Below, one piece after another: positions 1 to 64,000 of a stretch of DNA of 64,000 bases; positions within the stretch are counted from its first letter, which is position 1, and each line of letters starts with the position of its first letter. The translations under genes and the position numbers were made by a program. Under the pieces are notes generated by a model. That model saw nothing but the letters and a program-made list of their open reading frames with translations. It was not told where the DNA came from and made no database searches. The stretch is from Kribbella caucasensis (GTDB lineage Bacteria; Actinomycetota; Actinomycetes; Propionibacteriales; Kribbellaceae): assembly GCF_004361855.1 (NCBI RefSeq), contig NZ_SNWQ01000016.1, positions 186,001-250,000 on the forward strand. The letters are read 5' to 3'.

Positions 1-2393
1 ATCCGGTGGAACTGGTCCCATTCGAGGTCGCCGAGGACCAGGCCGGTGCCGTTCGCGCGGGTCCAGGTGTCGAGGGCGGCGCGGGTCGGTGGGTGGTAGG
101 CGGCGGGCGCGCCGGCCCAGTAAGAGTTGCTGAAGGCAACGTTCTCCCAAGTGCCGACGTCGGCGCCGTTGTAGGCCCGGGCGCCCTCGAACAGAGCGGT
201 GCCGCGGATGTTGCGGATCGTGCTGGACTCGTGCACCTGGCCGTTGCTGGGTGCGCCGCCGCGGTCGTTCGGCATCGTGCTGATCCCGATCCCGCGGTAG
301 GAGTTGAGCATCGTGACGTCCTGGACGGTCGCCATCATGTAGTTTTCATTGCCGATCCAGGCGCCGCCGGGGATCTCGAAGGTGTAGTTGTACGGGATCG
401 GGTCGGTGGCGTTCTGCAGTGGGTACCAGGTGGTGACCCCGATGACGCCGGCCGATCCGCCGATCCGGAACAGGCTGGGCCCGTCGTTGCCGGCGGCAAG
501 GTCCGCGATCACGACCGTGCCGTAGTCGCCGGTGGGTTTGTCCGGGTCGCGTCGATCGCCTCGGAGAGTGCAGAAGGCGTGGATCTCGAGGGTGTCCTTG
601 ACGAGGTACTTGCCGGCCGGGAGCCAGACGGTTCCGCCGCCGGCGTCCTGGCAGGCGTAGATTGCGTTCTGGATTGCCTTGGTCGAGTCGTTGCGGCCGC
701 TGCGGTCGGCGCCGTACCGGGTGGCATCGAAGTCGGCGACCACGCCCTCCTCGGTGGGATTGACGGTCTGGACGAGCTTCGGCTCCGGGATGACGACCGG
801 CGACTCGCGCAGCTGGAGCTCCTTGACGACGAAGGTCGGAGCACCGGTCATCAGGATTCGGACGTAGCGGGCCTTGGTGGTGGCGAAGCGGGTCTTGCTG
901 AACTGGTTCGCGCCTGGGGAGCCGGTCCGGCCGACCGTGGTGAACGTCTGGCCGTCGTTCGAGACCTGGACGGTGTAGTCGGGGGAGTAGGACTGGGCCC
1001 ACTCGACTCGGACGTCGTTCACTGCGCGGGGTTCGGCCAGGGTGATTTGCAGCCAGGAGTCACCGGTGCCGCTGGTCCAGGTGGTGTCGTGGTTGTTGTC
1101 GTTGACGTTGATGGCGCCGGTTCCGTTGCTGGCGGTCGCAGTACCGGTGGGCGCGAAGTTGGTGTCGACGATCGTTGCTGTGAAGGCGTCGAGCTTCTGC
1201 TGGAGGGTTTGGAGAGCGGCTTTCACCTGTGTGTCGGTGACGTCGGGGGTCGCTGCGACTTCTTGGGCGTCGTCGATCGCTGCTCGGAGCGTGGCCCGGC
1301 TGCCGGCGGGGTACTGGCCGTCGCGGGTGCCTTCGCGAGCGCCTTTGTGGATCCGGGCGGCTTCGTCGATCAGGTCGACCAGGCCCTCGGTGACGTCGAG
1401 AGTGGTGGCGACCTTCGCGACGCGGACAGCGGCGACCTTGAGGTCCACAGAGCCGTCGCCGTTGTGGATGCGGAAGTCGGAGCCGTTCGACCGGTTCGTC
1501 ATCACGGCATCGGGTAGCGCGAACGTGTGTGTCTTCCAGGTCTTCGTGTCGCCGTACTGGACGAGCTCCGAGTTCTTGAACTTCTCCGGGATGGTCTCGC
1601 CGGGGGAGTCGTAGTGCAGCCCGAACTGGCCGTTGCCCTCGTCGAAGTAGTCGACGCTGACCAGGACGAGGTTGCGGTTGTCGTAGAGGTAGGTGTCGGA
1701 GACGTTGAGGTAGAAGAAGTTCGTGCCCGGCGCGGGGGCGGTCCGGTCGGTCTGCCAGTACGGACGGCCGTCCTGGATGCCGGTGATCAGGTTCTCCGGG
1801 CGGTCTCCGGCGCGCGGGCTCAGGCCTTGCTGGATCGGGGTGGCGCCGAGCTGGACGGATGCGCCTGCCGTGCTGATCCGGAGGTCCGCGATCGTGATGT
1901 CCTCGCTGCCCGACAAGCGGAGGTCCGCACCACCGAGGCGGTCGGCGAACTCGATGCCGGTCAGGGTGAACGTGCCGGTCCGCCATTGGCTCGTGTTCGT
2001 TCGGGTGATGGGTTCGGCGGATGCTGAGGGGTCGGCGGCCGCGTCGTACCGGAGTTAGAGGGTCCCGCTGCCGGTGTCGAGGTAGGTGACGGTGACCAGC
2101 ACGTCGTCGGTGGTGAGCTCGTCGACGTAGTCCCGGTCGACGTCGAAGGAGAAGTAGCCGGTGTTGGCCGCCTGGTTGGTCCGCCAGTACGTCCGGCCCT
2201 GCTCGGTCCCGGTCTGCAGGCCGGCCGGATCGTCCCCAGCGGCAGGCCGTACGCCGAGGGTCGTCGGCGCCGGCCCGAGGTCGGCGCCGACCCCACTCGG
2301 ATACATGGTCGCCGCTCTGGCCGTGGGGGAGTGCAGCACTCCAACCAGTAGCAGCACGGGAAGCAGTCCGGCGAACAGTCGACGCAAGAGCAT
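1..2393 (-). pseudogene. Secreted pectate-lyase-like protein with F5/8 type C domain, broken by an in-frame TAA; 3' end beyond window
   Basis: Reading on the minus strand from ATG 2393, the frame encodes a signal peptide (about 28 residues, ending near ARA-A), then a beta-rich module containing YWRTNQ and YLDTGSG, then TAA at 2055-2057. The same frame then stays open for about 685 codons to the window edge. After the stop come a second copy of the N-terminal module (YWQTDR, YFDEGNG), a linker, an F5/8 type C (discoidin) domain at about codons 410-510, and a pectate-lyase-superfamily beta-helix start (FDATRYGADRSGRNDSTKAI, then GGGTVWLPAGKY) from about codon 548. This architecture fits an extracellular polysaccharide-degrading or -binding enzyme. 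The two N-terminal modules align across the stop without a gap, so the frame is intact and one sense codon has become TAA. A GGAGG lies upstream of the start. Function is inferred from domains; the 3' end is not seen. Confidence 0.75.
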
Positions 2394-2456
2394 GGCGGAA
2401 CCTCCAGTCGGCGGCGCGCCGTTAAGTTAAACCAAGCGTGTTACTAATTCAAGAGC

Positions 2457-2822
2457 TCAGCTGGCGAACAGCAGACCGGCGCTGACGAACATGACGACGG
2501 CCGTCGCGAAGTGGATGCCGAAGGCGGTGGCCTTGGTGCCGCCGTGGCGCAGCACGATCAGGGTGTCGCCCAGCGGAAGCAGCGCGACGATCACCATGAA
2601 CCAGGCCTCGGCATCGGCGCCGGCGATGAGCAGCAGGGCCAGGCCGAGGATGCCGTAGGTCGCATCACGAAGACCCTTGATGGTCAGGTAGGCGCCGTCG
2701 GTTTTGGCCGGGACGCCGTAGCCGGCGGCCGCGGGCTGTGGGGCCAACAGGAACCGGAGGCCGATGAAGACGCAGAAGAGGTTGAGGACGATGGCGAGCC
2801 CGTAGGCGATGGCGGTGAGCAC
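2457..2822 (-). CDS. DUF4267 family small membrane protein
   Basis: A 121-aa protein with four hydrophobic segments (about residues 5-25, 48-66, 71-88 and 98-119) and the family-like stretch GLRDATYGILGL. It matches my knowledge of DUF4267, small integral membrane proteins of unknown function. It is transcribed divergently from the TetR-type gene at 2911, and both promoters lie within an 88-bp gap holding two identical-architecture operators. This is the usual arrangement of a repressor and its single target, so the protein may respond to the ligand of that repressor. The molecular role is unknown. Confidence 0.8.
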   Translation of the reverse strand: MLTAIAYGLAIVLNLFCVFIGLRFLLAPQPAAAGYGVPAKTDGAYLTIKGLRDATYGILGLALLLIAGADAEAWFMVIVALLPLGDTLIVLRHGGTKATAFGIHFATAVVMFVSAGLLFAS

Positions 2823-2837
2823 GATTCCCTCGATTCG

Positions 2838-2850
2838 CTAGCGGTGCTAG
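2838..2850. promoter_or_regulatory. Palindromic operator, copy 1
   Basis: CTAGC-GGT-GCTAG, a perfect 5-bp dyad with 3-bp spacer, lying 16 bp upstream of the DUF4267 start. It pairs with the copy at 2889-2901 and is probably bound by the adjacent TetR-family regulator (inference). Confidence 0.65.
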
Positions 2851-2888
2851 ATGTTGGAGCGACACTAACACTTTCGCTGATCGGATCG

Positions 2889-2901
2889 CTAGCAGTGCTA
2901 G
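2889..2901. promoter_or_regulatory. Palindromic operator, copy 2
   Basis: CTAGC-AGT-GCTAG, with the same arms as the copy at 2838-2850 and 51 bp from it centre to centre (about five helical turns). Its right arm overlaps TAGGAT (2899-2904), a -10-like element 6 nt from the TetR ATG. Bound repressor would therefore block its own, possibly leaderless, promoter. Confidence 0.65.
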
Positions 2902-2910
2902 GATCACGGC

Positions 2911-3483
2911 ATGTCCATCCAGACGCGGCGGGATCGCGAGCGGGCCGAGCGGGAGCGGTTGATCGTCACGGCGGCTCGGAAGCTGGCCGAGGCCGAGGGG
3001 TGGGACGCGGTGACCACCCGGCGGCTGGCCGACGAGGTCGAGTACAGCCAGCCGGTGCTCTACAGCCACTTCAAGGGAAAACGCGCGATCATGACCGCGG
3101 TCGCCGTGGAGGGTTTCGCCGACCTCGCCGCCGACCTACGGGCCGCCCGGACAGCGGCTGCCGGTTCGGATCGGGTGCTTGCTGAGGTTGGGGCTGCGTA
3201 CGCCGGGTTCGCCGAGCGGCGGCCGGTTCTGTACGACGTGATGTTCACTCAGGCGGTCGATCTGCCGTTCGCCACTCCGGAGGCGCCGACTGCTCTGCAG
3301 GACGGCTTCGGTGAGTTGCGGGAGGCCCTCCGGCCACTGGCCGAGGACGATGATCTCGAGGTGCTGACCGAGACCTTCTGGAGCGGCCTGCACGGACTCG
3401 TCACGTTGATGCGCCACGGCCGGCTTCGCCGCGAGGATCATGATCGCCGCCTGGCGCTGTTCATCAGCCGCATGTCCCAGTAG
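2911..3483 (+). CDS. TetR/AcrR family transcriptional regulator
   Basis: A 190-aa protein. Residues about 8-60 form the TetR helix-turn-helix (AARKLAEAEGWDAVTTRRLA, then YSQPVLYSHFKGKRAIMTAV). The rest is a helical ligand-binding/dimerisation domain of WHG-like type with AFAERRPVLYDVMF-style spacing. ATG 2911 has no clear Shine-Dalgarno and sits 6 nt after TAGGAT, suggesting a leaderless mRNA. It is divergent from the DUF4267 gene with twin operators between them, so autoregulation plus control of that gene is the simplest model. The ligand is unknown. Confidence 0.88.
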   Translation: MSIQTRRDRERAERERLIVTAARKLAEAEGWDAVTTRRLADEVEYSQPVLYSHFKGKRAIMTAVAVEGFADLAADLRAARTAAAGSDRVLAEVGAAYAGFAERRPVLYDVMFTQAVDLPFATPEAPTALQDGFGELREALRPLAEDDDLEVLTETFWSGLHGLVTLMRHGRLRREDHDRRLALFISRMSQ

Positions 3484-3512
3484 CAGGGTCACCGCCTGGA
3501 TAGGGTGGCGGA

Positions 3513-3971
3513 GTGGTGAGCGAGGGCGCGGCTGGGGTGCGGGAGTGGTTGGCTCGGGTCGCGTGGCCGTTGAGCAGTCTCCGGGAGCGGTTCGGGACGT
3601 CGTACTACGCGCTCGCGCTGCTCTGCGGATCGGGTGAGTTCCGGGCTCGGCGGTTGCGGCCGGGGCCGTGGCCGGGTCCGATGGACGGTCCGGTGGTGAG
3701 CAATCGCCTGGATCGGGGTGGATTCAACTCGCTCGAAGGTCAGCTGGCGGCCGCGAATCCGGGTGACCATCTGCTCGATCTCCGGTCGGCCTCGGAGGCG
3801 CCGGATGCGGTGCAGAGATGGCTCGACGAACCGCAGATGTTCCGCAGCTTCGGCGCATACGTCCAGCGGTGGACGTACAAGTGCCAATTCGCCCCGACGA
3901 ACCTGACCAAGGAGTACGACGGCCTCGCCTACGTCGCCATCTCGACGCCGTCAGTACCCTCGGACGCTTAG
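3513..3971 (+). CDS. Hypothetical protein
   Basis: A 152-aa soluble protein starting at GTG 3513 (GTG GTG AGC). No domain is recognised. It is fairly rich in Arg, Gly, Trp and aromatic residues, with WLARVAWPLSSLRERFG near the N-terminus and YVQRWTYKCQF near the C-terminus, and no signal peptide or membrane segment. It lies 29 bp behind the TetR gene on the same strand, so co-transcription is possible. Its TAG at 3969-3971 directly abuts the stop of the convergent DHFR-family gene. Codon use looks normal for the window. Confidence 0.6.
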   Translation: MVSEGAAGVREWLARVAWPLSSLRERFGTSYYALALLCGSGEFRARRLRPGPWPGPMDGPVVSNRLDRGGFNSLEGQLAAANPGDHLLDLRSASEAPDAVQRWLDEPQMFRSFGAYVQRWTYKCQFAPTNLTKEYDGLAYVAISTPSVPSDA

Positions 3972-4532
3972 TCAGGAGCGCTTCGGCTGGTAGTGCAGGG
4001 CGGTGACGCCGCATTCGAAGCCACGGGCCTCGACCAGCTGGACCCGCTGGTAGGCGCCCGGGCCGAAGACCGGCATCCCGGCGCCGATCGCGGTCGGGTT
4101 GACGAGCAGGTACAGGTCGTCGATCAGGCCGGCCGCGATCAGGCTCGCCACCAGCGTGCCGCCGCCGTAGACGATCAGGTCGCCGCCCGGCTGGGACTTC
4201 AGCTTGGTGATCGTCTCGGTGAGGTCGCCGCCGGCCACGACCGCGTTCTCCCAGGGCGACTCGGTCAGGCTGTTGGAGATGACCACCTTGGGGGTGTTGT
4301 TCATCCAGTCGATCGACGCCTCGTCCTCGTGCTCGGGACGCGACGCCCAGGCCGGGATGAAGCCCTCGGCGAGCTTGCGGCCGAGCACGATGGTGTCCAC
4401 CCCTTCCATCAGCGCCTCGATGTAGTCGCTCATGTCTTTCGTCCACTCGAACGTCAACCAGTCCATCTCGCTGTTCGGGCCGGCCATGTAGCCGTCGACA
4501 CTGGTCTGGACCTGGAGCTTGAGCTTGCGCAT
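3972..4532 (-). CDS. Dihydrofolate reductase family protein (RibD C-terminal type)
   Basis: A 186-aa single-domain protein of the RibD_C/DHFR-like fold. It shows the N-terminal strand and loop (QVQTSVDGYMAGPNSEMDW), the LGRK segment about residue 50, KVVISNSL, and the glycine-rich nucleotide-binding turn GGDLIVYGGGTLVASLIAAGLIDD with its family acidic end. Members use NAD(P)H on unknown substrates. They resemble riboflavin-pathway reductases but are not the essential folate enzyme. An imperfect 30-bp dyad lies 22-51 bp upstream, and the unknown gene 4633-5073 lies 100 bp further upstream on the same strand. Confidence 0.85.
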   Translation of the reverse strand: MRKLKLQVQTSVDGYMAGPNSEMDWLTFEWTKDMSDYIEALMEGVDTIVLGRKLAEGFIPAWASRPEHEDEASIDWMNNTPKVVISNSLTESPWENAVVAGGDLTETITKLKSQPGGDLIVYGGGTLVASLIAAGLIDDLYLLVNPTAIGAGMPVFGPGAYQRVQLVEARGFECGVTALHYQPKRS

Positions 4533-4553
4533 GATCGTGATTCCCTCTCGTGA

Positions 4554-4583
4554 TTTCGGAACGTGCTGACAGCATGTCCGAAA
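4554..4583. promoter_or_regulatory. Hyphenated dyad between two same-strand genes
   Basis: TTTCGGA and TCCGAAA flank an inner TGCTG-A-CAGCA palindrome; one extra base on the left arm makes the dyad imperfect. It could be an operator for the DHFR-family gene (22 bp downstream on the minus strand) or a transcription terminator for the gene ending at 4633. No U-tract is evident, so the two cannot be told apart here. Confidence 0.45.
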
Positions 4584-4632
4584 CCACTTACGGAATCTTT
4601 ACGGCCTGCCGAGGTCCCGGCGGAATGGTCGA

Positions 4633-5073
4633 TCAGGCGACGACGGCGAGGGTGCGGGCCGCGGGCGCGGTTGCCGGTGCTGCTGTCGGCGCGGGGAGGG
4701 TGGTGAGGAGGTCGAAGAAGTGGGGAGCCGCGTCGATCAGGCGGAGGAGGCCGGCTTCGTGGGCGGTCCAGCCGAACAGGAGTTCGCCGTCGAGGACGCG
4801 TTCGGCCAGCGGTTCGGCGTACGCGCTCAGGGTGGAGCGGGCCGGGCCGGTGCTCGGATGGTGGTCGCCGCAGCCGCACTCGGCGTTGATCACGATCGAG
4901 GTGAGGGCGGTGTGGGCGTACTGCCGCAGCCGGATCGTGGTGCCGCGGGCGGTGAAGCGCGCGATGGTTGCGTCAGGCAACTGAACGAGCAGCTCGACCG
5001 GGACGGCGTGGGAGCCGGGCAGCAGGCGCAGACCGCGGGACGCGAGCAGGTCGGCGAAGGCGTTGAGGTTCAT
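4633..5073 (-). CDS. Hypothetical protein downstream of poly-Cys leader
   Basis: About 146 aa from ATG 5073 (MNLNAFADLLASRGL). A longer in-frame start at 5130 exists but would run into the leader hairpin region. No known family is recognised. Visible features are an amphipathic N-terminus, a central C-G-C-G-D-H-H cluster that could bind metal, and a C-terminus rich in Ala, Pro and Thr. The Cys-rich cluster and the upstream Cys6 leader (5158-5196) with hairpin suggest expression tied to cysteine or sulfur status. That link is inference from context; the biochemical role is unknown. Confidence 0.6.
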   Translation of the reverse strand: MNLNAFADLLASRGLRLLPGSHAVPVELLVQLPDATIARFTARGTTIRLRQYAHTALTSIVINAECGCGDHHPSTGPARSTLSAYAEPLAERVLDGELLFGWTAHEAGLLRLIDAAPHFFDLLTTLPAPTAAPATAPAARTLAVVA

Positions 5074-5135
5074 CGCTGGAGTTCCAGAATCCTGTGGTTG
5101 CTGGTGTCGGCGGGCGGGCCGGATGGGCATGGCCT

Positions 5136-5157
5136 CGTGCGCCGGTGACGGCGCGCG
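5136..5157 (-). terminator. Attenuator-like hairpin directly after leader peptide
   Basis: In the minus-strand transcript CGCGCGCCG-TCAC-CGGCGCACG forms a 9-bp stem with one A-C mismatch and a 4-nt loop. It begins with the first base after the TGA of the poly-Cys leader, so a ribosome at the leader stop would cover its 5' arm, whereas one stalled at the Cys codons would leave it in a different state. No strong U-run follows. Confidence 0.5.
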
Positions 5158-5196
5158 TCAGCGACAACAACAGCAACAACACAGCGTGAACTGCAT
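5158..5196 (-). CDS. Poly-cysteine leader peptide MQFTLCCCCCCR
   Basis: A 12-codon ORF starting at ATG 5196: Met-Gln-Phe-Thr-Leu, six consecutive Cys codons, Arg, stop. Poly-Cys leaderless short ORFs are described in mycobacteria as cysteine-responsive attenuators of downstream operons. Here a good promoter (TTGGCA-N17-CATCAT, 5232-5204) puts the predicted start of transcription at or next to the A of the ATG, which suits a leaderless mRNA. A hairpin starts at the stop codon, and the next gene begins 84 bp downstream. The peptide is probably a cis-acting sensor of charged Cys-tRNA rather than a functional product. Translation itself is not shown by the sequence. Confidence 0.65.
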   Translation of the reverse strand: MQFTLCCCCCCR

Positions 5197-5203
5197 GCGA
5201 AAG

Positions 5204-5232
5204 ATGATGGCAGACAGTCGGCTCACTGCCAA
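5204..5232 (-). promoter_or_regulatory. Promoter for poly-Cys leader
   Basis: On the minus strand TTGGCA (5232-5227), a 17-bp spacer, then CATCAT (5209-5204), with the leader ATG seven bases further on. The spacing fits a primary sigma factor promoter giving a leaderless transcript. Confidence 0.55.
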
Positions 5233-5385
5233 ATACTGACTGCCATCTGAGACAGCGGTCCATGATCCGGCTACCGCTGCGTTCGCTACGGGGACCTGGG
5301 TGCCGACGGATGAGGACACCGAGCTCGACGGATCGAAGCTCACCGAGCCCGGGAGCCGGGACAGGACAAACGGCACGCCGACGAC

Positions 5386-6156
5386 TCATCGCGGTGTCGG
5401 CATTGTGGACGGATCGAGCGCCGGGTCGGTACGGAGAATCGCCTTCTCGAGCTGACGCAGCTCTCTTCCGGTATCGATTCCGAATTCGCTGATGATCCTT
5501 CTTCGAGCCAGCTGGTACGCGCGCAGGGCATCGGGTGTACGACCTGCTCGGTACAGGGCCAGCATGAGCGTGGCGGTCAGGCGTTGCCGGAACGGATTCT
5601 CGGCGACGAGCTCGGTCAGCTCACTGATGAGCTCGTGGTGCCGACCGATCCGCAGCTCCACCTCGAGGCACTCCTCTATTGCCGCCAGCCGGGCCTCCTC
5701 CAAGCCGCGACACAGCTGATCCGCCATCTCCGGTGTCGCGACGTCGGCCAGCGGAGCTCCGCGCCAGAGGTCGAGTGCTCGACGCAGCAGTGCGGCCTTG
5801 TCGAGGTCCAGCGCCTCGGCACGCGCGCTGGCCACCAGAGCGCGGAAACGATGGATGTCGACGCACAGCGGGTCCGCCCGCAAGATGTACGTCGATCCGC
5901 GCGTGATCAGCTCCACGCCATCGGCTCGTGCCCCAGTCAGGACGGCGCGTAAAGCGGAAATGCGAACGTGAATCGCGTGCTCCGCTGTCCGCGGCGGCGA
6001 GTCCGGCCAGGTGAGATCGACCAGGCGGCTGACCGGGGTGTATTTGTTGACGTTCAACGCAAGAATGCCCAAAGCGAGGCGTTGCTTGCGTGGACCGAGG
6101 TCGAGCTGCCGGTCCCCCACCCAGAATTCCACCGCGCCCAGTAACCGAATCTCCAC
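5386..6156 (-). CDS. SARP/AfsR-type regulator with BTAD domain
   Basis: A 256-aa protein from GTG 6156, preceded by a strong GGGGAGGGGA. Residues 1-95 form an OmpR-like winged helix (MEIRLLGAVEFWVGDRQLDL, then RISALRAVL). Residues about 100-245 form the BTAD helical domain (FRALVASARAEALDLD, FRQRLTATLMLALYRAGRTPDALRAYQ). It is a small SARP with no NB-ARC or TPR extension. SARPs typically activate exporter or secondary-metabolite genes through heptameric repeats spaced 11 bp apart, and exactly such a pair lies at 6316-6335 between this gene and the divergent RND module. Control of that module is a reasonable inference. Confidence 0.88.
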   Translation of the reverse strand: MEIRLLGAVEFWVGDRQLDLGPRKQRLALGILALNVNKYTPVSRLVDLTWPDSPPRTAEHAIHVRISALRAVLTGARADGVELITRGSTYILRADPLCVDIHRFRALVASARAEALDLDKAALLRRALDLWRGAPLADVATPEMADQLCRGLEEARLAAIEECLEVELRIGRHHELISELTELVAENPFRQRLTATLMLALYRAGRTPDALRAYQLARRRIISEFGIDTGRELRQLEKAILRTDPALDPSTMPTPR

Positions 6157-6315
6157 GGCGAGTCCCCTCCCCCTAGGCGCGCACCCCTCGCGCCCCGCCG
6201 TCCACCGCCCCCAAGGAAACTGCCCAGTTCCTCGGTGTCCGGCCGAATTTTCAGTCTACGCGTCACCTCCGGCGGTGTGACTCCGCCGTGAGTTAGTTAT
6301 GAGCGCTGGGTGCGA

Positions 6316-6335
6316 TCCTCAGGAAATCCTCAGGA
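6316..6335. promoter_or_regulatory. Tandem 11-bp repeat upstream of RND module 1
   Basis: TCCTCAGGA occurs at 6316-6324 and again at 6327-6335 with an 11-bp period. Read on the minus strand it is CTGAGGA-N4-CTGAGGA. It lies between the SARP gene and RND A1, 30 bp before the A1 start. Related pairs occur at 37631 and 44878. It is a candidate binding site for the SARP or for the OmpR-type response regulator at 35.5 kb. Each unit is also a near-palindrome, so orientation is ambiguous. Confidence 0.55.
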
Positions 6336-6365
6336 TCGCCAGCCACCGGAGGGGGGTCGTTGACG

Positions 6366-9300
6366 ATGACGCGGTGGGTTGTTTCCTCGAGCCTGAGATT
6401 TCAACGCCTCGTGCTCGCTGCCGCTGTGTTCCTGCTGGCGGGTGGGATCCTCCAGTTGCGCACGACCAGCGTAGACGCCTTGCCCGAATTCGGAACGACT
6501 CGTGTCGAGGTTCAGACCGAGTCCCTCGGCCTGTCCGCTGAAGAAGTCGAACAGCTGATCACCAACCCGCTGGAGCAGGAGTTCTTCAACGGCCTGCCGT
6601 GGCTCGATCGTCTGCGTTCCAGCTCGATCCCGGGCTTGTCGTCGATCGAGATGGAGTTCGAGCCCGGCACCGACGTCATGCTCGCCAGGCAAGTCGTTCA
6701 GGAGCGCCTCACCATGGTCCCGGCGCTTCCCGCGGCCTCCTCGAAACCGCCGTTCGTCATCCAGCCCGTCTCCTCGACGAGCCGGTTGCTGTTGGTCGGG
6801 CTCTCATCGAAGGACCTCTCACCGCTCGAGATCGGCGTCCTCGCTCGCTGGACGATCCAGCCTCGGCTGCTGAGCGTCCCGGGGGTGGCCAACGTCGCCA
6901 TCTGGGGTCACCGGGATCGCCAGTTGCAGGTCCAGGTGGACCCAAGTCGGCTGAAGCAGCACGGCGTGACCCTGGACCAAGTCATCAGCACGACCGGAAA
7001 CGCGCTGTGGGTGTCACCGCTGACCTTCGTCGAGGCCTCGACACCGGGGACCGGAGGGTTCCTGGACAGCGCCAACCAGCGGATCGACATCCAGCACACC
7101 CAGCCCATCAAGACCGCGCAGGATCTGGCCAAGGTCGCCGTGGAGGGCGCGGCGAAGACCGGCCTGCGTCTCGGTGACGTCGCCAGCGTGGTGGAAGACC
7201 ACCAGCCGCTGATCGGCGACTCCGTCGTCGACGACCAGCCCAACACGATCCTCGTCGTCGAGCGGTTCCCCGGCACCAGCGTCGGCGACGTGACCCGGGC
7301 GGTCGACGAGGCCCTGCGGGACATGGCACCCGGCCTCGCCGGGCTGCAGACCGACACCACGATCTTCCGTCCGGCGGACTTCGTCGAGGCAGCCCTGGCC
7401 AACCTGATGACCGCGCTCCTCATCGGGGCGCTCCTGCTCCTGCTGGTGCTCGCCGCTTTCCTGTTCGACTGGCGTTCCGCGCTGATCAGCATCGTTGCAC
7501 TGGGCCTGTCGCTCACTGTCGCTCTCGGCGTCCTCTCGATGCTCGGCGGCCCGCTCAACCTCATCGCCTTGTCGGGGATGATGATCGCGCTTGCCGTCGT
7601 GGTCCACGACGCGGTCACCGACGTGGACGACATCCGGCGCCGCCTGGCGGAGCGACGTGAGGGGGTCTCTCGGGCGACCACGGTCATTGCGGCCGTCGCG
7701 GAGGTGCGCGGCACCATCCTCGTGGCGACCGTGGTCATCGCGGCGACCGTGGTGCCGGTCGTGTTGATCGGCGGGACCAGCGGCGCGCTCCTCAAACCGG
7801 TCGGACTCGGCTACGCACTGGCGATCCTGGCTTCCATGCTGGTCGCGCTGACCGTCGTACCCGCCTTGGCGGCGGCCCTCCTGCCCGACTCGTCAGTCGG
7901 GCGCGAGTCGCCGCTTGCTCGCTGGTTGCGGCGTGGGTACGCCGCGCTGCTCAGGCGGATCGTCAGCCGGCCGACGGTGTCGTACGTAGCCGCCGCGCTG
8001 ATCCTGGTGGCGGGTTTCGCGCCGCTGCCGCTGCTCGGCGGCCAGCAGTTGGCACCGCCGTTGAAGGACCGGAACCTGCTGATTCGCTGGGAGGGAATCC
8101 CGGGCGCGTCCCTGCCCGAGATGAACCGGATCACCGCCGCGGCCAGCGCGGAGCTGCGGTCCGTGCCTGGAGTACGCAACGTCGGCGCCCTGATGGGCCG
8201 CGCGATCACCTCCGACCAGGTATCGGGCGTGGGGTCCGGGGAGCTCTGGGTCACCCTCGATCCGGCCGCGGACTACGACGCCACCGTAGCCGGCGTCCGG
8301 GACGTGGTGAACGGCTATCCAGGGCTCGTTCGCGACGTGCTGACCTATCCGGACCAGCGGCTGGACGAGGTCGGCGCGGGCACGGCGGAACCGGTCGTCG
8401 TCCGGGTGTACGGCAACGACTTCGATGTCCTCGAAGCCAAGGCCGACGAGGTCGTCCAGGCGATCTCGACGATCGACGGCATCGCCGCCCCACGGGTGCA
8501 GACACCGGACAAGGAGCCGACCGTCGAGATCGAGGTCTCGATCGACAAGGCCGCCGCCCACGGGATCAAGCCCGGCGAGGTCCGTCGTACCGCGGCCACT
8601 CTGATGTCCGGCATCACCGCGGGCAACCTCTTCGAGGAGCAGAAGGTCTTCGACGTCGTGGTCCTGGCGACGCCCGAGGGACGCCAGAACCTGGACAGCC
8701 TTCGCAATGTCCTGATCGACACGCCGTCCGGCAACCAGGTCCGCGTTGGCGATGTGGCGGAGGTGCGCATCCGGCCGAACCAGACCAACATCAGGCACGA
8801 CGCCGTCTCCCGTTACATCGACGTCGTCGCCGAAGTACGAGGACGCTCCCTCGGCGCGGTGACGAGTGATGTCGAGAGCCGTGTCCAGCAGATCACCTTC
8901 CCCAAGGAGCATCACCTCGAGGTGCTCGGCGATGCGGCGCAGCGACAGAGCTCGCACCTGCGGACCTGGCTGCACATCATCGCCGCCGCGATGGCGATCT
9001 TCTTCCTGCTGCAGGCTGGATTGCGCAGTTGGCGCCTCGCTTTGCTGCTCTTCCTGCTGCTGCCCGTCGCGCTGTCGGGCGGGGTGCTGGCAGCGGCACT
9101 GCGCAAGGACACCATCTCAGTGCTGTCGTTGCTGGCGCTGCTCGGCGTGTTCGCCTTCGCAGTACGTGCCGGCCTCCTGCTGGTCAGGCACGTCCAGCAC
9201 CTGGAGGAGGAAGGTCAGGCGCTCGGTCCGGCCGTGGTTCTGCGGGCGGCCGAAGAACGGTTCGGCGCGACGGTGATGACCGCCGTCGGTGTTGCGCTGG

Positions 9301-9506
9301 CCCTGGTTCCGGTCGTGGCCGCCGGCAGCGTCACCGGCCTCGAAGTGATTCAGCCGATGGCTGTGATCATCATGGGCGGTTTGCTGAGCACGACGCTCCT
9401 CGTCCTGTTCGTGCTGCCGTCCCTATACCTGCGTTTCGCTTCCGGCCGTTCCTCGAGCGGCGATCCGGCCGACGACCGGGCGGTCTCGATGGAGGAGACG
9501 TCATGA
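6366..9506 (+). CDS. RND efflux permease A1 (CusA/CzcA-like, divergent proton relay)
   Basis: A 1046-aa permease of normal RND length. Start ATG 6366 is chosen because GGAGGGGGG lies at the right distance and all four paralogues here begin M-(T/M)-R-W/L...SSLRF. It has an N-terminal helix, a porter domain ([61 protein letters not shown]), TM2-6, a second porter half, and TM8-12. The ARQVVQERL and VPGVANV segments resemble the heavy-metal (HME) branch. In TM4 the usual Asp-Asp is His414-Asp415, and the following E-N is D-D. TM10 has AVRAG where the B subunits have ARNG. It overlaps the mini-adaptor gene by 4 bp. Probably a cytoplasmic-membrane exporter subunit working with B1; the substrate is unknown. 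Confidence 0.88.
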   Translation: MTRWVVSSSLRFQRLVLAAAVFLLAGGILQLRTTSVDALPEFGTTRVEVQTESLGLSAEEVEQLITNPLEQEFFNGLPWLDRLRSSSIPGLSSIEMEFEPGTDVMLARQVVQERLTMVPALPAASSKPPFVIQPVSSTSRLLLVGLSSKDLSPLEIGVLARWTIQPRLLSVPGVANVAIWGHRDRQLQVQVDPSRLKQHGVTLDQVISTTGNALWVSPLTFVEASTPGTGGFLDSANQRIDIQHTQPIKTAQDLAKVAVEGAAKTGLRLGDVASVVEDHQPLIGDSVVDDQPNTILVVERFPGTSVGDVTRAVDEALRDMAPGLAGLQTDTTIFRPADFVEAALANLMTALLIGALLLLLVLAAFLFDWRSALISIVALGLSLTVALGVLSMLGGPLNLIALSGMMIALAVVVHDAVTDVDDIRRRLAERREGVSRATTVIAAVAEVRGTILVATVVIAATVVPVVLIGGTSGALLKPVGLGYALAILASMLVALTVVPALAAALLPDSSVGRESPLARWLRRGYAALLRRIVSRPTVSYVAAALILVAGFAPLPLLGGQQLAPPLKDRNLLIRWEGIPGASLPEMNRITAAASAELRSVPGVRNVGALMGRAITSDQVSGVGSGELWVTLDPAADYDATVAGVRDVVNGYPGLVRDVLTYPDQRLDEVGAGTAEPVVVRVYGNDFDVLEAKADEVVQAISTIDGIAAPRVQTPDKEPTVEIEVSIDKAAAHGIKPGEVRRTAATLMSGITAGNLFEEQKVFDVVVLATPEGRQNLDSLRNVLIDTPSGNQVRVGDVAEVRIRPNQTNIRHDAVSRYIDVVAEVRGRSLGAVTSDVESRVQQITFPKEHHLEVLGDAAQRQSSHLRTWLHIIAAAMAIFFLLQAGLRSWRLALLLFLLLPVALSGGVLAAALRKDTISVLSLLALLGVFAFAVRAGLLLVRHVQHLEEEGQALGPAVVLRAAEERFGATVMTAVGVALALVPVVAAGSVTGLEVIQPMAVIIMGGLLSTTLLVLFVLPSLYLRFASGRSSSGDPADDRAVSMEETS

Positions 9507-9961
9507 TGCCCAAGACACAGGCACACAATGCTCTGACCGCGGTGATCGCCGCCGCCGTCCTGGTGCTGCCAGGTTGTACGTCGAGCGGCGCGGCTCTTGA
9601 TCCGGAGATCCCTGCGACGGTCGAGGAGATCTCGGGCGCGAAGGTCAAGCGCGTGACACTGTCCCAGAAGGCGAACGAGCGGCTCGGCATCAAGACCGCC
9701 ACGCTCACTCAGCAGACGGTCGCCGGCAAGCCGAGGAAGGTCGTCCCGGCCTCGGCAGTGCTCTACGACGCGAATGGCGCCACCTGGGTCTACACGACCG
9801 GTCAAACCAACAGCTATGTCCGGGCGAGCATCACCATCGAGGACATCACACCCGATTTCGCGGTGCTGTCCGCCGGGCCTGCCGTCGGCACAACCGTGGT
9901 CAGCGTGGGCGCGGCCATGTTGTACGGAACCGAACTCGGCGTCGGCAGCAAAGCCAAGTAG
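9503..9961 (+). CDS. Mini periplasmic-adaptor-like lipoprotein 1
   Basis: A 152-aa protein whose ATG overlaps the A1 stop (ATGA). The signal peptide ends in a lipobox VLPGC (Cys25). The mature part has an N-terminal strand typical of RND adaptors (RVTLSQKANERLGIKTATL) and then goes straight to the adaptor C-terminal segment (VVPASAVLYDANGATWVYT, then VLSAGPAVGTTVVSVGA and LYGTELG). The usual beta-barrel, lipoyl and alpha-hairpin parts of HlyD/CusB-family proteins are missing, and full adaptors are roughly 350-450 aa. It is presumably anchored outside the membrane to cap or couple the permeases; no outer-membrane channel is expected in this organism. Its paralogue is at 41066. The role is inference. 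Confidence 0.8.
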   Translation: MMPKTQAHNALTAVIAAAVLVLPGCTSSGAALDPEIPATVEEISGAKVKRVTLSQKANERLGIKTATLTQQTVAGKPRKVVPASAVLYDANGATWVYTTGQTNSYVRASITIEDITPDFAVLSAGPAVGTTVVSVGAAMLYGTELGVGSKAK

Positions 9962-9987
9962 GACTCGTTGGGGGCCTGAGAGCGATG

Positions 9988-12900
9988 ATGCGGTGGACGG
10001 TTCGTTCGAGCCTGAGGTTCCGGCACCTCGTCGTCGTCGCGGCGTCGCTGATGATGTTCTTCGGCGTCCTGCAGGTCCGCGCGATGCCGCTCGACGTCTT
10101 CCCCGAGTTCGCTCCGCCGAAGGTCGAGGTACAGACCCTCTGCCTCGGTATGTCCGCGACCGACGTCGAGTCTTTGATCACCGTGCCCTTGGAGCAAGCG
10201 CTCAACGGCGTCGAGGGCTTGGACGTGATGCGATCCCGATCCGTCTCCCAGCTCTCCAGCATTCAGATGATCTTCAAGCCCGGGACCGATCTCATGCGAG
10301 CCCGGCTGGCGGTGCAGGAACGGATCCAGCTCGTCAGTCCGACCCTGCCGCGCTGGGCGAACAGCCCGTTCCTCATCCAGCCGCTGTCCTCGACCAGCCG
10401 AGTGATGAAGATCGGGTTATCCACCGCGGACAGGTCCGAGCAGTCGCTGATCGAGATGTCGCTGGCCGCCTACTGGACGATCCGGCCACGGCTGATGCGG
10501 GTGCCCGGTGTGGCGAACGTGGCCATCTGGGGCGATCGATGGTCTGTCCTCCAGGTGCAGGCCGACCCCGATCGCCTGCACGCCAACGGCGTGTCGCTGA
10601 ACAACGTCATGAATGCGACCGCGGACGCTGTGGACGTCGGCATGCTCAAGTTCCGCAGCGGTCACGAGATCGGCACCGGGGGCTTCATCGACACGCCCAA
10701 CCAGCGGCTGTCGATCAAGAACATCATGCCGCTGCTGACTCCCGAAGAGCTGGCCAAGATGCCCCTGGACGTGCCCAAGGGCAGCGAGCCACTGGCTATC
10801 GGGGATGTCGCCGACGTCGTCAGAGGCCACCAGCCCATGCTCAACGGCGAGGCGGTCATCGATGACGGGCTCGGCCTCATGCTCATCGTCGAGAAGCTGC
10901 CGTGGGGCAACACCCTCGAGGTGACCCGAGGGGTCGAGGTGGCACTCGCCGAGATGGCGCCCGGCATGACCGGTGTCAAGGTCGACACCGAGATCTTCCG
11001 GCCGGCGACCTTCATCGAGGAGTCGATCGAGAACCTCGGCCAGGCGATGGTCCTCGGCTTCATCCTCGTCGCCATGATCCTGCTGCTGTTCCTGTTCGAG
11101 TGGCGCGTCGCGCTGATCAGCATCGTGACGATCCCGCTGTCCCTGATCGCTGCCGCGATGGTGCTCAACGCGATGGGGGCGACGGTCAACACGATGATCC
11201 TGGCCGGGATGGTGATCGCCCTCGGGGTGCTCGTCGATGACGCCATCATCGATATCGAGAACATCGTGCGGCGCATCCGGCAGCACCGTAAGGAGGGCAG
11301 TACCAGGTCGATGGCGGCGATCGTCCTCGAAGCCTCGCTCGAGGTGCGCGGGCCGATCGTGCACGCGACGCTGATCATCCTGGTGTCCACCGCGCCCGTG
11401 TTCCTGCTCACCGGCCTGACGGGGGCGTTCTTCCGGCCGCTCGTCCTCGCCTACGGGCTGGCGATCCTGGCCTCCCTGCTGGTGGCGCTCACGGTCACCC
11501 CCGCGCTCGCCCTGATGCTGTTGTCGAAGACGGCGATCGAACGGCGCGAGGCACCTGTGGTGCGCTGGCTGCAGCGCGGCTACGTCGGGATGCTGGAGCG
11601 GATCGTCAAGCGGCCGCGCCGGGCCTATGCCACCGTCGGCGTCATGCTGCTGGTCGGACTCATCACGCTGCCGTTCCTGGGGCAGTCCCTGTTCCCGGCG
11701 TTCAAGGAGCGGGACTTCCTGATGCACTGGGTCGCCCTGCCCGGCACGTCGCATCCCGAGATGATCCGCATCACCACTCAGGCCAGCAACGAACTGCGCT
11801 CCATCCCCGGAGTGCGGAACTTCGGCGCGCACATCGGCCAGGGCACCCTGGCGGACGAGCCCGTCGGCATGAACTTCGCCGAGAACTGGATCAGCATCGA
11901 CCCCGACGCCGACTACGACAAGACGGTCGCCGCCGTCCAGCGGGTCGTCGACGGATACCCCGGACTACAGCGCGACGTTCAGACGTACCTGAAGGAGCGC
12001 ACCAAGGAGGTGCTCACCGGGACGAGCGAGGCCATCGTCGTGCGCGTCTACGGTGACGACTTCGGCGTCCTCCGCGCGAAGGCCCAGGAGGTGCTGAAGA
12101 TCATCTCGGACGTCGACCACACGGTCGAGGAGAAGGTGGACCTGCAGCTCGACATTCCGCAGATGGAGGTGAACGTCAACCTCGCTGTCGCCTCGAGGTA
12201 CGGCATCAAGCCGGGCGACGTCCGCCGGGCCGCCGCGGCGTTCATCGCCAGCGAGGAGGCGGGTGACATCTGGCGGGACGGCAAGAACCACGAGGTGCAC
12301 GTCTGGAGCACGCCGAAGAACCGCGTCAGCCCGCACGCCGTCCGCAACCTGCTGCTCGACGCGCCGGACGGCCGCCGGGTCTCGCTGGGCGAGCTGGCCG
12401 ACGTGCGCATCGTGCCGACGCCCAACCTCGTGCTCCGGGAGAGCGGCACCCGGAAGATCGACATCGCCACGAATGTCGAGGGAAGTGACCTGGGAACAGT
12501 CGCACGCGAGATCGAGCGCCGCCTCGCAGAGGTCGAGTTCCCCAGCGGCTACCACGCAGAAATCCTCGGCGAGTTCCAGGAGGCGCAGGCGGCACAGAAT
12601 CGCCTGCTGCTGTTCGCCGGCGCGGCGGTAATCGGGATGCTGCTGATCCTGCAGCAGGCCTTCGGGAGCCTTCGCCTGGCAATGCTCGTCATGCTGACCC
12701 TGCCGATGGCCTTGGTCGGCGGAGTTCTGGCGGCACTCGCGACCGGTGGCATCCTCTATCTCGGTTCGCTCATCGGCTTCTTCACGGTGCTGGGCATCGC
12801 CGCCCGCAACGGGATCCTGATGGTCAACCACTGCCAGCATCTGGAGAGACACGAGGGTGAGGAATTCGGCCCCGCGCTCGTCCTGCGCGGCGCGAAGGAA

Positions 12901-13125
12901 CGCCTCTCGCCGATTCTGATGACTTCGTTGGCCACCGGACTGGCGCTAGTTCCGTTGGTGGTCGCCGGCACTATTCCCGGCCACGAGATCGAGCACCCGA
13001 TGGCCGTGGTGATCCTGGGCGGACTGGTCACGTCCACCTTGCTCAACCTGTTCGTGGTGCCTTCGCTCTATCTGCGGTTCGGCCGAGGCAGGTCTGCCGC
13101 GCCGCCTGCGACCGCCTCGAGCTGA
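9988..13125 (+). CDS. RND efflux permease B1 (CusA/CzcA-like, canonical TM4 Asp pair)
   Basis: A 1045-aa permease. Two ATGs (9985, 9988) are possible, and the second matches its paralogues. It has the full RND layout: porter strands ([53 protein letters not shown]), twelve predicted helices and a second porter repeat starting [18 protein letters not shown]4 reads [20 protein letters not shown] with Asp417-Asp418, and TM10 has IAARNGILM, so the proton-relay residues are of the conventional type, unlike A1. The gene follows the mini-adaptor by 23 bp and ends module 1. Its closest relative in the window is B2 at 41538, by motif identity. Confidence 0.9.
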
Positions 13126-13171
13126 CGAGCGGGCGGGGGATCGGCGTCCGGCACTGGAATGATGTTGGCTT

Positions 13172-14134
13172 GTGGACGAGTTGGTCATCGCGAGTAACCC
13201 GGATCCGGACTCGCGGCTGCCGTATGTGATCCGGGTTCCGTACGGCAACGGGCTGGTGTTCCGCGCGGGTGACACCTGGCCGCGGACGAAGGCGGTGTAC
13301 TGCTATCCGCTGGCCGAGTGGCCGGCGGGCGCCGAGGTGCTCGAACGCGTGCCCGTGAAATCCTGCGAGCGTCGCGGCGCGGCTGTCGACCTGGTGCTGG
13401 ACCGGGCCAGGGAGAACCGGTCGCAGCTCGTGTTCACCACTGCCCGCGGCCGCGACGCAGTCTTCTGGCAGGGGCCACGGACCCGTAAGCAGGCTCGGCC
13501 AGGGGTGCGGACCCCGACCGCCCGCGCCGCCGGCATCAGCGAGCTCGAGATCATCGTCGACTCCCACGAGCGGTACGGCTACCGGTTCGCCGGCCAACAG
13601 GCCAACGTCGTACGGCGGGCACTGAAAGCTGGTGACTACGGCATCGAACACGGCGGCCGGCTGATCGCCTCGGTCGAGCGCAAGTCTCTGGCTGACCTGG
13701 TCAGCAGCCTGACATCGGGGAGGCTGAAGTACGCACTCGGCGAGCTCGCCGCGCTGCCACGGGCCGCGATCGTGGTGGAGGACCGCTACTCGCAGGTGTT
13801 CAAGCTGGAACGGGTTCGGCCGGCCGTCGTCGCTGACGGTCTCGCCGAGCTGCAGATTCACTTCCCGGGCGTGCCGATCGTGTTTTGCGAGACCCGTCAG
13901 CTCGCCGAGGAATGGACCTACCGGTACCTCGCCGCGGCGTACGCCCGCGAGCTCGACCACGCCGATACCGCCGACCGGACCACTGCCGCCGAGCCTGCCG
14001 CGAGCCTCGCCGGCATCCGCGCGTGGGCCCGCGGCCGCGGTCTGGCCGTCGCCGACCGGGGCCGGATCGCCGCCGACGTCGTGGCCGCCTACCACGAGGC
14101 CCACCCGGCCCCAGCCGCCAACCTCGACAGCTGA
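13172..14134 (+). CDS. XPF/ERCC4-type nuclease fused to Lsr2-like DNA-binding domain
   Basis: A 320-aa protein from GTG 13172. Residues about 1-115 are an unassigned N-terminal domain. About 125-255 form an ERCC4 nuclease domain with IIVDSHERYGYRF and the active-site signature E169-R-K-S-L-A-D175, followed by LVSSLTSGRLKYALGEL. About 278-310 (IRAWARGRGLAVADRGRIAA) match the C-terminal DNA-binding domain of Lsr2, the AT-preferring actinobacterial nucleoid protein. The fusion suggests a structure-specific nuclease targeted by an Lsr2-type minor-groove reader, in repair or in restriction of AT-rich foreign DNA. The target is inference. It stands alone, 46 bp behind RND B1 and convergent with sepH. 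Confidence 0.82.
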   Translation: MDELVIASNPDPDSRLPYVIRVPYGNGLVFRAGDTWPRTKAVYCYPLAEWPAGAEVLERVPVKSCERRGAAVDLVLDRARENRSQLVFTTARGRDAVFWQGPRTRKQARPGVRTPTARAAGISELEIIVDSHERYGYRFAGQQANVVRRALKAGDYGIEHGGRLIASVERKSLADLVSSLTSGRLKYALGELAALPRAAIVVEDRYSQVFKLERVRPAVVADGLAELQIHFPGVPIVFCETRQLAEEWTYRYLAAAYARELDHADTADRTTAAEPAASLAGIRAWARGRGLAVADRGRIAADVVAAYHEAHPAPAANLDS

Positions 14135-14239
14135 GGCCCCCAACTTTGTACGGCAGGCCTGGCCGCGGCGATCATCGCCGAGTCGAACACCCGGACCACC
14201 AGAGCCTGCGCGCTGGTGACGACGGGCGTGGCCGCTGGG

Positions 14240-15745
14240 TCAGTCGGCCTTCTTGCCGAACATGATCTCGTCCCAGCTGGGGACGCTGGCGCGCTTGGAG
14301 CCGCGGCGGGCCGGCTTCTTCTTCGGCTCGGCCTCGGTGGCCGGGGCTTCAGGGGCCGGCGTTTCGGCAGCTGGGTTGTCGACGACCGCGGCTGCTACGG
14401 GTGCGGGGGCGTCGACGGGAAGCTGTGCGGCAGGCTCGGCGGGCGCGTCGGTGCGGCGGTCGGCGTCGCGGGGGTCGGCGGGGCGCGGAGTGGGGGGTTG
14501 CGGGTCCGGGCGGCGGGGGTCGGCCGACTTTGGGGGCGGCGTTTTGAGGTCAGGACGTGGGTCGACGGGCGGTGTGCCTTGGCGGGGTTCGGCTGGGCTC
14601 CGCTGCTCGGGTGTGCGGGCGGCGGGGGAGATGCGGTGCTCGGTGAACGGGTTGTCCGGGGCGGCGGCGCGCTCTTCCGGCGGCACGATCGACGCTGCTT
14701 CGGCCGGCAGTTGGGTCGGGCGCTCGACCGCCCGTACTGCGGGACGCACGGGCGACGGGGGCTCGATCGGAACGTCGATCAGCGTGGGCTCTTCGTCCGG
14801 ACTCGGCACCGAATGCACCCGCCGCGGCCCCCGATCATCATCCCGTCCGAAGTCGCGTCCACGGGCGGTTTCGCGGTCGGCGTCACGGCTCGGAACTTCT
14901 TCCCGGCCCGCGCGCTCGCGGCCGAAGGACTCGCGGTCGTCCCGACCGGCTGCACTTTCGCGGCCGTAGGTCTCGCGGCTCTCCCGGTTGGTCGCGGGTT
15001 CGCGGTTGAAGGTTTCTCGGGGGGTTTGGCGGGCTCTCGTGAGGTTGAGGGTGTCTTCGAAGCCGGCTTCGTAGCTGTCGGCGCCGTGGTCGGGGGCCAG
15101 GGCCAGGTCGATGTCGGCGACCGCGGTGAGGCGGCGCTCGGGCTGCTGCGGCGGGAGCACCTGGGCCTGTTCGCCGACGAGCCAGCGAGCCTCGTCGTCA
15201 TCCGGTACCGCATACCGCCCCGGGGCGTCGTACGCGAACATCGCGATCTTCTCGTCGTCCTCGGCGACGTGGTACGAGACGCGGACCGCCCATCGGCCGT
15301 CCTCGCGCCGCCAGGCGTCCCAGTCGGCCGCGGCCGGGTCGACGCCACGGATCCGGAGCCGCTCGGTCACCCAGGCGCCGAGGTTGCGGGTCGGGGCGTC
15401 GCCGCCACCACGACGGCGGACGGAGGCGCGCTGGGCCAGAGAGGCGACGTGATCGCGCTCGGCGAGAACCGGGCCGGCGAACGCCATCACGCGTTCCATC
15501 GGCATCTGGGCGACGGCAGCGACCGCCTCGGGACTTTCGCCGGCGCGGATACGAGCCTGGATGTCTCGTGGGCGCAGCGCGCTCTCCATTTGAATCTCCA
15601 GCTGGCCGAGTCGGGCACGGTCGCCGCGCAGGGCCGCACGCAACCGGTCGTCGACCGGGATGGCGAACTCCTCACCCGTCTCCGCCATCGCCAGGATGAG
15701 CTGCTTGCCATCCTGGCTCAGGCCAACGAGCCTCGCCTCGCGCAT
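14240..15745 (-). CDS. sepH: Septation protein SepH (DUF3071)
   Basis: A 501-aa protein. Residues 1-200 are the conserved SepH/DUF3071 domain (MREARLVGLSQDGKQLILAM, MESALRPRDIQARIRAGESPEAVA with an internal helix-turn-helix, LGAWVTERLRIRGVD, W-x-ARREDGRW-like). The remainder is a long charged and Pro-rich low-complexity tail with repeated R-E-S/T-F/Y-x-R-E units at about 245-300, ending PSWDEIMFGKKAD. SepH is a Z-ring-stabilising FtsZ partner in actinobacteria. The short conserved C-terminal box (PSWDEIMFG) is typical of the family. Convergent with the ERCC4-Lsr2 gene. Confidence 0.92.
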   Translation of the reverse strand: MREARLVGLSQDGKQLILAMAETGEEFAIPVDDRLRAALRGDRARLGQLEIQMESALRPRDIQARIRAGESPEAVAAVAQMPMERVMAFAGPVLAERDHVASLAQRASVRRRGGGDAPTRNLGAWVTERLRIRGVDPAAADWDAWRREDGRWAVRVSYHVAEDDEKIAMFAYDAPGRYAVPDDDEARWLVGEQAQVLPPQQPERRLTAVADIDLALAPDHGADSYEAGFEDTLNLTRARQTPRETFNREPATNRESRETYGRESAAGRDDRESFGRERAGREEVPSRDADRETARGRDFGRDDDRGPRRVHSVPSPDEEPTLIDVPIEPPSPVRPAVRAVERPTQLPAEAASIVPPEERAAAPDNPFTEHRISPAARTPEQRSPAEPRQGTPPVDPRPDLKTPPPKSADPRRPDPQPPTPRPADPRDADRRTDAPAEPAAQLPVDAPAPVAAAVVDNPAAETPAPEAPATEAEPKKKPARRGSKRASVPSWDEIMFGKKAD

Positions 15746-15932
15746 TGCCTTTGTTCTCCTGTGCGGTTCTCGACAGTCTCTCCCGGGACGTGCTGCCTGA
15801 CCAAGACCGGCGCGCCGTGCCGGGCGGTCATTGTGGAGGTTACGTCACAAGATCACATCTTGCCTGCTCAGCAGGGCTGTTATCTGATGCCTTCCCCACC
15901 CCACCGCCCCGGTCGTCGTCACACCAGTCACA

Positions 15933-18404
15933 TTAGCCACGACCGGCTGTAACTGGATAAGCGGCCCGGATTTTGAGGGTGCGGGTGAGGTCGTCGGCGG
16001 CGTCGCCTACTGAGCGGCGGATGCCGGCTGCCACGGATTCGTCGGCGACCAGGTCGGCGGCCAGGCGGGCTACTCGGTCGTTGATGTCGTAGACCGGGAA
16101 GGCGAGGGACGCGCACCGGGCGACGACCCAGCCGGAGCGGATCTTCTCGGTGCCTGCGATCTCGGCGAAGAAGCGATCCACGTACGGCGCGGTCAGCTCG
16201 GTCTGGGTCGGCTGGAAGAAGCCCTCGCACGCGGCGTACAGCTCGTAGTTCGAGAGTTCCGCCTCGGTCATGATCTGGGCCCACGCACGTTCCTTGGCCT
16301 CGGCGTTCGGCAGCGCGGCCCGGCACCGGGTCGCGTGCACGACCCCCTCGGACGACGTGTCCCGGGCCAGCTCCGCGTCGATCTCCGCATCGCCGAACAC
16401 CCCGAGCCGGGAGAGCTGCAACGTGATCAGCCACCGCAGATCCGCGTCCACCGTCACGCCCGCAGGAACGTCGTTCCCCAGCAGCCACCCGCGGAGCAGC
16501 GACGCGTCATCGCTCAGCCGGATCGCCGCGCGCAACACCATCAGCTGCAGACTGCTCCCCGCCTCGACCGTCCCGAGCCGCGAAGTCAGCACCTCGGACA
16601 GCCGCGACCGGTACGGCTCGTACGGCAGGTACGTCCCGAGCAAGCGCTGCTGTGCCCAGCCGACCATCGACGAGACCGCGATGTCGTTCGACTCCGTCGC
16701 CAACGCGGCGACCAGGATCTCGAAGGCCGGCTTCGGGTCGAGCTCGCCGTCGGCGGTCGCGTCCCGGAGGCTGTTCAGTACGACGGCCCGCGTCACCCCG
16801 TCCTCGATCTTCGGCAGTACGTCGACCAGTCGCGCAAGGCTGTCCGCGTCGAACCGGATCTTCGCCCACGTGTCGTCGGCCGCATCCGGAATCACCACGG
16901 CCACCGATGGTTCCAGCGAGACCTCGACCTCATCGGCGTCGAGCAGCACCGGGACCGACACCCCGCATCCCGACTCGTCGTACCCGCCGACCGTCAGCTT
17001 GTGCGGCCGCAACGCCGGGTACGCCGCCGGCGTCGTACGACGCAACCGCACCCCGGTCGCAGTACGGGTCACGCTGATCGTGTCGAGTCCCGGCGTCCGC
17101 AACCAGTTCTGCGCCCAGTCATCGAGCCCGACCGCGCCGGCCTCGGTCCACTTGGCGACCAGGTCGGCGAAGGTCGCGTTGCCGAACTCGTTCGCGATGA
17201 TGTGTGCCCGGACCCCGGCCAGGAACACGTCGTCACCGAGGTAGGCCGCGAGCTGCTTGAGCACCGCGGCACCCTTCGCGTACGAGATGCCGTCGAAGTC
17301 GTCCAGCGAGGCGAGCGCGTCCTTTACAGCGTCCGCGGCGATCGGATGCGTCGACGACCGCTGGTCCGCCTGCAGCCCCCACCACTTCCGGATGAAGGCG
17401 AAGTCGATCCAGTTGTCCGTGTACTTCGTCGAGTCGCTCGACACCCGATGAGCCATGTACTCCGCGAACGACTCGTTCAGCCACAGGTCGTTCCACCACT
17501 TCATCGTCACCGTGTCGCCGAACCACTGGTGCGCCATCTCGTGCACGATCGTCCGGGCCCGGCTGGAGCGTTCCCCGTCGGTCGCGACCGAGCGGAACAC
17601 CATCGAGTCGCGGAACGTCACGCATCCGGGGTTCTCCATCGCGCCGGCGTTGAACTCGGGCACGAACGCCTGGTGGTACTCGCCGAACGGGTACCGGTAC
17701 CCGAACAGCCGGTGGAACTCGTCGAACGCCTGCCGGCTCACCTCGAAGATGTCGGCCGCCTCGCGATCCAACGCGTCCTTCAGCGACTGCCGCGAGACCA
17801 CCCCCAGCGGGATGCCGTCATGCTCGCTCAGCAACTGGTGATAGGGCCCGGCCACCAGCGTCACGAAGTACGTCGACAGCGGCTGGGTCTCGGCCAGCTC
17901 CCAGCGACCGGGGGAGACCTGGGTCGCGGCGCCGTTGCCGAGCACGATCCACTCCTGCGGCGCGGTGACAGTGACCTTGTACGGCGCCTTCAGGTCGGGC
18001 TGGTCGAAACACGCGAAGATCCGTGGTGCCGCGTCCAGGAACGACATCGCGTAGAGGTACACGAGTCCGTCGGCGGCGTCGACCGATCGGTGCAGGCCCT
18101 CGCCGTCGTGGGAGTAGAGCATCGACGCGACCGCGACCAGCTCGTTCTCAGCGCCCAGCCCCGTGAGCTCCAATCGCCCGTCGGTGAGCCCGGCGACGTC
18201 TACCGGCGCGCCGTTCAGCGTGACCGAGACCAGTTCGTCGGGCTTCACATCGAGCCAGGTCGTCCCGCTGGTGGCGGCGAACGTGATCCTGGTGGTGGAG
18301 CCGAACGTGCGATCGCGCTGGGTCAGGTCGAGGTCGACGTCGTAGGAGTGGACGGACAGAGAGGCGGCCCTGGTGCGGGCGCCTTCGACGGTGAGACTCG
18401 GCAT
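15933..18404 (-). CDS. pepN: Aminopeptidase N (M1 family)
   Basis: An 823-aa zinc metalloprotease. Start ATG 18404 (MPSLTVEGARTRAASLSV) is preferred over an upstream TTG, since M1 enzymes of actinobacteria begin this way. The substrate motif GAMEN (FNAGAMENPG) and zinc motif HEMAHQWFGD with the distal Glu in LWLNESFAEYMAHR are present, followed by the ERAP1_C-like helical domain. It removes N-terminal residues from peptides in the cytoplasm. No signal peptide. It is transcribed divergently from the aldo/keto reductase, with a 24-bp inverted repeat in the 69-bp gap. Confidence 0.95.
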   Translation of the reverse strand: MPSLTVEGARTRAASLSVHSYDVDLDLTQRDRTFGSTTRITFAATSGTTWLDVKPDELVSVTLNGAPVDVAGLTDGRLELTGLGAENELVAVASMLYSHDGEGLHRSVDAADGLVYLYAMSFLDAAPRIFACFDQPDLKAPYKVTVTAPQEWIVLGNGAATQVSPGRWELAETQPLSTYFVTLVAGPYHQLLSEHDGIPLGVVSRQSLKDALDREAADIFEVSRQAFDEFHRLFGYRYPFGEYHQAFVPEFNAGAMENPGCVTFRDSMVFRSVATDGERSSRARTIVHEMAHQWFGDTVTMKWWNDLWLNESFAEYMAHRVSSDSTKYTDNWIDFAFIRKWWGLQADQRSSTHPIAADAVKDALASLDDFDGISYAKGAAVLKQLAAYLGDDVFLAGVRAHIIANEFGNATFADLVAKWTEAGAVGLDDWAQNWLRTPGLDTISVTRTATGVRLRRTTPAAYPALRPHKLTVGGYDESGCGVSVPVLLDADEVEVSLEPSVAVVIPDAADDTWAKIRFDADSLARLVDVLPKIEDGVTRAVVLNSLRDATADGELDPKPAFEILVAALATESNDIAVSSMVGWAQQRLLGTYLPYEPYRSRLSEVLTSRLGTVEAGSSLQLMVLRAAIRLSDDASLLRGWLLGNDVPAGVTVDADLRWLITLQLSRLGVFGDAEIDAELARDTSSEGVVHATRCRAALPNAEAKERAWAQIMTEAELSNYELYAACEGFFQPTQTELTAPYVDRFFAEIAGTEKIRSGWVVARCASLAFPVYDINDRVARLAADLVADESVAAGIRRSVGDAADDLTRTLKIRAAYPVTAGRG

Positions 18405-18440
18405 GATCCGCACTCTATGCGGCAAACCCCAGCGGCATCG

Positions 18441-18464
18441 CTAGTGTCCCGTGTCGGACACTAG
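18441..18464. promoter_or_regulatory. 24-bp inverted repeat before aldo/keto reductase
   Basis: Perfect 9-bp arms CTAGTGTCC and GGACACTAG with a 6-bp spacer, ending 9 bp before the AKR ATG in the pepN-AKR divergent gap. A regulator bound here would block initiation of the AKR-yaaA pair. No cognate regulator is adjacent. Confidence 0.6.
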
Positions 18465-18473
18465 GGTTTGATC

Positions 18474-19421
18474 ATGACCGAGATGGAGTACCGCCAACTG
18501 GGCGACTCCGGCCTCACCGTGAGTGTGGTCGGACTGGGTTGCAACAACTTCGGCGGCCGGATCGGCGCCGACCAGGCGGACGCGGTCGTCAACGCCGCGG
18601 TGGACGCCGGGATCACGCTGTTCGACACCGCCGACGTGTACGGCGACCGGGGCGGGAGCGAGGAGATCCTCGGCGCGTCGCTCGGCAAGCGCCGCGACGA
18701 AGTGTTGATCGCGACCAAGTTCGGCGGCGACATGAAGGGGGTGAACGGCCCGGACTGGGGCGTGCGCGGCTCCCGGCGGTACATCCGGAAGGCGGTCGAG
18801 TCCAGCCTGCGCCGGCTCGGCACCGACTGGATCGACCTCTACCAGCTGCACGTGCCGGACCCGATCACGCCGATCGAGGAGACCCTGGCCGCGCTGTCCG
18901 AGCTGGTTGCCGACGGCAAGGTTCGCTACATCGGCAGCTCGCAGTTCGCCGGCTGGCAGGTGGTCGACGCAGACTGGGCCGCGCGGACCGCCGGGCTGGA
19001 GCACTTCGTCTCGGCACAGAACAAGTACTCCCTGCTGGACCGGGAGATCGAGGACGAGGTGGTGCCGGCCTGCGAGCACCTCGGGATCGGGATCGTGACG
19101 TACTCCCCGCTGGCGGGCGGCCTGCTCACCGGGAAGTACCAGCGTGGCGAGGCCGCTCCCGAGGGGACCCGGCTGGCGACGCAGCCGGAGCGGCTGGCCC
19201 GGGCCGACTTCGACAAGATCGAGGCACTGGACACGTTCGCGGCCGAGCGGGACGTGACCTTGCTGGACGTGGCGATCGGCGGTCTCGCGGCCCAGCCCGC
19301 GGTCGGTTCGGTGATCGCGGGCGCGACCACACCAGAGCAGATCGCGCAGAACGTCGCCGCCGGCCAATGGGAGCCGACCACCGAGGACCTGGCCATCCTG
19401 GACGAGCTGACGCTCACGTGA
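18474..19421 (+). CDS. Aldo/keto reductase
   Basis: A 315-aa TIM-barrel oxidoreductase. ATG 18474 gives MTEMEYRQLGDSGLTVSVVG. It has the catalytic tetrad region: Asp in LFDTADVYG with Tyr, Lys in LIATKFGG, and His in DLYQLHVPD. The NADPH-binding C-terminal part includes YSPLAGGLLTGKY and SVIAGATTPEQIAQN. It resembles YhdN/Tas-like AKRs that reduce aldehydes; the exact substrate is unknown. It overlaps the next gene by 4 bp (GTGA), so the pair is translationally coupled. A 24-bp inverted repeat just upstream suggests repressor control. Confidence 0.92.
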   Translation: MTEMEYRQLGDSGLTVSVVGLGCNNFGGRIGADQADAVVNAAVDAGITLFDTADVYGDRGGSEEILGASLGKRRDEVLIATKFGGDMKGVNGPDWGVRGSRRYIRKAVESSLRRLGTDWIDLYQLHVPDPITPIEETLAALSELVADGKVRYIGSSQFAGWQVVDADWAARTAGLEHFVSAQNKYSLLDREIEDEVVPACEHLGIGIVTYSPLAGGLLTGKYQRGEAAPEGTRLATQPERLARADFDKIEALDTFAAERDVTLLDVAIGGLAAQPAVGSVIAGATTPEQIAQNVAAGQWEPTTEDLAILDELTLT

Positions 19422-20185
19422 CACTGATCCTGCTGCCGCCGTCCGAAGGCAAGACGGGCCGATCGCGGGGACGCACGGTGGGGCTCACCGACCTGTCGTT
19501 CCCCGAGCTCGCCCCGACCCGCGAACTCGTTCTCGACACCCTGGCGAAGGTGTCCGCCTCGGCCGACGCGTACAACGTACTGGGGGTTGGCGCGTCCCTG
19601 AAGGACGAGGTGGAACGCAACGCCCGATGGCGGACCGAACCGGCCGTGCCCGCATCCGAGTTGTACTCGGGCGTCCTGTACGACGCACTCGGCTACTCGA
19701 CCTTGTCCGCCGGCTCCAAGCGACGCGCGAACGCACGCCTACTCGTAGTCTCCGCAGCCTGGGGTGCACTCCGCATGCAGGACCGCGTCCCGCCGTACCG
19801 CCTGTCGATGGGTACAACGTTGCCCGGCCTCGGCCCCCTCGCCTCCGTCTGGCGCGAACCGCTCCAAACCGTCCTCGACAACGCCGCCGGACAGGGTGTG
19901 ATCGTCGACTGCCGCTCATCGACGTACGCCGCCGCCTGGCGACCCACCAGCGACCGGGCAGCCAAGTGGGTCGCGATCTCAGTGGTCCGCGAACGCGGCG
20001 GTGTACGGTCCGTCGTCTCCCACAACGCCAAACACACCCGCGGCCTGGTCGCCCGCCACCTCCTGGAATCCGGCAAAGACCCCGGCACCCCCAAATCCCT
20101 CCACAAACTGATCGCCGCCCGCTGGAACGCCGAACTAGCCCGCACCCCCACCGGCTGGACCCTCACAGTCGTCGAACACGACTAA
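19418..20185 (+). CDS. yaaA: YaaA family peroxide-stress protein
   Basis: A 255-aa protein from GTG 19418, overlapping the AKR stop. It shows the family opening LILLPPSEGKT, Y-x-G-VLYDALGY, and the C-terminal conserved region (SVVSHNAKHTRGLVARHLL, W-T-L). YaaA of E. coli binds DNA and limits free iron under hydrogen peroxide stress. Together with a reductase it suggests an oxidative or aldehyde stress pair. The open frame extends far upstream, but only as a shadow of the AKR gene; the start is set by the coupled GTG. Confidence 0.88.
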   Translation: MTLILLPPSEGKTGRSRGRTVGLTDLSFPELAPTRELVLDTLAKVSASADAYNVLGVGASLKDEVERNARWRTEPAVPASELYSGVLYDALGYSTLSAGSKRRANARLLVVSAAWGALRMQDRVPPYRLSMGTTLPGLGPLASVWREPLQTVLDNAAGQGVIVDCRSSTYAAAWRPTSDRAAKWVAISVVRERGGVRSVVSHNAKHTRGLVARHLLESGKDPGTPKSLHKLIAARWNAELARTPTGWTLTVVEHD

Positions 20186-20718
20186 CACATCACTCGCTGG
20201 CAGCTTGTCGCACCACTGCCAGCGACCCAGTAACCCGGCAGCCGTTCCAATAACCCGCCACCGGCGCGCCTCGGCCCGGCCCCGGCCACCATCCCCGGCA
20301 CCGGATTCCCGTCCGCCCGCGAGAACCCGGGACCTTGAACAACAACCCGGGACCGTGAACTGGCTATTACGTGTTCAAGCCCCCCACTTCTTGACCGAGG
20401 TCCCCAGCGACGGCCCCGACCCGGCCAGATCCCCGGTTACCGCCGACTGTTCCCCTCGACCCGGCCCCGACCCCCCGTTCACCACCGACTGTCCGACCGA
20501 ACACGGTCGCCATACCTCCTGGCGGCTCCGCGATAGCTGCGTCCTTTCCCTGGTCGGGGTGGTGTGTGTCAGGTGTCGAAGATCCCGAAGGGACGCCGAA
20601 GGCGCACTTGACGCACGCCACCCCGACCAGCACCCTCAAGCAGCCGGAGACGCCAACCACACCAGCCCCCGACCCACGAATCACCCGCATCGCCTGCCGA
20701 GCGAATGACCCCGCTGAC
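20186..20718. other. Gene-poor intergenic stretch with repeats
   Basis: 533 bp between convergent yaaA and the acetamidase gene. No frame has protein-like composition; it is Pro/Arg-rich in all frames. It holds a tandem motif CCCGGGACC-N-TGAAC (about 20325 and 20346), C-rich simple-sequence runs around 20400-20490, and the long hairpin at 20550-20630. Confidence 0.6.
20550..20630 (+). terminator. Long hairpin with G-U pairs, probable RNA structure
   Basis: 20550-20576 pairs with 20604-20630 over 27 bp: 13 outer Watson-Crick pairs (CTGGTCGGGGTGG with CCACCCCGACCAG), then 14 more including four G-U wobbles and no mismatch on the plus strand. The loop holds a small TCCC-GAA-GGGA hairpin. On the minus strand the wobbles become A-C mismatches, so selection would be on a plus-strand RNA such as the yaaA 3' end. 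No U-tract follows. Confidence 0.5.
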
Positions 20719-22110
20719 CTAGAAATGATCCTTTGGGATCACGCCATGTACGCCGACTGTCCGGTCTACTACCTGGGAGACCTCGAAGTTCGCCGCGGCC
20801 GATAGGTAGGCGTACGCGATCGGCCGATCCATCCCGAGTTCGTCCACCAAGAAGTCCAGCGCGTTCACCACGGCCCGGCGCATCGCGATGTTCAGGTCGT
20901 TCACCTGACCGCCGCCCTGGCTGCCGTTCGGGTCGGACAACCCGATCGGCACCCACGCGTCCGGCGTCTCCGCGAACGGGTACCGGAACGCCACCGCCGG
21001 CGCATCCCCTGACCCCTTCTTGCACACCGTCAACCGAAACGTCGCCCGCAACGAACCCTCCATCGCGGTAAGCGCCACCTCGCCATTCCCCATCGCCAGA
21101 TGCGGATCCCCAACATGGAACAATGCCCCATCCGCGAACACCGGCAGATAGAACGTCGACCGCACCCCGAGCAGATTGATGTCGATGTTGCCGCCCCCGA
21201 GCGTCGGCGGAATCGAGTTCAGCGCGGGTGCCGTGAGGTCGGACGACTCAGCGAAGGCGACCCCCATCAGCCCCATGAACGGGTCGAGCGGAAACGACAC
21301 CTCGCCCCGCCCGCCACGCGGCATCACCCCATTGATCGCCCCGCGCGGACCACGCCGTACGGGGGTGAAAACCGAGACATTCCCATACTTCGTCGGATCA
21401 CCGGTGCCCCGGCCGTCGGTCTCGATCGGCGGCATCACTTCGTCGAGGGTGATCCCGGCCGGCGCGGTCCCGCCGGCCAACTGGGGGAGCGCGCCCTTGC
21501 CGTGCCGGCTCGAGACCACGCCGTACGGGACGCGGGGGAGCATCGACAGCATCTCGATCTTGAGCACGTCACCCGGTTCCGCGCCGGCGACGAAGATCGG
21601 ACCGGTGACAACATGCGGGCCGTCGACGTCGAAGTTGCGCGCGGTCCGGTCGTACTCCTTGGCGATCTGTACGGCGTCGTCCAGCACCTGGGACCGGCCG
21701 ACGCCGTGCCGCCCGAACCACGCGGCCGGATCGCGGCCCTGGTCCTCGAGGATGCCCTCGTGCGAAACGGTGTCGACCGTCACCGTCTCGCCGGATCGCA
21801 TCGTCAGAACCGGCTTGCTGCTCAGCGACGGCACATATCCCCAGCGGACCTGATCGGGCAACGAGGCGAGGTAGTGGCGACCGTGGATCGGACCACGACC
21901 CGGCTGGAGCACTTCGCTCGGCAGAGTCGGCCGCGCCGCCTGGGCCGCCGACGCTCCGGCAGCGGTACCGGCACCGGCGGCGGTCACGGCACCAGCAGCG
22001 GTCGCGGCACCGGCGGCGCTGACGGCCGCGGTCGCGCGCAGGAAGTCGCGGCGGCCAAGACCGGAGCGGAGGATCGAACGGGCGTGCTCACCGAAGCTGT
22101 TCCTTGCCAT
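20719..22110 (-). CDS. Tat-exported acetamidase/formamidase family protein
   Basis: About 463 aa from ATG 22110, which is spaced 6 nt from GAGGAG; a second in-frame ATG at 22116 sits too close to it. A twin-arginine signal (GRRDFLRATAAVSAAG) is followed by an Ala/Gly-rich stretch and cleavage near AQAA. The catalytic domain matches FmdA/AmdA amidases (VTVDTVSHEGILEDQGRDP, DGPHVVTGPIFVAGAEPGDVLKIE, GNGEVALTAMEG). It would hydrolyse short amides to ammonia outside the membrane, possibly for nitrogen supply. Export is unusual, as most family members are cytosolic. An inverted repeat built on GTATAC lies 27 bp upstream. Confidence 0.88.
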   Translation of the reverse strand: MARNSFGEHARSILRSGLGRRDFLRATAAVSAAGAATAAGAVTAAGAGTAAGASAAQAARPTLPSEVLQPGRGPIHGRHYLASLPDQVRWGYVPSLSSKPVLTMRSGETVTVDTVSHEGILEDQGRDPAAWFGRHGVGRSQVLDDAVQIAKEYDRTARNFDVDGPHVVTGPIFVAGAEPGDVLKIEMLSMLPRVPYGVVSSRHGKGALPQLAGGTAPAGITLDEVMPPIETDGRGTGDPTKYGNVSVFTPVRRGPRGAINGVMPRGGRGEVSFPLDPFMGLMGVAFAESSDLTAPALNSIPPTLGGGNIDINLLGVRSTFYLPVFADGALFHVGDPHLAMGNGEVALTAMEGSLRATFRLTVCKKGSGDAPAVAFRYPFAETPDAWVPIGLSDPNGSQGGGQVNDLNIAMRRAVVNALDFLVDELGMDRPIAYAYLSAAANFEVSQVVDRTVGVHGVIPKDHF

Positions 22111-22136
22111 CGGCATCTCCTCACTGGATGGTGTCG

Positions 22137-22167
22137 CCTGTATACCGGCCTTGCGTTTGTATACAGG
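22137..22167. promoter_or_regulatory. Inverted repeat CCTGTATAC-N13-GTATACAGG
   Basis: Perfect 9-bp arms upstream of the acetamidase gene, each containing the self-complementary GTATAC. TGTATACA-type sites are typical of GntR-family regulators. No GntR gene is adjacent, so the regulator would act in trans (inference). Confidence 0.5.
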
Positions 22168-22332
22168 TATGGCGTTTCGGCGCCGTGAAGCGCTGTGAAC
22201 GCGGTATGACGGCAGCGTTCATGCGGCTTTCATCGCGGGGTGGGGTTTTCTTTCGTCTGGATCGGCAAGGCTTCAGTGCGAGCGATACGCAAGTTCAGGG
22301 GGGACCCGCCCGACCCTTCGGAGGCCTGAAAG

Positions 22333-22962
22333 ATGCGTCGACTGCTCATCACTTCACTGACCCTGGCCGCGCTGGTCACCGCCTGGATCACGGGTGCGTC
22401 GCCCGCGCTGGCCTACCCACCGACGCCGCCGTCCGCGAGTACGGCGCAAACGCAGCTGAACTCGCTCACGGTCAAAACCGAGGGCTCGACCACCGGGTAC
22501 AGCCGCGACCTCTTCCCGCACTGGATCACCCAGTCCGGCACCTGCGACACCCGCGACCAAGTACTGAAGCGGGATGGCACCAACGTGACCGTCGACAGTC
22601 AGTGCGAGCCGACCGGCGGACGCTGGTACAGCGTGTACGACTCGGTCTGGGTCACCGACGATTCGTCGATCGACATCGACCACATCGTGCCGCTGGCCGA
22701 GGCGTGGAAGTCCGGTGCGAACAGCTGGACCACGTCGCGCCGGCAGCAGTTCGCCAACGACCTCACCATCGCGCAGTTGATCGCGGTGACGGCGTCGAGC
22801 AACCGGTCGAAGGGTGACCGCGACCCGTCCGTTTGGAAGCCGCCGAACACCTCGGTGCACTGCATCTACGCGCGCGAATGGATCTGGGTGAAGTACACCT
22901 ACGGCCTGTCCCTGCAGTCCGCCGAGAAGACCGCACTCCAGCAGATGCTCGGCACCTGCTGA
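22333..22962 (+). CDS. Secreted HNH family nuclease (DUF1524-like)
   Basis: A 209-aa protein with a Sec signal peptide (MRRLLITSLTLAALVTAWITGASPALA). The mature domain carries the nuclease core S-I-D-I-D-H-I-V-P-L-A-E-A-W, then FANDLTIAQLIAVTASSNRSKGDRDPSVW (the N-x-S-K-G-D-x-x-P pattern) and a C-terminal Cys. Such secreted nucleases are common in Streptomyces-type bacteria for DNA scavenging. The metal-binding His-Asn pair is intact. Convergent with the regulator at 22999, sharing a strong bidirectional terminator. Confidence 0.85.
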   Translation: MRRLLITSLTLAALVTAWITGASPALAYPPTPPSASTAQTQLNSLTVKTEGSTTGYSRDLFPHWITQSGTCDTRDQVLKRDGTNVTVDSQCEPTGGRWYSVYDSVWVTDDSSIDIDHIVPLAEAWKSGANSWTTSRRQQFANDLTIAQLIAVTASSNRSKGDRDPSVWKPPNTSVHCIYAREWIWVKYTYGLSLQSAEKTALQQMLGTC

Positions 22963-22977
22963 GTTCCGCCCCGCTCT

Positions 22978-23021
22978 GCCGCCTGCTCGAGGACGCCCTC
23001 AGCTGTCCTCGAGCAGGCGGC
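22978..23021. terminator. Bidirectional terminator hairpin
   Basis: Perfect 16-bp inverted repeat (GCCGCCTGCTCGAGGA and its complement) with a 12-nt loop between convergent genes. Its right arm overlaps the last codons and stop of the regulator gene (stop at 22999-23001). No T-run on either side. Confidence 0.7.
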
Positions 23022-23946
23022 GGCGTTGCGCGTGAATGCCGGCCTGGAAGCGCGTGCGAGCGCCGAGGGTCTCCATCAGCTCGGCGACCCGGCGGCCGAC
23101 GGTGCGGCTGCTGAGGGTGAGCTGCCGGGCGATCGCGTCGTCCTTGAACCCGGCCGCGAGCAACGTCATCAACCGCGCGTCGAGCGGATCCATCCGGGCC
23201 GGCACCACCGGGACCGCCTGGTCCCACAGCAGCGTGAACATCTCGATCAAGGCGTCCAGCAGCGCGCACGGATGGACGACGAGCGCGCTGTCGACCAGTT
23301 GATCCACCGACAACGGCAGCAGCGCCGCGGTCCGGTCGAACACGGCCAGCTTCATCGGCACCTGCGGATGTACCCGCGAACTCTCGCCTGCATCAGCCGC
23401 GGAATACGCCTCGTCCACCCCACCGGGTACGTCGAGTGAGTCGGGGGAGTAGATCCCCCGAACCGCCACGCCTTCGCGCAACAGGCCGCGGACCGTGTTG
23501 TCGGACTGCTCGACCTTCGCCGCATACGGCGGTCGGTCGAGCACCATCAACGTGTCCTTCGTCCCGTTCAGCAGTTGGGCGAACCGGGCCGCGATCGCCT
23601 CTTGGCCGACGATCACCTCGACCAGGTTCTCCGGCCGGTGCTGCTCCTGCTCGCGGAGCTCGGACAGCAACACCCGGGCCTCTGCGCGAACCCGGTCGAG
23701 CTCCGCGCGGCGTACCGCGACCAGCGCGTCGACGGCCACGTCGGGCCGGGTCGGCAGCAACCTCGGCGGCACGTCCGACGTACTGGTGAGCAGGCCGAGT
23801 TCCTCCAGCCGCTTGACGGTCTCGCGTACGTCGTCGGCGTCGCGGCCGAGGCGTTTGGCGAGGTCGGGCAGGCCGCAGCCGGGGATCGACAGCAGCGTCC
23901 GGTACGCCGCTTCGTCCGCTGCCGCCACTCCGACGGATTCGAGCAT
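22999..23946 (-). CDS. TrmB-N/LuxR-C type transcriptional regulator
   Basis: About 315 aa from ATG 23946, preceded by AGGAGG. The N-terminal winged helix (AYRTLLSIPGCGLPDLAKRL, DDVRETVKRLEELGLL) is TrmB-like. The middle domain (FAQLLNGTKDTLMVLDRPPY, VAVRGIYSPDSL) resembles the ligand-sensing region of such regulators. The C-terminal LuxR-type helix-turn-helix (LDARLMTLLAAGFKDDAIARQLTLSSRTVGRRVAE) binds DNA. It is divergent from the S8 peptidase gene with an 87-bp gap, so control of that gene is likely (inference). Confidence 0.85.
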   Translation of the reverse strand: MLESVGVAAADEAAYRTLLSIPGCGLPDLAKRLGRDADDVRETVKRLEELGLLTSTSDVPPRLLPTRPDVAVDALVAVRRAELDRVRAEARVLLSELREQEQHRPENLVEVIVGQEAIAARFAQLLNGTKDTLMVLDRPPYAAKVEQSDNTVRGLLREGVAVRGIYSPDSLDVPGGVDEAYSAADAGESSRVHPQVPMKLAVFDRTAALLPLSVDQLVDSALVVHPCALLDALIEMFTLLWDQAVPVVPARMDPLDARLMTLLAAGFKDDAIARQLTLSSRTVGRRVAELMETLGARTRFQAGIHAQRRRLLEDS

Positions 23947-24033
23947 GCCCCCTCCTGGCCAGTTCTGGACAAGTCCGGCATACGACACGCTATCTCGTGG
24001 CCTGGGACGTCCTGGATTCGATACCAACGGACA

Positions 24034-27000
24034 GTGTCCCCGCACCCGTCCCGCCCCGTTGCCCTGTTGCTGTCGTTCCTGCTCTCCGGCGCGCTGCTGA
24101 TTCCCCTGACCCTGACACCCTCGGCAGCCGCGTCGGCCGTCCCTTCTCCAGCCGCTGTCCCGGCGGCTGGAGAAGGGCCTGACCGGGGCGGTGGGGCGGG
24201 GAAGGAATCAAGCACGCGTATCACCCTGATCACCGGCGACCTCGTCGTGCTGGACGCTCCGGACGAGACCGGTGCGCCCGCGATCCGGATCGAGCCGCGC
24301 GTCGAAGGCACGTCCTTCTCCGTACGCCGCGACGCCGGCCGGGTGACCGTGATCCCGTCAACGGTGGCGAAGCTGGTCGGTGACGTGCTCGACCCGGCGT
24401 TGTTCGACGTGACCGGTCTGGTCGAGATGCAGTACGACGACGCCCACCGGGCCGATATCCCCGTGATCACACAAGGCGCCGGGGTTGTCGGGCTGCGATC
24501 CGGCCTCGCACTGCGGAGTCTCGGCGCCAGCGCTGGAACCGCCGCCAAGGACGGCAGCCTGACGAACTCGCTCACGACGCGTCGGGCGGCAACCGGAAAG
24601 GTGTGGCTCGACCGTCGTCTGGGCGTTGCCTCGACTTCCGTCACCACTTCGGCAACAAACTCGACAGCCGCCCCGACCGATCCGTACCTCAACCAGGTCA
24701 AAGCACCAACGGCCTGGGCGCGCGGACTCGACGGCCGCGGAGTGAAGGTCGCCGTACTCGACACCGGGACGGACACGGGCCACCCAGCACTGGCCGGCAA
24801 GGTCACCACGGCCGCCGACTTCACCAACACCGGCAGCGCCGAGGACGACAACGGCCACGGCACCCACGTCGCCTCCCTCATCGCCGGCAGCGGCGCCGGA
24901 TCCGACGGAGCCCGGCAAGGCATCGCACCCGCGGTCGACCTGATCTCCGGCAAGGTGCTGGCGGCCAACGGCTTCGGTCAGGAGTCCTGGGTGATCGCCG
25001 GGATGGAATGGGCCGCCGCCCAAGGTGCCGACCTGGTCAACCTCAGCCTGAGCGCCGCCGCCTCCGACGGCGACGACCTGGTCGCCCAGGCGCTCGACCG
25101 GCTGACGGCCGAGACCGGCACCCTGTTCGTCGCGGCCGCCGGCAACCGCGGCAACCTCGGCTGGAACCCGTACACGATCGGCAGCCCCGGTGTCGCCGCC
25201 TCAGCGCTGACGGTCGGCGCGGTGGACGCCGCCGACAAGCAGGCGATCTTCTCCAGCGAGGGCCCCACGCGCGGTTCGTACCGGCTCAAGCCCGACCTTT
25301 CCGCGCCGGGCGTGAGCATCGCCGGCGCCCGCGCTGGTGCTCGCGACACGAGCCTGTACGTCCCGATGACCGGCACCTCCCAGGCCACCCCGATCGTCAC
25401 GGGAGCCGCCGCCCTGATGCTCCAGCAGCACCCGACCCACTCATGGCAGCAACTCAAGTCCGACCTGGTCAACGCAGCCGACACCACGGCCGTCTACACA
25501 GGCTGGTCTTCCGGCGGCGGACGCCTCGACCTGGACCGCGCATCCACGAATACCCTGACCGCCGACGTCTCGTCACTCGACTTTGCCTACCTCCGCTACC
25601 CGGACAAGGCCCCGCGCAGCCGCGTCGTCACCCTGACCAACACCGGTACCACCGAAGTGACCCTGCCGGTCGTCGACACCGAACGCAGCTCAACCAACGG
25701 CGACGCACCAGCCGACGCAGTCGTCGCAACACCTGCAACCGTGACCGTTCCCGCCGGCGGCACAGCGTCGACGACCATCACGGTCGATCCCGCACTCTTG
25801 CCCGACGGCTTCTGGCAAGGCGGTGTCTCGTTCGGCGACCGATTGCGGCTGGCCTTCGGCGCGTACGACGAACCCGAGCGCTACGACCTCACCGTCAAGG
25901 CCTACGACCGCACCGGTACGCCGTACGCGGGTGGGCAGGTGAGCGTCTTCAACTACGCCAACGGCGGCTCGATCAACCTGACGCTCGACGCGAACGGAGC
26001 CGCCCGGGCGCGCCTCGATCCCGGCCGGCTGACCATCTTCTCGGCCGTCGAGACTCCCGCCGATGGCGACCGGCCGGAGACGTTCGCCCTGACCGGTACC
26101 GCGGAACTCGCGTTCACCGGCGACACATCGTACGTGCTCGACGCGCGGAAGGCGCAAGTGCTGACGGAGCCGACTGTCGAAGGTCGCCAGACGAAGCTGG
26201 CCGAGTCGGCGTTGAGCATTTCGCGGCACGGCAACGGTCGCGGACTGAGCGACTTCTATTTCTTCGGGGCCGAGCAGATCGCGGCTGGGACGGTATTCGT
26301 CCAGCCCACGGTCAAGCTCACCGGCTCCGGATCCTTCGAGGCCTCGAACCGGTGGCGACTCGAACCCGTGGGCCAGGTGCGCCCGGGTGATCCGGCCGCG
26401 TACGAACTGCTGCTCGTGAAGGACCGCTTCGCTCAGCCGCTGACGCCACGGCTGAGCCGGTGGGACGTGCTCCGGATGGCGCGGGTCGAGAACACCTTCG
26501 GCACCGTGTCCGGGGCCGGCCAGCAGATCGTGGAACGTGCCTGGACGACGAAGGAGACCGGCGTCGGCTGGGTGAGCAAGCGATCGGCGAACGTCCCGGC
26601 GAAGCAGATCGAACTGCTCACCGCCGACGCCGGCGCGCTCTGGAACCAGTGCCTGACCGCGACCACGACGAAGACCACCAGGCTGTGCGATCGGGCGAAC
26701 CTGCCGTTCGAACCAGGCGCCCGGGTCGAGCGGACGTTCGGGCTGGTGCTGCATCCGGCGGTGTTCAGCGGCTCCCATACGAAGAGCTATCTGTTCGTCG
26801 ACATGGGGCTCGCCGATGCCTTCCACAACAGCAAGCCACCGGCGTCGACGTACCAGAGCCGCCGGTTGGCCGTGTATCGCGAAGGCGTCCTGGCCGGCGA
26901 GGTTGCGGGCGGCTCGAGCTATTTCCAGATCCCCAACGGGCCGGGACGGTTCCGGCTCGAGCAGAGTTGGGCGCTTGATCCCGCGGTGATCGGGAGGTCG

Positions 27001-27396
27001 AGCCGGGCCGAGACGACGTGGAACTTCACCTCGGAACCGCCTGACCCGACGAAGGCGACCGGGGTACCGCCTGCACTGCTCGACGTGAGCTACGACGCGG
27101 AGGTGGACGCCGAGGGACGTGCGGCTGCTTGGCGCCCGTTGCAGGTCGACCTGCTGGTCGATCATCTGCGGGGATCGACCGCGAGCCGGGTGACCGGTGC
27201 CCGACTGTCCTACTCGACCGATGACGGCGCCCACTGGCAGCCGGCCATCGCCGTACCGGCTTCGTCGGGCTACCGGGTCATCATCCCACCCTGGTCGCTA
27301 CTGCCCGGAAAGTCGTTGTCGCTGAAGGCTGTTGCGACCGATGCGGCCGGTGGCAGCATCGAGCAGACCGTGATCGGAGCGATTCCGATCCACTGA
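24034..27396 (+). CDS. Large secreted S8 (subtilisin-like) serine peptidase
   Basis: 1120 aa from GTG 24034, giving a signal peptide (MSPHPSRPVALLLSFLLSGA..). The frame is open further upstream only as an overlap with the divergent regulator. The peptidase domain carries Asp243 (AVLDTG), His275 (GHGTHVAS) and Ser449 (GTSQATP), with Asn in AAAGNRGN as oxyanion residue. Residues about 30-215 look like a propeptide region. After about 510 there are beta-sandwich domains (TLTNTGTTEVTLPV, VTVPAGGTASTTITV) and further uncharacterised extracellular modules. It degrades extracellular protein or matures exoproteins. A 15-bp inverted repeat lies inside codons 36-48. It is probably regulated by the divergent TrmB/LuxR protein. 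Confidence 0.9.
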   Translation: MSPHPSRPVALLLSFLLSGALLIPLTLTPSAAASAVPSPAAVPAAGEGPDRGGGAGKESSTRITLITGDLVVLDAPDETGAPAIRIEPRVEGTSFSVRRDAGRVTVIPSTVAKLVGDVLDPALFDVTGLVEMQYDDAHRADIPVITQGAGVVGLRSGLALRSLGASAGTAAKDGSLTNSLTTRRAATGKVWLDRRLGVASTSVTTSATNSTAAPTDPYLNQVKAPTAWARGLDGRGVKVAVLDTGTDTGHPALAGKVTTAADFTNTGSAEDDNGHGTHVASLIAGSGAGSDGARQGIAPAVDLISGKVLAANGFGQESWVIAGMEWAAAQGADLVNLSLSAAASDGDDLVAQALDRLTAETGTLFVAAAGNRGNLGWNPYTIGSPGVAASALTVGAVDAADKQAIFSSEGPTRGSYRLKPDLSAPGVSIAGARAGARDTSLYVPMTGTSQATPIVTGAAALMLQQHPTHSWQQLKSDLVNAADTTAVYTGWSSGGGRLDLDRASTNTLTADVSSLDFAYLRYPDKAPRSRVVTLTNTGTTEVTLPVVDTERSSTNGDAPADAVVATPATVTVPAGGTASTTITVDPALLPDGFWQGGVSFGDRLRLAFGAYDEPERYDLTVKAYDRTGTPYAGGQVSVFNYANGGSINLTLDANGAARARLDPGRLTIFSAVETPADGDRPETFALTGTAELAFTGDTSYVLDARKAQVLTEPTVEGRQTKLAESALSISRHGNGRGLSDFYFFGAEQIAAGTVFVQPTVKLTGSGSFEASNRWRLEPVGQVRPGDPAAYELLLVKDRFAQPLTPRLSRWDVLRMARVENTFGTVSGAGQQIVERAWTTKETGVGWVSKRSANVPAKQIELLTADAGALWNQCLTATTTKTTRLCDRANLPFEPGARVERTFGLVLHPAVFSGSHTKSYLFVDMGLADAFHNSKPPASTYQSRRLAVYREGVLAGEVAGGSSYFQIPNGPGRFRLEQSWALDPAVIGRSSRAETTWNFTSEPPDPTKATGVPPALLDVSYDAEVDAEGRAAAWRPLQVDLLVDHLRGSTASRVTGARLSYSTDDGAHWQPAIAVPASSGYRVIIPPWSLLPGKSLSLKAVATDAAGGSIEQTVIGAIPIH
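24141..24177 (+). repeat. 15-bp perfect inverted repeat within peptidase 5' coding region
   Basis: CCCTTCTCCAGCCGC (24141-24155) and its exact complement (24163-24177) are separated by 7 nt, just after the signal-peptide codons. It would form a very stable mRNA hairpin about 110 nt into the coding sequence. Confidence 0.7.
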
Positions 27397-27434
27397 ACGG
27401 CCGGGTGCGGGCGGATCGGACAGGGGACGCCCGG

Positions 27435-28385
27435 TCAAGCCTCAACGCTCGCACCCGGTCTCCTCCTCACGATGTACTGGCGCCAGATGAAACGCTGCAG
27501 CAGCAGCGTGACGACACCTGCCGCGGTCATCCCGGCGAGGTTGATCCCGAGCTGCGCGGCCGCACCGCCGATATGGTCCGGCACCCACAATGCCGTCGAC
27601 AACGCGAGGTCGCCGGCCGCCGGCACGGTGGTGACCGAGATGAAGACACCGACGAGGGCGTTCGCCCGGCCGGCCGTCTGCGACAGCACACCTGCGGCAC
27701 CGGCCAATACGGCGACCACGGCGGACCACTTGTCCGGCCGCCAGATGAACCCGGTCAGTGGACGGGCGGCGGTGACGTTCTCGGTGTCGATCCAGCCGAC
27801 CGCCCGGGCGAGCAGTGCGGCGATCGCGGTGAGCACGATGGCCAGGGCGAAACCGAGCACGAGCAGTCGCACCGACTGCCAGCACAGGCCCTTCCGCCGC
27901 AGCGTGAGGCCGACCGCCAGCGCGGCCACCACCCCGAACTCCGGGCCGACGACCATCGCCCCGACCACCAGGATCGAGGAATCGGTGACCACGGCAACGG
28001 CCGCGATCATCGTGGCCAGAGTGAGGAAGGTGTAGTACGCCCAGGATCCACTGGCCTCGTTGTACGCCTGGTCGACCACCGCGTCCCAGATCACCGCGTC
28101 GTCGGGAGCACCGGGGGCCGCCTTCTCCGTCTCCCTCGCGTTACGCGACGGCGTGGCGCCGACCGGGGACAGGGCGACCGACCCCTCGTCGTACAGTCCC
28201 TGCTTCTTCAACCAGGACAGGACGTCCGAGGTCGCTTCGCGAGTCACATCGCACTCGATCACATCACCACTCGGGCGATGCGCGGCGCCGGGTAACGCCA
28301 CGATGCTGGTCACCCGCTGGTCGGCGACGAGCGTGTTCAGGACGCGGTCGGTGCGATCCGATGGGACGATGAGACGAAGGTGCAT
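27435..28385 (-). CDS. DUF389 domain membrane protein
   Basis: About 316 aa from ATG 28385 (MHLRLIVPSDRTDRVLNTLV), the typical opening of the family. An N-terminal ferredoxin-like cytosolic domain (about 1-90) is followed by a linker and six or more transmembrane helices with the conserved DSSILVVGAMVVGPEFGVVAA and GVFISVTTVPAAGD. DUF389 proteins are membrane proteins of unknown transport role. Divergent from the APC permease (103-bp gap); the two may act together, but nothing shows it. Confidence 0.88.
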   Translation of the reverse strand: MHLRLIVPSDRTDRVLNTLVADQRVTSIVALPGAAHRPSGDVIECDVTREATSDVLSWLKKQGLYDEGSVALSPVGATPSRNARETEKAAPGAPDDAVIWDAVVDQAYNEASGSWAYYTFLTLATMIAAVAVVTDSSILVVGAMVVGPEFGVVAALAVGLTLRRKGLCWQSVRLLVLGFALAIVLTAIAALLARAVGWIDTENVTAARPLTGFIWRPDKWSAVVAVLAGAAGVLSQTAGRANALVGVFISVTTVPAAGDLALSTALWVPDHIGGAAAQLGINLAGMTAAGVVTLLLQRFIWRQYIVRRRPGASVEA

Positions 28386-28488
28386 CACCGGGTTATCTTC
28401 GCAGCCCACGGGTTCCGACACTCTGCGGATCCGCGCGGTGACACCGGGTGTGTGATCGACTGCAGCCACGCGACAGAGGAGGCAGAGG

Positions 28489-29904
28489 ATGAGTGAGAGC
28501 GCCAGTACGACGACCTCGGCGGGTCATGACCGGCCTGAACTGAAGCGGGTGATGGGGCCCGGGCTGCTGTTGCTGTTCGTGGTCGGTGACATCCTCGGCA
28601 CAGGTGTGTATGCCCTGACGGGCAAGGTCGCGGGCGAGGTGGGCGGCGCCGTCTGGTTGCCGTTCCTGAGCGCGTTCGTGGTGGCCCTGCTGACCGCGAC
28701 GGCCTACCTGGAGTTGGTGACCAAGTACCCCCGGGCGGGTGGTGCCGCGGTCTACACGCACAAGGCTTTCGGGATCCACTTCCTCACCTTCCTGCTCACC
28801 TTCGCGGTGATGTGCTCGGGTCTGACCTCGGCGTCCAGCGCGTCGAAGGCGTTCGCGGCGAACTTCTTCAACGCGGCCGGGATCGATCCCGAACGCGGCT
28901 CGCTGCTGATGATCACCTCGTTGACCTTCATGGCGTTGATTGCCCTGGTCAACCTTCGCGGTGTGGGCGAGAGCGTCAAGGCCAACGTGGTGCTGACCTG
29001 TGTCGAGCTGTCCGGTCTGCTGATCGTGATCGGGATCGGTATGTGGGCGCTGGCCGGCGGCGACGGTGACACGTCCCGGCTGACCGAGTTCAACACACCC
29101 GAGGGCGACACCGCGTTCGGCGCGGTCACCGCCGCGACCGCGCTGGCATTCTTCGCGATGGTCGGCTTCGAGGACTCGGTGAACATGGCCGAGGAGACCA
29201 AGGACCCGGTCCGGATCTTCCCGAAGATCATGCTGATCGGCCTGTGCGTCACCGGCGCCATCTACGTACTGGTCGCGATCTCAGCGGTCACGCTGGTGTC
29301 GCCGGAGGATCTGAACAAGGGCTCGACCCCGCTGCTCCAGGTCGTCCAGGCCGGGGCGCCTGGGTTCCCGCTGAAGCTCTTCGCCTGGATCACGATGTTC
29401 GCGGTGGCCAACTCGGCGCTGATCAACATGCTGATGGCCAGCCGGCTGCTCTACGGCATGTCGCACGAGAAGGTGCTGCCCGGCCCGCTCGGCCGCATCC
29501 TGCCCCGGCGCCGGACGCCGTGGGTGGCGATCCTGTTCACCACGCTGCTGGCGTTCTTCCTGATCGGGTACGCCGACCTCGCCGCACTCGGTGGGACGAC
29601 GGCGTTCCTGCTGCTGTGCGTCTTCGCGATCGTCAACGTGGCGGTGCTGGTACTGCGGCGCGACCGGGTGGAGCACAAGCACTTCCACGCGCCGACCGCG
29701 CTGCCGGTGCTAGGCGCGATCCTGTGTGTCTACCTGGCCAGCCCCCTGTCGGGCCGGGCCACCGACGACTACAAGATCGCCGGCTGGCTGATGGTCGTCG
29801 GAATCGGGCTGTGGGCGATCACCTGGCTGCTGAACAAGTACGTGTTCCACCGGCGCGCCGACTTCGACCCGAGCCACATCGACCCGAGCGGCCCGGTCAA
29901 CTGA
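28489..29904 (+). CDS. APC superfamily amino acid permease
   Basis: 471 aa with 12 predicted helices. TM1 shows the substrate-binding glycine motif GDILGTGVYALTGKVAG, TM2 the usual GGAVWLPFL, and TM6 the segment ALAFFAMVGFEDSVNMAEETKDP typical of APC/CAT-like permeases. There is a basic segment RRDRVEHKHFHAPTALP before the last helices. It imports amino acids or related amines by proton symport; the substrate cannot be read from sequence. The stop is 6 bp from the convergent MFS gene stop. Confidence 0.9.
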   Translation: MSESASTTTSAGHDRPELKRVMGPGLLLLFVVGDILGTGVYALTGKVAGEVGGAVWLPFLSAFVVALLTATAYLELVTKYPRAGGAAVYTHKAFGIHFLTFLLTFAVMCSGLTSASSASKAFAANFFNAAGIDPERGSLLMITSLTFMALIALVNLRGVGESVKANVVLTCVELSGLLIVIGIGMWALAGGDGDTSRLTEFNTPEGDTAFGAVTAATALAFFAMVGFEDSVNMAEETKDPVRIFPKIMLIGLCVTGAIYVLVAISAVTLVSPEDLNKGSTPLLQVVQAGAPGFPLKLFAWITMFAVANSALINMLMASRLLYGMSHEKVLPGPLGRILPRRRTPWVAILFTTLLAFFLIGYADLAALGGTTAFLLLCVFAIVNVAVLVLRRDRVEHKHFHAPTALPVLGAILCVYLASPLSGRATDDYKIAGWLMVVGIGLWAITWLLNKYVFHRRADFDPSHIDPSGPVN

Positions 29905-29910
29905 CCCCGA

Positions 29911-31089
29911 TCAAATGACCCTGGCCGTCCGCCGCGCCCGGACCGGGAGCAGGGCGAACAGAACGGTGACCAAAGCAAGTACCCCGAGGACGGCGGCTAT
30001 CCAGCCGAGCGCTGGATAGCCCGTCCCGGCGTCAATGGCCAGCCCACCGAGCCACGGCCCGATCGTGATGCCGACGTTGAAGGCGGAGAAGTTGATCGCG
30101 GTGGCCAGCGTCGGCGCGTTCTCGGCCAGGCTGAACACCCGCGCGTTGAGCGCCGGGTTCGTGGCGAACCCGAACCCGCCGAGCAGGAACACAGTGCCGA
30201 TCGCGATTATCGGGACCTGCGCCCACACCGCGAGCACCACGGAGAGGGCACAAATCCCGGTGATCCCGACGGCCAGGGTGTGGATGGGCAACGCGTCTGC
30301 AGTACGTCCGCCGAGCGTGATGCCGATCAGCGACCCCACGCCGTACAGGCCGAGCACCGCGGGGATGGCGCCGGCGGGCAGGCCGGTGTCGCCGGTGAGC
30401 AGGGGAGCGAGGTAGCTGAAGGTCACCATGATCGCGGCCGTGACGAGCGCGGTCGTCGCGTAGGACAGCCACAGCCGACGATTCGCCATCATGCGCAACT
30501 CATCGGTCAGGCTCGGCGCGTCGCCGGCGGCGGGCCGGTCGGGTCGCCCGGACGGGATGGTCTTCGCGATACCGACCGCCGAAAGCACCGACAACAGAGC
30601 GACCGTCCAGAACGCCGCCTGCCAGCCCAGGCGCTGACCGATCACCGTGCCGGCGGGCAGGCCGATGATGGTGGCGACCGTCAGCCCACCGGTGACGACG
30701 CTCATCGCCTTCGCGCGGGAACCGATGGGGACGAGCCCGATCGCGGCGACGGCGGCCACCGCCCAGAATCCGGCGTACACGAAGGCTCCCACGATCCGGC
30801 TGGCCAGCAGGACGCCGTAGTCCGCCGTCAGCGCGCCGATCACGTGGGTGAGCGCGAAGACGGCGATGAACACGAGCAGCGTCGTACGACGGGGCCAGCG
30901 CAACGTGATCACCGCCAGCACGGGTGCGCCGACCAGCATGCCCGCCGCGAACGCCGAGATCAGCAGCCCGGCCGCCGGGATGGAGACGTGCAGATCGGCG
31001 GACAGTTCGGGGAGCAGGCCTGCCAGCATCAGCTCGGACGTGCCTTGGGCGAAGATCGCCGACGCGAGCACGTAGACGGCAAGCGGCAT
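29911..31089 (-). CDS. MFS exporter, Cmx/CmrA-like
   Basis: 392 aa with 12 helices. The N-terminus (MPLAVYVLASAIFAQGTSELMLAGLLPELSADL) and ASRIVGAFVYAGFWAVAAVAAIGLVP match the DHA1 group containing the Cmx/CmrA chloramphenicol exporters and AraJ-like proteins. The loop motif RWPRRT after TM2 fits motif A. It probably exports a drug or metabolite by proton antiport; chloramphenicol itself is only suggested by resemblance. Divergent from the rhomboid gene; a perfect GCCCGATCGGGC palindrome (31218-31229) lies in that gap, close to the rhomboid start. Confidence 0.86.
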   Translation of the reverse strand: MPLAVYVLASAIFAQGTSELMLAGLLPELSADLHVSIPAAGLLISAFAAGMLVGAPVLAVITLRWPRRTTLLVFIAVFALTHVIGALTADYGVLLASRIVGAFVYAGFWAVAAVAAIGLVPIGSRAKAMSVVTGGLTVATIIGLPAGTVIGQRLGWQAAFWTVALLSVLSAVGIAKTIPSGRPDRPAAGDAPSLTDELRMMANRRLWLSYATTALVTAAIMVTFSYLAPLLTGDTGLPAGAIPAVLGLYGVGSLIGITLGGRTADALPIHTLAVGITGICALSVVLAVWAQVPIIAIGTVFLLGGFGFATNPALNARVFSLAENAPTLATAINFSAFNVGITIGPWLGGLAIDAGTGYPALGWIAAVLGVLALVTVLFALLPVRARRTARVI

Positions 31090-31240
31090 TACAGGTTCCT
31101 CCGGGGTGCGGGGCGGACGGGCCCAGCGAACGATCGCGCACAGCGACCTACAGATCGCACATTGTCACACAGGTCGGCCCGATAATGACCCGGCGCGCGT
31201 CGAGAAGCGGAGATTTGGCCCGATCGGGCATCGTTGACAT

Positions 31241-31849
31241 ATGAGCTATCCGACCCCGGCGCGGCGCAGCAGTAGTGCTGTCGACGCCTCCCGCATCGGC
31301 GGCGGGATCAAGCTGCTGATCGCGCTGGTCGGCCTGATGTGGATCAGCGAGATCGTCGACACAGCGCTGAACGGCGAGCTGGATCAGTACGGCATCATCG
31401 CCCGCCAGCCGGACGGCCTGGTCGGGATCGTCGCGGCGCCGTTCCTGCATCTCGGGTTCGGCCACCTGATCTCGAACACTCTGCCGTTGGTCACCCTCGG
31501 CGCCCTGATCGCGGTCAGCGGGGCCGCCCGGTTGTTCGCGGTGACCGCGCTGGCCGCGGTGCTCGGTGGGCTCGGCACCTGGCTGGTCTCACCGCCGAAC
31601 ACCATCACGATCGGCGCGAGCGGTCTGGTCTTCGGGTATGCGGCGTATCTGATCGCGCGCGGCGTCTTCAACCGGCGGCTCGGCCAGGTCCTGATCGGCG
31701 TGGTGGTCGTGCTGGTCTGGGGGAGCGCGCTGCTCGGCGGTCTGCTGCCGCAGGACGGGATCTCCTGGCAGGGCCACCTGTTCGGCGCGATCGGCGGTGT
31801 CGTCGCCGCGTGGGTGCTGGCCGACGACCGCCCCAGCCGCCGTACCTGA
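31241..31849 (+). CDS. Rhomboid family intramembrane serine protease
   Basis: 202 aa with six transmembrane helices. The catalytic Ser lies in GASGLVFGYAAYL and the His in WQGHLFGAIGGVVAAW. The conserved FGHLISNTLPL supplies the H-x-x-x-N motif of the oxyanion region. It cleaves transmembrane substrates within the cytoplasmic membrane; the substrate is unknown. There is no extra domain and no neighbour suggests a pathway. Confidence 0.93.
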   Translation: MSYPTPARRSSSAVDASRIGGGIKLLIALVGLMWISEIVDTALNGELDQYGIIARQPDGLVGIVAAPFLHLGFGHLISNTLPLVTLGALIAVSGAARLFAVTALAAVLGGLGTWLVSPPNTITIGASGLVFGYAAYLIARGVFNRRLGQVLIGVVVVLVWGSALLGGLLPQDGISWQGHLFGAIGGVVAAWVLADDRPSRRT

Positions 31850-31851
31850 CG

Positions 31852-32472
31852 TCAGCCGTTGTCAGCCGGCCCGTTCTTCGGCCGGTGCCGTCGGCGGCGG
31901 ACCATGACGAGCCCCATCAGCAGTACGAGCAGACCCGGTACGCCGGCCGCGATCGGCACCAGGCCGCTGGCGTCGAGCGTGCGTTCGGCGGCGACGTCGA
32001 GCCGGAGCGACTTGCTCGCGATGACCGCACCGGCGGCCTCGGACGAGGTGATCGCCACGTAGACGATGAACCGGCCGCTGTTCACGGCCTGTATCTCCCA
32101 CTCCAGCGTCTCCTCCTCACCGCCACCGATCGGGTCCAGGTACTGCGTGCGCTCGCCGGACCAGTCCTCGGGGTCGACGTAGACGCCTGCGTCGACGGCT
32201 AGCACGTTGAGGTGGGCGATCGCGCCGCTGACCTCCTGCTCGCCCGGGTTGCGCACGGTGGAGATGAACTTCATATTCTGGCCGAGCCCGATCGCGGCCT
32301 GGGTCTTGTCCAGTTCGACCGTCACCACGTCAACAGCCGCGACCTGCGCCGGTCCAGCGACGATTGCCCAACCCTGTGCGCCGGGAGCGCCCGGGGAGGG
32401 TGTCGGGCCAGGCAGCGCGACGGCGGCCAGGGTTGCGAGCGCGGCCACCACAGTCCCGTAGTACCTGGTCAT
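31852..32472 (-). CDS. Membrane-anchored extracellular protein of ABC operon
   Basis: 206 aa. ATG 32472 overlaps the stop of the permease gene (ATGA), which fixes the start. A signal peptide (MTRYYGTVVAALATLAAVALPG), a beta-rich extracellular domain (VTVELDKTQAAIGLGQNMKFISTVRNPGEQEV, EETLEWEIQAVNSGRFIVYVAI), one C-terminal helix and a basic tail (RRRRHRPKNG) are visible. The fold suggests an immunoglobulin-like domain. Third gene of an ATPase-permease-anchor operon; it may present or receive the transported substrate. No family name is recognised. Confidence 0.78.
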   Translation of the reverse strand: MTRYYGTVVAALATLAAVALPGPTPSPGAPGAQGWAIVAGPAQVAAVDVVTVELDKTQAAIGLGQNMKFISTVRNPGEQEVSGAIAHLNVLAVDAGVYVDPEDWSGERTQYLDPIGGGEEETLEWEIQAVNSGRFIVYVAITSSEAAGAVIASKSLRLDVAAERTLDASGLVPIAAGVPGLLVLLMGLVMVRRRRHRPKNGPADNG

Positions 32473-33284
32473 TCCCGGCCTCCGAGTCTGATCCGTCCCG
32501 CGACGGCGAATGCCAGCACCAGGGCGATGCCGGCAACGATCGCCGGCCCGATCAGCCAATGACCTTCCTGGGCGAAGGTACGGGCGTTGATGATCACGCG
32601 GCCGAGGTAGCGCAGGGCGGCGGTGAACGGGTCGGCGCGCAGCAGCAGATCCCCGAACCAGCCGCGCTGCGCCGAGGTCGGCATCTGGGTCGGCGCGAAC
32701 AACGCGAGCAGGGTGAAGACGCTGACCGACAGGCTGACTCGGTTCGACCCGGCGAACATGCTGATCAGCAGGCCGAGGCCGACCATCGTCAGGGCGAGCA
32801 GAGAACCCACCAGGAGTCCGTTCAGCAACGAGGTCCGGACCACACCGACGCCGCGAGCGAGGTACCAGATGTAGGGCACCGAGATCACGAACGCCGCGAA
32901 CCACATCGACAGCGCGGCGATCCCCTTGCCGAGGGCAAGCGATCGGCGGGAGACCGGGGCGAGCAGGAGCGATTCGAGGGTGCCGCGCTCCCGCTCGCCG
33001 CTGAACGCGTCCGCGGCGGCGAGCAGGGTGAGCAGGACGCCGATCGCGACCGCGACCTGCAAGGTGAGGCTGACGGACTCGCGCTGTTCGAGGAAGTTGA
33101 GCGCCTCGTTGGTGGCCGTCAGATAGGTGGTCACGCTGAGCACGACCGCGTAGGCGAACAGCAGGATCAGCGCGCGTCCACCCAGCCAGAGGTCACGGAC
33201 CTCCCGGTCGGCGACGACCAGCCAGGACGGGCGTCCCGCTCGCGCTGCCGGCCCGGCGGCTGCTGGCTTGGCATCGAGGGTCAT
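32469..33284 (-). CDS. ABC-2 type transporter permease
   Basis: About 271 aa from ATG 33284, which overlaps the ATPase stop. Six hydrophobic segments follow a cytosolic N-terminus (WLVVADREVRDLWLGGRALILLF). The cytoplasmic loop FSGERERGTLESLLLAPVSRRSLALGK is the ABC-2/NosY-like coupling signature with E-R-E-R-G-T-L-E. An extracellular loop lies between the last two helices. With the ATPase and anchored protein it forms an exporter; similar operons handle polymers, toxins or lipids. The substrate is unknown. Confidence 0.88.
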   Translation of the reverse strand: MTLDAKPAAAGPAARAGRPSWLVVADREVRDLWLGGRALILLFAYAVVLSVTTYLTATNEALNFLEQRESVSLTLQVAVAIGVLLTLLAAADAFSGERERGTLESLLLAPVSRRSLALGKGIAALSMWFAAFVISVPYIWYLARGVGVVRTSLLNGLLVGSLLALTMVGLGLLISMFAGSNRVSLSVSVFTLLALFAPTQMPTSAQRGWFGDLLLRADPFTAALRYLGRVIINARTFAQEGHWLIGPAIVAGIALVLAFAVAGRIRLGGRE

Positions 33285-34237
33285 GAGACCTCCTCGGTGA
33301 CGGCGAGGAAGGCGTCGCTGAGTCGCCCACCCTCCAAGGTGAACCCGAGCACCGGCACGCCTGCTTCGAGCAGGCTCTTGATCGCCTGGGTGGCGGCGGC
33401 TTCGAGCTCGAGCCCGGCGGGCATGCTCAGTTCCAGCTCGCCCAGCCGGCCGCCGCCGTTCGCCACCGCGAGCACCTCGGTACGGGCCAGCGCGGCCAGG
33501 GCGCGGTCGAGCAGCTCGGGCGGGATCTTCACCTGCCCGTGGCGTGGCGCGGCCGCCTGCCGGACCACCTCGGCGACGGTGCCTTCGGCAACCACCTTGC
33601 CGCGGTTGAGAATGACCACACGGTCGCAGACCTGTTCGACGTCGGCCAGCACGTGGGTGCTGAGGAAGACCGTCGCACCGCGCTCGCGGGAGATCCGGCC
33701 GATCAGGTCGAGCATCTGGGCCTGGCCCATCGGGTCGAGGCCGAGGGTCGGCTCGTCGAGGAAGACGACGTCCGGGTCGTTCACCAACGCGCGGGCGATC
33801 CCGAGTCGTTGCCGCATGCCCCTGCTGTAACCGGCGATGAGTGCCGGTCCACGATCCGCCAGGCCGACATCCGCGAGCAGCCTCCGGGCCGTGTCCCGGG
33901 CGTCGGCGCGACTCCGGCCGAACAACTCGGCGTGGTACCGCAGCCATTCCTCGCCGGACTGGCCGAGTGGATACCCCGCGCTCTCCGGCAGGACCCCGAC
34001 CCGGCGGCGGATCGCGGTCGGCCGGGTGTGCGGTACGCCGGCGACCGTGAATGACCCACTGTCGGGCGGCAGGATCGTGGTCAGCATCCGGATGGCGGTC
34101 GTCTTGCCGGCACCGTTGGGCCCGAGAACGCCCAGCACCGTACCGGCCGCGACCCGCAGCTCGAGCGACTCCACGGCCACCAGCCGCCCGTACGACTTCC
34201 GCAAGCCACTCGCTTCAAGCGCTACTTCGCCGGGCAT
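33281..34237 (-). CDS. ABC transporter ATP-binding protein
   Basis: 318 aa from ATG 34237 (MPGEVALEASGLRKSYG). Walker A GPNGAGKTT, Q-loop region VLPESAGYPLGQSGEEWLR, signature YSRGMRQRLGIARAL, Walker B VVFLDEPTLGLD and H-loop FLSTHVL are all present. The C-terminal 90 residues form an extra domain, as in CcmA/DrrA-type ATPases. The stop overlaps the permease start by 4 bp. It powers the exporter encoded downstream. Confidence 0.93.
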   Translation of the reverse strand: MPGEVALEASGLRKSYGRLVAVESLELRVAAGTVLGVLGPNGAGKTTAIRMLTTILPPDSGSFTVAGVPHTRPTAIRRRVGVLPESAGYPLGQSGEEWLRYHAELFGRSRADARDTARRLLADVGLADRGPALIAGYSRGMRQRLGIARALVNDPDVVFLDEPTLGLDPMGQAQMLDLIGRISRERGATVFLSTHVLADVEQVCDRVVILNRGKVVAEGTVAEVVRQAAAPRHGQVKIPPELLDRALAALARTEVLAVANGGGRLGELELSMPAGLELEAAATQAIKSLLEAGVPVLGFTLEGGRLSDAFLAVTEEVS

Positions 34238-34534
34238 AGTCGATCGCCTCGCTCCGGCCCTGAACTGCGCAATTCCCCCATCACGCCCCCTCATCGGGCG
34301 CAGCGGTGATCGTCGTACGCAGCGCGATCACGCACCGCGATACCCCGTGCGCCTTGCGGTCAGGGTGCGCCGGGAATCCCCGATCGGCAAGGGGGTGCGC
34401 CGAAATTGATTCCCGAGCGAAACCTCCGGGCCCTTTCTCAAGACGGGCCAAGCGCGCGACACTCTGCTCACGGGCATCCAGTCGGGGGAACAGGCCGCCG
34501 GCCTGCGACCGGACGCCATGGGGGAGGAAAGCAG
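34238..34534. other. Intergenic region upstream of lipoprotein-two-component operon
   Basis: 297 bp between divergent genes. GTGCGCC occurs three times (34347, 34365, 34395) at uneven spacing. GGAGG is present before the lipoprotein ATG. No convincing -35/-10 pair or CTGAG repeat pair was found. Confidence 0.45.
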
Positions 34535-35512
34535 ATGCGCAGGATACGCATCGGATACACGTTTGCCCTGGCAGCCGGACTCGCCGGTCCACTGGCCTTG
34601 GTCGCTTGTTCGTCCGGCGACACGACCGGGGTCCAGACGCCGGCCCAGTCAACAGCCACACCGACCAGCAGACCGGACGCGAGCCCGACCACAACGCCGA
34701 CGACCACACCGCCCACGAAGAAGACCAGCACCCCGGTCAAGCGACCGGAGACAGGCCCGCAACCGGGGTACGACCGGACCGCGTTCAAACGCTCGACGAC
34801 GGTCACCAACAAGTGGTACCCGCTGCGGCCTGGCACCCGGTTGAACTACAGCGGCCAGACGATCGAGGACGGCGAAACCTTCGGGCACACGCTGACGGTC
34901 ATCGTCACCGACCTCGTCAAGGTCATCGACGGTGTGCCCAACGTGGTGCTCTGGGAGCGGGACTTCAAAGAGGGTGTGCTGGAGGAGGCCGAGCTGGCGT
35001 TCGTCGCCCAGGCCGACAACGGCGACGTCTGGCGCTTCGGCGAGTACCCGGAGGTGTATGAGGAGGGCCAGGTCGTGGAGGCACCCGCCTGGATCCACGG
35101 TGTCAAGGGCGCGCAGGCCGGTATCAGCATGAAGGCGCAACCGCCGACCGACGGCAGCAGCTACGCACAGGGTTGGGGTCCCGCAGTCGGATGGTCCGAC
35201 CGGGCCAAGGTCTTCAAGGCGAACCAGAAGACCTGCGTCAAGGCAGGCTGTTTCCAGGGCGTGCTGATCACCGACGAATGGTCCGCGGCAGAGCCGGGCG
35301 CGCACCAGCTGAAGTACTACGCGGCCGGCGTCGGCAACGTGCGGGTCGGGTACTACGGCAACGACCCGACCAAGGAAACGCTGGAACTGGTCGGCGTGCA
35401 GCGCCTGAGCAAGGCCGGTCTCGCCCAGGCTAGGGCCGAGGCGTTCAAACTGGAGAAGCGCGCGTACGGGTACAGCAAGGACGTCTACGGCCGGACCGCG
35501 CCGATGAAGTGA
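34535..35512 (+). CDS. Lipoprotein upstream of two-component system
   Basis: 325 aa. ATG 34535 follows GGGGGAGGAAAGC. A signal peptide with lipobox LALVAC (Cys25) is followed by a Thr/Pro-rich spacer (about 30-75) and a compact extracellular domain (TVTNKWYPLRPGTRLNYSG, VNVVLWERDFKEG-like, LITDEWSAAEPGAHQLKYYAAGVGNVRVGYYG). It has two Cys (VKAGC, TC-VK) that may pair. The stop lies 11 bp before the preferred response regulator start. The lipoprotein-regulator-kinase order recalls cseABC of Streptomyces, where the lipoprotein modulates the kinase; the sequences are not recognisably the same, so this is inference. Confidence 0.85.
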   Translation: MRRIRIGYTFALAAGLAGPLALVACSSGDTTGVQTPAQSTATPTSRPDASPTTTPTTTPPTKKTSTPVKRPETGPQPGYDRTAFKRSTTVTNKWYPLRPGTRLNYSGQTIEDGETFGHTLTVIVTDLVKVIDGVPNVVLWERDFKEGVLEEAELAFVAQADNGDVWRFGEYPEVYEEGQVVEAPAWIHGVKGAQAGISMKAQPPTDGSSYAQGWGPAVGWSDRAKVFKANQKTCVKAGCFQGVLITDEWSAAEPGAHQLKYYAAGVGNVRVGYYGNDPTKETLELVGVQRLSKAGLAQARAEAFKLEKRAYGYSKDVYGRTAPMK

Positions 35513-35523
35513 TGGGAGATGCT

Positions 35524-36201
35524 GTGCACATCCTGGTGGTCGAGGACGAGCGCCGGCTGGCGCGCGCGATCGGCCACGGGCTGGCGGATCACGGGTTCGC
35601 CGTCGAGCTGGCGTACGACGGCGACACCGGGTTGTGGCTGGCCCAGGAGCAGCAGTTCGACGCGATCGTGCTCGACCTCATGCTGCCCGGGCTGTCGGGG
35701 TACGAGGTGTGCAAGCGGCTGCGGGCCGAGGGTAACTGGACTCCGATCCTGATTCTCACCGCCAAGGACAGCGACGACACCGAAGCGCGCGGGCTCGATC
35801 TCGGTGCCGACGACTTCCTGCGCAAGCCGTTCTCGTATCTCGTCCTGATCGCTCGGCTGAACGCCCTGTTGCGCCGTGGTGCTCCGGCTCGGCCGGCGAA
35901 GCTGGTGGTCGGGGATCTCGAGCTCGACCCGGCGCGGCGCACAGTCCACCGCGGCGAGGTCGAGATCGAGCTGACCCGCCGGGAGTTCTCGCTGCTGGAG
36001 TACCTGATGCGGAACGTAGGCCAGACCCGGTCCAAGGCCGAGATCCTCGATCACGTCTGGGGCGCGGACTTCGACCGTGAGCCGAACGTCGTCGAGGTGT
36101 ACGTCGGCTATCTGCGCCGCAAGATCGACCAGCCGTTCGGCACCGCAACGATCGAGACGATCCGCGGCCACGGCTACCTCCTGGGCACGGCTGATGGTTG
36201 A
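35524..36201 (+). CDS. OmpR-family response regulator
   Basis: About 225 aa from GTG 35524, chosen because GGGAG precedes it and HILVVEDE is the usual opening; starts at 35509 or 35512 are possible. The receiver domain has Asp51 (VLDLMLPG), Thr and Lys in LTAKDSD and LRKPFSY. The C-terminal winged helix contains LTRREFSLLEYLMRNVGQTRSKAEIL and VEVYVGYLRRKID. It is phosphorylated by the adjacent kinase. The tandem 11-bp repeats found at three sites in the window are a plausible target. It overlaps the kinase gene by 8 bp. Confidence 0.93.
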   Translation: MHILVVEDERRLARAIGHGLADHGFAVELAYDGDTGLWLAQEQQFDAIVLDLMLPGLSGYEVCKRLRAEGNWTPILILTAKDSDDTEARGLDLGADDFLRKPFSYLVLIARLNALLRRGAPARPAKLVVGDLELDPARRTVHRGEVEIELTRREFSLLEYLMRNVGQTRSKAEILDHVWGADFDREPNVVEVYVGYLRRKIDQPFGTATIETIRGHGYLLGTADG

Positions 36202-37645
36202 CCGACCGGAGCGAACATCCTGGTGGCGGCGGCATCCGTCGTTGCGGACGCGGATGATGCTGATCGCGGCGGCGGCGACGGCCGTGGTCCTGATGGTCGG
36301 CGGCGCGGCGCTCGCCGTGACGCTGCGGACGGTGATGATCGATGAGGCGATGGACGCCAGCCGGCTCCGGGCCCGCGACCTGGGTGCACTCGCGGCAGGG
36401 AACGCGCTGCCGGATTTCGCCCCCATCGGCCATGAGGGGGACCTGGTGCAGGTCGTCGGCACCGACGGCAGGATCCTCGTCTCCAGCGCGAACATCGCCG
36501 GCAAACCGGCCCTCGAGCTGCCCCGCCAGCCGCCCGGCTCCACCCGGGAGATCAGCGTCGACAGCCTGCCGGTCGGCGACCCCGGCCCGTACCGCATAGT
36601 CGCCCACGGTATCGGTACGCCGTCCGGCCCGGCGACCGTGTACGTCGCGGTCTCGGTCGAGGAGATCGACGAGACGGTCACCCTGGTCGGCCAGGTGTTC
36701 CTCGCCGCGATCCCGATCTTCGTCCTGCTGCTGTCGGTGGCGATGTGGACCGTCCTCGGCCGGACCCTCGCGCCGGTGGAGACGATCCGGCGGGAGGCCG
36801 CCGCGATCACCGGCCGGCGCCTCGACCGACGGGTGTCCGAACCTCCGCAGTACGACGAGATCGGCCGGCTCGCGCGGACGGTGAACGCGATGCTCGCCCG
36901 GCTCCAGGACAGCGCGGAACGCCAGCGCCGGTTTGTCGCCGACACCGCGCACGAGTTGCGCAGCCCGATCGCCAGTCTGCGGACCCAGCTCGAGACCGCA
37001 CGGGCCAGCCATCGTCCGGTCGACTGGGACGAGATCAGCGCCGACCTACTCGACGAGACGGTCCGGATGCAGCAACTCGAGGAGCAGTTGTTGCTGCTGG
37101 CCCGTGCCGATGCGGGCACACTCGGGCGGACCCGCACGACGGTCGACCTCGACGACGTCGTGGACACCGTCGTCGCCGGTGCTCGCGGGCGAATCGATGC
37201 CGGCGGTTCGGAGCGGTCACCCACAGGCAGTCCGGTGCGGGTCGACCGCCATGATGTCGAGCCCGTCCAGGTGACCGGCGACGCTCTGCTGCTGGAACAA
37301 CTCGTCCGCAACCTCGTCGACAACGCGGTCGCGCATGCCACCCGGGAGGTCCGCATCGGCCTCTCGATCGACGGTGACGAGGCGGTGCTGACGGTGGACG
37401 ACGACGGGCCCGGCGTACCGGTCGAGCGCCGGCAGGAGATCTTCGAGCGCTTCACCCGACTCGACGGCGCCCGGGATCGCGATCACGGCGGCGCCGGACT
37501 CGGACTCGCCATCGTCGCCGACATCGTGAAGGCGCACGACGGCGTGGTCGAGGTCGGGGACGCACCGCTCGGCGGCGCCCGGTTCCGGGTCAGGCTGCCG
37601 GTGGCGGGTGAGGATTATGCGCGGAGGTCGCTGAGAAAGTCCTGA
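36194..37645 (+). CDS. Sensor histidine kinase
   Basis: 483 aa from ATG 36194. TM1 (about 20-45) and TM2 (about 165-185) flank an extracellular sensor of about 120 residues. HAMP follows. The DHp box ADTAHELRSPIASLR has His253. The CATPase domain has the N box NLVDNAVAHA, D-D-D-G-P-G-V and GAGLGLAIVADIV. It is a typical class I kinase paired with the upstream regulator. The TGA stop lies inside the second CTGAGAA of the repeat pair at 37631-37648, so the operator for RND module 2 begins within the kinase coding sequence. Confidence 0.93.
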   Translation: MVDRPERTSWWRRHPSLRTRMMLIAAAATAVVLMVGGAALAVTLRTVMIDEAMDASRLRARDLGALAAGNALPDFAPIGHEGDLVQVVGTDGRILVSSANIAGKPALELPRQPPGSTREISVDSLPVGDPGPYRIVAHGIGTPSGPATVYVAVSVEEIDETVTLVGQVFLAAIPIFVLLLSVAMWTVLGRTLAPVETIRREAAAITGRRLDRRVSEPPQYDEIGRLARTVNAMLARLQDSAERQRRFVADTAHELRSPIASLRTQLETARASHRPVDWDEISADLLDETVRMQQLEEQLLLLARADAGTLGRTRTTVDLDDVVDTVVAGARGRIDAGGSERSPTGSPVRVDRHDVEPVQVTGDALLLEQLVRNLVDNAVAHATREVRIGLSIDGDEAVLTVDDDGPGVPVERRQEIFERFTRLDGARDRDHGGAGLGLAIVADIVKAHDGVVEVGDAPLGGARFRVRLPVAGEDYARRSLRKS

Positions 37646-37648
37646 GAA
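37631..37648 (+). promoter_or_regulatory. CTGAGAA direct repeat pair upstream of RND module 2
   Basis: CTGAGAA at 37631-37637 and 37642-37648, separated by AGTC, giving an 11-bp period. It ends 8 bp before a -35 hexamer. Tandem repeats with this period suit OmpR-family response regulators or SARPs. It matches the 6316 and 44878 sites. Confidence 0.6.
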
Positions 37649-37656
37649 CCGGCGCG

Positions 37657-37685
37657 TTGACGTGGGTTCTCCTCGGCCCTACTCT
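37657..37685 (+). promoter_or_regulatory. Promoter of RND module 2
   Basis: TTGACG (37657-37662), a 17-bp spacer, TACTCT (37680-37685). This would leave a 5' leader of about 135 nt before the A2 start. Confidence 0.6.
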
Positions 37686-37827
37686 CCGAATAAGGGGCTC
37701 ACGTAGGCAGTACCACCGCTACGTGGGATTGAGGCAGGGGGTGCGGTCCGGGGGATCCGGTGCACGGCATCGTCTGCCGTGCGCGTCCCCCCGGTGCTGC
37801 CTCCCGCTGGGGAGGGGCGCGACAATC

Positions 37828-40800
37828 ATGCGTTGGATTGTATCTTCGAGCCTGAGATTCCGGCGGCTGGTCGTCGCCGTAGCGGTCGGGGTGATCGTCC
37901 TCGGCATCGTCCAGATCGGCAAGTCCCGGGTGGATGCGCTACCCGAGTTCAAGCCGACGACGGTCGAGGTCCAGACCGAGGCGTTGGGGCTGTCGGCCGA
38001 AGAGATCGAGCAGATGGTCACCGTCCCGCTGGAGCAGGACCTGCTGGCCGGCGTCCCGTTCCTGGACAAGATCGAGTCGGTGTCGATGCCCGGTCTGTCC
38101 TCGGTCGTCATGACGTTCGAGCCGGGCACGGACCTGCTGGACGCGCGCCAGGTCGTGCAGGAACGATTGTCCCAGGCAACTGCCGTGGCGGGGTTGCCGC
38201 AGGTGTCGAAGTTGCCGCAGATGATCCAGCCGCTGTCGTCCACCAGCCGGCTGTCGATGATCAAGATCTCCTCGGACTCGCTGACCCCGATCGACCAGTC
38301 CGTGCTCGCCCGCTGGGTGATCACGCCGCGACTGATGGCGGTGCCGGGTGTCGCCAACGTGACCGTGTGGGGATTCCGCGACCGGCAGCTGCAGGTGCTC
38401 GTCGATCCCCAGCAGTTGCAGCAGAACCGAACGACGCTGGCCGACGTCATCGAGACCGCCGGTAACGCGCTCGAGGTGTCGCCGCTGACCTTCCTGGAGG
38501 CGTCCACCCCGGGCACCGGTGGGTTCATTGACACGGTGAACCAACGGCTCGACATCTTCCACCAGCAGACGATCACGACCGCCGAAGAGCTGGCCCAGGT
38601 CCCGTTGGAGAGTTCGGCCGGCCGGCCGACCTCGAAGACCTTGGGCGAGGTCGCCCAGGTGGTCGAGAATCACCAGCCACTGATCGGCGACGCCATCTGC
38701 CCGGGCGGCACGGAATGCCAGCTGCTCGTGGTCGAGAAGTTCCCCGGCGCCGACACCGTCCAGGTGACCAAGGACGTCGAGGCCGCTCTGGACGCGATGA
38801 AGCCTGGCCTCAGCGGACTGCAGATCGACTCGTCCCTGTACCGGCCGGCGACCTTCATCGAGTCGTCCTTCAACGATCTCCAGTGGGCGCTGGCGATCGG
38901 CGGAGCACTCCTGCTGGTGCTGATCATCCTGCTCTTCTGGGACTGGCGCCGCGCGCTGGTCGCCCTCGTGGCGATCCCGGTACCGCTGGCCGTGGCGGCC
39001 GTGGTGCTGTACCTGCGGGACGCCCCGATCAACTTCATGGTCGTCGCCGGGCTCGTACTCGGTCTCACCGCCATCGTCCATGACGCGATGACCGACGCGC
39101 ACGGCCTCGGTGCCAGGCTTCGTGAGCGCCGGGAGAAGGACAGCGAGTCGACCGCTCTCGCGGTCGTGAGTGAGTCCGCGGCGATGCGCAGCGGAGTCCT
39201 CTACGCGGTCCTCATCGTCGTCGCGGCGACTGTGCCGTTCTTCTTCCTGAACGGCGAAGGCGGCGCGTTCCTGCCGCCGATGGTGCTCTCCTACCTGCTC
39301 GCCGTCAGTGCGTCGATGCTGATCGCCGTGACGCTGACGCCGGTGCTCGCCCTGATGCTCTTGTCCGGTGGCAAGGCCCGGCAGTCGCGGCTTACCCGCC
39401 GGCTCGGCAGCGGCTACGACCGCAAGGCACCCGGCCTGGTCACCCGCACCCGTACAGCCCTGATCGCCGCCGGGGTCCTGGCCTTGATCGGCTTGATCGC
39501 CCTGCCCTTCCTGAACGCGTCGCTACGGCCGTCGCTGAAGGAACGCGACGTCCTGGTCCACGTCGAGGCACCGCCCGGTACGTCGCTGCCGAAGATGACA
39601 GAGATCACCAAGCAGGCCGTCCAGCAGCTCGGCTCGGTACCGGGTGTCGTCAACGTCGGCGGCCAGGTCGGCCGGGCGATCGCGTCGGACCAGGTCGTCA
39701 ACGTCAACTCGGGCGAGATCTGGGTCAAGGTCGGTCCGGACGCCGACTACGACGCGACCCTGAGCTCAATCCGGAACACGGTCCGCGGCCTGTCCGGGGT
39801 GACGACCGACGTCCTCACCTACTCGGACGAACGCGTCACCGACGTCCTCGGCCAGTCCGTCGACGATCTGGTCGTCCGCGTCTACGGGGAGAATCCCGAA
39901 CAGCTGAACAGCAAGGCGAACGAGATCCGCGACCTGATGACCGGGATCCACGGAGTGGCCACGGTGAACGTCGACCGGGCCCTCGAAGAGCCCGCCGCGC
40001 AGGTCCAGGTCGACCTCGCCAAGGCCCAGGCCGCCGGCGTCAAACCTGGCGACGTACGCCGGGCCGCGACCGCGCTGATGGGCGGTCTGACGGTCGGCAA
40101 CCTGTTCGACCAGCAGAAGGTGTTCGACGTCGTGGTCTGGGGCAAGCCGGAGATCCGGCAGGACGTGGCCGACATGGAGAAGCTACTGATCGACACGCCG
40201 TTCGGCGGGCATGTCCGGCTCGGTGACGTGGCGAAGGTCGAGATCGTGCCGAACCCGACCGTGATCCGGCACGAGGCCGTCGCGCCGTACCTCGACGTGA
40301 TCGCCGACGTGGCCGGGCGCGACGTCAGCGACGTCGCCGGCGACGTCAGCACCCGGCTCGCGCAGGTGCAGTTCCCGCTGGAATACCACGCCGAGATGCT
40401 GGGCGGGTATGAGGAGCAGCAGGCCGACCGATCGCAGCTGATCGCTTTGGCGATCGCCGCGGCGATCGCGGTGTTCCTGTTGCTGCAGGCGGCCTTCGGG
40501 AGCTGGCGGCTCGCGCTGATCGCGTACCTGGCTCTGCCGCTGGCCCTGGTCGGTGGCGTCGCAGCGGTCATCCTGACCGGCCGGACGTTGAGCCTCGGCT
40601 CGGTCGCCGGGCTGGTCGGCGTCCTCGGGATCGCCGCGCGGACGGTGATCCTGCTGATCCGGCGGTACCAGCGGCTGCAGCGGGACGACGGGATGCGGTT
40701 CGGTCCCGATCTCGTTGTCGCCGGCACCAGGCAGGCGATGGCGCCCGGCCTGATGTCGATGCTGGCGGCAATGATCCTGCTCGCGCCGATCGTCGTCATC

Positions 40801-41073
40801 GGCGGTGAACCGGGATTCGAGATCCTGCACGCGATGGCGGTCGTGCTGGTCGGCGGCCTGCTGACGACGGCGGCGGTCACCCTGTACGTCGTACCGGTCG
40901 TGTATCTGCGGTTCGGCTCGATCGCCGAGCAGGACATGTGGGCCGACGAACCGGTGCCGCCGGTCCCCGAGGAGATCCCGGTCCCGGAGGAGGCTCCGGT
41001 CCCCGAGGTGAGTCCGGTGTCGGCCTCGAAGGAAGCAGGAGCAGGGGCGGGACGGGGGCCGGACGATGCCTAG
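37828..41073 (+). CDS. RND efflux permease A2 (CusA/CzcA-like, divergent proton relay)
   Basis: 1081 aa from ATG 37828 with GGAGGGGC upstream; the open frame extends to TTG 37657 but overlaps the promoter. It has the same layout as A1: DALPEFKPTTVEVQTEALGLS, FEPGTDLLDARQVVQERL, VPGVANVTVWGFRDRQLQVLVD, twelve helices. TM4 has His418-Asp419 in place of Asp-Asp, and the later E-N is H-G. TM10 reads ARTVI instead of ARNGI. The C-terminal tail of about 45 residues carries imperfect repeats of V-P-E-E-x-P, absent from the other three permeases. It overlaps the mini-adaptor gene by 8 bp. Partner of B2. Confidence 0.88.
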   Translation: MRWIVSSSLRFRRLVVAVAVGVIVLGIVQIGKSRVDALPEFKPTTVEVQTEALGLSAEEIEQMVTVPLEQDLLAGVPFLDKIESVSMPGLSSVVMTFEPGTDLLDARQVVQERLSQATAVAGLPQVSKLPQMIQPLSSTSRLSMIKISSDSLTPIDQSVLARWVITPRLMAVPGVANVTVWGFRDRQLQVLVDPQQLQQNRTTLADVIETAGNALEVSPLTFLEASTPGTGGFIDTVNQRLDIFHQQTITTAEELAQVPLESSAGRPTSKTLGEVAQVVENHQPLIGDAICPGGTECQLLVVEKFPGADTVQVTKDVEAALDAMKPGLSGLQIDSSLYRPATFIESSFNDLQWALAIGGALLLVLIILLFWDWRRALVALVAIPVPLAVAAVVLYLRDAPINFMVVAGLVLGLTAIVHDAMTDAHGLGARLRERREKDSESTALAVVSESAAMRSGVLYAVLIVVAATVPFFFLNGEGGAFLPPMVLSYLLAVSASMLIAVTLTPVLALMLLSGGKARQSRLTRRLGSGYDRKAPGLVTRTRTALIAAGVLALIGLIALPFLNASLRPSLKERDVLVHVEAPPGTSLPKMTEITKQAVQQLGSVPGVVNVGGQVGRAIASDQVVNVNSGEIWVKVGPDADYDATLSSIRNTVRGLSGVTTDVLTYSDERVTDVLGQSVDDLVVRVYGENPEQLNSKANEIRDLMTGIHGVATVNVDRALEEPAAQVQVDLAKAQAAGVKPGDVRRAATALMGGLTVGNLFDQQKVFDVVVWGKPEIRQDVADMEKLLIDTPFGGHVRLGDVAKVEIVPNPTVIRHEAVAPYLDVIADVAGRDVSDVAGDVSTRLAQVQFPLEYHAEMLGGYEEQQADRSQLIALAIAAAIAVFLLLQAAFGSWRLALIAYLALPLALVGGVAAVILTGRTLSLGSVAGLVGVLGIAARTVILLIRRYQRLQRDDGMRFGPDLVVAGTRQAMAPGLMSMLAAMILLAPIVVIGGEPGFEILHAMAVVLVGGLLTTAAVTLYVVPVVYLRFGSIAEQDMWADEPVPPVPEEIPVPEEAPVPEVSPVSASKEAGAGAGRGPDDA

Positions 41074-41497
41074 GTTGCGTCGCGCGGCCGCGGGACTGAT
41101 CACCGTCCTGCTCGTCTCCTCCGCTTGCGGCGGGACGGTCACGGACAAGTACAAGGTCAGCCACGAGCCCGCCCATATCGAGGAGGTGGCCGGCAGCGAC
41201 CATCCGCGGATCGTACTGGAGCCGGAGGCGCTGAAGCGGATCGCCCTCGAGACCAAGCCGGTCGAGAAGTCGGCGAACCTGCTGGTCGTCCCGTCCGCCG
41301 CGGTGTTCGTGGACCCGAAGGGGAAGTGGTGGGTCTACACGAATCCCGAAACGGGCGTGTTCATCCGGCATGAGATCAAGATCCAGCGGCAGGCCGGCGA
41401 TCTCGCCTACCTGCTGAGCGGTCCGGCCGCCGGCACCAAGGTGGCCACCGTCGGCGTGCCTTCGCTGTACGGCGTCGAAGAAGAAATCGGTCACTGA
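41066..41497 (+). CDS. Mini periplasmic-adaptor-like lipoprotein 2
   Basis: 143 aa. The signal peptide ends LLVSSAC (Cys21), a slightly weak lipobox. The mature part repeats the plan of the 9503 protein: RIVLEPEALKRIALETKPVEK, then directly VVPSAAVFVDPKGKWWVYT, LLSGPAAGTKVATVG, SLYGVEEEIG. Shared positions include V-V-P-x-x-A-V, D-x-x-G-x-x-W-V-Y-T, G-P-A-x-G-T-x-V and L-Y-G-x-E. The central barrel, lipoyl and hairpin parts of an RND adaptor are missing. Its position between A2 and B2 is conserved with module 1, which argues for a shared complex. Confidence 0.8.
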   Translation: MPRLRRAAAGLITVLLVSSACGGTVTDKYKVSHEPAHIEEVAGSDHPRIVLEPEALKRIALETKPVEKSANLLVVPSAAVFVDPKGKWWVYTNPETGVFIRHEIKIQRQAGDLAYLLSGPAAGTKVATVGVPSLYGVEEEIGH

Positions 41498-41537
41498 ACC
41501 GCCGACCAGGCGACAAAGAGAGGGGGGCGGTGCGGTG

Positions 41538-44500
41538 ATGCGTTTGATCGTCGCGTCGAGTCTCAGGTTCCGGTTCCTTGTGGTGGCACTGACCGCGTTC
41601 CTGATGTTCTTCGGAGTCCAGCAGCTGGGTAAGTCCGCGGTCGACGTGTTCCCTGAGTTCGCGCCGCCGAAGGTCGAGGTGCACACACTGGCCGTCGGGT
41701 TGGGGCCGACGGAGGTCGAAGAGCTGATCACGGTCCCGATGGAGCAGTCGCTGAACGCGATTCCTGGCGTCAAGACCGTCCGATCCCGGTCGGTCGAGCA
41801 GTTGTCGCAGGTCGTGCTGCTCTTCGACGAGGGCACTGATCTGCTCACCGCACGCCAGAACGTCGCGGAGCGGATCGCCGCGATCACGCCGACCTTGCCG
41901 ACCTGGGCAGCGCCGCCAGTCATGCTCCAGCCGATGTCCGCGACCAGCCGGGTGCTGAAGATCGGCCTGACGTCGGATGATCCGAACCTGGACATGATGG
42001 ATCTGTCCATGACGGCGTACTGGAAGATCCGGGCCCGGCTGCTCCAGGTCCCCGGTGTCGCCAACGTGCCGATCTGGGGCGAGCGGCTGGAGATGCTCCA
42101 GGTGCAGGCCGACCCGGAGCGGATGGCCACGCAGAAGGTCACCCTCGACCGCGTGATGACGACCACCGCGAACGCGCTGGACGCCGGCCTGCAGCGGTAC
42201 TCCGACGGCAACTTCATCGGCCGCGGCGGCTTCGTCGACAGCTCGACCGGGCGGATCGGGATCCGGCACGTGACGCCGATCGTGAACCACGATCACCTGG
42301 CCAACCTGCCGATCCAGACCCTCGACGGCCGGCAGATCAAGCTCAGCGACGTGGCGAACCTGGTCCGGGATCACCAGCCGCTGATCGGTGACGCGGTGAT
42401 CAACGAGGGCGAAGGCCTGATGATGATCGTCGAGAAGTTGCCGTGGGCCAACACCCTGGACGTCACCAAGGGCGTCGAGGAGGCGCTGGCCGAGATGCGT
42501 CCCGGTCTGCAGGGGATCGCCATCGACTCCGCGATCTTCCGGCCGGCCACCTTCATCGAGGACGCGATCGACAACCTGACCCGGTCGCTGATCCTCGGCG
42601 CCCTGCTGATGATCGCGATGCTCGTGCTGTTCCTGTACTCCTGGCGGACCGCGGTCATCAGTGTCGTGGCGATCCCGCTGTCCCTGCTGGCCGCGTTGCT
42701 CGTGCTCACCCTCCGCGGTGCCACGATCAACACGATGGTGCTGGCCGGCTTCGTGATAGCCCTGGGCGACATCGTCGACGACGCGATCATCGGGATCGAG
42801 AACATCGTCAGACGGTTGCGTCAGCATCGCCAGGAGGGCAGCACCAAGTCGACCGCCAAGATCATCCTGGAGGCGTCGATGGAGGTCCGGGCCGCGATCG
42901 TCTACGCGACCCTGATCGAGATCGTCGCGATCGCGCCGATCTTCCTGCTCGCGGGGTTGTCCGGGGCCTTCTTCCGCCCGCTGGCGGTCGCGTACGCCCT
43001 CGCCCTGGGCGCGTCGATGCTGGTCGCGCTGACGGTCACGCCCGCGCTGGCGCTGATCTTCTTCCGCAGCCCGAAGTCGCTGGCGCACCGCGAGTCGCCC
43101 ATCGTCCCGCCGATGAAGCGTGGCTACGAATGGGTGCTCACCCGGTTGGTACGACGCCCGCGGCGCGGGTACGTCGCGGTCGCTCTCACCACGGCCGTCG
43201 GGCTCGTCCTGGTGCCGCTGCTCGGTCAGTCCCTGCTGCCGAACTTCAAGGAACGCGATTTCCTGATGCACTGGCTCGGCAAGCCCGACATCTCCCTGCA
43301 GGAACAGGTCCGGACGACGCAACAGGTGAACGCCGAGTTGCTGACGATCCCTGGCGTGAAGAACGCGGGATCGCATATCGGGAACGCGTTCTTCGGCGAC
43401 GAGCCGCACGGCGTGTACTTCGGCGAGAACTGGATCAGCGTCGACAAGTCGGTCGACTACGACGAGACGGTGAACAGTGTCCGCCAGACCGTCGACGGCT
43501 ATCCCGGCGTGTTCCGCGACGTGCTCACCTATCTGAAGGAACGGATCCGGGAGGTGCTGACCGGGACCAGCGACCCGATCACGATCCGGATCTTCGGGCC
43601 GGATCTGGAGCAACTCCGGGCGAAGGCCGAGGAGATCAACAAGATCGTCGGCGAGGTCCCCGGGGTCGGCGATCACAGCGCCGACTTCCAGGACGCCATT
43701 CCGCAGGTCCGGGTCGAGGTCGATCTCGAGAACGCGAAGAAGTACGGTCTCAAACCCGGTGACGTCCGCCGAGCGGCCGCCTGGTTGATGGCCGGCGAGG
43801 AGGCCGGCGACCTCTACACGGCCGGCAAGGCGTACGACGTCCAGCTGTGGACCCCGCCGGAGAAGCGGCGCAGCATCACCGACCTGGAGAACCTGCTGAT
43901 CGACCGGCCGGGCGGCGGCCACGTGCGGCTGAACCAGGTCGCCGACATCAGCATCGTCTCGGTGCCGAACGTGGTGCAGCACGAGGACCTGTTCCGGAAC
44001 ATCGACGTGGGCGCCGAGCTCGACGGGACCCGTGACCTGGGATCCGTGGTCGAGGACATCGAGAACCGGCTCGAACAGGTGGAGATGCCGCTCGAGTTCC
44101 GCGCGGAGATGCTCGGCGAGTACACCGAGCGGCAGGCGGCGCAGCAACGGCTGCTGATCTTCGCGATCGCGGCCGGCATCGGGATCCTGCTGCTGTTGCA
44201 GGCGTCGTACCGGAGCTGGCGACTGGCGATGCTCACCTTCGTGACCCTGCCGATCGCGTTGGTCGGCGGGCTGATCGCGGCGTACCTGGGGTCGAAGGTG
44301 ATCTCGCTGGGTTCACTGGTCGGGTTCCTGACCGTGTTCGGGATCGTGGCCCGGAACGGGATCATGCTGATCAGTCACTGCAAGCATCTGGAGGAGGAAG
44401 AGGGCATGCCGTTCGGGCCCGAGCTGGTGATCCGGGGCGCGAAGGAACGGCTGGTGCCGATCATGATGACGGTACTGACCACCGGGCTCGCGCTGATCCC

Positions 44501-44675
44501 GCTGCTGGTCACCGGGTCGATCCCGGGGCAGGAGATCGAGCACCCGATGGCGGTGGTCATCATCGGCGGCCTGATCACGGCCACCCTGCTCAACCTGTTT
44601 GTGGTCCCGGCCTTCTATCTCCGTTTTGCCAAGAGGCGGGGCCAGCATCGGGAACCTGAGGCGGCGGTTGCCTGA
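41538..44675 (+). CDS. RND efflux permease B2 (CusA/CzcA-like, canonical TM4 Asp pair)
   Basis: 1045 aa; ATG 41538 preferred over GTG 41535, with AGAGGGGGGCGG upstream. It contains [43 protein letters not shown]4 ALGDIVDDAIIGIENIVRRL (Asp414-Asp415) and TM10 IVARNGIMLISHCKHLEEEEG. Segments such as RRAAAWLMAGEEAGDLYTAGK parallel [21 protein letters not shown] of B1. The B subunits are clearly paralogues of each other and distinct from the A subunits. The 3' end overlaps the opposite-strand small ORF 44590-44817. Confidence 0.9.
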   Translation: MRLIVASSLRFRFLVVALTAFLMFFGVQQLGKSAVDVFPEFAPPKVEVHTLAVGLGPTEVEELITVPMEQSLNAIPGVKTVRSRSVEQLSQVVLLFDEGTDLLTARQNVAERIAAITPTLPTWAAPPVMLQPMSATSRVLKIGLTSDDPNLDMMDLSMTAYWKIRARLLQVPGVANVPIWGERLEMLQVQADPERMATQKVTLDRVMTTTANALDAGLQRYSDGNFIGRGGFVDSSTGRIGIRHVTPIVNHDHLANLPIQTLDGRQIKLSDVANLVRDHQPLIGDAVINEGEGLMMIVEKLPWANTLDVTKGVEEALAEMRPGLQGIAIDSAIFRPATFIEDAIDNLTRSLILGALLMIAMLVLFLYSWRTAVISVVAIPLSLLAALLVLTLRGATINTMVLAGFVIALGDIVDDAIIGIENIVRRLRQHRQEGSTKSTAKIILEASMEVRAAIVYATLIEIVAIAPIFLLAGLSGAFFRPLAVAYALALGASMLVALTVTPALALIFFRSPKSLAHRESPIVPPMKRGYEWVLTRLVRRPRRGYVAVALTTAVGLVLVPLLGQSLLPNFKERDFLMHWLGKPDISLQEQVRTTQQVNAELLTIPGVKNAGSHIGNAFFGDEPHGVYFGENWISVDKSVDYDETVNSVRQTVDGYPGVFRDVLTYLKERIREVLTGTSDPITIRIFGPDLEQLRAKAEEINKIVGEVPGVGDHSADFQDAIPQVRVEVDLENAKKYGLKPGDVRRAAAWLMAGEEAGDLYTAGKAYDVQLWTPPEKRRSITDLENLLIDRPGGGHVRLNQVADISIVSVPNVVQHEDLFRNIDVGAELDGTRDLGSVVEDIENRLEQVEMPLEFRAEMLGEYTERQAAQQRLLIFAIAAGIGILLLLQASYRSWRLAMLTFVTLPIALVGGLIAAYLGSKVISLGSLVGFLTVFGIVARNGIMLISHCKHLEEEEGMPFGPELVIRGAKERLVPIMMTVLTTGLALIPLLVTGSIPGQEIEHPMAVVIIGGLITATLLNLFVVPAFYLRFAKRRGQHREPEAAVA

Positions 44676-44817
44676 GCCAGGAGTAGAGGAGGGCCCAGTC
44701 GGCTTCCTCAGCACGTCGGCGGGCGCGGGCGGCACGAGCCTCCGCGATCCCGCCGGCGACGGCGATCACGATGAGCAGGAGGGCATCGGCACCTAGGATC
44801 CACGGCAGCAGATTCAT
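44590..44817 (-). CDS. Small single-span membrane protein (tentative)
   Basis: 75 aa: one N-terminal helix (LLPWILGADALLLIVIAVAGG) followed by an Arg/Ala-rich coiled segment and a Pro-rich tail. No family is known. It overlaps the last 86 bp of RND B2 on the other strand. A CTGAG repeat pair lies 61-78 bp upstream with a CATCAT -10-like element between. There is no strong ribosome binding site. The composition is protein-like and the position plausible, but a chance ORF is possible. Confidence 0.4.
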   Translation of the reverse strand: MNLLPWILGADALLLIVIAVAGGIAEARAARARRRAEEADWALLYSWLRQPPPQVPDAGPASWQNGDRRPGPQTG

Positions 44818-44877
44818 CGGTCACAACCTTGGCTCGGGGGGCAGCGAGCGGTCAGCTCACATGATGGCCGCCGGCTC

Positions 44878-44895
44878 CTGAGAGACCGCTGAGTA
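44878..44895. promoter_or_regulatory. CTGAG repeat pair after RND module 2
   Basis: CTGAGAG (44878-44884), ACCG, CTGAGTA (44889-44895): the same 11-bp period and core as 37631. On the minus strand it lies 11 bp before CATCAT (44866-44861), a possible -10 for the small ORF starting at 44817. Confidence 0.45.
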
Positions 44896-44928
44896 ACGCT
44901 GCGTAGACCGGCGATCTGGCCGAAGGCT

Positions 44929-45849
44929 TCAGGCGAGCGTGGACGGGTCGGTGTTCGCGCCGCACACCACCACGACGACCCGCTCATCGGACGCCGGCTG
45001 ATACGCACCCGACCGCAACGCCGCCAGCGTGACCGCCGCGCCGTGCTCGACCGCGAGCCGGTACTCCCGCCAGAACTCATTGCGAGCGGCAACGATCGCG
45101 TCCTCGCCGACCAGCACGGACGGTACGCCGTACGTCTTGACCGCCTCGAACGCGATCGCCCCGAACCGCCGGGCGCCAAGCGAGTCGGCCGCGATCCCGC
45201 CGACCTGGACGTCGATCAGGTCGTCTGCCTCGAGGGTGCGGGCCATCGTGGGCGCGAGCTCGGGTTCGACGCCGACGACGCGGGCCCGGTCGCCGATGGC
45301 CGTCGCGATCCCGGCGATCAGGCCACCGCCACCCACCGCGACCAGGACGGTGTCGAAGCCGTCGGCCTGCTCGAGGAGTTCCAGGCCGAGCGTGCCCTGC
45401 CCGGCGACCACTTCCGGCTGGTCGTAGGCGTGCACGAAGAGCGCACCCGACTCGTCGCTCGCGGTGACGGCGGCGGCGTACGCCTCGGCGTACTCGCTGC
45501 CCACCTGGACGACATCTGCGTCGAGGGTCCGCAGTCGCGCGATCTTGGCCGGGGGAGCGCTCTCCGGGACGAAGATCCGGCCCGGTACGCCGAGTTCGCG
45601 GGCGGCGTACGCGACGGCGAGACCGGCGTTGCCGCCGGATGCGGTGACGACGCCCTGGCCGGTGAGGGTGCCGCGTTCCTTCGCGGAGAGCATCCGGTTG
45701 AACATGCCGCGTGGCTTGAACGAGCCGACGTGTTGCACCAGTTCCAGCTTGAAGGCGAGCGTCGGCGAAAGCTGGAGCACCGGGGTCCGCCGTACCCGCC
45801 CCTCGATCCGGCGAGCCGCCGCCTGCACATCGTCACGAGTTACCGTCAT
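44929..45849 (-). CDS. PLP-dependent threonine/serine dehydratase-like enzyme
   Basis: 306 aa, fold type II PLP enzyme. The Schiff-base Lys is in HVGSFKPRGMFNRML, the phosphate-binding loop is VGGGGLIAG, and SGGNAGLAVAYAAREL holds the substrate loop. It is shorter than biosynthetic IlvA and lacks an ACT regulatory domain, so a catabolic dehydratase or racemase-like role is likely. A TauD or cobalamin link is not visible. Divergent from the acyl-CoA synthetase with only 25 bp between starts, so promoters must overlap. Threonine breakdown to 2-oxobutyrate can feed propionyl-CoA, which fits the neighbour (inference). Confidence 0.88.
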   Translation of the reverse strand: MTVTRDDVQAAARRIEGRVRRTPVLQLSPTLAFKLELVQHVGSFKPRGMFNRMLSAKERGTLTGQGVVTASGGNAGLAVAYAARELGVPGRIFVPESAPPAKIARLRTLDADVVQVGSEYAEAYAAAVTASDESGALFVHAYDQPEVVAGQGTLGLELLEQADGFDTVLVAVGGGGLIAGIATAIGDRARVVGVEPELAPTMARTLEADDLIDVQVGGIAADSLGARRFGAIAFEAVKTYGVPSVLVGEDAIVAARNEFWREYRLAVEHGAAVTLAALRSGAYQPASDERVVVVVCGANTDPSTLA

Positions 45850-45874
45850 GCCTCAAGCCTGCCAGACTGCGGGC

Positions 45875-47749
45875 ATGGGAGCGTATGAGGAAAGTTACCG
45901 CCGCAGCCTGGCTGATCCCGAGAGCTTCTGGCTGGACGCCGCGGCCGCGATCTCCTGGACCAAGCCGCCGACCCGCGCGCTGGACGACTCGGCCGCGCCG
46001 CTCTACCGGTGGTTCCCCGACGGCGAGCTGAACACGTCGTACAACGCCCTCGATCGGCACGTCGAGGCGGGCCACGGCGACCGGACCGCGCTGATCTACG
46101 ACTCGCCAGTCACCGGGAGCACCCGCAGTTACACGTACGCCGAGCTCCGGGACCAGGTGGCCGTCTTCGCCGGGGCGCTGAAGTCGCTCGGCGTCGGGGC
46201 CGGCGACCGGGTGATCGTCTATCTGCCGATGGTGCCGGAGGCGGTTGTCACGATGCTCGCGTGCGCCCGGCTCGGCGCGATCCACTCGGTCGTGTTCGGC
46301 GGGTTCGCGCCGAAGGAACTGGCTGCCCGGATCGACGACGCGCGGCCGAAGGTGATCGTCGCCGCGTCCTGCGGGATCGAGCCGACCCGGATCGTGGAGT
46401 ACCTGCCGATCATCGAGGAAGCACTCACGCTCTCGGAGCACCGGCCGGAGCGGACGATCGTGCTGCAGCGCGAGATCGCACCAGCGAAACTCGGCGAGCG
46501 CGATCTCGACTGGGTCGCGTTGGTCGCTGATGCCCAGCCGGCTGATCCGGTGCCGGTGGCCGCGACCGATCCGCTGTACATCCTCTACACCTCCGGCACG
46601 ACCGGGAAGCCGAAAGGCGTGGTGCGCGACAACGGTGGTCACGCGGTCGCTCTGGCCTGGTCGATGCGGGCGGTCTACGACATCCATCCCGGTGACGTCT
46701 GGTGGACGGCGTCCGATGTCGGCTGGGTCGTGGGCCACTCGTACATCGTCTACGCGCCGCTGCTGATCGGTGCGACCACCGTTCTGTATGAGGGCAAGCC
46801 GGTCGGCACTCCGGATGCTGGTGCGTTCTGGCGGGTGATCTCGGAGCATCGGGCGAAGGCGTTGTTCACGGCTCCGACCGCGCTCCGGGCGATCAAGAAG
46901 GTGGACCCGGACGGGACCGAGCTGGTGAAGTACGACCTGAGCGGCTTCCGGACTCTGTTCCTGGCCGGTGAGCGACTCGATCCCGAGACGTATCACTGGG
47001 CGCACGACAAGCTCGGCGTACCGGTCGTGGACCACTGGTGGCAGACCGAGACCGGCTGGCCGATCGCCGCCAATCCGCGCGGACTCGAACCGCTGCCGAC
47101 CAGGCCCGGCTCGGCGACCGTGCCGCTGCCGGGGTGGGACGTGCGGATTCTTGACGGCGATGGCGTTCAGCAGGCGCCGGGGGAGGAGGGGTCCATCGCG
47201 ATCCGGCTGCCGCTCCCGCCGGGCGCGTTGCCGACGCTCTGGGGCGACGACCAGCGGTACGTCGACAACTACCTCAGCCGGTACGACGGCCACTACCTGA
47301 CCGGCGACTCCGGGTATCTCGATGCCGACGGCTACATCTTCGTGATGGGCCGAACGGATGACGTCATCAACGTCGCCGGGCACCGGCTGTCCACCGGCAG
47401 CATGGAAGCCGTCCTCGCGGCGCATCCCGCGGTGGCCGAATGCGCGGTGATCGGCGTCCACGACTCGCTCAAGGGCCAACTCCCACGCGGCCTGGTCGTC
47501 CTCAAGGCCGGCGTCGACATCGACGAGTCCGTACTGCGGGACCAACTGGTGGCCGCGGTCCGCCGGGACATCGGCCCGGTCGCCGCGTTCCGGGACGTCT
47601 CGGTCGTGGAGGCGCTGCCCAAGACCCGATCCGGCAAGATCCTCCGCAAGACCATGCGCGGCATCGCCGACGGCCGCGACGAACCTGTCCCGTCAACCAT
47701 CGAGGACCCGGCTGTCTTGGAAGCTCTCCGGCCCATCCTTCGCGGCTAG
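45875..47749 (+). CDS. prpE: Propionyl-CoA synthetase-like acyl-CoA ligase
   Basis: 624 aa from ATG 45875 (MGAYEESYRRSLADPESFWL). ANL-superfamily motifs: LYILYTSGTTGKPKGVVRDN (P-loop), WWQTETGWP (Trp after the G, as in PrpE rather than acetyl-CoA synthetase, which usually has G), Y-L-T-G-D-S-G-Y-L-D, GRTDDVINVAGHRLSTG and the acyl-adenylating Lys in TRSGKILRKTMR. It converts propionate, ATP and CoA to propionyl-CoA in the cytoplasm. The ACAS N-terminal domain is complete. Divergent partner: the PLP dehydratase. Confidence 0.9.
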   Translation: MGAYEESYRRSLADPESFWLDAAAAISWTKPPTRALDDSAAPLYRWFPDGELNTSYNALDRHVEAGHGDRTALIYDSPVTGSTRSYTYAELRDQVAVFAGALKSLGVGAGDRVIVYLPMVPEAVVTMLACARLGAIHSVVFGGFAPKELAARIDDARPKVIVAASCGIEPTRIVEYLPIIEEALTLSEHRPERTIVLQREIAPAKLGERDLDWVALVADAQPADPVPVAATDPLYILYTSGTTGKPKGVVRDNGGHAVALAWSMRAVYDIHPGDVWWTASDVGWVVGHSYIVYAPLLIGATTVLYEGKPVGTPDAGAFWRVISEHRAKALFTAPTALRAIKKVDPDGTELVKYDLSGFRTLFLAGERLDPETYHWAHDKLGVPVVDHWWQTETGWPIAANPRGLEPLPTRPGSATVPLPGWDVRILDGDGVQQAPGEEGSIAIRLPLPPGALPTLWGDDQRYVDNYLSRYDGHYLTGDSGYLDADGYIFVMGRTDDVINVAGHRLSTGSMEAVLAAHPAVAECAVIGVHDSLKGQLPRGLVVLKAGVDIDESVLRDQLVAAVRRDIGPVAAFRDVSVVEALPKTRSGKILRKTMRGIADGRDEPVPSTIEDPAVLEALRPILRG

Positions 47750-47815
47750 ACCGTCCGTCGACGGCGGTGGCATGGGTACAGTCTGCCGAACCGGGCTGCG
47801 AGTTAGGCTCGGGGC

Positions 47816-48466
47816 ATGCGAGTCGTGATTGCGGGTGGACACGGACAGATCGCGCTGCGGCTGACCAGGATCCTGGCGGACGGCGGTCACCAGGTGGTCG
47901 GGCTGGTGCGCAACCCCGCGCACGAGGCTGACGTGGTCGCGGCGGGCGGCGAGGTCGCAGTACTGGATCTGGAACAGGCTTCGGTGGCCGCCGTTGCCGA
48001 CGTACTGGCCGGTGCTGACGTCGCGATCTTCGCCGCCGGCGCCGGACCGGGTAGCGGGAACGCCCGGAAGGATACCGTCGACAAGGGTGCGGCTGTGTTG
48101 TTCGCGGATGCATCCGAGCTGGCCGGGGTACGGCGGCACATCCAGGTGGGCTCGATGGGTGTCGACCGGACCGAGGGGATGGACCCGGAGGCGACGTTCA
48201 CGATCTATCTGAAGGCCAAGTTGGCGGCCGAGGACGACCTGCGCAGCCGCGACCTGGACTGGTCGATCCTGCGGCCCGGCGGGCTCACCGACTCCGCCGG
48301 CACCGGTTCGGTTCTGCTGGCCGGCAAGGTCGACCCCGGTCGCATCCCGCGGGACGACGTGGCGCTGGTGCTGGCCGGGCTCTGCGACACACCGGCCTCG
48401 ATCGGCCGGACCCTCGAACTGATTGCCGGCGACACCCCCGTGGCCGACGCGCTGAAGAATCTCTGA
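47816..48466 (+). CDS. Atypical SDR, NAD(P)H-binding protein
   Basis: 216 aa Rossmann protein. The dinucleotide motif is VVIAGGHGQIALRLTRILADGGHQVVGLVRN (G-x-x-G-x-I). HIQVGSMGVDR and YLKAKLAAEDDLRSRDLDWSILRPGGLTD follow the atypical SDR5 group (NmrA/YwnB-like). The K-A-K in place of the Y-x-x-x-K active site is usual there. Function unknown, perhaps a redox sensor. It is 66 bp behind prpE and 21 bp before the OsmC gene on the same strand. Confidence 0.88.
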   Translation: MRVVIAGGHGQIALRLTRILADGGHQVVGLVRNPAHEADVVAAGGEVAVLDLEQASVAAVADVLAGADVAIFAAGAGPGSGNARKDTVDKGAAVLFADASELAGVRRHIQVGSMGVDRTEGMDPEATFTIYLKAKLAAEDDLRSRDLDWSILRPGGLTDSAGTGSVLLAGKVDPGRIPRDDVALVLAGLCDTPASIGRTLELIAGDTPVADALKNL

Positions 48467-48487
48467 CGTTGCCGCTGGCAACAGATT

Positions 48488-48934
48488 GTGACTGACATGG
48501 GCGACGAGACCTTGCGGCAGGTACGGTTCGAGCGGACCGCCAACAGCAAGTACCTGGTGCACAACGCGCGCGGCGGCACCATGACGGTCGGTTCCGGCGG
48601 GTCCGAAGACACCGACTTCACCCCGGTCGAGCTGCTCCTCGTCGCGATCGGTGCCTGCTCCGCGATCGACGTCGACGTCGTGGTGAGCCGCCGGGCGGAG
48701 CCGACCGAGTTCTCCGGGGTCGTCCGCGGCGACAAGATCCGCGACCCCGAGCAGGGCAACCGGATGGAGAACCTCGCGGTCGAGTTCACCATCCGCTTCC
48801 CCGAAGGCGAGGCCGGCGACAAAGCTCGCGAGGCCCTACCCCGCGCGGTCAAGATGTCCCACGACCGCCTCTGCACCGTAAGCCGCACCGTAGAACTAGG
48901 CACCCCCGTAACCACCACCGCCAGCGACGCCTGA
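48488..48934 (+). CDS. OsmC family peroxiredoxin-like protein
   Basis: 148 aa from GTG 48488. The peroxidatic Cys lies in LLLVAIGACSAIDVDVV, and a second Cys in HDRLCTVSRTVE follows at the conserved place. NARGGTMTVGSGGSEDTDFTPVE is the strand-turn before it. OsmC/Ohr proteins detoxify organic hydroperoxides. It may form an operon with the preceding SDR. Its stop is 8 bp from the convergent Lrp gene stop. Confidence 0.9.
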   Translation: MTDMGDETLRQVRFERTANSKYLVHNARGGTMTVGSGGSEDTDFTPVELLLVAIGACSAIDVDVVVSRRAEPTEFSGVVRGDKIRDPEQGNRMENLAVEFTIRFPEGEAGDKAREALPRAVKMSHDRLCTVSRTVELGTPVTTTASDA

Positions 48935-48942
48935 CGCAGAGG

Positions 48943-49401
48943 TCACAGGTCGGGCGGGGCCGTCTGCGGGCCTCGGTAGGGTTGGGGTTGGCTGTAGACG
49001 AGGTTGGTGGTGGTGCTGCCGAACTCGGTGAGCTCGTTGACCAGTTGTTCGAGGTGGGGCATCGAGGCGGCCGCGATCTTCAGCGTGTAGCAGTCGTCGC
49101 CCGTGGTTCGCAGGCACTCCAGGAACTCGGGCCGCTCGCGCAGCAACCGATGCAGCGGCTCGTGCTTGTTCCCCGGGTACTTGAGCCGTACGACGGCCAG
49201 CACCGGATAACCCACCTTCGTCAGGTCGACCTCGGCCCGATAGCCGGTGATCACGCCGAGGTACTCCAGCCGCTTCACCCGTTCGGTCGTCGCCGACGCA
49301 CTCAGATTCACCCGGCGGCCGAGCTCGGTCAACGCCACCCTGCCGTCCCGCTGGAGCTCGACCAGGATCGCCCAGTCGGTCGAATCAAGAGTCTCGGCCA
49401 T
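48943..49401 (-). CDS. Lrp/AsnC family transcriptional regulator
   Basis: 152 aa from ATG 49401 (MAETLDSTDWAILVELQRDGRVALTELGR). The winged helix with LSASATTERVKRLEYLGVITGYRA is followed by the RAM ligand domain (VGYPVLAVVRLKYPG, CLRTTGDDCYTLKIAAASMPHLEQLV). It probably senses an amino acid. It is divergent from the LLM oxidoreductase (94-bp gap), the likeliest target beside itself. Confidence 0.92.
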   Translation of the reverse strand: MAETLDSTDWAILVELQRDGRVALTELGRRVNLSASATTERVKRLEYLGVITGYRAEVDLTKVGYPVLAVVRLKYPGNKHEPLHRLLRERPEFLECLRTTGDDCYTLKIAAASMPHLEQLVNELTEFGSTTTNLVYSQPQPYRGPQTAPPDL

Positions 49402-49495
49402 CCGCCCAACATACCGGCAGATCCACGGTGAGCCCGCCCGGACGCCGTGAGTACGGCCTTCAGCGCATCGGCCTCGCCTGGATAGCCTGATCGAC

Positions 49496-50299
49496 GTGTT
49501 GCTAGGAGTGAACGTCCCCAACTTCGGTCCCGGAACCACGCCAGCGCGGCTCCGCGACTGGGCCCGCACAGTCGAGGGACTCGGCTACGACCTGCTGATG
49601 GTGTCCGACCACGTCGCGATCACCCCCGACGTCGCCGAGCAGTATCCGGAGCCGTTCTACGAACCGTTCACCACGCTCAGCTGGCTCGCCGGGATCACCA
49701 GCACGATCCGCCTCGGCACCACGGTCCTGATCGCGCCGTACCGGCATCCTCTCCTTGTCGCGCGGATGGCCGAAAACCTCAACCAGCTCAGCGACGGACG
49801 CCTGATCCTCGGCGTCGGGATCGGCTGGGCGAAGCAGGAGTTTGAGGCACTCGGGGTCGACTTCCACCGCCGCGGCGGACTCACCGACGAGTTGCTGAGA
49901 GCAATCAAAACCACCGTCCCGATCTGGGTCGGCGGCAGCAGCGAAGCCGGTCTCCGCCGAGCCGTCCGGTACGCCGACGCGTGGCACCCGTTGCGCGACC
50001 GGCTCGACCGGATGCGCGACAACCTGGATCGGCTGAAGACAATCGCCGAGGACGAAGGCCGGCCCGTCCCGGGGTTCGCGCCGCGGATCCTGCTCCGGCT
50101 GACCGACCACCCGCTCCCGGACGACGAACGCGTCGCCGGTGAAGGCACGATCGACCAGATCCTCGCCGACCTCGACGTACTGCGGCTGCTCGGCGCGCAA
50201 GCCGTCGTACTGGACCCCTTCGTCGGCGATCCAGCCGAAACCGAACGACCGGAAGTCGCCTGGGAAGCCCTGGCGACCGTCATAGGGAGAACCAAGTGA
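49496..50299 (+). CDS. LLM-class F420-type oxidoreductase
   Basis: 267 aa from GTG 49496 (MLLGVNVPNFGPGTTPARLRDWARTVEGLGYD). Luciferase-like TIM barrel with LLMVSDHVAI, IRLGTTVLIAPYRHPLLVARMAENLNQLSDGRLILGVGIGW and the phosphate-binding IWVGGSSEAGLRRAVRYADAWHP. Short actinobacterial members of this group mostly use coenzyme F420 (family knowledge). The substrate is unknown. It overlaps the deaminase gene by 4 bp (GTGA), so the two are coupled. Confidence 0.9.
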   Translation: MLLGVNVPNFGPGTTPARLRDWARTVEGLGYDLLMVSDHVAITPDVAEQYPEPFYEPFTTLSWLAGITSTIRLGTTVLIAPYRHPLLVARMAENLNQLSDGRLILGVGIGWAKQEFEALGVDFHRRGGLTDELLRAIKTTVPIWVGGSSEAGLRRAVRYADAWHPLRDRLDRMRDNLDRLKTIAEDEGRPVPGFAPRILLRLTDHPLPDDERVAGEGTIDQILADLDVLRLLGAQAVVLDPFVGDPAETERPEVAWEALATVIGRTK

Positions 50300-50721
50300 C
50301 CCCCGAAGCAGAGAACCTCCTGCGCCGAGCGATCGAGCTCGCCGCGACAGCACGGCAGACCGGCAACCCGCCCTTCGGATCCCTCCTGGCCGGGCCGGAC
50401 GGCACAGTGATCGCGGAGGATCACAACACCTCCATCACCGACAACGACATCAGCGCCCACCCCGAACTCAAGCTCGCCAAGTGGGCCGCGGCCAACCTCG
50501 ACCCGGCCACGGCCGCGCAGACGACCATGTACACGAGCTGCCAGCCGTGCAGCATGTGCGCCGGCGCCATCGACCGGGCCGGCCTCGCCCGGGTCGTCTA
50601 CGCCCTGTCCGGCGAACAGCTCAACGCCCTCAAACCCAGCGGGGGCTTCCCGGCCGTCGACCAGGAAGGCCCCGCGCTGTACGACGAGGCGCGTGCTGTC
50701 GTGGACGGCTACTACACCTGA
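50296..50721 (+). CDS. Nucleoside deaminase (cytidine/deoxycytidylate deaminase fold)
   Basis: 141 aa from GTG 50296. Zinc ligands: His in ISAHPELKLAKWA (H-P-E with the proton-shuttling Glu) and the Cys pair in TSCQPCSMCAGAID. NPPFGSLLAGPDGTVIAED is the usual lead-in. It resembles guanine/tRNA-adenosine-type small deaminases; the length fits a free-base or nucleoside deaminase rather than TadA. Coupled to the LLM oxidoreductase, suggesting heterocycle or pyrimidine breakdown (inference). Confidence 0.9.
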   Translation: MTPEAENLLRRAIELAATARQTGNPPFGSLLAGPDGTVIAEDHNTSITDNDISAHPELKLAKWAAANLDPATAAQTTMYTSCQPCSMCAGAIDRAGLARVVYALSGEQLNALKPSGGFPAVDQEGPALYDEARAVVDGYYT

Positions 50722-50725
50722 CCGC

Positions 50726-51562
50726 TCACTTCGGCCCGAGGCAGAGCGTGTACGCCGACGAGCCGCGCTCCTCGGTGTACGCCACCGTGTAGCCCTCGTA
50801 TTGCTCGCACCGGGTCTCGTCCGACGAGTCGACCTTGCCGAGGACTTTGTACTCCGCGTCGGCGGAACCGCAGTCGACGACCCGCACGTCCGGGTTGATA
50901 CTCGTGCCCTTGTTCTGGATGCAGTCGCCCGCGGCCGCCGAAGACGGGCTGATCGTCGCCCCGTACACGATCAGGGCGATCACCGGGACCGGCACCAGCA
51001 GGAAGAGGATCTGCGGCCGCTTGAACAGCGGCTTGCCCGGATCCATCGGCCGGCCGGGTGCACCCGGGGCCGGCTCGGGCAGGTTCTTGAACTTCGACGA
51101 GGGGCCGAGGTTCATCAGCATCGTGATCGGGTTGATGATCGCCGAGCCGATACCCCACCAGCCCTGCCAGAGGCTCTTCGCGGTCATGTCGCGGACGGTC
51201 GCGGTGCCACACGTCTTGCAGAACGGCCCCTCGAGCTTCAGGAACCGCATCATGATCAGCAGGCCCTGGTGCCCGCGCACAGTGGCCGGCACCGCCGGAA
51301 CCGCACCACAGAACCGGCACTGCATCATGTCCTGCGGACCGGGCCGCGGACCGGGCTGAGGCTGTGGCTGACCCGGGAAAGACTGCCCGTACTGCGGGCC
51401 GCCGTGTTGCCCCTGCTGGTACGCGCCCGGCTGCTGCTGGGCGTACTGCGGGTACTGCTGCTGGGGATACTGCTGCTGCGGCGGACCGTATCCACCACCG
51501 CCCGGCTGCGGAGCGGGGTACTGGTTCGGGGGCGGCTGAGGGGGAGTCGTGGTCACGAACAC
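50726..51562 (-). CDS. LppU/SCO3897-like membrane protein with zinc ribbon
   Basis: 278 aa from GTG 51562. Residues 1-75 are a Gln/Pro/Tyr/Gly-rich disordered region with repeats of QQYPQ. Next comes a zinc-ribbon-like CRFCGAVPAVPATVRGHQ .. FCKTCGTATVRDM, a hydrophobic hairpin region, one clear helix (ILFLLVPVPVIALIVYG) and an extracellular C-terminal domain with spaced Cys (GDCIQNKGTSINPDVRVVDCGS, RCEQYEGYTVAY, LCLGPK). The C-terminal domain matches what I know as LppU/SCO3897. Function unknown. Confidence 0.82.
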   Translation of the reverse strand: MFVTTTPPQPPPNQYPAPQPGGGGYGPPQQQYPQQQYPQYAQQQPGAYQQGQHGGPQYGQSFPGQPQPQPGPRPGPQDMMQCRFCGAVPAVPATVRGHQGLLIMMRFLKLEGPFCKTCGTATVRDMTAKSLWQGWWGIGSAIINPITMLMNLGPSSKFKNLPEPAPGAPGRPMDPGKPLFKRPQILFLLVPVPVIALIVYGATISPSSAAAGDCIQNKGTSINPDVRVVDCGSADAEYKVLGKVDSSDETRCEQYEGYTVAYTEERGSSAYTLCLGPK

Positions 51563-51701
51563 TTCCTGTTACTAGCGCTGGAACACCATGGGGACAGACG
51601 GACTTTACTCACGCACCCCGGTCATCCCACGTCCTGGTTCGGCAACCGTTTGTGGTTCTCTTACCGAACGCGACGCCACGTCACCGGCGTACCGCGAAAC
51701 G

Positions 51702-52643
51702 TCACGCGTAGCGAGCGACGAGTTCGTTGCCCAGTCGCGCCAATTCGGCCTGTACCGACGGCGGGCCGAGGACTTCGATCAGCCCACCCCAGCCGGCCAG
51801 ATCCTGCGCGATCATCAACGGAGTCGGTGCCGTGACCCGCACCCGGACCCGGCCGTCCTCGGCCGCCCCCTCGACTTCACAGTTCCGGCCCAGCCGGTCC
51901 TGCATCACCCAGACGAATCGTTCCGGCATCAGAACCGTGGCCGACAGCAACGCTCGCTGCTGCTCCATCTGCTCGACCACCCGCGCCCAGACCTCGGACA
52001 GGTCGAAGTCCTCCGGCCGATCGGCAGGCTCGTCGGTGATGGTGGCCGCCACGATCCGGTCGAGGCGGAACGTCCGCTGCCCCTTGTCCGTCCCCGCGAT
52101 CAGGTACCAGACGTCGTCCTTGTCGACGAGTCCGAGCGGATCGACCACCCGTACCGACTCCTCACGCCGGCGGCCGGAGTACGTCAGCCGCACCTTCAAC
52201 CGCCGTACCACCGCCGTCTGCAACTCACCGACCAGTTCGGGCCGCTCCTTCTCGTTCCCACCCCAACGTGCCGGGTCGATCACGACCGCCTCCGCCGCCG
52301 CCTCGGCATCGCCACGGAAAGTCTCCGGCAACGCCCGGACCAGTTTGCGCAGCGCGGCCTTGGCATCCGGCGCGATCGACGCCGCCGGCCCGACGAGCAG
52401 GAACAACGCCTGCGCCTCGGTCGCGGTCAGCCCGCTCAAGTCGGTCCGCGCACCGCCGAGCAGCGACCATCCGCCGTTGCGCCCAGGCTGTGGATAAACC
52501 GGAATCCCGGCCGTCGACAACGCCTCCAGATCCCGGCGAGCCGTCGCGACCGAGATCTCCAGCTCCGCGGCGAGCTCGGCCGCGGTCACCCGGCCACGTG
52601 CCTGCATAAGGAGCAGGGTGGCGACCAGCCGATCAGCGCGCAT
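51702..52643 (-). CDS. YafY/WYL-domain transcriptional regulator
   Basis: 313 aa. The N-terminal HTH_11 (RLVATLLLMQARGRVTAAELAAELEISVATARRDLEAL) is followed by a linker and the WYL domain (VRVVDPLGLVDKDDVWYLIAGTDKGQRTFRLDRIVAATIT), then a WCX-like C-terminal domain. WYL regulators sense nucleic acids or small ligands and control DNA damage or defence genes; the target here is unknown. It lies 17 bp from the end of the MFS pseudogene on the same strand. Confidence 0.92.
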   Translation of the reverse strand: MRADRLVATLLLMQARGRVTAAELAAELEISVATARRDLEALSTAGIPVYPQPGRNGGWSLLGGARTDLSGLTATEAQALFLLVGPAASIAPDAKAALRKLVRALPETFRGDAEAAAEAVVIDPARWGGNEKERPELVGELQTAVVRRLKVRLTYSGRRREESVRVVDPLGLVDKDDVWYLIAGTDKGQRTFRLDRIVAATITDEPADRPEDFDLSEVWARVVEQMEQQRALLSATVLMPERFVWVMQDRLGRNCEVEGAAEDGRVRVRVTAPTPLMIAQDLAGWGGLIEVLGPPSVQAELARLGNELVARYA

Positions 52644-52660
52644 ACCGGCATTCTCGCAAA

Positions 52661-53809
52661 CTAACCGCTCACCAGCTGAGCACTTTTCAATCCGCGCGCC
52701 AATGCGACCGTCACCCCGAGCGAGACGACCGCCATCACCGACATCGCCAACCCGGGCGAGGTCAGCTGCGCAATCCCACCGGCCACCGCCGCGCCGACCC
52801 CCTGCATCACGAGCATGCCCGACGAGTGCAGCCCCAACGCCTGACCGCTGAACTCGTCCGGCGTCAACATCATCAACCGCTCCTGCATCAGCAAGCTCGC
52901 CGAGTACCCGATCGCCGACACGGCCACCGCCGCCACCGCGATCGGGATCGCCGGTTCCAGGAAGAAGATCAGGTACGGCGCCGCCAGCAGCACGTACAAC
53001 CCGACAGCGAGCCGTTGCGGGCGGAACCGGCCGGCCAATGTGTCGCCGACCAGCATCCCGAGCGCCGCGAACGCGAACAAGAGGCCCGAGTACTTCGGTG
53101 CGTACGCGACGAACAACGACTCGCAGCCGACGACCAGCCCGTTAGGCAGCCACAACGCGAGGAAGACCTGGCGACGCGGCTTCATCGACAACAGGTGCAC
53201 GTTGTTCCGCCAGGTCGCGGCCACCGACGCCCGCTCGGTGGATCGCGGCTCGCGGCGACTGAGGAACCACCTCGCCACGACCGCACTTACGCCGTACAGG
53301 CAAGCACCCGTGATCAGCGCGCCCCGGGCGACAGGAGTGCGACGAGGACGCGAATCCGCAGATCTGCATCACGCCGACGGACATGTTCATCACCGAACGG
53401 CCGAGCAGGTAGCCGCCTTTGGGCAGGATCTCGTTGAGCAGTCCCCAGCGGACCCCGCCGCCGACCGACGACACCACGCCGACCACGAAGAGGATGCCGA
53501 AGGCAACGGTCACCGGCAGGCCGGGCAAGGCTTGGGTCGCGATGGCGGCGGCGAACATCCAGCAGAGACCGGCCAGGGCGGCGCGCGGTGGCAGGCGATC
53601 GGCTGTGGCGAGCAGGGTCGTCATGCCGACGACCTGGGCGAGTGACGGGCCGAAGATAGCGAGCGCGGACAGCAGGGGAGAGCCGGTGGAGTCGTAGATC
53701 AGGGTGCCGAGGGCGAGGCCACTCACCGTCTGGGCGGCGACGTGCAGGGAGCTGCTGAGGAAGAACGGACGGAATTCGGGGTCCGGAAGAGGTCCCGGTA
53801 AGTGCGCAT
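52661..53809 (-). pseudogene. MFS transporter broken by frameshifts
   Basis: Pieces of one MFS protein lie in different minus-strand frames. From ATG 53809 the reading MRTYRDLFRTP shifts at the C-run near 53778 to EFRPFFLSSSLHVAAQTVSGLALGTLIYD, which continues to VGVMQICGF. It then shifts near 53350 and 53325 (a short VLVALLSP lies in the third frame) to GALITGACLYGVSAVVARWFL and runs to the stop at 52661. Joined, the pieces give a roughly 380-aa exporter with 12 helices. Three single-base losses are the simplest explanation, or sequencing errors in GC-rich runs. The divergent ArsR-like gene is the likely regulator. Confidence 0.8.
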
Positions 53810-53846
53810 GTACCGGAGTCTCGGTGGCGGTTGCCGGGGCCGGTTA

Positions 53847-53870
53847 ATGTTTCGCAGGGAGGCGAAACAT
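53847..53870. promoter_or_regulatory. 24-bp inverted repeat over ArsR-type gene start
   Basis: ATGTTTCGC-N6-GCGAAACAT, perfect 9-bp arms. The spacer AGGGAG is part of the Shine-Dalgarno and the right arm contains the first bases of the start codon at 53869. It could be a DNA operator or an mRNA hairpin hiding the ribosome site. Confidence 0.6.
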
Positions 53871-54837
53871 GGGCTGGTGGGTGGTCAGCACTGACACGCT
53901 GGCGGGCAGCCGGTTCATCGTGTCACCGCTGGCTGAGACGACGTCGGCGCTGAAGACACTCGAGCGCGGATCGGCCGCGCACCCGGGGGAGCGGGCCTGG
54001 CTGGACGACCACGTCCCGGCGTACCGGGCGCGCGTGGCCGAGGACCCGATCGCGGCCGCTGTGGTCCGGATCGGTCTCGGCCGGAGCTGGAACGCCGACT
54101 TCCTGACGCCGGCGCCGACGGGGGAGCGGGCGTTTGCTGATGAGGTCGAGGTGGTTCGCCGTACCGATCCGGCGGACGCTCGGGCGGATCTGCGCGTCTC
54201 ACTGGGTGGGGAGCCGCTGCCGGCGGAGCTCGAGCGGGACGATCTGCCGGCGCGGGCAGCCTCGCTGATGGAGTGGGTGTGGACCGAGACCGTGTTGCCG
54301 ACGTGGGCGCGGCGCCGGCGGATCATCGAGGCCGACATCGTGGCGCGGACGCATCAGCTCAGCCAGGGTGGCTGGGCGACGGTGCTGAACGACGTTCGGC
54401 CGAACATGCGTTGGCTGGGGGAGAGCCGGCTACAGATTAACGCTTATGACTACCCACCGCGATCGCTGGACGGTGCGCAGTTGTTCTTCGTCCCCGTGAC
54501 ACCGCGCGCCGCGTGGGTGATGTGGGCGGGGACCGACCGGTACGCCGTGGTCTATCCGTGCTCGGGCGTGCTCGCGGAATCGGACCGGGTTGACGCGCCT
54601 GAGGGTTTGAACGCGTTGCTTGGGCCCGCGCGGGCCGCCGTACTCGTGCTGCTGGGGACGCCCAAGACGACTACGCAGCTGGTGGCGCTCACCGGGCAGG
54701 GACTCGGTTCGGTCGGGCGTCACTTGAAGGTGCTGCTCGACGCGCAGTTGATCCAGCGGCGGCGTACGGGACGGTCCGTGCTCTACTACCGAACCACGGC
54801 GGGGCATGTGCTGGTAGATGCCCAGGGCAACAATTAG
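53869..54837 (+). CDS. ArsR-type winged-helix regulator with large N-terminal domain
   Basis: 322 aa. Residues about 1-235 form a domain typical of actinobacterial DUF5937-like regulators (VSTDTLAGSRFIVSPLAETTSALKTL, RRIIEADIVARTHQLSQGGWATVLNDVRP). The C-terminal winged helix (RAAVLVLLGTPKTTTQLVALTGQGLGSVGRHLKVLLDAQLIQRRRTGRSVLYYRTT) is of ArsR type without a metal-binding Cys box. It is divergent from the broken MFS gene, and the inverted repeat over its own start suggests autoregulation. Confidence 0.85.
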   Translation: MGWWVVSTDTLAGSRFIVSPLAETTSALKTLERGSAAHPGERAWLDDHVPAYRARVAEDPIAAAVVRIGLGRSWNADFLTPAPTGERAFADEVEVVRRTDPADARADLRVSLGGEPLPAELERDDLPARAASLMEWVWTETVLPTWARRRRIIEADIVARTHQLSQGGWATVLNDVRPNMRWLGESRLQINAYDYPPRSLDGAQLFFVPVTPRAAWVMWAGTDRYAVVYPCSGVLAESDRVDAPEGLNALLGPARAAVLVLLGTPKTTTQLVALTGQGLGSVGRHLKVLLDAQLIQRRRTGRSVLYYRTTAGHVLVDAQGNN

Positions 54838-54880
54838 TTAATCACCTGGCGGTTTGGTTTCTCGTGGTTATCCTTGGTGG

Positions 54881-55615
54881 ATGGAGTGGCTCGTCTTCTT
54901 GCTGAGCGGCGGTGGGGCCGCGCTGGCGGGGCGGTACGCGTGGGACCGGCGGGCCGCCCGGCGACGCGAGGCCGCGGAGCTGGAGCAGATGCGTGTGCTG
55001 GCCGACCACGACGTGACGCTGCTTGGCGAGGAGCTCGGCCGGCTCGACGAAGCGATCGCCGGACACGAGCTGGACCACGCCGCGCGGGAGGACTATCAGT
55101 CCGCCCTGGACAGCTACGAATCCGCTCGACGTACGGTGGCCCGGCTGGCTGCGGCTGATGAGGTCAGTGGTGTGGCTGATGTGCTGACCGGCGGGCGGTA
55201 TTCGTTGGCCTGTGTTCGCGCGCGGGTCGCCGGTCAGCCGTTGCCGGAGCGGCGTGCGCCGTGCTTCTTCAACCCACAACATGGTCCGTCGACCGTGGAT
55301 GTCGACTGGACGCCGCCGGTCGGTGGGACCCGGCGCGTACCGGCCTGCGCGCAGGACGCGGCCCGCGTCAAAGCTGGTGAGGAGCTCGACGACCGGTACA
55401 CCGAGTACGCCGTACCGCGTGATCCTTATCGGCGGAATCCGCGTTGGGAGGCGGGTGCCTTGATCGAGCCGTACAGTCTCGGCTACTTCGCCAGCAGCGG
55501 GGCGCGGGCGGCCGTGATGGGCCTGTCGATGGAGATGCGCGGCGAGGGCGGCGGCCGGTGGGGAGCGGAGTGGGAGGCGGTCCGGGTCAGGCGAGGACGC
55601 GGACGTCGCCGCTAG
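54881..55615 (+). CDS. Membrane-anchored hypothetical protein
   Basis: About 244 aa from ATG 54881 (MEWLVFLLSGGGAALAGRYAW). One N-terminal helix is followed by a basic stretch, a helical, probably coiled-coil region (about 30-110: EQMRVLADHDVTLLGEELGRLDEAI) and a C-terminal domain with Cys (APCFFNPQHGPSTVDVDWTPP, RVPACAQDAARVKAGEE). I recall similar unnamed actinobacterial proteins but no function. The end is Arg/Gly-rich, and it overlaps the convergent next gene by 29 bp. Confidence 0.72.
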   Translation: MEWLVFLLSGGGAALAGRYAWDRRAARRREAAELEQMRVLADHDVTLLGEELGRLDEAIAGHELDHAAREDYQSALDSYESARRTVARLAAADEVSGVADVLTGGRYSLACVRARVAGQPLPERRAPCFFNPQHGPSTVDVDWTPPVGGTRRVPACAQDAARVKAGEELDDRYTEYAVPRDPYRRNPRWEAGALIEPYSLGYFASSGARAAVMGLSMEMRGEGGGRWGAEWEAVRVRRGRGRRR

Positions 55616-56696
55616 GCAGTTTCTTCCACCAGTTGTTGTAGCGGCTGTAGACCTGCTGTTCGCGTTGTTGGAGGAGTTCTGTCAGCGATCGCGCCTCGGC
55701 AGCCAGGCCCTCCCAGGTGTCGTCGTCGAGCGGGTGGAACGCGGTCGCCTCGATCGCGCCGTCCAAGGCCCGCCACACGCCGGCGACGTACCCGTCGACC
55801 AGGAGCGTCGGCAATACGTCACCGTTGATGCGGGTGACGACCTTGCGGTACTCCGGCGGGATCACGCGGCTCCGGTCGTAGTACGCGAGCAGGACGCTGT
55901 CCCACATCGCCATCAATCTGGGCGGCGCCGGCGTGTCCTCATCCGGCCGGTCGCCGTTTGGTACGTCGTACAGAATCGTGCCGTCGGGGCCGTTCAGGTC
56001 ATCCAGCTCGAGTGCCTGTACTGCGACCTTGGCGCGGGCCCGCGGAACCATCGCGAACTGCGCGACATCCGCGACCGAGGCGGGCCCGAATCCTTCCAGG
56101 TAACGCCTGACCAGGACCTTCAAGCCATCCGCCGGCTCTTGGGTCGGCACCCCAGCCGCGACGTACGAGGGCCGGTGGCCGAACGACCACGGCCCACCGG
56201 TCGGGCTGTGCAGCAACGGCGAATACATCCGCAGCCCTCGTACGGCACCCGGATGCGCCGGCACCCCGAGCCGCTCCTCGAGCCAGCCCGCGATCTCGGG
56301 CACTGTCCGCGGCTTCTTCGCGAAGACCAGCAGCTCCAGCACCAGCTCGTCGGCATCTTCAGCGGTCAACCCGCTCGCCTGAAACCGATCATTCAACCCA
56401 GCCGCCCGCAACGTCGGCTCCACCGCATCCCTGAACGCCGGATAGTCCTCACCGTGCACCGCATGCAAGGTGATCCGCATCAACGAGGCCTTGACCACAC
56501 TCCTGGTCGCGAAGGCCTCATCCAACTCTTGCGGATCGAAGTCCTGCACTCGATTCCACAAGGCCACGTACGGCGACGCGGCCTGCTGCCCTTGCAGCGC
56601 CACCACCCGCCGAACCGCCTCCACCACCCCAACCGCTTCCCGCCCCAACAACAACTGCCGCCCCAACGTGCACCGATTAAGCCCCCGCCCAGTCAT
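55587..56696 (-). CDS. Winged-helix DNA-binding domain protein (HTH_42, AlkZ-like)
   Basis: About 369 aa from ATG 56696 (MTGRGLNRCTLGRQLLLGRE); an earlier GTG at 56720 is possible. Family hallmarks: VVALQGQQAASPYVALWNRV, ASLMRITLHAVHGEDYPAF, LRRYLEGFGPASVADVAQF-like (RRYLEGFGPAS) and a C-terminal W-x-R-x-L-D-G part. The HTH_42 family includes AlkZ, a DNA glycosylase that unhooks crosslinks made by the producer's own antibiotic, though many members are uncharacterised. The Q-x-Q-like AlkZ motif region (LQGQQ) is present. Confidence 0.85.
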   Translation of the reverse strand: MTGRGLNRCTLGRQLLLGREAVGVVEAVRRVVALQGQQAASPYVALWNRVQDFDPQELDEAFATRSVVKASLMRITLHAVHGEDYPAFRDAVEPTLRAAGLNDRFQASGLTAEDADELVLELLVFAKKPRTVPEIAGWLEERLGVPAHPGAVRGLRMYSPLLHSPTGGPWSFGHRPSYVAAGVPTQEPADGLKVLVRRYLEGFGPASVADVAQFAMVPRARAKVAVQALELDDLNGPDGTILYDVPNGDRPDEDTPAPPRLMAMWDSVLLAYYDRSRVIPPEYRKVVTRINGDVLPTLLVDGYVAGVWRALDGAIEATAFHPLDDDTWEGLAAEARSLTELLQQREQQVYSRYNNWWKKLPSGDVRVLA

Positions 56697-57036
56697 CTCC
56701 ACCCCAAGATTCTCCACCACGCGCAGGCATGGAACACCGTGTCAGTGGTCGCGGCGGCAGGAACTCGTCGTCGACTCCGACCCAGCGGATGGTGCGATGG
56801 TCACCCGGGTTGGCGTGCAACGTCTTGTCCTTGGAGGCGAAGGCGTCTAACAACTCGAGACCGGATTGGCGGTCGACGTGCTCGTCGTCCCACGGGAGCA
56901 GGAACTGGATCGGGACGGTGATCCGTCTCGCCGCCTCGATCAGCGCCTCGTACGCGAAGAACCCGCCACCGAAGATGGCAGCCGTGATCCGGGGTTCGAG
57001 GGTCGAGAAGGCAGCGCGGGAAGCCAGTTCCGACAC
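56677..57036 (-). pseudogene. C-terminal fragment of alpha/beta hydrolase
   Basis: 119 codons matching the end of a dienelactone-hydrolase-like alpha/beta hydrolase: AAIFGGGFFAYEALIEAARRITVPIQFLLPWDDEHV (catalytic Asp region) and KTLHANPGDHRTI (catalytic His). The N-terminal half with the nucleophile elbow is absent; upstream the immunity-like gene begins within 21 bp. It is probably a remnant after insertion or deletion. It overlaps the HTH_42 gene start by 20 bp. Confidence 0.6.
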
Positions 57037-57056
57037 CTGCGAGTGGTAACTCTGCC

Positions 57057-57575
57057 TCAGTCGTCGAAGACGTTCCAGCAGATCGGGCTTCGACGGTGCT
57101 GGTCGTCGAGGACCAGCTCTCGAACCTCCGCGGGAATTCTTTCTCGCTGCCAGTCTCGTTCCCGGACGCGTGCTGTTTCTGCCTCACTGGCGACAGCGGA
57201 AGCCACGGCTGCCCTGATCGCGTACGCCGCAGCTCCCAGGTCATGGGCTGCGACGTGGGCCACCGCGACTGCTTGGCCGGCCGCTAGAGCGGCGAACTTC
57301 GCCGGGTCGGGTAGTCCACGTGCGGCGGCATTCGCCACGAATGCGGTTTTGTGCGCATCACGCATGCGTACCTCGCCGCGGATCCATCCACGACCGATCT
57401 CGATAGCGTCCCGCGGGCGCGTGTCGCGCGGCTGCTCCTGCTCGAAAAGATGCAGAACGTGCTCCGCGCAGAGGGCGGCCCACTCCGCAAGCATCCGGTG
57501 ATGCTCGTCCGTCAACGTCCCGCCGCGGCGCACGGTGATCAATCGGGGGTCACGCTCAGCTGGCAGGATCGGCAT
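57057..57575 (-). CDS. Putative immunity protein (Imm-5-like)
   Basis: About 172 aa from ATG 57575 (MPILPAERDPRLITVRRGGTLTDEHHRML). Helical, Ala-rich, with LAEWAALCAEHVLHLFE, ARGLPDPAKFAALAAGQAVAVAHVAAHDLGAAAYAIRA and a C-terminal W-x-R-E-x-x-P-E-V-R-E-L-V segment. This matches proteins annotated as putative immunity proteins of polymorphic toxin systems. No toxin is adjacent, so it may be an orphan immunity gene that protects against foreign toxins (inference). Confidence 0.75.
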   Translation of the reverse strand: MPILPAERDPRLITVRRGGTLTDEHHRMLAEWAALCAEHVLHLFEQEQPRDTRPRDAIEIGRGWIRGEVRMRDAHKTAFVANAAARGLPDPAKFAALAAGQAVAVAHVAAHDLGAAAYAIRAAVASAVASEAETARVRERDWQRERIPAEVRELVLDDQHRRSPICWNVFDD

Positions 57576-57785
57576 GAGCTCATTCTTTCTCGTCATCCCA
57601 CGCAATCACCAAGCCCAGTCCCTCCCGACGTACCGCCGACAGTTGTACGGCGTACAACCTTGCAAACGGAATGCAGTTGCGGTGACGGTCAGGTAGATAT
57701 GGGCCGGTGCAGATCGAGATCCCTGAGCCGTGGCCGCCGCCACGCACGCCCCCTCACAACTCGTTCGGTTTCTGAGGCCCGCGCC

Positions 57786-57827
57786 GCTCATGTTCGTACC
57801 GTATGGTGATACGGTACGAACATGAGC
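57786..57827. promoter_or_regulatory. 42-bp palindrome overlapping TetR gene start
   Basis: Perfect 19-bp arms (left arm GCTCATGTTCGTACCGTAT) around GGTG. The right arm contains the ATG at 57822. The size and position indicate a strong operator for the TetR-family protein it precedes. Confidence 0.75.
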
Positions 57828-58445
57828 AATCTGGGTTCTGGTCGCGCTCGCCGCGCGGGCGGCGACAGGCGCACGCTCGTGCTCGACCAGGTGGTCGCGG
57901 TGCTCGCTGACCGCGGCTACGCCGGCACTCGGTACATCGACGTGGCTGAGGCGTCGGGGGTGGCGGTCAGTACCTTGCAGGGCTATTTCGGTTCGCGCGA
58001 GGACATGCTGATCGAGGCATTCGGGCGCGCCACTTCCGTCGCGGTAGTTGCTATGAATGAGCTAGCGGCACAGTTTGACGACCCCTGGCAGCAGTTGGTT
58101 GCGATGGTCGATCGAGGTCTGTCCACGAGCGTCGTCACCTGGCGGATGCTCATGGAGTTCTGGACCGCCGCCGCCCATGACGCCGAGTTGCAGGAACATG
58201 CCGCCGCGTTAGCGGCGCAGTACCGGGAACCGTTCACTGATGCGGTGCGGCGAGGCATCGAGAGCGGCGCGTTCACCCCGCGCTTCGACACCGCTGCGAT
58301 TGTCGAGGTCGCTGTGGCGACGATAGTTGGTCAGCTCTACCCGGTCGTCCTGGGCCACCAAGCGCCGCAGGACAAGGACTATCGCGATGTCGTTCTCGCT
58401 CAGCTCGCCTTCGCGCTCACGACAAGCACAGAGGACGCCTCGTGA
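57822..58445 (+). CDS. TetR family transcriptional regulator
   Basis: 207 aa. Residues about 15-62 are the helix-turn-helix (VLDQVVAVLADRGYAGTRYIDVAEASGVAVSTLQGYFGSREDMLIEAF cut into its helices). The ligand domain has VTWRMLMEFWTAAAHDAELQEHA and a TetR_C-like end. The ATG lies inside the right arm of a 42-bp palindrome, so the gene must be autoregulated and there is no room for an ordinary ribosome site. The RidA gene follows 62 bp downstream and is the probable second target. Confidence 0.9.
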   Translation: MSNLGSGRARRAGGDRRTLVLDQVVAVLADRGYAGTRYIDVAEASGVAVSTLQGYFGSREDMLIEAFGRATSVAVVAMNELAAQFDDPWQQLVAMVDRGLSTSVVTWRMLMEFWTAAAHDAELQEHAAALAAQYREPFTDAVRRGIESGAFTPRFDTAAIVEVAVATIVGQLYPVVLGHQAPQDKDYRDVVLAQLAFALTTSTEDAS

Positions 58446-58507
58446 ACGCCACGGGGCGCTACTAAACGGGGCGCAGAAACGCCAATCACACAAGAGAGGT
58501 GACCCAC

Positions 58508-58909
58508 ATGTCACATACCATCGTCAATCCGGACGGCTTGCACAATCCGGTCCCGTTCGGCTACAGCCACACCGCCGCCATCCCGGCTGGCACGGAGCTG
58601 GTGTTTGTCTCGGGTCAGTACGGATCGGGCCCGGACGGCATGGTTGTCTCGCCCGACTTCACCGAGCAGGTGCGGCAAGCGTTCAGCAATCTGGGTATCG
58701 CCCTTGCCGCCCACGGGCTCGACCTCAGCCATGTCGTCCAGCTCAGGACGTACGTGGTGAACCCCGACTTCGAGAAGCTCGGGGTAATCGGCCAGGCCGT
58801 ACAGGGCGGGTGCGGCGCCACGCCTCCCACGCAAACCGCCATCGGGGTTGCCGGCCTGGCCATGCCCGACATCCTGTTCGAGGTCGAAGCCGTCGCCGCC
58901 CGGCCCTAG
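58508..58909 (+). CDS. RidA/YjgF family protein
   Basis: About 133 aa from ATG 58508 with GAGAGG 8 nt upstream. It has FVSGQYGSGPDG, AFSNLGIALAAHGLDLSHVVQLRTYVVNPDF and PPTQTAIGVAGLAMPDILFEVEAVAA. The conserved Arg of RidA enamine/imine deaminases appears in R-T-Y-V rather than the usual C-terminal P-x-R-x-x; here T-Q-T replaces it, so deaminase activity is uncertain. Probably co-regulated with the TetR gene. Many such RidA paralogues work with flavin enzymes or in catabolism. Confidence 0.88.
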   Translation: MSHTIVNPDGLHNPVPFGYSHTAAIPAGTELVFVSGQYGSGPDGMVVSPDFTEQVRQAFSNLGIALAAHGLDLSHVVQLRTYVVNPDFEKLGVIGQAVQGGCGATPPTQTAIGVAGLAMPDILFEVEAVAARP

Positions 58910-58922
58910 CGTCATTGCCCCA

Positions 58923-58956
58923 GGCAAGTACGGCGTCGCCTGCTGCCGTACTTGCC
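58923..58956. terminator. Bidirectional terminator hairpin
   Basis: Perfect 12-bp inverted repeat GGCAAGTACGGC / GCCGTACTTGCC with a 10-nt loop, in the 55-bp gap between convergent RidA and glycosyltransferase genes. Confidence 0.75.
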
Positions 58957-58964
58957 CAGGGCCA

Positions 58965-60170
58965 CTAGCTGACGAGTTGCTCGACTGCGTCCGCGCCGAC
59001 CTCGGCAGACGGGAGGGACTCGGCTTCAACCTGTAACGCACGCGCTGCCAGCCGGTAGCTCGGTGTCGTCAGCACGTCTTCAACAGCCGCTCCAGCATCG
59101 CCGGATGACACGGCAAGGGGATCAAGCACGCGGCCGACGCCGAGCGCGTCACATCGGTCCGCGTTCCAGGGCTGATCGGCGCCCATGGGCAGCAAGACGA
59201 GCGGGACGCCGCAGGCGAGGGCAGAGACAACCGTCCCCGAGCCGGCATGTGAGACGACGACAGCGGCCCGCGGCAGTAGGGCGCGCTGCGGCACGAACCG
59301 CTCGACGAGCACGTTTTCGTTGCGTGCTCCGAGTTCGGCTGGATCGAACTCGCGGCCCACCGTGACGATGATGTTCGCGGTCAGCCCCTCAAGACCCGTC
59401 AGGATGCGGGTGAACAGATCACCTGACTCCTGGTGAAAGATCGTGCCGAGGGTGAAATAGACGAGCGGACGACCAGGTCGTGAAGCAAGCCACGCGGCGA
59501 CGCGGCCGATGGCGGGATCGTCGAGAACTTGGTGGTCGTCGAGGACATCCGGCCGGATGGCGAGGGATGACGCTGGAAGCGGCGTACCCGGCTCGCGAAA
59601 CGACGGCATGACCGGCGCGATGGTGAGGAAGCGATCAAGAAATCCGGGATCTGGCGGCAGGCCGAACTCAGCGCGCAGTTTGTTCAGTGGTTCATCCAGT
59701 AGGCCCGGCGCGATCATCCCGCCCGCGGCGAGCACCACGACCGAGGCGTGGGGGATACCCAAGCACTCGGCTGCCACGGCCGCGCCGAAGTCGACCTCGT
59801 CACGAACAACAACGTCCGGTTCGAACCGTTGTCCAACGCCGACAATTCTCGGTGCGCGGTCGTGTGCGATCCGACCCGCGAAGGCATCGCGGATGGCCCT
59901 GATCTCGGCGTCGCGGTCTGTTCTCACCAGGGGGCCTCGGTACGTTGCCGCCGCGAGCGTGGGACCGCCGCTGTCGACGACGCCGAATCCGGCACCGCGA
60001 ATCGTGTCGAGCATCGCCGATTGGCAGGTGAACAGAACGTCGTGCCCTCGTGCGGCGAGCGCATGGGCGATCGGCATCATTGGCAGAGCGTGGCCATTGC
60101 CACCAGTGAAGGAGAACAGAGCGCGCACCCCGCCATTGTCCCCGAATGGCAGAGTCCCGACCTCAGCCAT
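58965..60170 (-). CDS. GT1/MGT-like glycosyltransferase
   Basis: 401 aa from ATG 60170, or about 387 aa from GTG 60128, which would give MRALFSFTGGNGHALPM, the usual opening of the family. GT-B fold: the N-terminal acceptor domain ends near 200, and the C-terminal UDP/TDP-sugar domain has VYFTLGTIF, VERFVPQRALLPRAAVVVSHAGSGTVVSALACGVPLVLLPMGADQPWNADR (the H-x-G-x-x-T..D-Q motif). Such enzymes glycosylate macrolides and other natural products, for biosynthesis or self-resistance. There are no biosynthetic neighbours here, so inactivation of a foreign compound is possible (inference). Confidence 0.9.
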   Translation of the reverse strand: MAEVGTLPFGDNGGVRALFSFTGGNGHALPMMPIAHALAARGHDVLFTCQSAMLDTIRGAGFGVVDSGGPTLAAATYRGPLVRTDRDAEIRAIRDAFAGRIAHDRAPRIVGVGQRFEPDVVVRDEVDFGAAVAAECLGIPHASVVVLAAGGMIAPGLLDEPLNKLRAEFGLPPDPGFLDRFLTIAPVMPSFREPGTPLPASSLAIRPDVLDDHQVLDDPAIGRVAAWLASRPGRPLVYFTLGTIFHQESGDLFTRILTGLEGLTANIIVTVGREFDPAELGARNENVLVERFVPQRALLPRAAVVVSHAGSGTVVSALACGVPLVLLPMGADQPWNADRCDALGVGRVLDPLAVSSGDAGAAVEDVLTTPSYRLAARALQVEAESLPSAEVGADAVEQLVS

Positions 60171-60355
60171 GAAGGCCGCAGATCACGACGCCCGTCCCCA
60201 GGCCGTGCTGCCCGGCGAGTACGGGCGAAGTACGGGCAGCGGCATGCCGATCGTCATCCGTACGATCGGGCCGCGATCCGGTGATCTGTTGCGTGCGGCA
60301 ACTGCCTGCCGGCCGGACCCTGCCTTTCGACTCGACCTCTCTGGAGGAACTCCTG

Positions 60356-61252
60356 ATGCGTAAGTCCATCGTGGCTGGGGCGACAGCGCTGGCTGTCGTC
60401 GCGACCGGTCTGGCCGTGGCCGGAATCGTCCGAACCGCCGGTCCGGCGACCGCGGCAGTCGGCGACGTACCGGCGGACTGCGAGACCTGGACCACGGCGT
60501 ACCGATCCGATGGACAGCGTCTCAGCTACAAGTACTCCGCCCGGAAGACCAGCACCGAGGCGCTCCCCGGCGACAAGCTCGGCTGGGTGCCGACGGCACT
60601 CGCGGGGGGCGCGGAATCCGGGGGCGAGGACGTGTTCGAGAGCAGCAGCCTGGTCACGCATCCGACCGACGGCTATCTCTACCGCGTGTACCGCGTTGGC
60701 CGGCGGATCGACGGAGTCTGGAGGATCACGAAGCACACCACCAGCCGCATCGCGCCCGGGTTCGCCGGGACCCGGATTCTCGCGAGTGGACCGGGGCGCT
60801 ACTACTACCGTCTGACGGGCAACTCGCTGTACCGCTTCGAGGTGATCTACTCCGCCGATCAACCGCCCCGGATCACCACGCCGGTGAAGATGCCCGGCAG
60901 CAACTGGGACACGGTCAACACCTTGCAGTACCAGCGCACCGGCGGCACGGCTGACGCCCCGGTGCACGTGATGCTCGGCACCAAGACCAACGGGCAGCTC
61001 AAGGAGTGGCGGATCAACGAGGCGAACCCGGCAACGATCACCTCGAAGATCCTGCGGAACGCCGGCTGGGGAGTCTTCACCAGCTTGAACACCGGCTTCT
61101 GCAACTCGCGTCCCAACGGCCGCCCATTGATCGGCATCACCGCCGCAGGCAGGGCCTCCGTGCACTTCGACGCCAACAGCAAGGACGGTGACGGCACCGA
61201 CATCAAGGGCGGCTCCCTCGGATTCGTCGGCTGGACCGAGAAGGCCTACTGA
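60356..61252 (+). CDS. Secreted beta-propeller-like hypothetical protein
   Basis: 298 aa from ATG 60356 with GGAGGAACTCCTG upstream. A signal peptide (MRKSIVAGATALAVVATGLAVAGI, cleaved after ATAA) is followed by a beta-rich domain with YLYRVYRVGRRIDGVWRI, ILASGPGRYYYRLTGNSLYRFEVIY and LLGTKTNGQLKEWRI-like strands, ending W-T-E-K-A-Y. The repeats suggest a tachylectin-like propeller, but this is weak. No catalytic motif is seen. Divergent from the glycosyltransferase; followed by a clear terminator. Confidence 0.78.
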   Translation: MRKSIVAGATALAVVATGLAVAGIVRTAGPATAAVGDVPADCETWTTAYRSDGQRLSYKYSARKTSTEALPGDKLGWVPTALAGGAESGGEDVFESSSLVTHPTDGYLYRVYRVGRRIDGVWRITKHTTSRIAPGFAGTRILASGPGRYYYRLTGNSLYRFEVIYSADQPPRITTPVKMPGSNWDTVNTLQYQRTGGTADAPVHVMLGTKTNGQLKEWRINEANPATITSKILRNAGWGVFTSLNTGFCNSRPNGRPLIGITAAGRASVHFDANSKDGDGTDIKGGSLGFVGWTEKAY

Positions 61253-61287
61253 CAACAGAAGGGCTACGGCCAGTAGCTCCGGAGTTC

Positions 61288-61321
61288 GGTGCCGGCGATC
61301 CTGTCCCGGGTCGCCGGCACC
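61288..61321 (+). terminator. Terminator after secreted protein gene
   Basis: GGTGCCGGCGA / TCGCCGGCACC, a perfect 11-bp stem with a 12-nt loop, 36 bp after the stop; followed by ATTTCGT. Confidence 0.75.
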
Positions 61322-61592
61322 ATTTCGTCCGGCCGTCGGCCTCTGGCGGCCCGCTGCACCCGCGGGCGCTTCTACTGGACAGCCTGCGTATCAAGTCGAT
61401 GCGTAATCCGAGCCAACCGATCACCGTCATGCAAAAGTCGCGTGCATCGTTGCTGTCTGATGAGGTTGGATCCCTCATCGGAGGCGTGGCGATGTGCGGC
61501 TCGATCGACTTCAGAAGTTCGCGGACGCCAGCGACGTCCGCCGCACGCGTCTGACCGCTTCACCCGCGACCGTGAGAGCAGAGTGACCGTAC
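61322..61592. other. Intergenic remainder before GNAT gene
   Basis: 271 bp with somewhat lower GC than its surroundings. Only a 7-bp hairpin (GCGGACG / CGTCCGC, 61521-61541) was noticed. No gene, convincing promoter or ribosome site was recognised. Confidence 0.4.
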
Positions 61593-62237
61593 ATGAAGAA
61601 CTATCCGCTCCTCGATGTGCGCGTCAGCACACCAACGCTCGAGCTGCGCAGCGCCACCGACGAGCTGCTGGATCAGCTCGCGGATGTCGTGCGCGCGGGC
61701 AAGACCCATGCCGATCCTGCACCGTACGACGACCCGATGTCGTTCTACGAGACCGATCCTGACCTGCGGGTCGCCAAGTGGCTTCGGGCGATCTGGCGGC
61801 GCCGCGGCACGGTCGAGCCTGATGCTTGGCGGCTCTACTTCGTGGTCATGATCGACGGCCGGCCTGTCGGGGAGCAGACAATGACGGGAGTGAACTTCTC
61901 CACTCTCGGAACGGTCACGACCTTCTCCTGGCTGTCTGCCGATCAGCGTGGCCATGGCCTCGGGCACGAGATGCGGGCAGCGATCCTGCACCTGGCCTTC
62001 GACGGCCTCGGGGCGAAGGAAGCAAGCAGCGACGCCTTCGTGGACAACCACGGCTCCAACGCGATCTCGCGAGGTCTCGGCTACGAACCCAACGGGTCCG
62101 AATGGGCAACGAGGCAAGGCGAACCCGCCCTGCTCAACCGGTGGCGACTCACCCGGGACGACTGGGAACAGCGCCGCAGGGACGACATCCAGCTCCACAA
62201 CATCGAGGCCTGTCACGCCCTCCTGCCCTTGTCCTGA
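61593..62237 (+). CDS. GNAT family N-acetyltransferase
   Basis: 214 aa. The acetyl-CoA binding region reads FSWLSADQRGHGLGHEMRAAILHLAF (R-G-x-G-x-G/A pattern), preceded by VVMIDGRPVGEQTMTGVNF and followed by NGSNAISRGLGYE-like (HGSNAISRGLGYEPNG). It resembles RimJ/RimL-like small-molecule or protein N-acetyltransferases. The weak ribosome site (GTGACCGTAC before ATG) leaves the start slightly uncertain. The substrate is unknown. Confidence 0.88.
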   Translation: MKNYPLLDVRVSTPTLELRSATDELLDQLADVVRAGKTHADPAPYDDPMSFYETDPDLRVAKWLRAIWRRRGTVEPDAWRLYFVVMIDGRPVGEQTMTGVNFSTLGTVTTFSWLSADQRGHGLGHEMRAAILHLAFDGLGAKEASSDAFVDNHGSNAISRGLGYEPNGSEWATRQGEPALLNRWRLTRDDWEQRRRDDIQLHNIEACHALLPLS

Positions 62238-62242
62238 CGTCA

Positions 62243-62590
62243 TCAGACGGTGGAGGTCACCTCCACCGCGAGTGTCGATCTGCGTGCTATATAGCCGAGT
62301 GCGTCGGCGACTAGGGAGGGTGGGCATTCGAGGACGAGTTCGCCAATGGCGCGGTTTCGGGCTCCGAGGAGGTACGGGTCGCGTTGGGGGAGTAGGTCAT
62401 GGTGCTGGAACAGGGCGCGTAGGTGATTCATCTGATGCAGTACGCAGACTAGGCTGGCCGACTGATCCCGGGTGGGTCGTTCTTCCTCAGCTGCACTTCC
62501 GCTGCCGTAGCTGAGCTGGGGTGGAAAATTCCGCTGCGGAGCGTCGGCGGACGGTAGCCTCGTCAGAATGTCGAGCCAGTCATCAAGCAT
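62243..62590 (-). pseudogene. Possible remnant of an integrase/tyrosine-recombinase-like gene
   Basis: The minus-strand frame encodes 115 codons. MNHLRALFQHHDLLPQRDPYLLGARNRAIGELVLE broken in its middle, followed by PPSLVADALGY, resembles the C-terminal part of XerD-type integrases common in actinomycetes, as I remember them. It lacks the catalytic R-H-R-Y region, and its apparent start overlaps the FAD oxidoreductase start by 23 bp, so the ORF as delimited is not a complete gene. Identification is tentative. The 330 bp from 62238 to 62567 hold nothing else I recognise. Confidence 0.3.
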
Positions 62591-63590
62591 GGATCTCGTG
62601 GTTGTCGGCGCCGGCGTTGTCGGCGCTTCGGTGGCCTATCACGCCGCCAGGGCCGGCGCTGCCGTGACCCTTCTCGACGCCGGCCGGCCGGGCGCCAGGG
62701 TGACGGCAGACTCCTTCGCCTGGATCGCATCGTCAAGGTTACTCACCGGTCCCTCCGCCGGGCTGCGGGTGGCGGCGACAGACGAGTACCGTCGGCTCGA
62801 GGCCGAGCTGCCGGGACTTCCCGTGACCTGGTCCGGCTCACTGTCGTGGCGCGCGGGGAACAGCGCGCCGGAAGCCGGGCCCGGGCAGAAGATCGTCGAC
62901 GCGGCCACTGCGGCGACGCTTGAGCCCAACCTGCTGCAGCCCCCGGACTGGGCCGTCTGGGCACCCGGCGAAGGCGCCGTCGACCCGGTGGGCGTGACCG
63001 AGCGGCTGATCGCGGGAGCCCGTGACCACGGCGCACAAGTACATCCGGACGTCCCGGTCACCGCTGTCCGCCGAGACGCCGCGGGTCGGATCGTCGGGGT
63101 CGAGACGGCCGCAGGGCCCCTGTCTGGCGCGACTGTGGTGCTCGCGGCCGGAGTGGCAACGGCCGCGCTGGCCGCGCCGCTGGGCATACGTGTCCCGGTC
63201 GACCCGTCGCCGGCGACGCTCTTCCGGTTCCGTGCCCCGGCCGGTCTGGTCCGCACGGTAGTCAACACTCAGGACTTTGATCTTCGGCAGGTCGCCACGG
63301 ACCGGATAATCGCCGCTGCAGATTCGCCGGAACTGACTCTGGCCGCCATCCGGTCCACCTTCCGCGGCGCCGCGAGCGTCGAGCTGCTCAGCGCCCGGGT
63401 CGGCGCCCGCCCCATGCCGGCCGACGGCGAGCCCATCGTCGGCCCAGTCGCCGGGGTTCCTGGCCTGTACCTGGCGGTGATGCACGCGGCAGTCACGCTC
63501 GCCCCAGCCGTGGGTCGACTGATCGCAAGGGAGCTGGTCGACGGCACCGTCGAGCCGGCGCTGGCGGGCTGCCGCCTCGACCGCTTCTAG
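62568..63590 (+). CDS. FAD-dependent oxidoreductase (DAO family)
   Basis: 340 aa from ATG 62568. FAD-binding Rossmann motif LVVVGAGVVGASVAYHAARAGAAVTLLDAG; the DAO core includes VTERLIAGARDHGAQVHPDVPVTAVRRD, ATVVLAAGVATAAL and the C-terminal FAD contact ARPMPADGEPIVGPVAGVPGLYLAVMHAAVTLAPAVGRLIA. It is similar to glycine or sarcosine oxidase-like amine oxidases and makes an imine from an amino acid or amine. No operon partner; the APH-type gene is convergent. Confidence 0.9.
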   Translation: MSSQSSSMDLVVVGAGVVGASVAYHAARAGAAVTLLDAGRPGARVTADSFAWIASSRLLTGPSAGLRVAATDEYRRLEAELPGLPVTWSGSLSWRAGNSAPEAGPGQKIVDAATAATLEPNLLQPPDWAVWAPGEGAVDPVGVTERLIAGARDHGAQVHPDVPVTAVRRDAAGRIVGVETAAGPLSGATVVLAAGVATAALAAPLGIRVPVDPSPATLFRFRAPAGLVRTVVNTQDFDLRQVATDRIIAAADSPELTLAAIRSTFRGAASVELLSARVGARPMPADGEPIVGPVAGVPGLYLAVMHAAVTLAPAVGRLIARELVDGTVEPALAGCRLDRF

Positions 63591-63608
63591 TACCCCGAGT
63601 CCGGATCT

Positions 63609-63676
63609 CGTCCAGGTGAGCGGGGCGATGATGCAGACCACGACGATCGGTTGGCAGTGAACAGCTCACCTGGACG
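63609..63676. terminator. Inverted repeat between convergent genes
   Basis: CGTCCAGGTGAGC (63609-63621) and its exact complement (63664-63676) are separated by 42 nt, 18 bp after the FAD oxidoreductase stop. Probably a bidirectional terminator, though the loop is long. Confidence 0.5.
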
Positions 63677-63699
63677 TTGGCGAATGGTGCTTGAGTTGG

Positions 63700-64000
63700 T
63701 CAAGAGGCCGTATAGCGGGCAATCACGTCCACGCAACGCCGGAACTGCGCCGGCGAAGCAGGGTTCTTCCAACCGAGCTTCTCGAGTGTCCAGTCGATGG
63801 CGAAGGCTGGCGTCCAGCCGGCATCGGCCGACTCAGGATCAGCGACCCGCGCGTAGCCGCGGCGCACCAGGTCCAATCGGTCGTGCAAGGGGTCGCCGGC
63901 ATCCACCTCCCATTGGGCGAGGTCGTATGCCGGCGACGCAGGGCCAGCGAACTCCCAGTCGATGACGCCGACGACTGTGCCGTCGTGGATCAGGAGGTTC
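63700..64000 (-). CDS. APH-type phosphotransferase, C-terminal part (5' end beyond window)
   Basis: About 100 codons to the stop at 63700; the frame is open to the window edge. NLLIHDGTVVGVIDWEFAG is the APH/choline kinase-like signature: the Asn of the catalytic loop and the Mg-binding D-W-E. DLAQWEVDAGDPLHDRLDLVRRGY and a helical end follow. The family phosphorylates aminoglycosides, macrolides or small alcohols using ATP; the substrate cannot be inferred from this part. Confidence 0.85.
   Translation of the reverse strand, partial: NLLIHDGTVVGVIDWEFAGPASPAYDLAQWEVDAGDPLHDRLDLVRRGYARVADPESADAGWTPAFAIDWTLEKLGWKNPASPAQFRRCVDVIARYTAS

Follow-up and report, generated by a model that had tools for sequence, protein, structure and literature searches.

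A short open reading frame (ORF) with six consecutive cysteine codons, located ahead of a gene for an uncharacterised 146-amino-acid (aa) protein in Kribbella caucasensis, is probably a cysteine-sensing translational attenuator that controls this gene and resembles the poly-Cys attenuators of mycobacteria. Under the mechanism that we propose, transcription would start on the leader ATG or no more than two bases from it, and ribosomes would initiate on the 5' AUG without a Shine-Dalgarno (SD) sequence, as the promoter spacing suggests for both steps. When Cys-tRNA is ample, ribosomes would traverse the six Cys codons and leave, and the freed Cys tract would pair with ACACCAGCA and with the SD region of the downstream gene; this pairing is found in silico and has comparative support, and from it we infer that translation of that gene is blocked. 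When Cys-tRNA is scarce, ribosomes would stall on the Cys codons, occupy that strand, and expose the SD, and the 146-aa protein would be made.

Leader, promoter and conservation

All features of the locus described here are on the minus strand of the window, i.e. the whole stretch of 64,000 nucleotides that was analysed. A -35-like hexamer, TTGGCA (5232-5227), identified in a promoter scan and represented by a TTTG core in nearly all 38 Kribbella, is followed after 17 nt by CATCAT (5209-5204), which is part of the extended -10 element CTGCCATCAT (5204..5213; genus consensus CTGYCATGAT(C)). After a further 7 nt comes the ATG (5196-5194) of the leader ORF, MQFTLCCCCCCR (5158..5196), which has 12 sense codons and ends with the stop codon TGA (5160-5158). 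Its six Cys codons, TGT TGT TGC TGT TGT TGT (5164..5181), are the putative sensor codons, and the gene that the leader putatively regulates (4633..5073) begins with an ATG at 5073, 84 nt past the leader stop. This layout of promoter, poly-Cys ORF, and 84-nt gap had been described in the sequence-only reading of the window, and its coordinates proved correct.

The leader promoter is the sole sigma-70-like match in positions 4500-5450 (9 of 12 bases, with TG before the -10), against 0.1 expected from shuffled sequences. The -10 element stands 7 nt before the leader ATG in 37 of the 38 Kribbella, with A and T at -12/-11 in all 38 and A/T at -9/-8 in 37, and CTGYCATGATCNTCSGC abuts the ATG in nearly all of them. 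An SD-like sequence is absent from the 18 nt upstream of all 38 leaders. Because of this conserved spacing and the missing SD, we regard the Cys leader as a candidate for leaderless translation, with which both observations fit. Alignment of the Kribbella loci also reveals an element upstream of the promoter, GTCTCAGATGGCAG (5240..5253; genus form GTCYCAGATnGC), and a wider consensus, GGACnGTcGTCYCAGATnGCGGACnGTG, that is possibly a direct repeat and a candidate regulator site.

The leader is far beyond chance. An ATG followed by four codons and then five Cys codons is found a single time in the 9.46-Mb genome (the reversed-pattern control gives 0), and among about 93 inspected runs of at least four Cys codons, drawn from 100 of the 104 places listed for that genome, the window leader is the only start-led short ORF outside a longer coding frame. 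Other poly-Cys leaders were sought in the same genome and rejected: the remaining CCCC runs inspected sit in longer frames or lack a short ORF.

Among the close relatives sampled, conservation of the Cys run, to which the sequence-only reading had tied its proposal, is complete. All 38 Kribbella genomes have an orthologue of the downstream gene (those of the other 37 share 66-83% identity with the window protein), and each is preceded at the same position by a leader with 4-7 Cys codons that ends 77-100 nt before it. A profile search of 294 genomes retrieved 10 homologues from two other families of the order Propionibacteriales, 34-43% identical to the window protein, and all 10 have a Cys leader whose end lies 46-73 nt upstream of the matched start of the gene (MHHLCCRCR, MSHLCCRCR, MRFDVLCRCCCR, MSFRVLCRCCCC, MSPVGPHPLCCCCRR, MSCCCCR, and MRSGVLHRCCCCC). 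As a control, we counted, on both strands, ATG-initiated ORFs of at most 16 codons with at least three Cys codons and a CC pair: ten 10-kb outgroup loci (200 kb of strand) contain exactly 10, which are the ten leaders, and of the 23 counted in 21 Kribbella loci, each at most 16 kb long (665 kb of strand), 21 are the leader. A second copy of the gene, broken into two frames and with the motif ECGCGDPP, is present in one Kribbella genome (L136, G002:C1:4103000-4114000); it lies some 10 kb from the intact copy and has no poly-Cys leader nearby.

More distant homologues, 25-35% identical, are found in Frankia and Protofrankia. Their loci (L083-L087) have a longer Cys-rich upstream ORF (uORF) that starts with GTG 6-7 nt after CATAAT and ends 265-421 nt upstream of the homologue; its C-termini (e.g. 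...GCCCPRPRVR and ...ACPCCPSPRVH) have the general form CP(S/R)PR(V/A)(H/R) or similar. Pairing of this uORF with the SD region was not found, and it perhaps represents the same sensing with a different output. A phylum-wide scan of 396 genomes gave no further homologues at E <= 1e-5, and a plasmid search gave no match.

Pairing of the Cys codons with the ribosome-binding region

In RNA folding, the partner of the Cys codon tract UGUUGCUGUUGU is ACACCAGCA(A), located immediately 5' of the SD region CACAGGA, and the CUGUG at the start of the Cys run can pair with the CACAG of the SD region. The two target segments together form CGACACCAGCAACCACAGGA (5090..5109), which is near-invariant in Kribbella and has related sequence in two other families. 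This pairing encloses two small inner hairpins, one of which, CGCGCGCC-GUCA-CCGGCGCACG (5136..5157), is conserved and directly follows the leader stop. The sequence-only reading had noted this stem-loop, and its presence at 5157-5136 stands; it lacks a U run and is an inner hairpin of a larger fold. According to the model, the anti-SD strand is the Cys codon tract itself and not the adjacent hairpin.

The window leader, its relatives, and the 38-sequence Kribbella alignment agree on the fold, and the Cys tract is found to pair with the SD region both in Kribbella and at most outgroup loci. Pairs were counted from the Kribbella alignment, the alignment of outgroup leaders being too poor to include: 99.2% of cells are paired, against 28-52% for slid controls, and compensatory changes occur at three pairs, against 0.1 expected from shuffles, with covariation within the genus slight as most pairs are invariant. 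In one outgroup family, the 5' part of the leader pairs with the SD itself, with two-sided changes (GACGUCCU/AGGACGUC versus GGCGUCCU/AGGACGCC). Compared with dinucleotide shuffles, the leader-SD duplex has a z of -2.5 in the window, and in one outgroup family seven of the eight loci reach about -2.7 to -4.7; in Kribbella it is often only weakly better than the shuffles, which retain the UGU repeats (median z about -1), and outgroup locus L130 has no good leader-SD pairing. The Cys codons of the leaders are UGU in 164 of 195 cases, versus 21 of 104 in the genes of the window (Fisher p = 5e-28), a preference that is consistent with selection on the leader codons as RNA. Rfam covariance models gave no match at E <= 1 in positions 3500-7000.

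The consequences of a stalled ribosome were modelled as footprints of 30 nt. In Kribbella, opening the SD region is predicted to cost 12.6 kcal/mol in free RNA versus about 4.7 kcal/mol when a footprint lies on a Cys codon; footprints of equal size centred at least 6 nt past the stop leave the cost at 10-13 kcal/mol, and those on the hairpins at about 12 kcal/mol. The modelled effect concerns the wider ribosome-binding region; when the four SD bases are taken by themselves, their probability of being unpaired shows hardly any change in Kribbella. For a ribosome at the stop codon, the model gives 6.0 kcal/mol, which is closer to the stalled than to the free value, so the off state would need the ribosome to depart. 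When the leaders are base-shuffled, the opening cost of free RNA falls in 28 of 30 cases, and it drops by about 3 kcal/mol when the Cys codons are given a UGC bias like that of the genome.

The U-run terminator that would be expected of a classical transcription attenuator is absent between leader and gene, and a terminator reading of the fold was discarded for lack of a U run at the hairpin. Since modelled footprints on the Cys codons lower the opening cost and no such terminator is present, translational control is favoured over the transcriptional alternative in which stalling on the Cys codons prevents Rho-dependent (or other) termination between leader and gene, with RNA pairing being secondary. 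Rho-dependent control was proposed for the cys leaders of Mycobacterium because terminators were not found there (PMC1262725), a situation that recurs here, and the uORF of the Frankia relatives, distant from its gene and without pairing to the SD region, would suit it. We nevertheless consider it unlikely for the Propionibacteriales loci, in which the spacer is short (46-100 nt) and highly structured and the conserved pairing extends to the SD.

Two further explanations carry much less probability. The poly-Cys peptide could itself be the functional output, such as a micropeptide that binds metal or persulfide and acts in trans, as the strict conservation of Cys run and reading frame might suggest; however, the number of Cys residues varies from 3 to 7, the remaining residues vary freely, the preferred UGU codons pair with the downstream SD region, and the ORF always adjoins the same gene, making this very improbable. 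Slightly more improbable still is an untranslated, protein- or ligand-binding RNA element whose UGU repeats would read as Cys codons only by coincidence. Nucleotide conservation and structure are indeed high downstream of the stop, but in Kribbella the length from the -10 element to the conserved TGACGCGCGCC at the stop, and with it the ATG-to-stop spacing, varies in multiples of three only, whereas the spacer past the stop changes length freely and not in threes; moreover, the Cys runs persist in other families despite divergence of the remaining RNA sequence.

The downstream protein and its neighbourhood

No Pfam or NCBIfam family, no related PDB sequence, and, for a confident AlphaFold model (mean pLDDT 86), no PDB fold match was found for the 146-aa protein. 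These results bear out the earlier remark that the gene is not a recognised sulfur gene. The protein carries the motifs ECGCGDHH and GWxxHEAGLL. The former is the Cys/His cluster on which a place in the cysteine regulon had been suggested: it is present and kept in Kribbella, and kept as C-x-C in two other families, but as evidence of function it is weak, being weakened in or lost from the Frankia homologues.

A rhodanese sulfurtransferase is encoded near the gene in all 10 non-Kribbella Propionibacteriales loci, directly convergent in most. Given the cysteine-sensing leader and this nearby sulfurtransferase, the natural reading is that the downstream protein is probably part of a response to cysteine or sulfur limitation. 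More tentatively, and with somewhat more doubt than confidence, the gene may found a new cysteine/sulfur homeostasis family of Propionibacteriales and Frankia, perhaps as a sulfur-transfer or persulfide partner of the nearby rhodanese, under a self-masking leader whose sensor codons double as the anti-SD strand.

The gene sepH (DUF3071) is found near the gene throughout the order. In the window strain (5386-15745), about 10 kb containing two large RND-type transporter genes and a SARP regulator separates the gene from sepH (14690-15745), which in other Kribbella lies just 1-4 kb away; the extra distance suggests an insertion or rearrangement. The SARP regulator was considered as a partner and rejected, the conserved neighbour being sepH instead.

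Comparison with known cysteine leaders

In the same K. caucasensis genome, an operon encoding sulfite reductase, cysH, cysD, and cysN has a leader of its own, MTIHLVGRIHVDLGRMRSAICCPSTF (L145:2401-2481, G000:C8), which is conserved in the 30 Kribbella loci examined and preceded by a conserved palindrome, TGAGATcg.aTCTCA. Both leaders contain Cys codons, and the one of the sulfite reductase operon stands upstream of a sulfur operon. It differs from the window leader in its conserved RxHVDLxR-type sequence ...HLVGRIHVDLGRMRSAICCPSxF, with two adjacent Cys, and no sequence or RNA similarity between the two was seen; the motif HVDLxRMRSAIC is absent from the window leader. Kribbella thus has two kinds of Cys leader side by side. 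A regulator site, GTCTCAGATnGC, common to the leader promoter and the sulfite reductase operon was entertained and rejected, the genus-wide site of the latter being a different palindrome (TGAGAT..ATCTCA). The two intergenic matches to GTCYCAGATnGCRG in the genome are the leader and sulfite reductase promoters, a likeness that we take to be chance.

In Mycobacterium, poly-Cys leaderless short ORFs, a set of about six, reportedly act as cysteine attenuators (Canestrari et al. 2020, Mol Microbiol 114:93, doi 10.1111/mmi.14498). The Kribbella leader is similar in being a short, putatively leaderless ORF whose consecutive Cys codons precede the gene under control, in having no terminator, and in the proposed unmasking of a ribosome-binding site by ribosomes stalled on these codons. 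In contrast to the mycobacterial leaders, it occurs in a different order, putatively controls an uncharacterised family rather than a known sulfur operon, and is the only one found in its genome among the runs inspected. Later papers cite the mycobacterial leaders as cysteine attenuators (PMC9031893, PMC9094748, PMC13236596), and one of them gives the M. smegmatis cases as translation attenuation (PMC13236596). In the Kribbella form, the Cys codons would be the masking strand, a feature that the mycobacterial cases may share.

Cys leader peptides have also been predicted for Mycobacterium, Propionibacterium acnes (cys), and Bifidobacterium longum (cbs) (Seliverstov et al. 2005; PMC1262725). 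Like the Kribbella leader, they have a run of Cys codons near the stop and no obvious terminator; they differ in preceding known cysteine genes, and conserved terminator-like hairpins were not seen in them, whereas the Kribbella leader has a conserved structure of which the Cys codons are part. A further parallel is the LEU element of actinobacterial leuA, whose regulatory codons are reported to form pairs with the SD box of the gene that follows, although there the codons are for leucine, a pseudoknot is involved, and regulation was not abolished by codon mutations (PMC1262725).

A conserved, codon-specific leader is among the few sequence signals that name the metabolite controlling an unknown gene, and here it points to a directly testable class of function for an orphan protein family left unplaced by profile and fold searches. 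The locus is best read as showing that poly-Cys leader control reaches beyond the mycobacteria, in a form in which the Cys codons are predicted to mask the ribosome-binding site.
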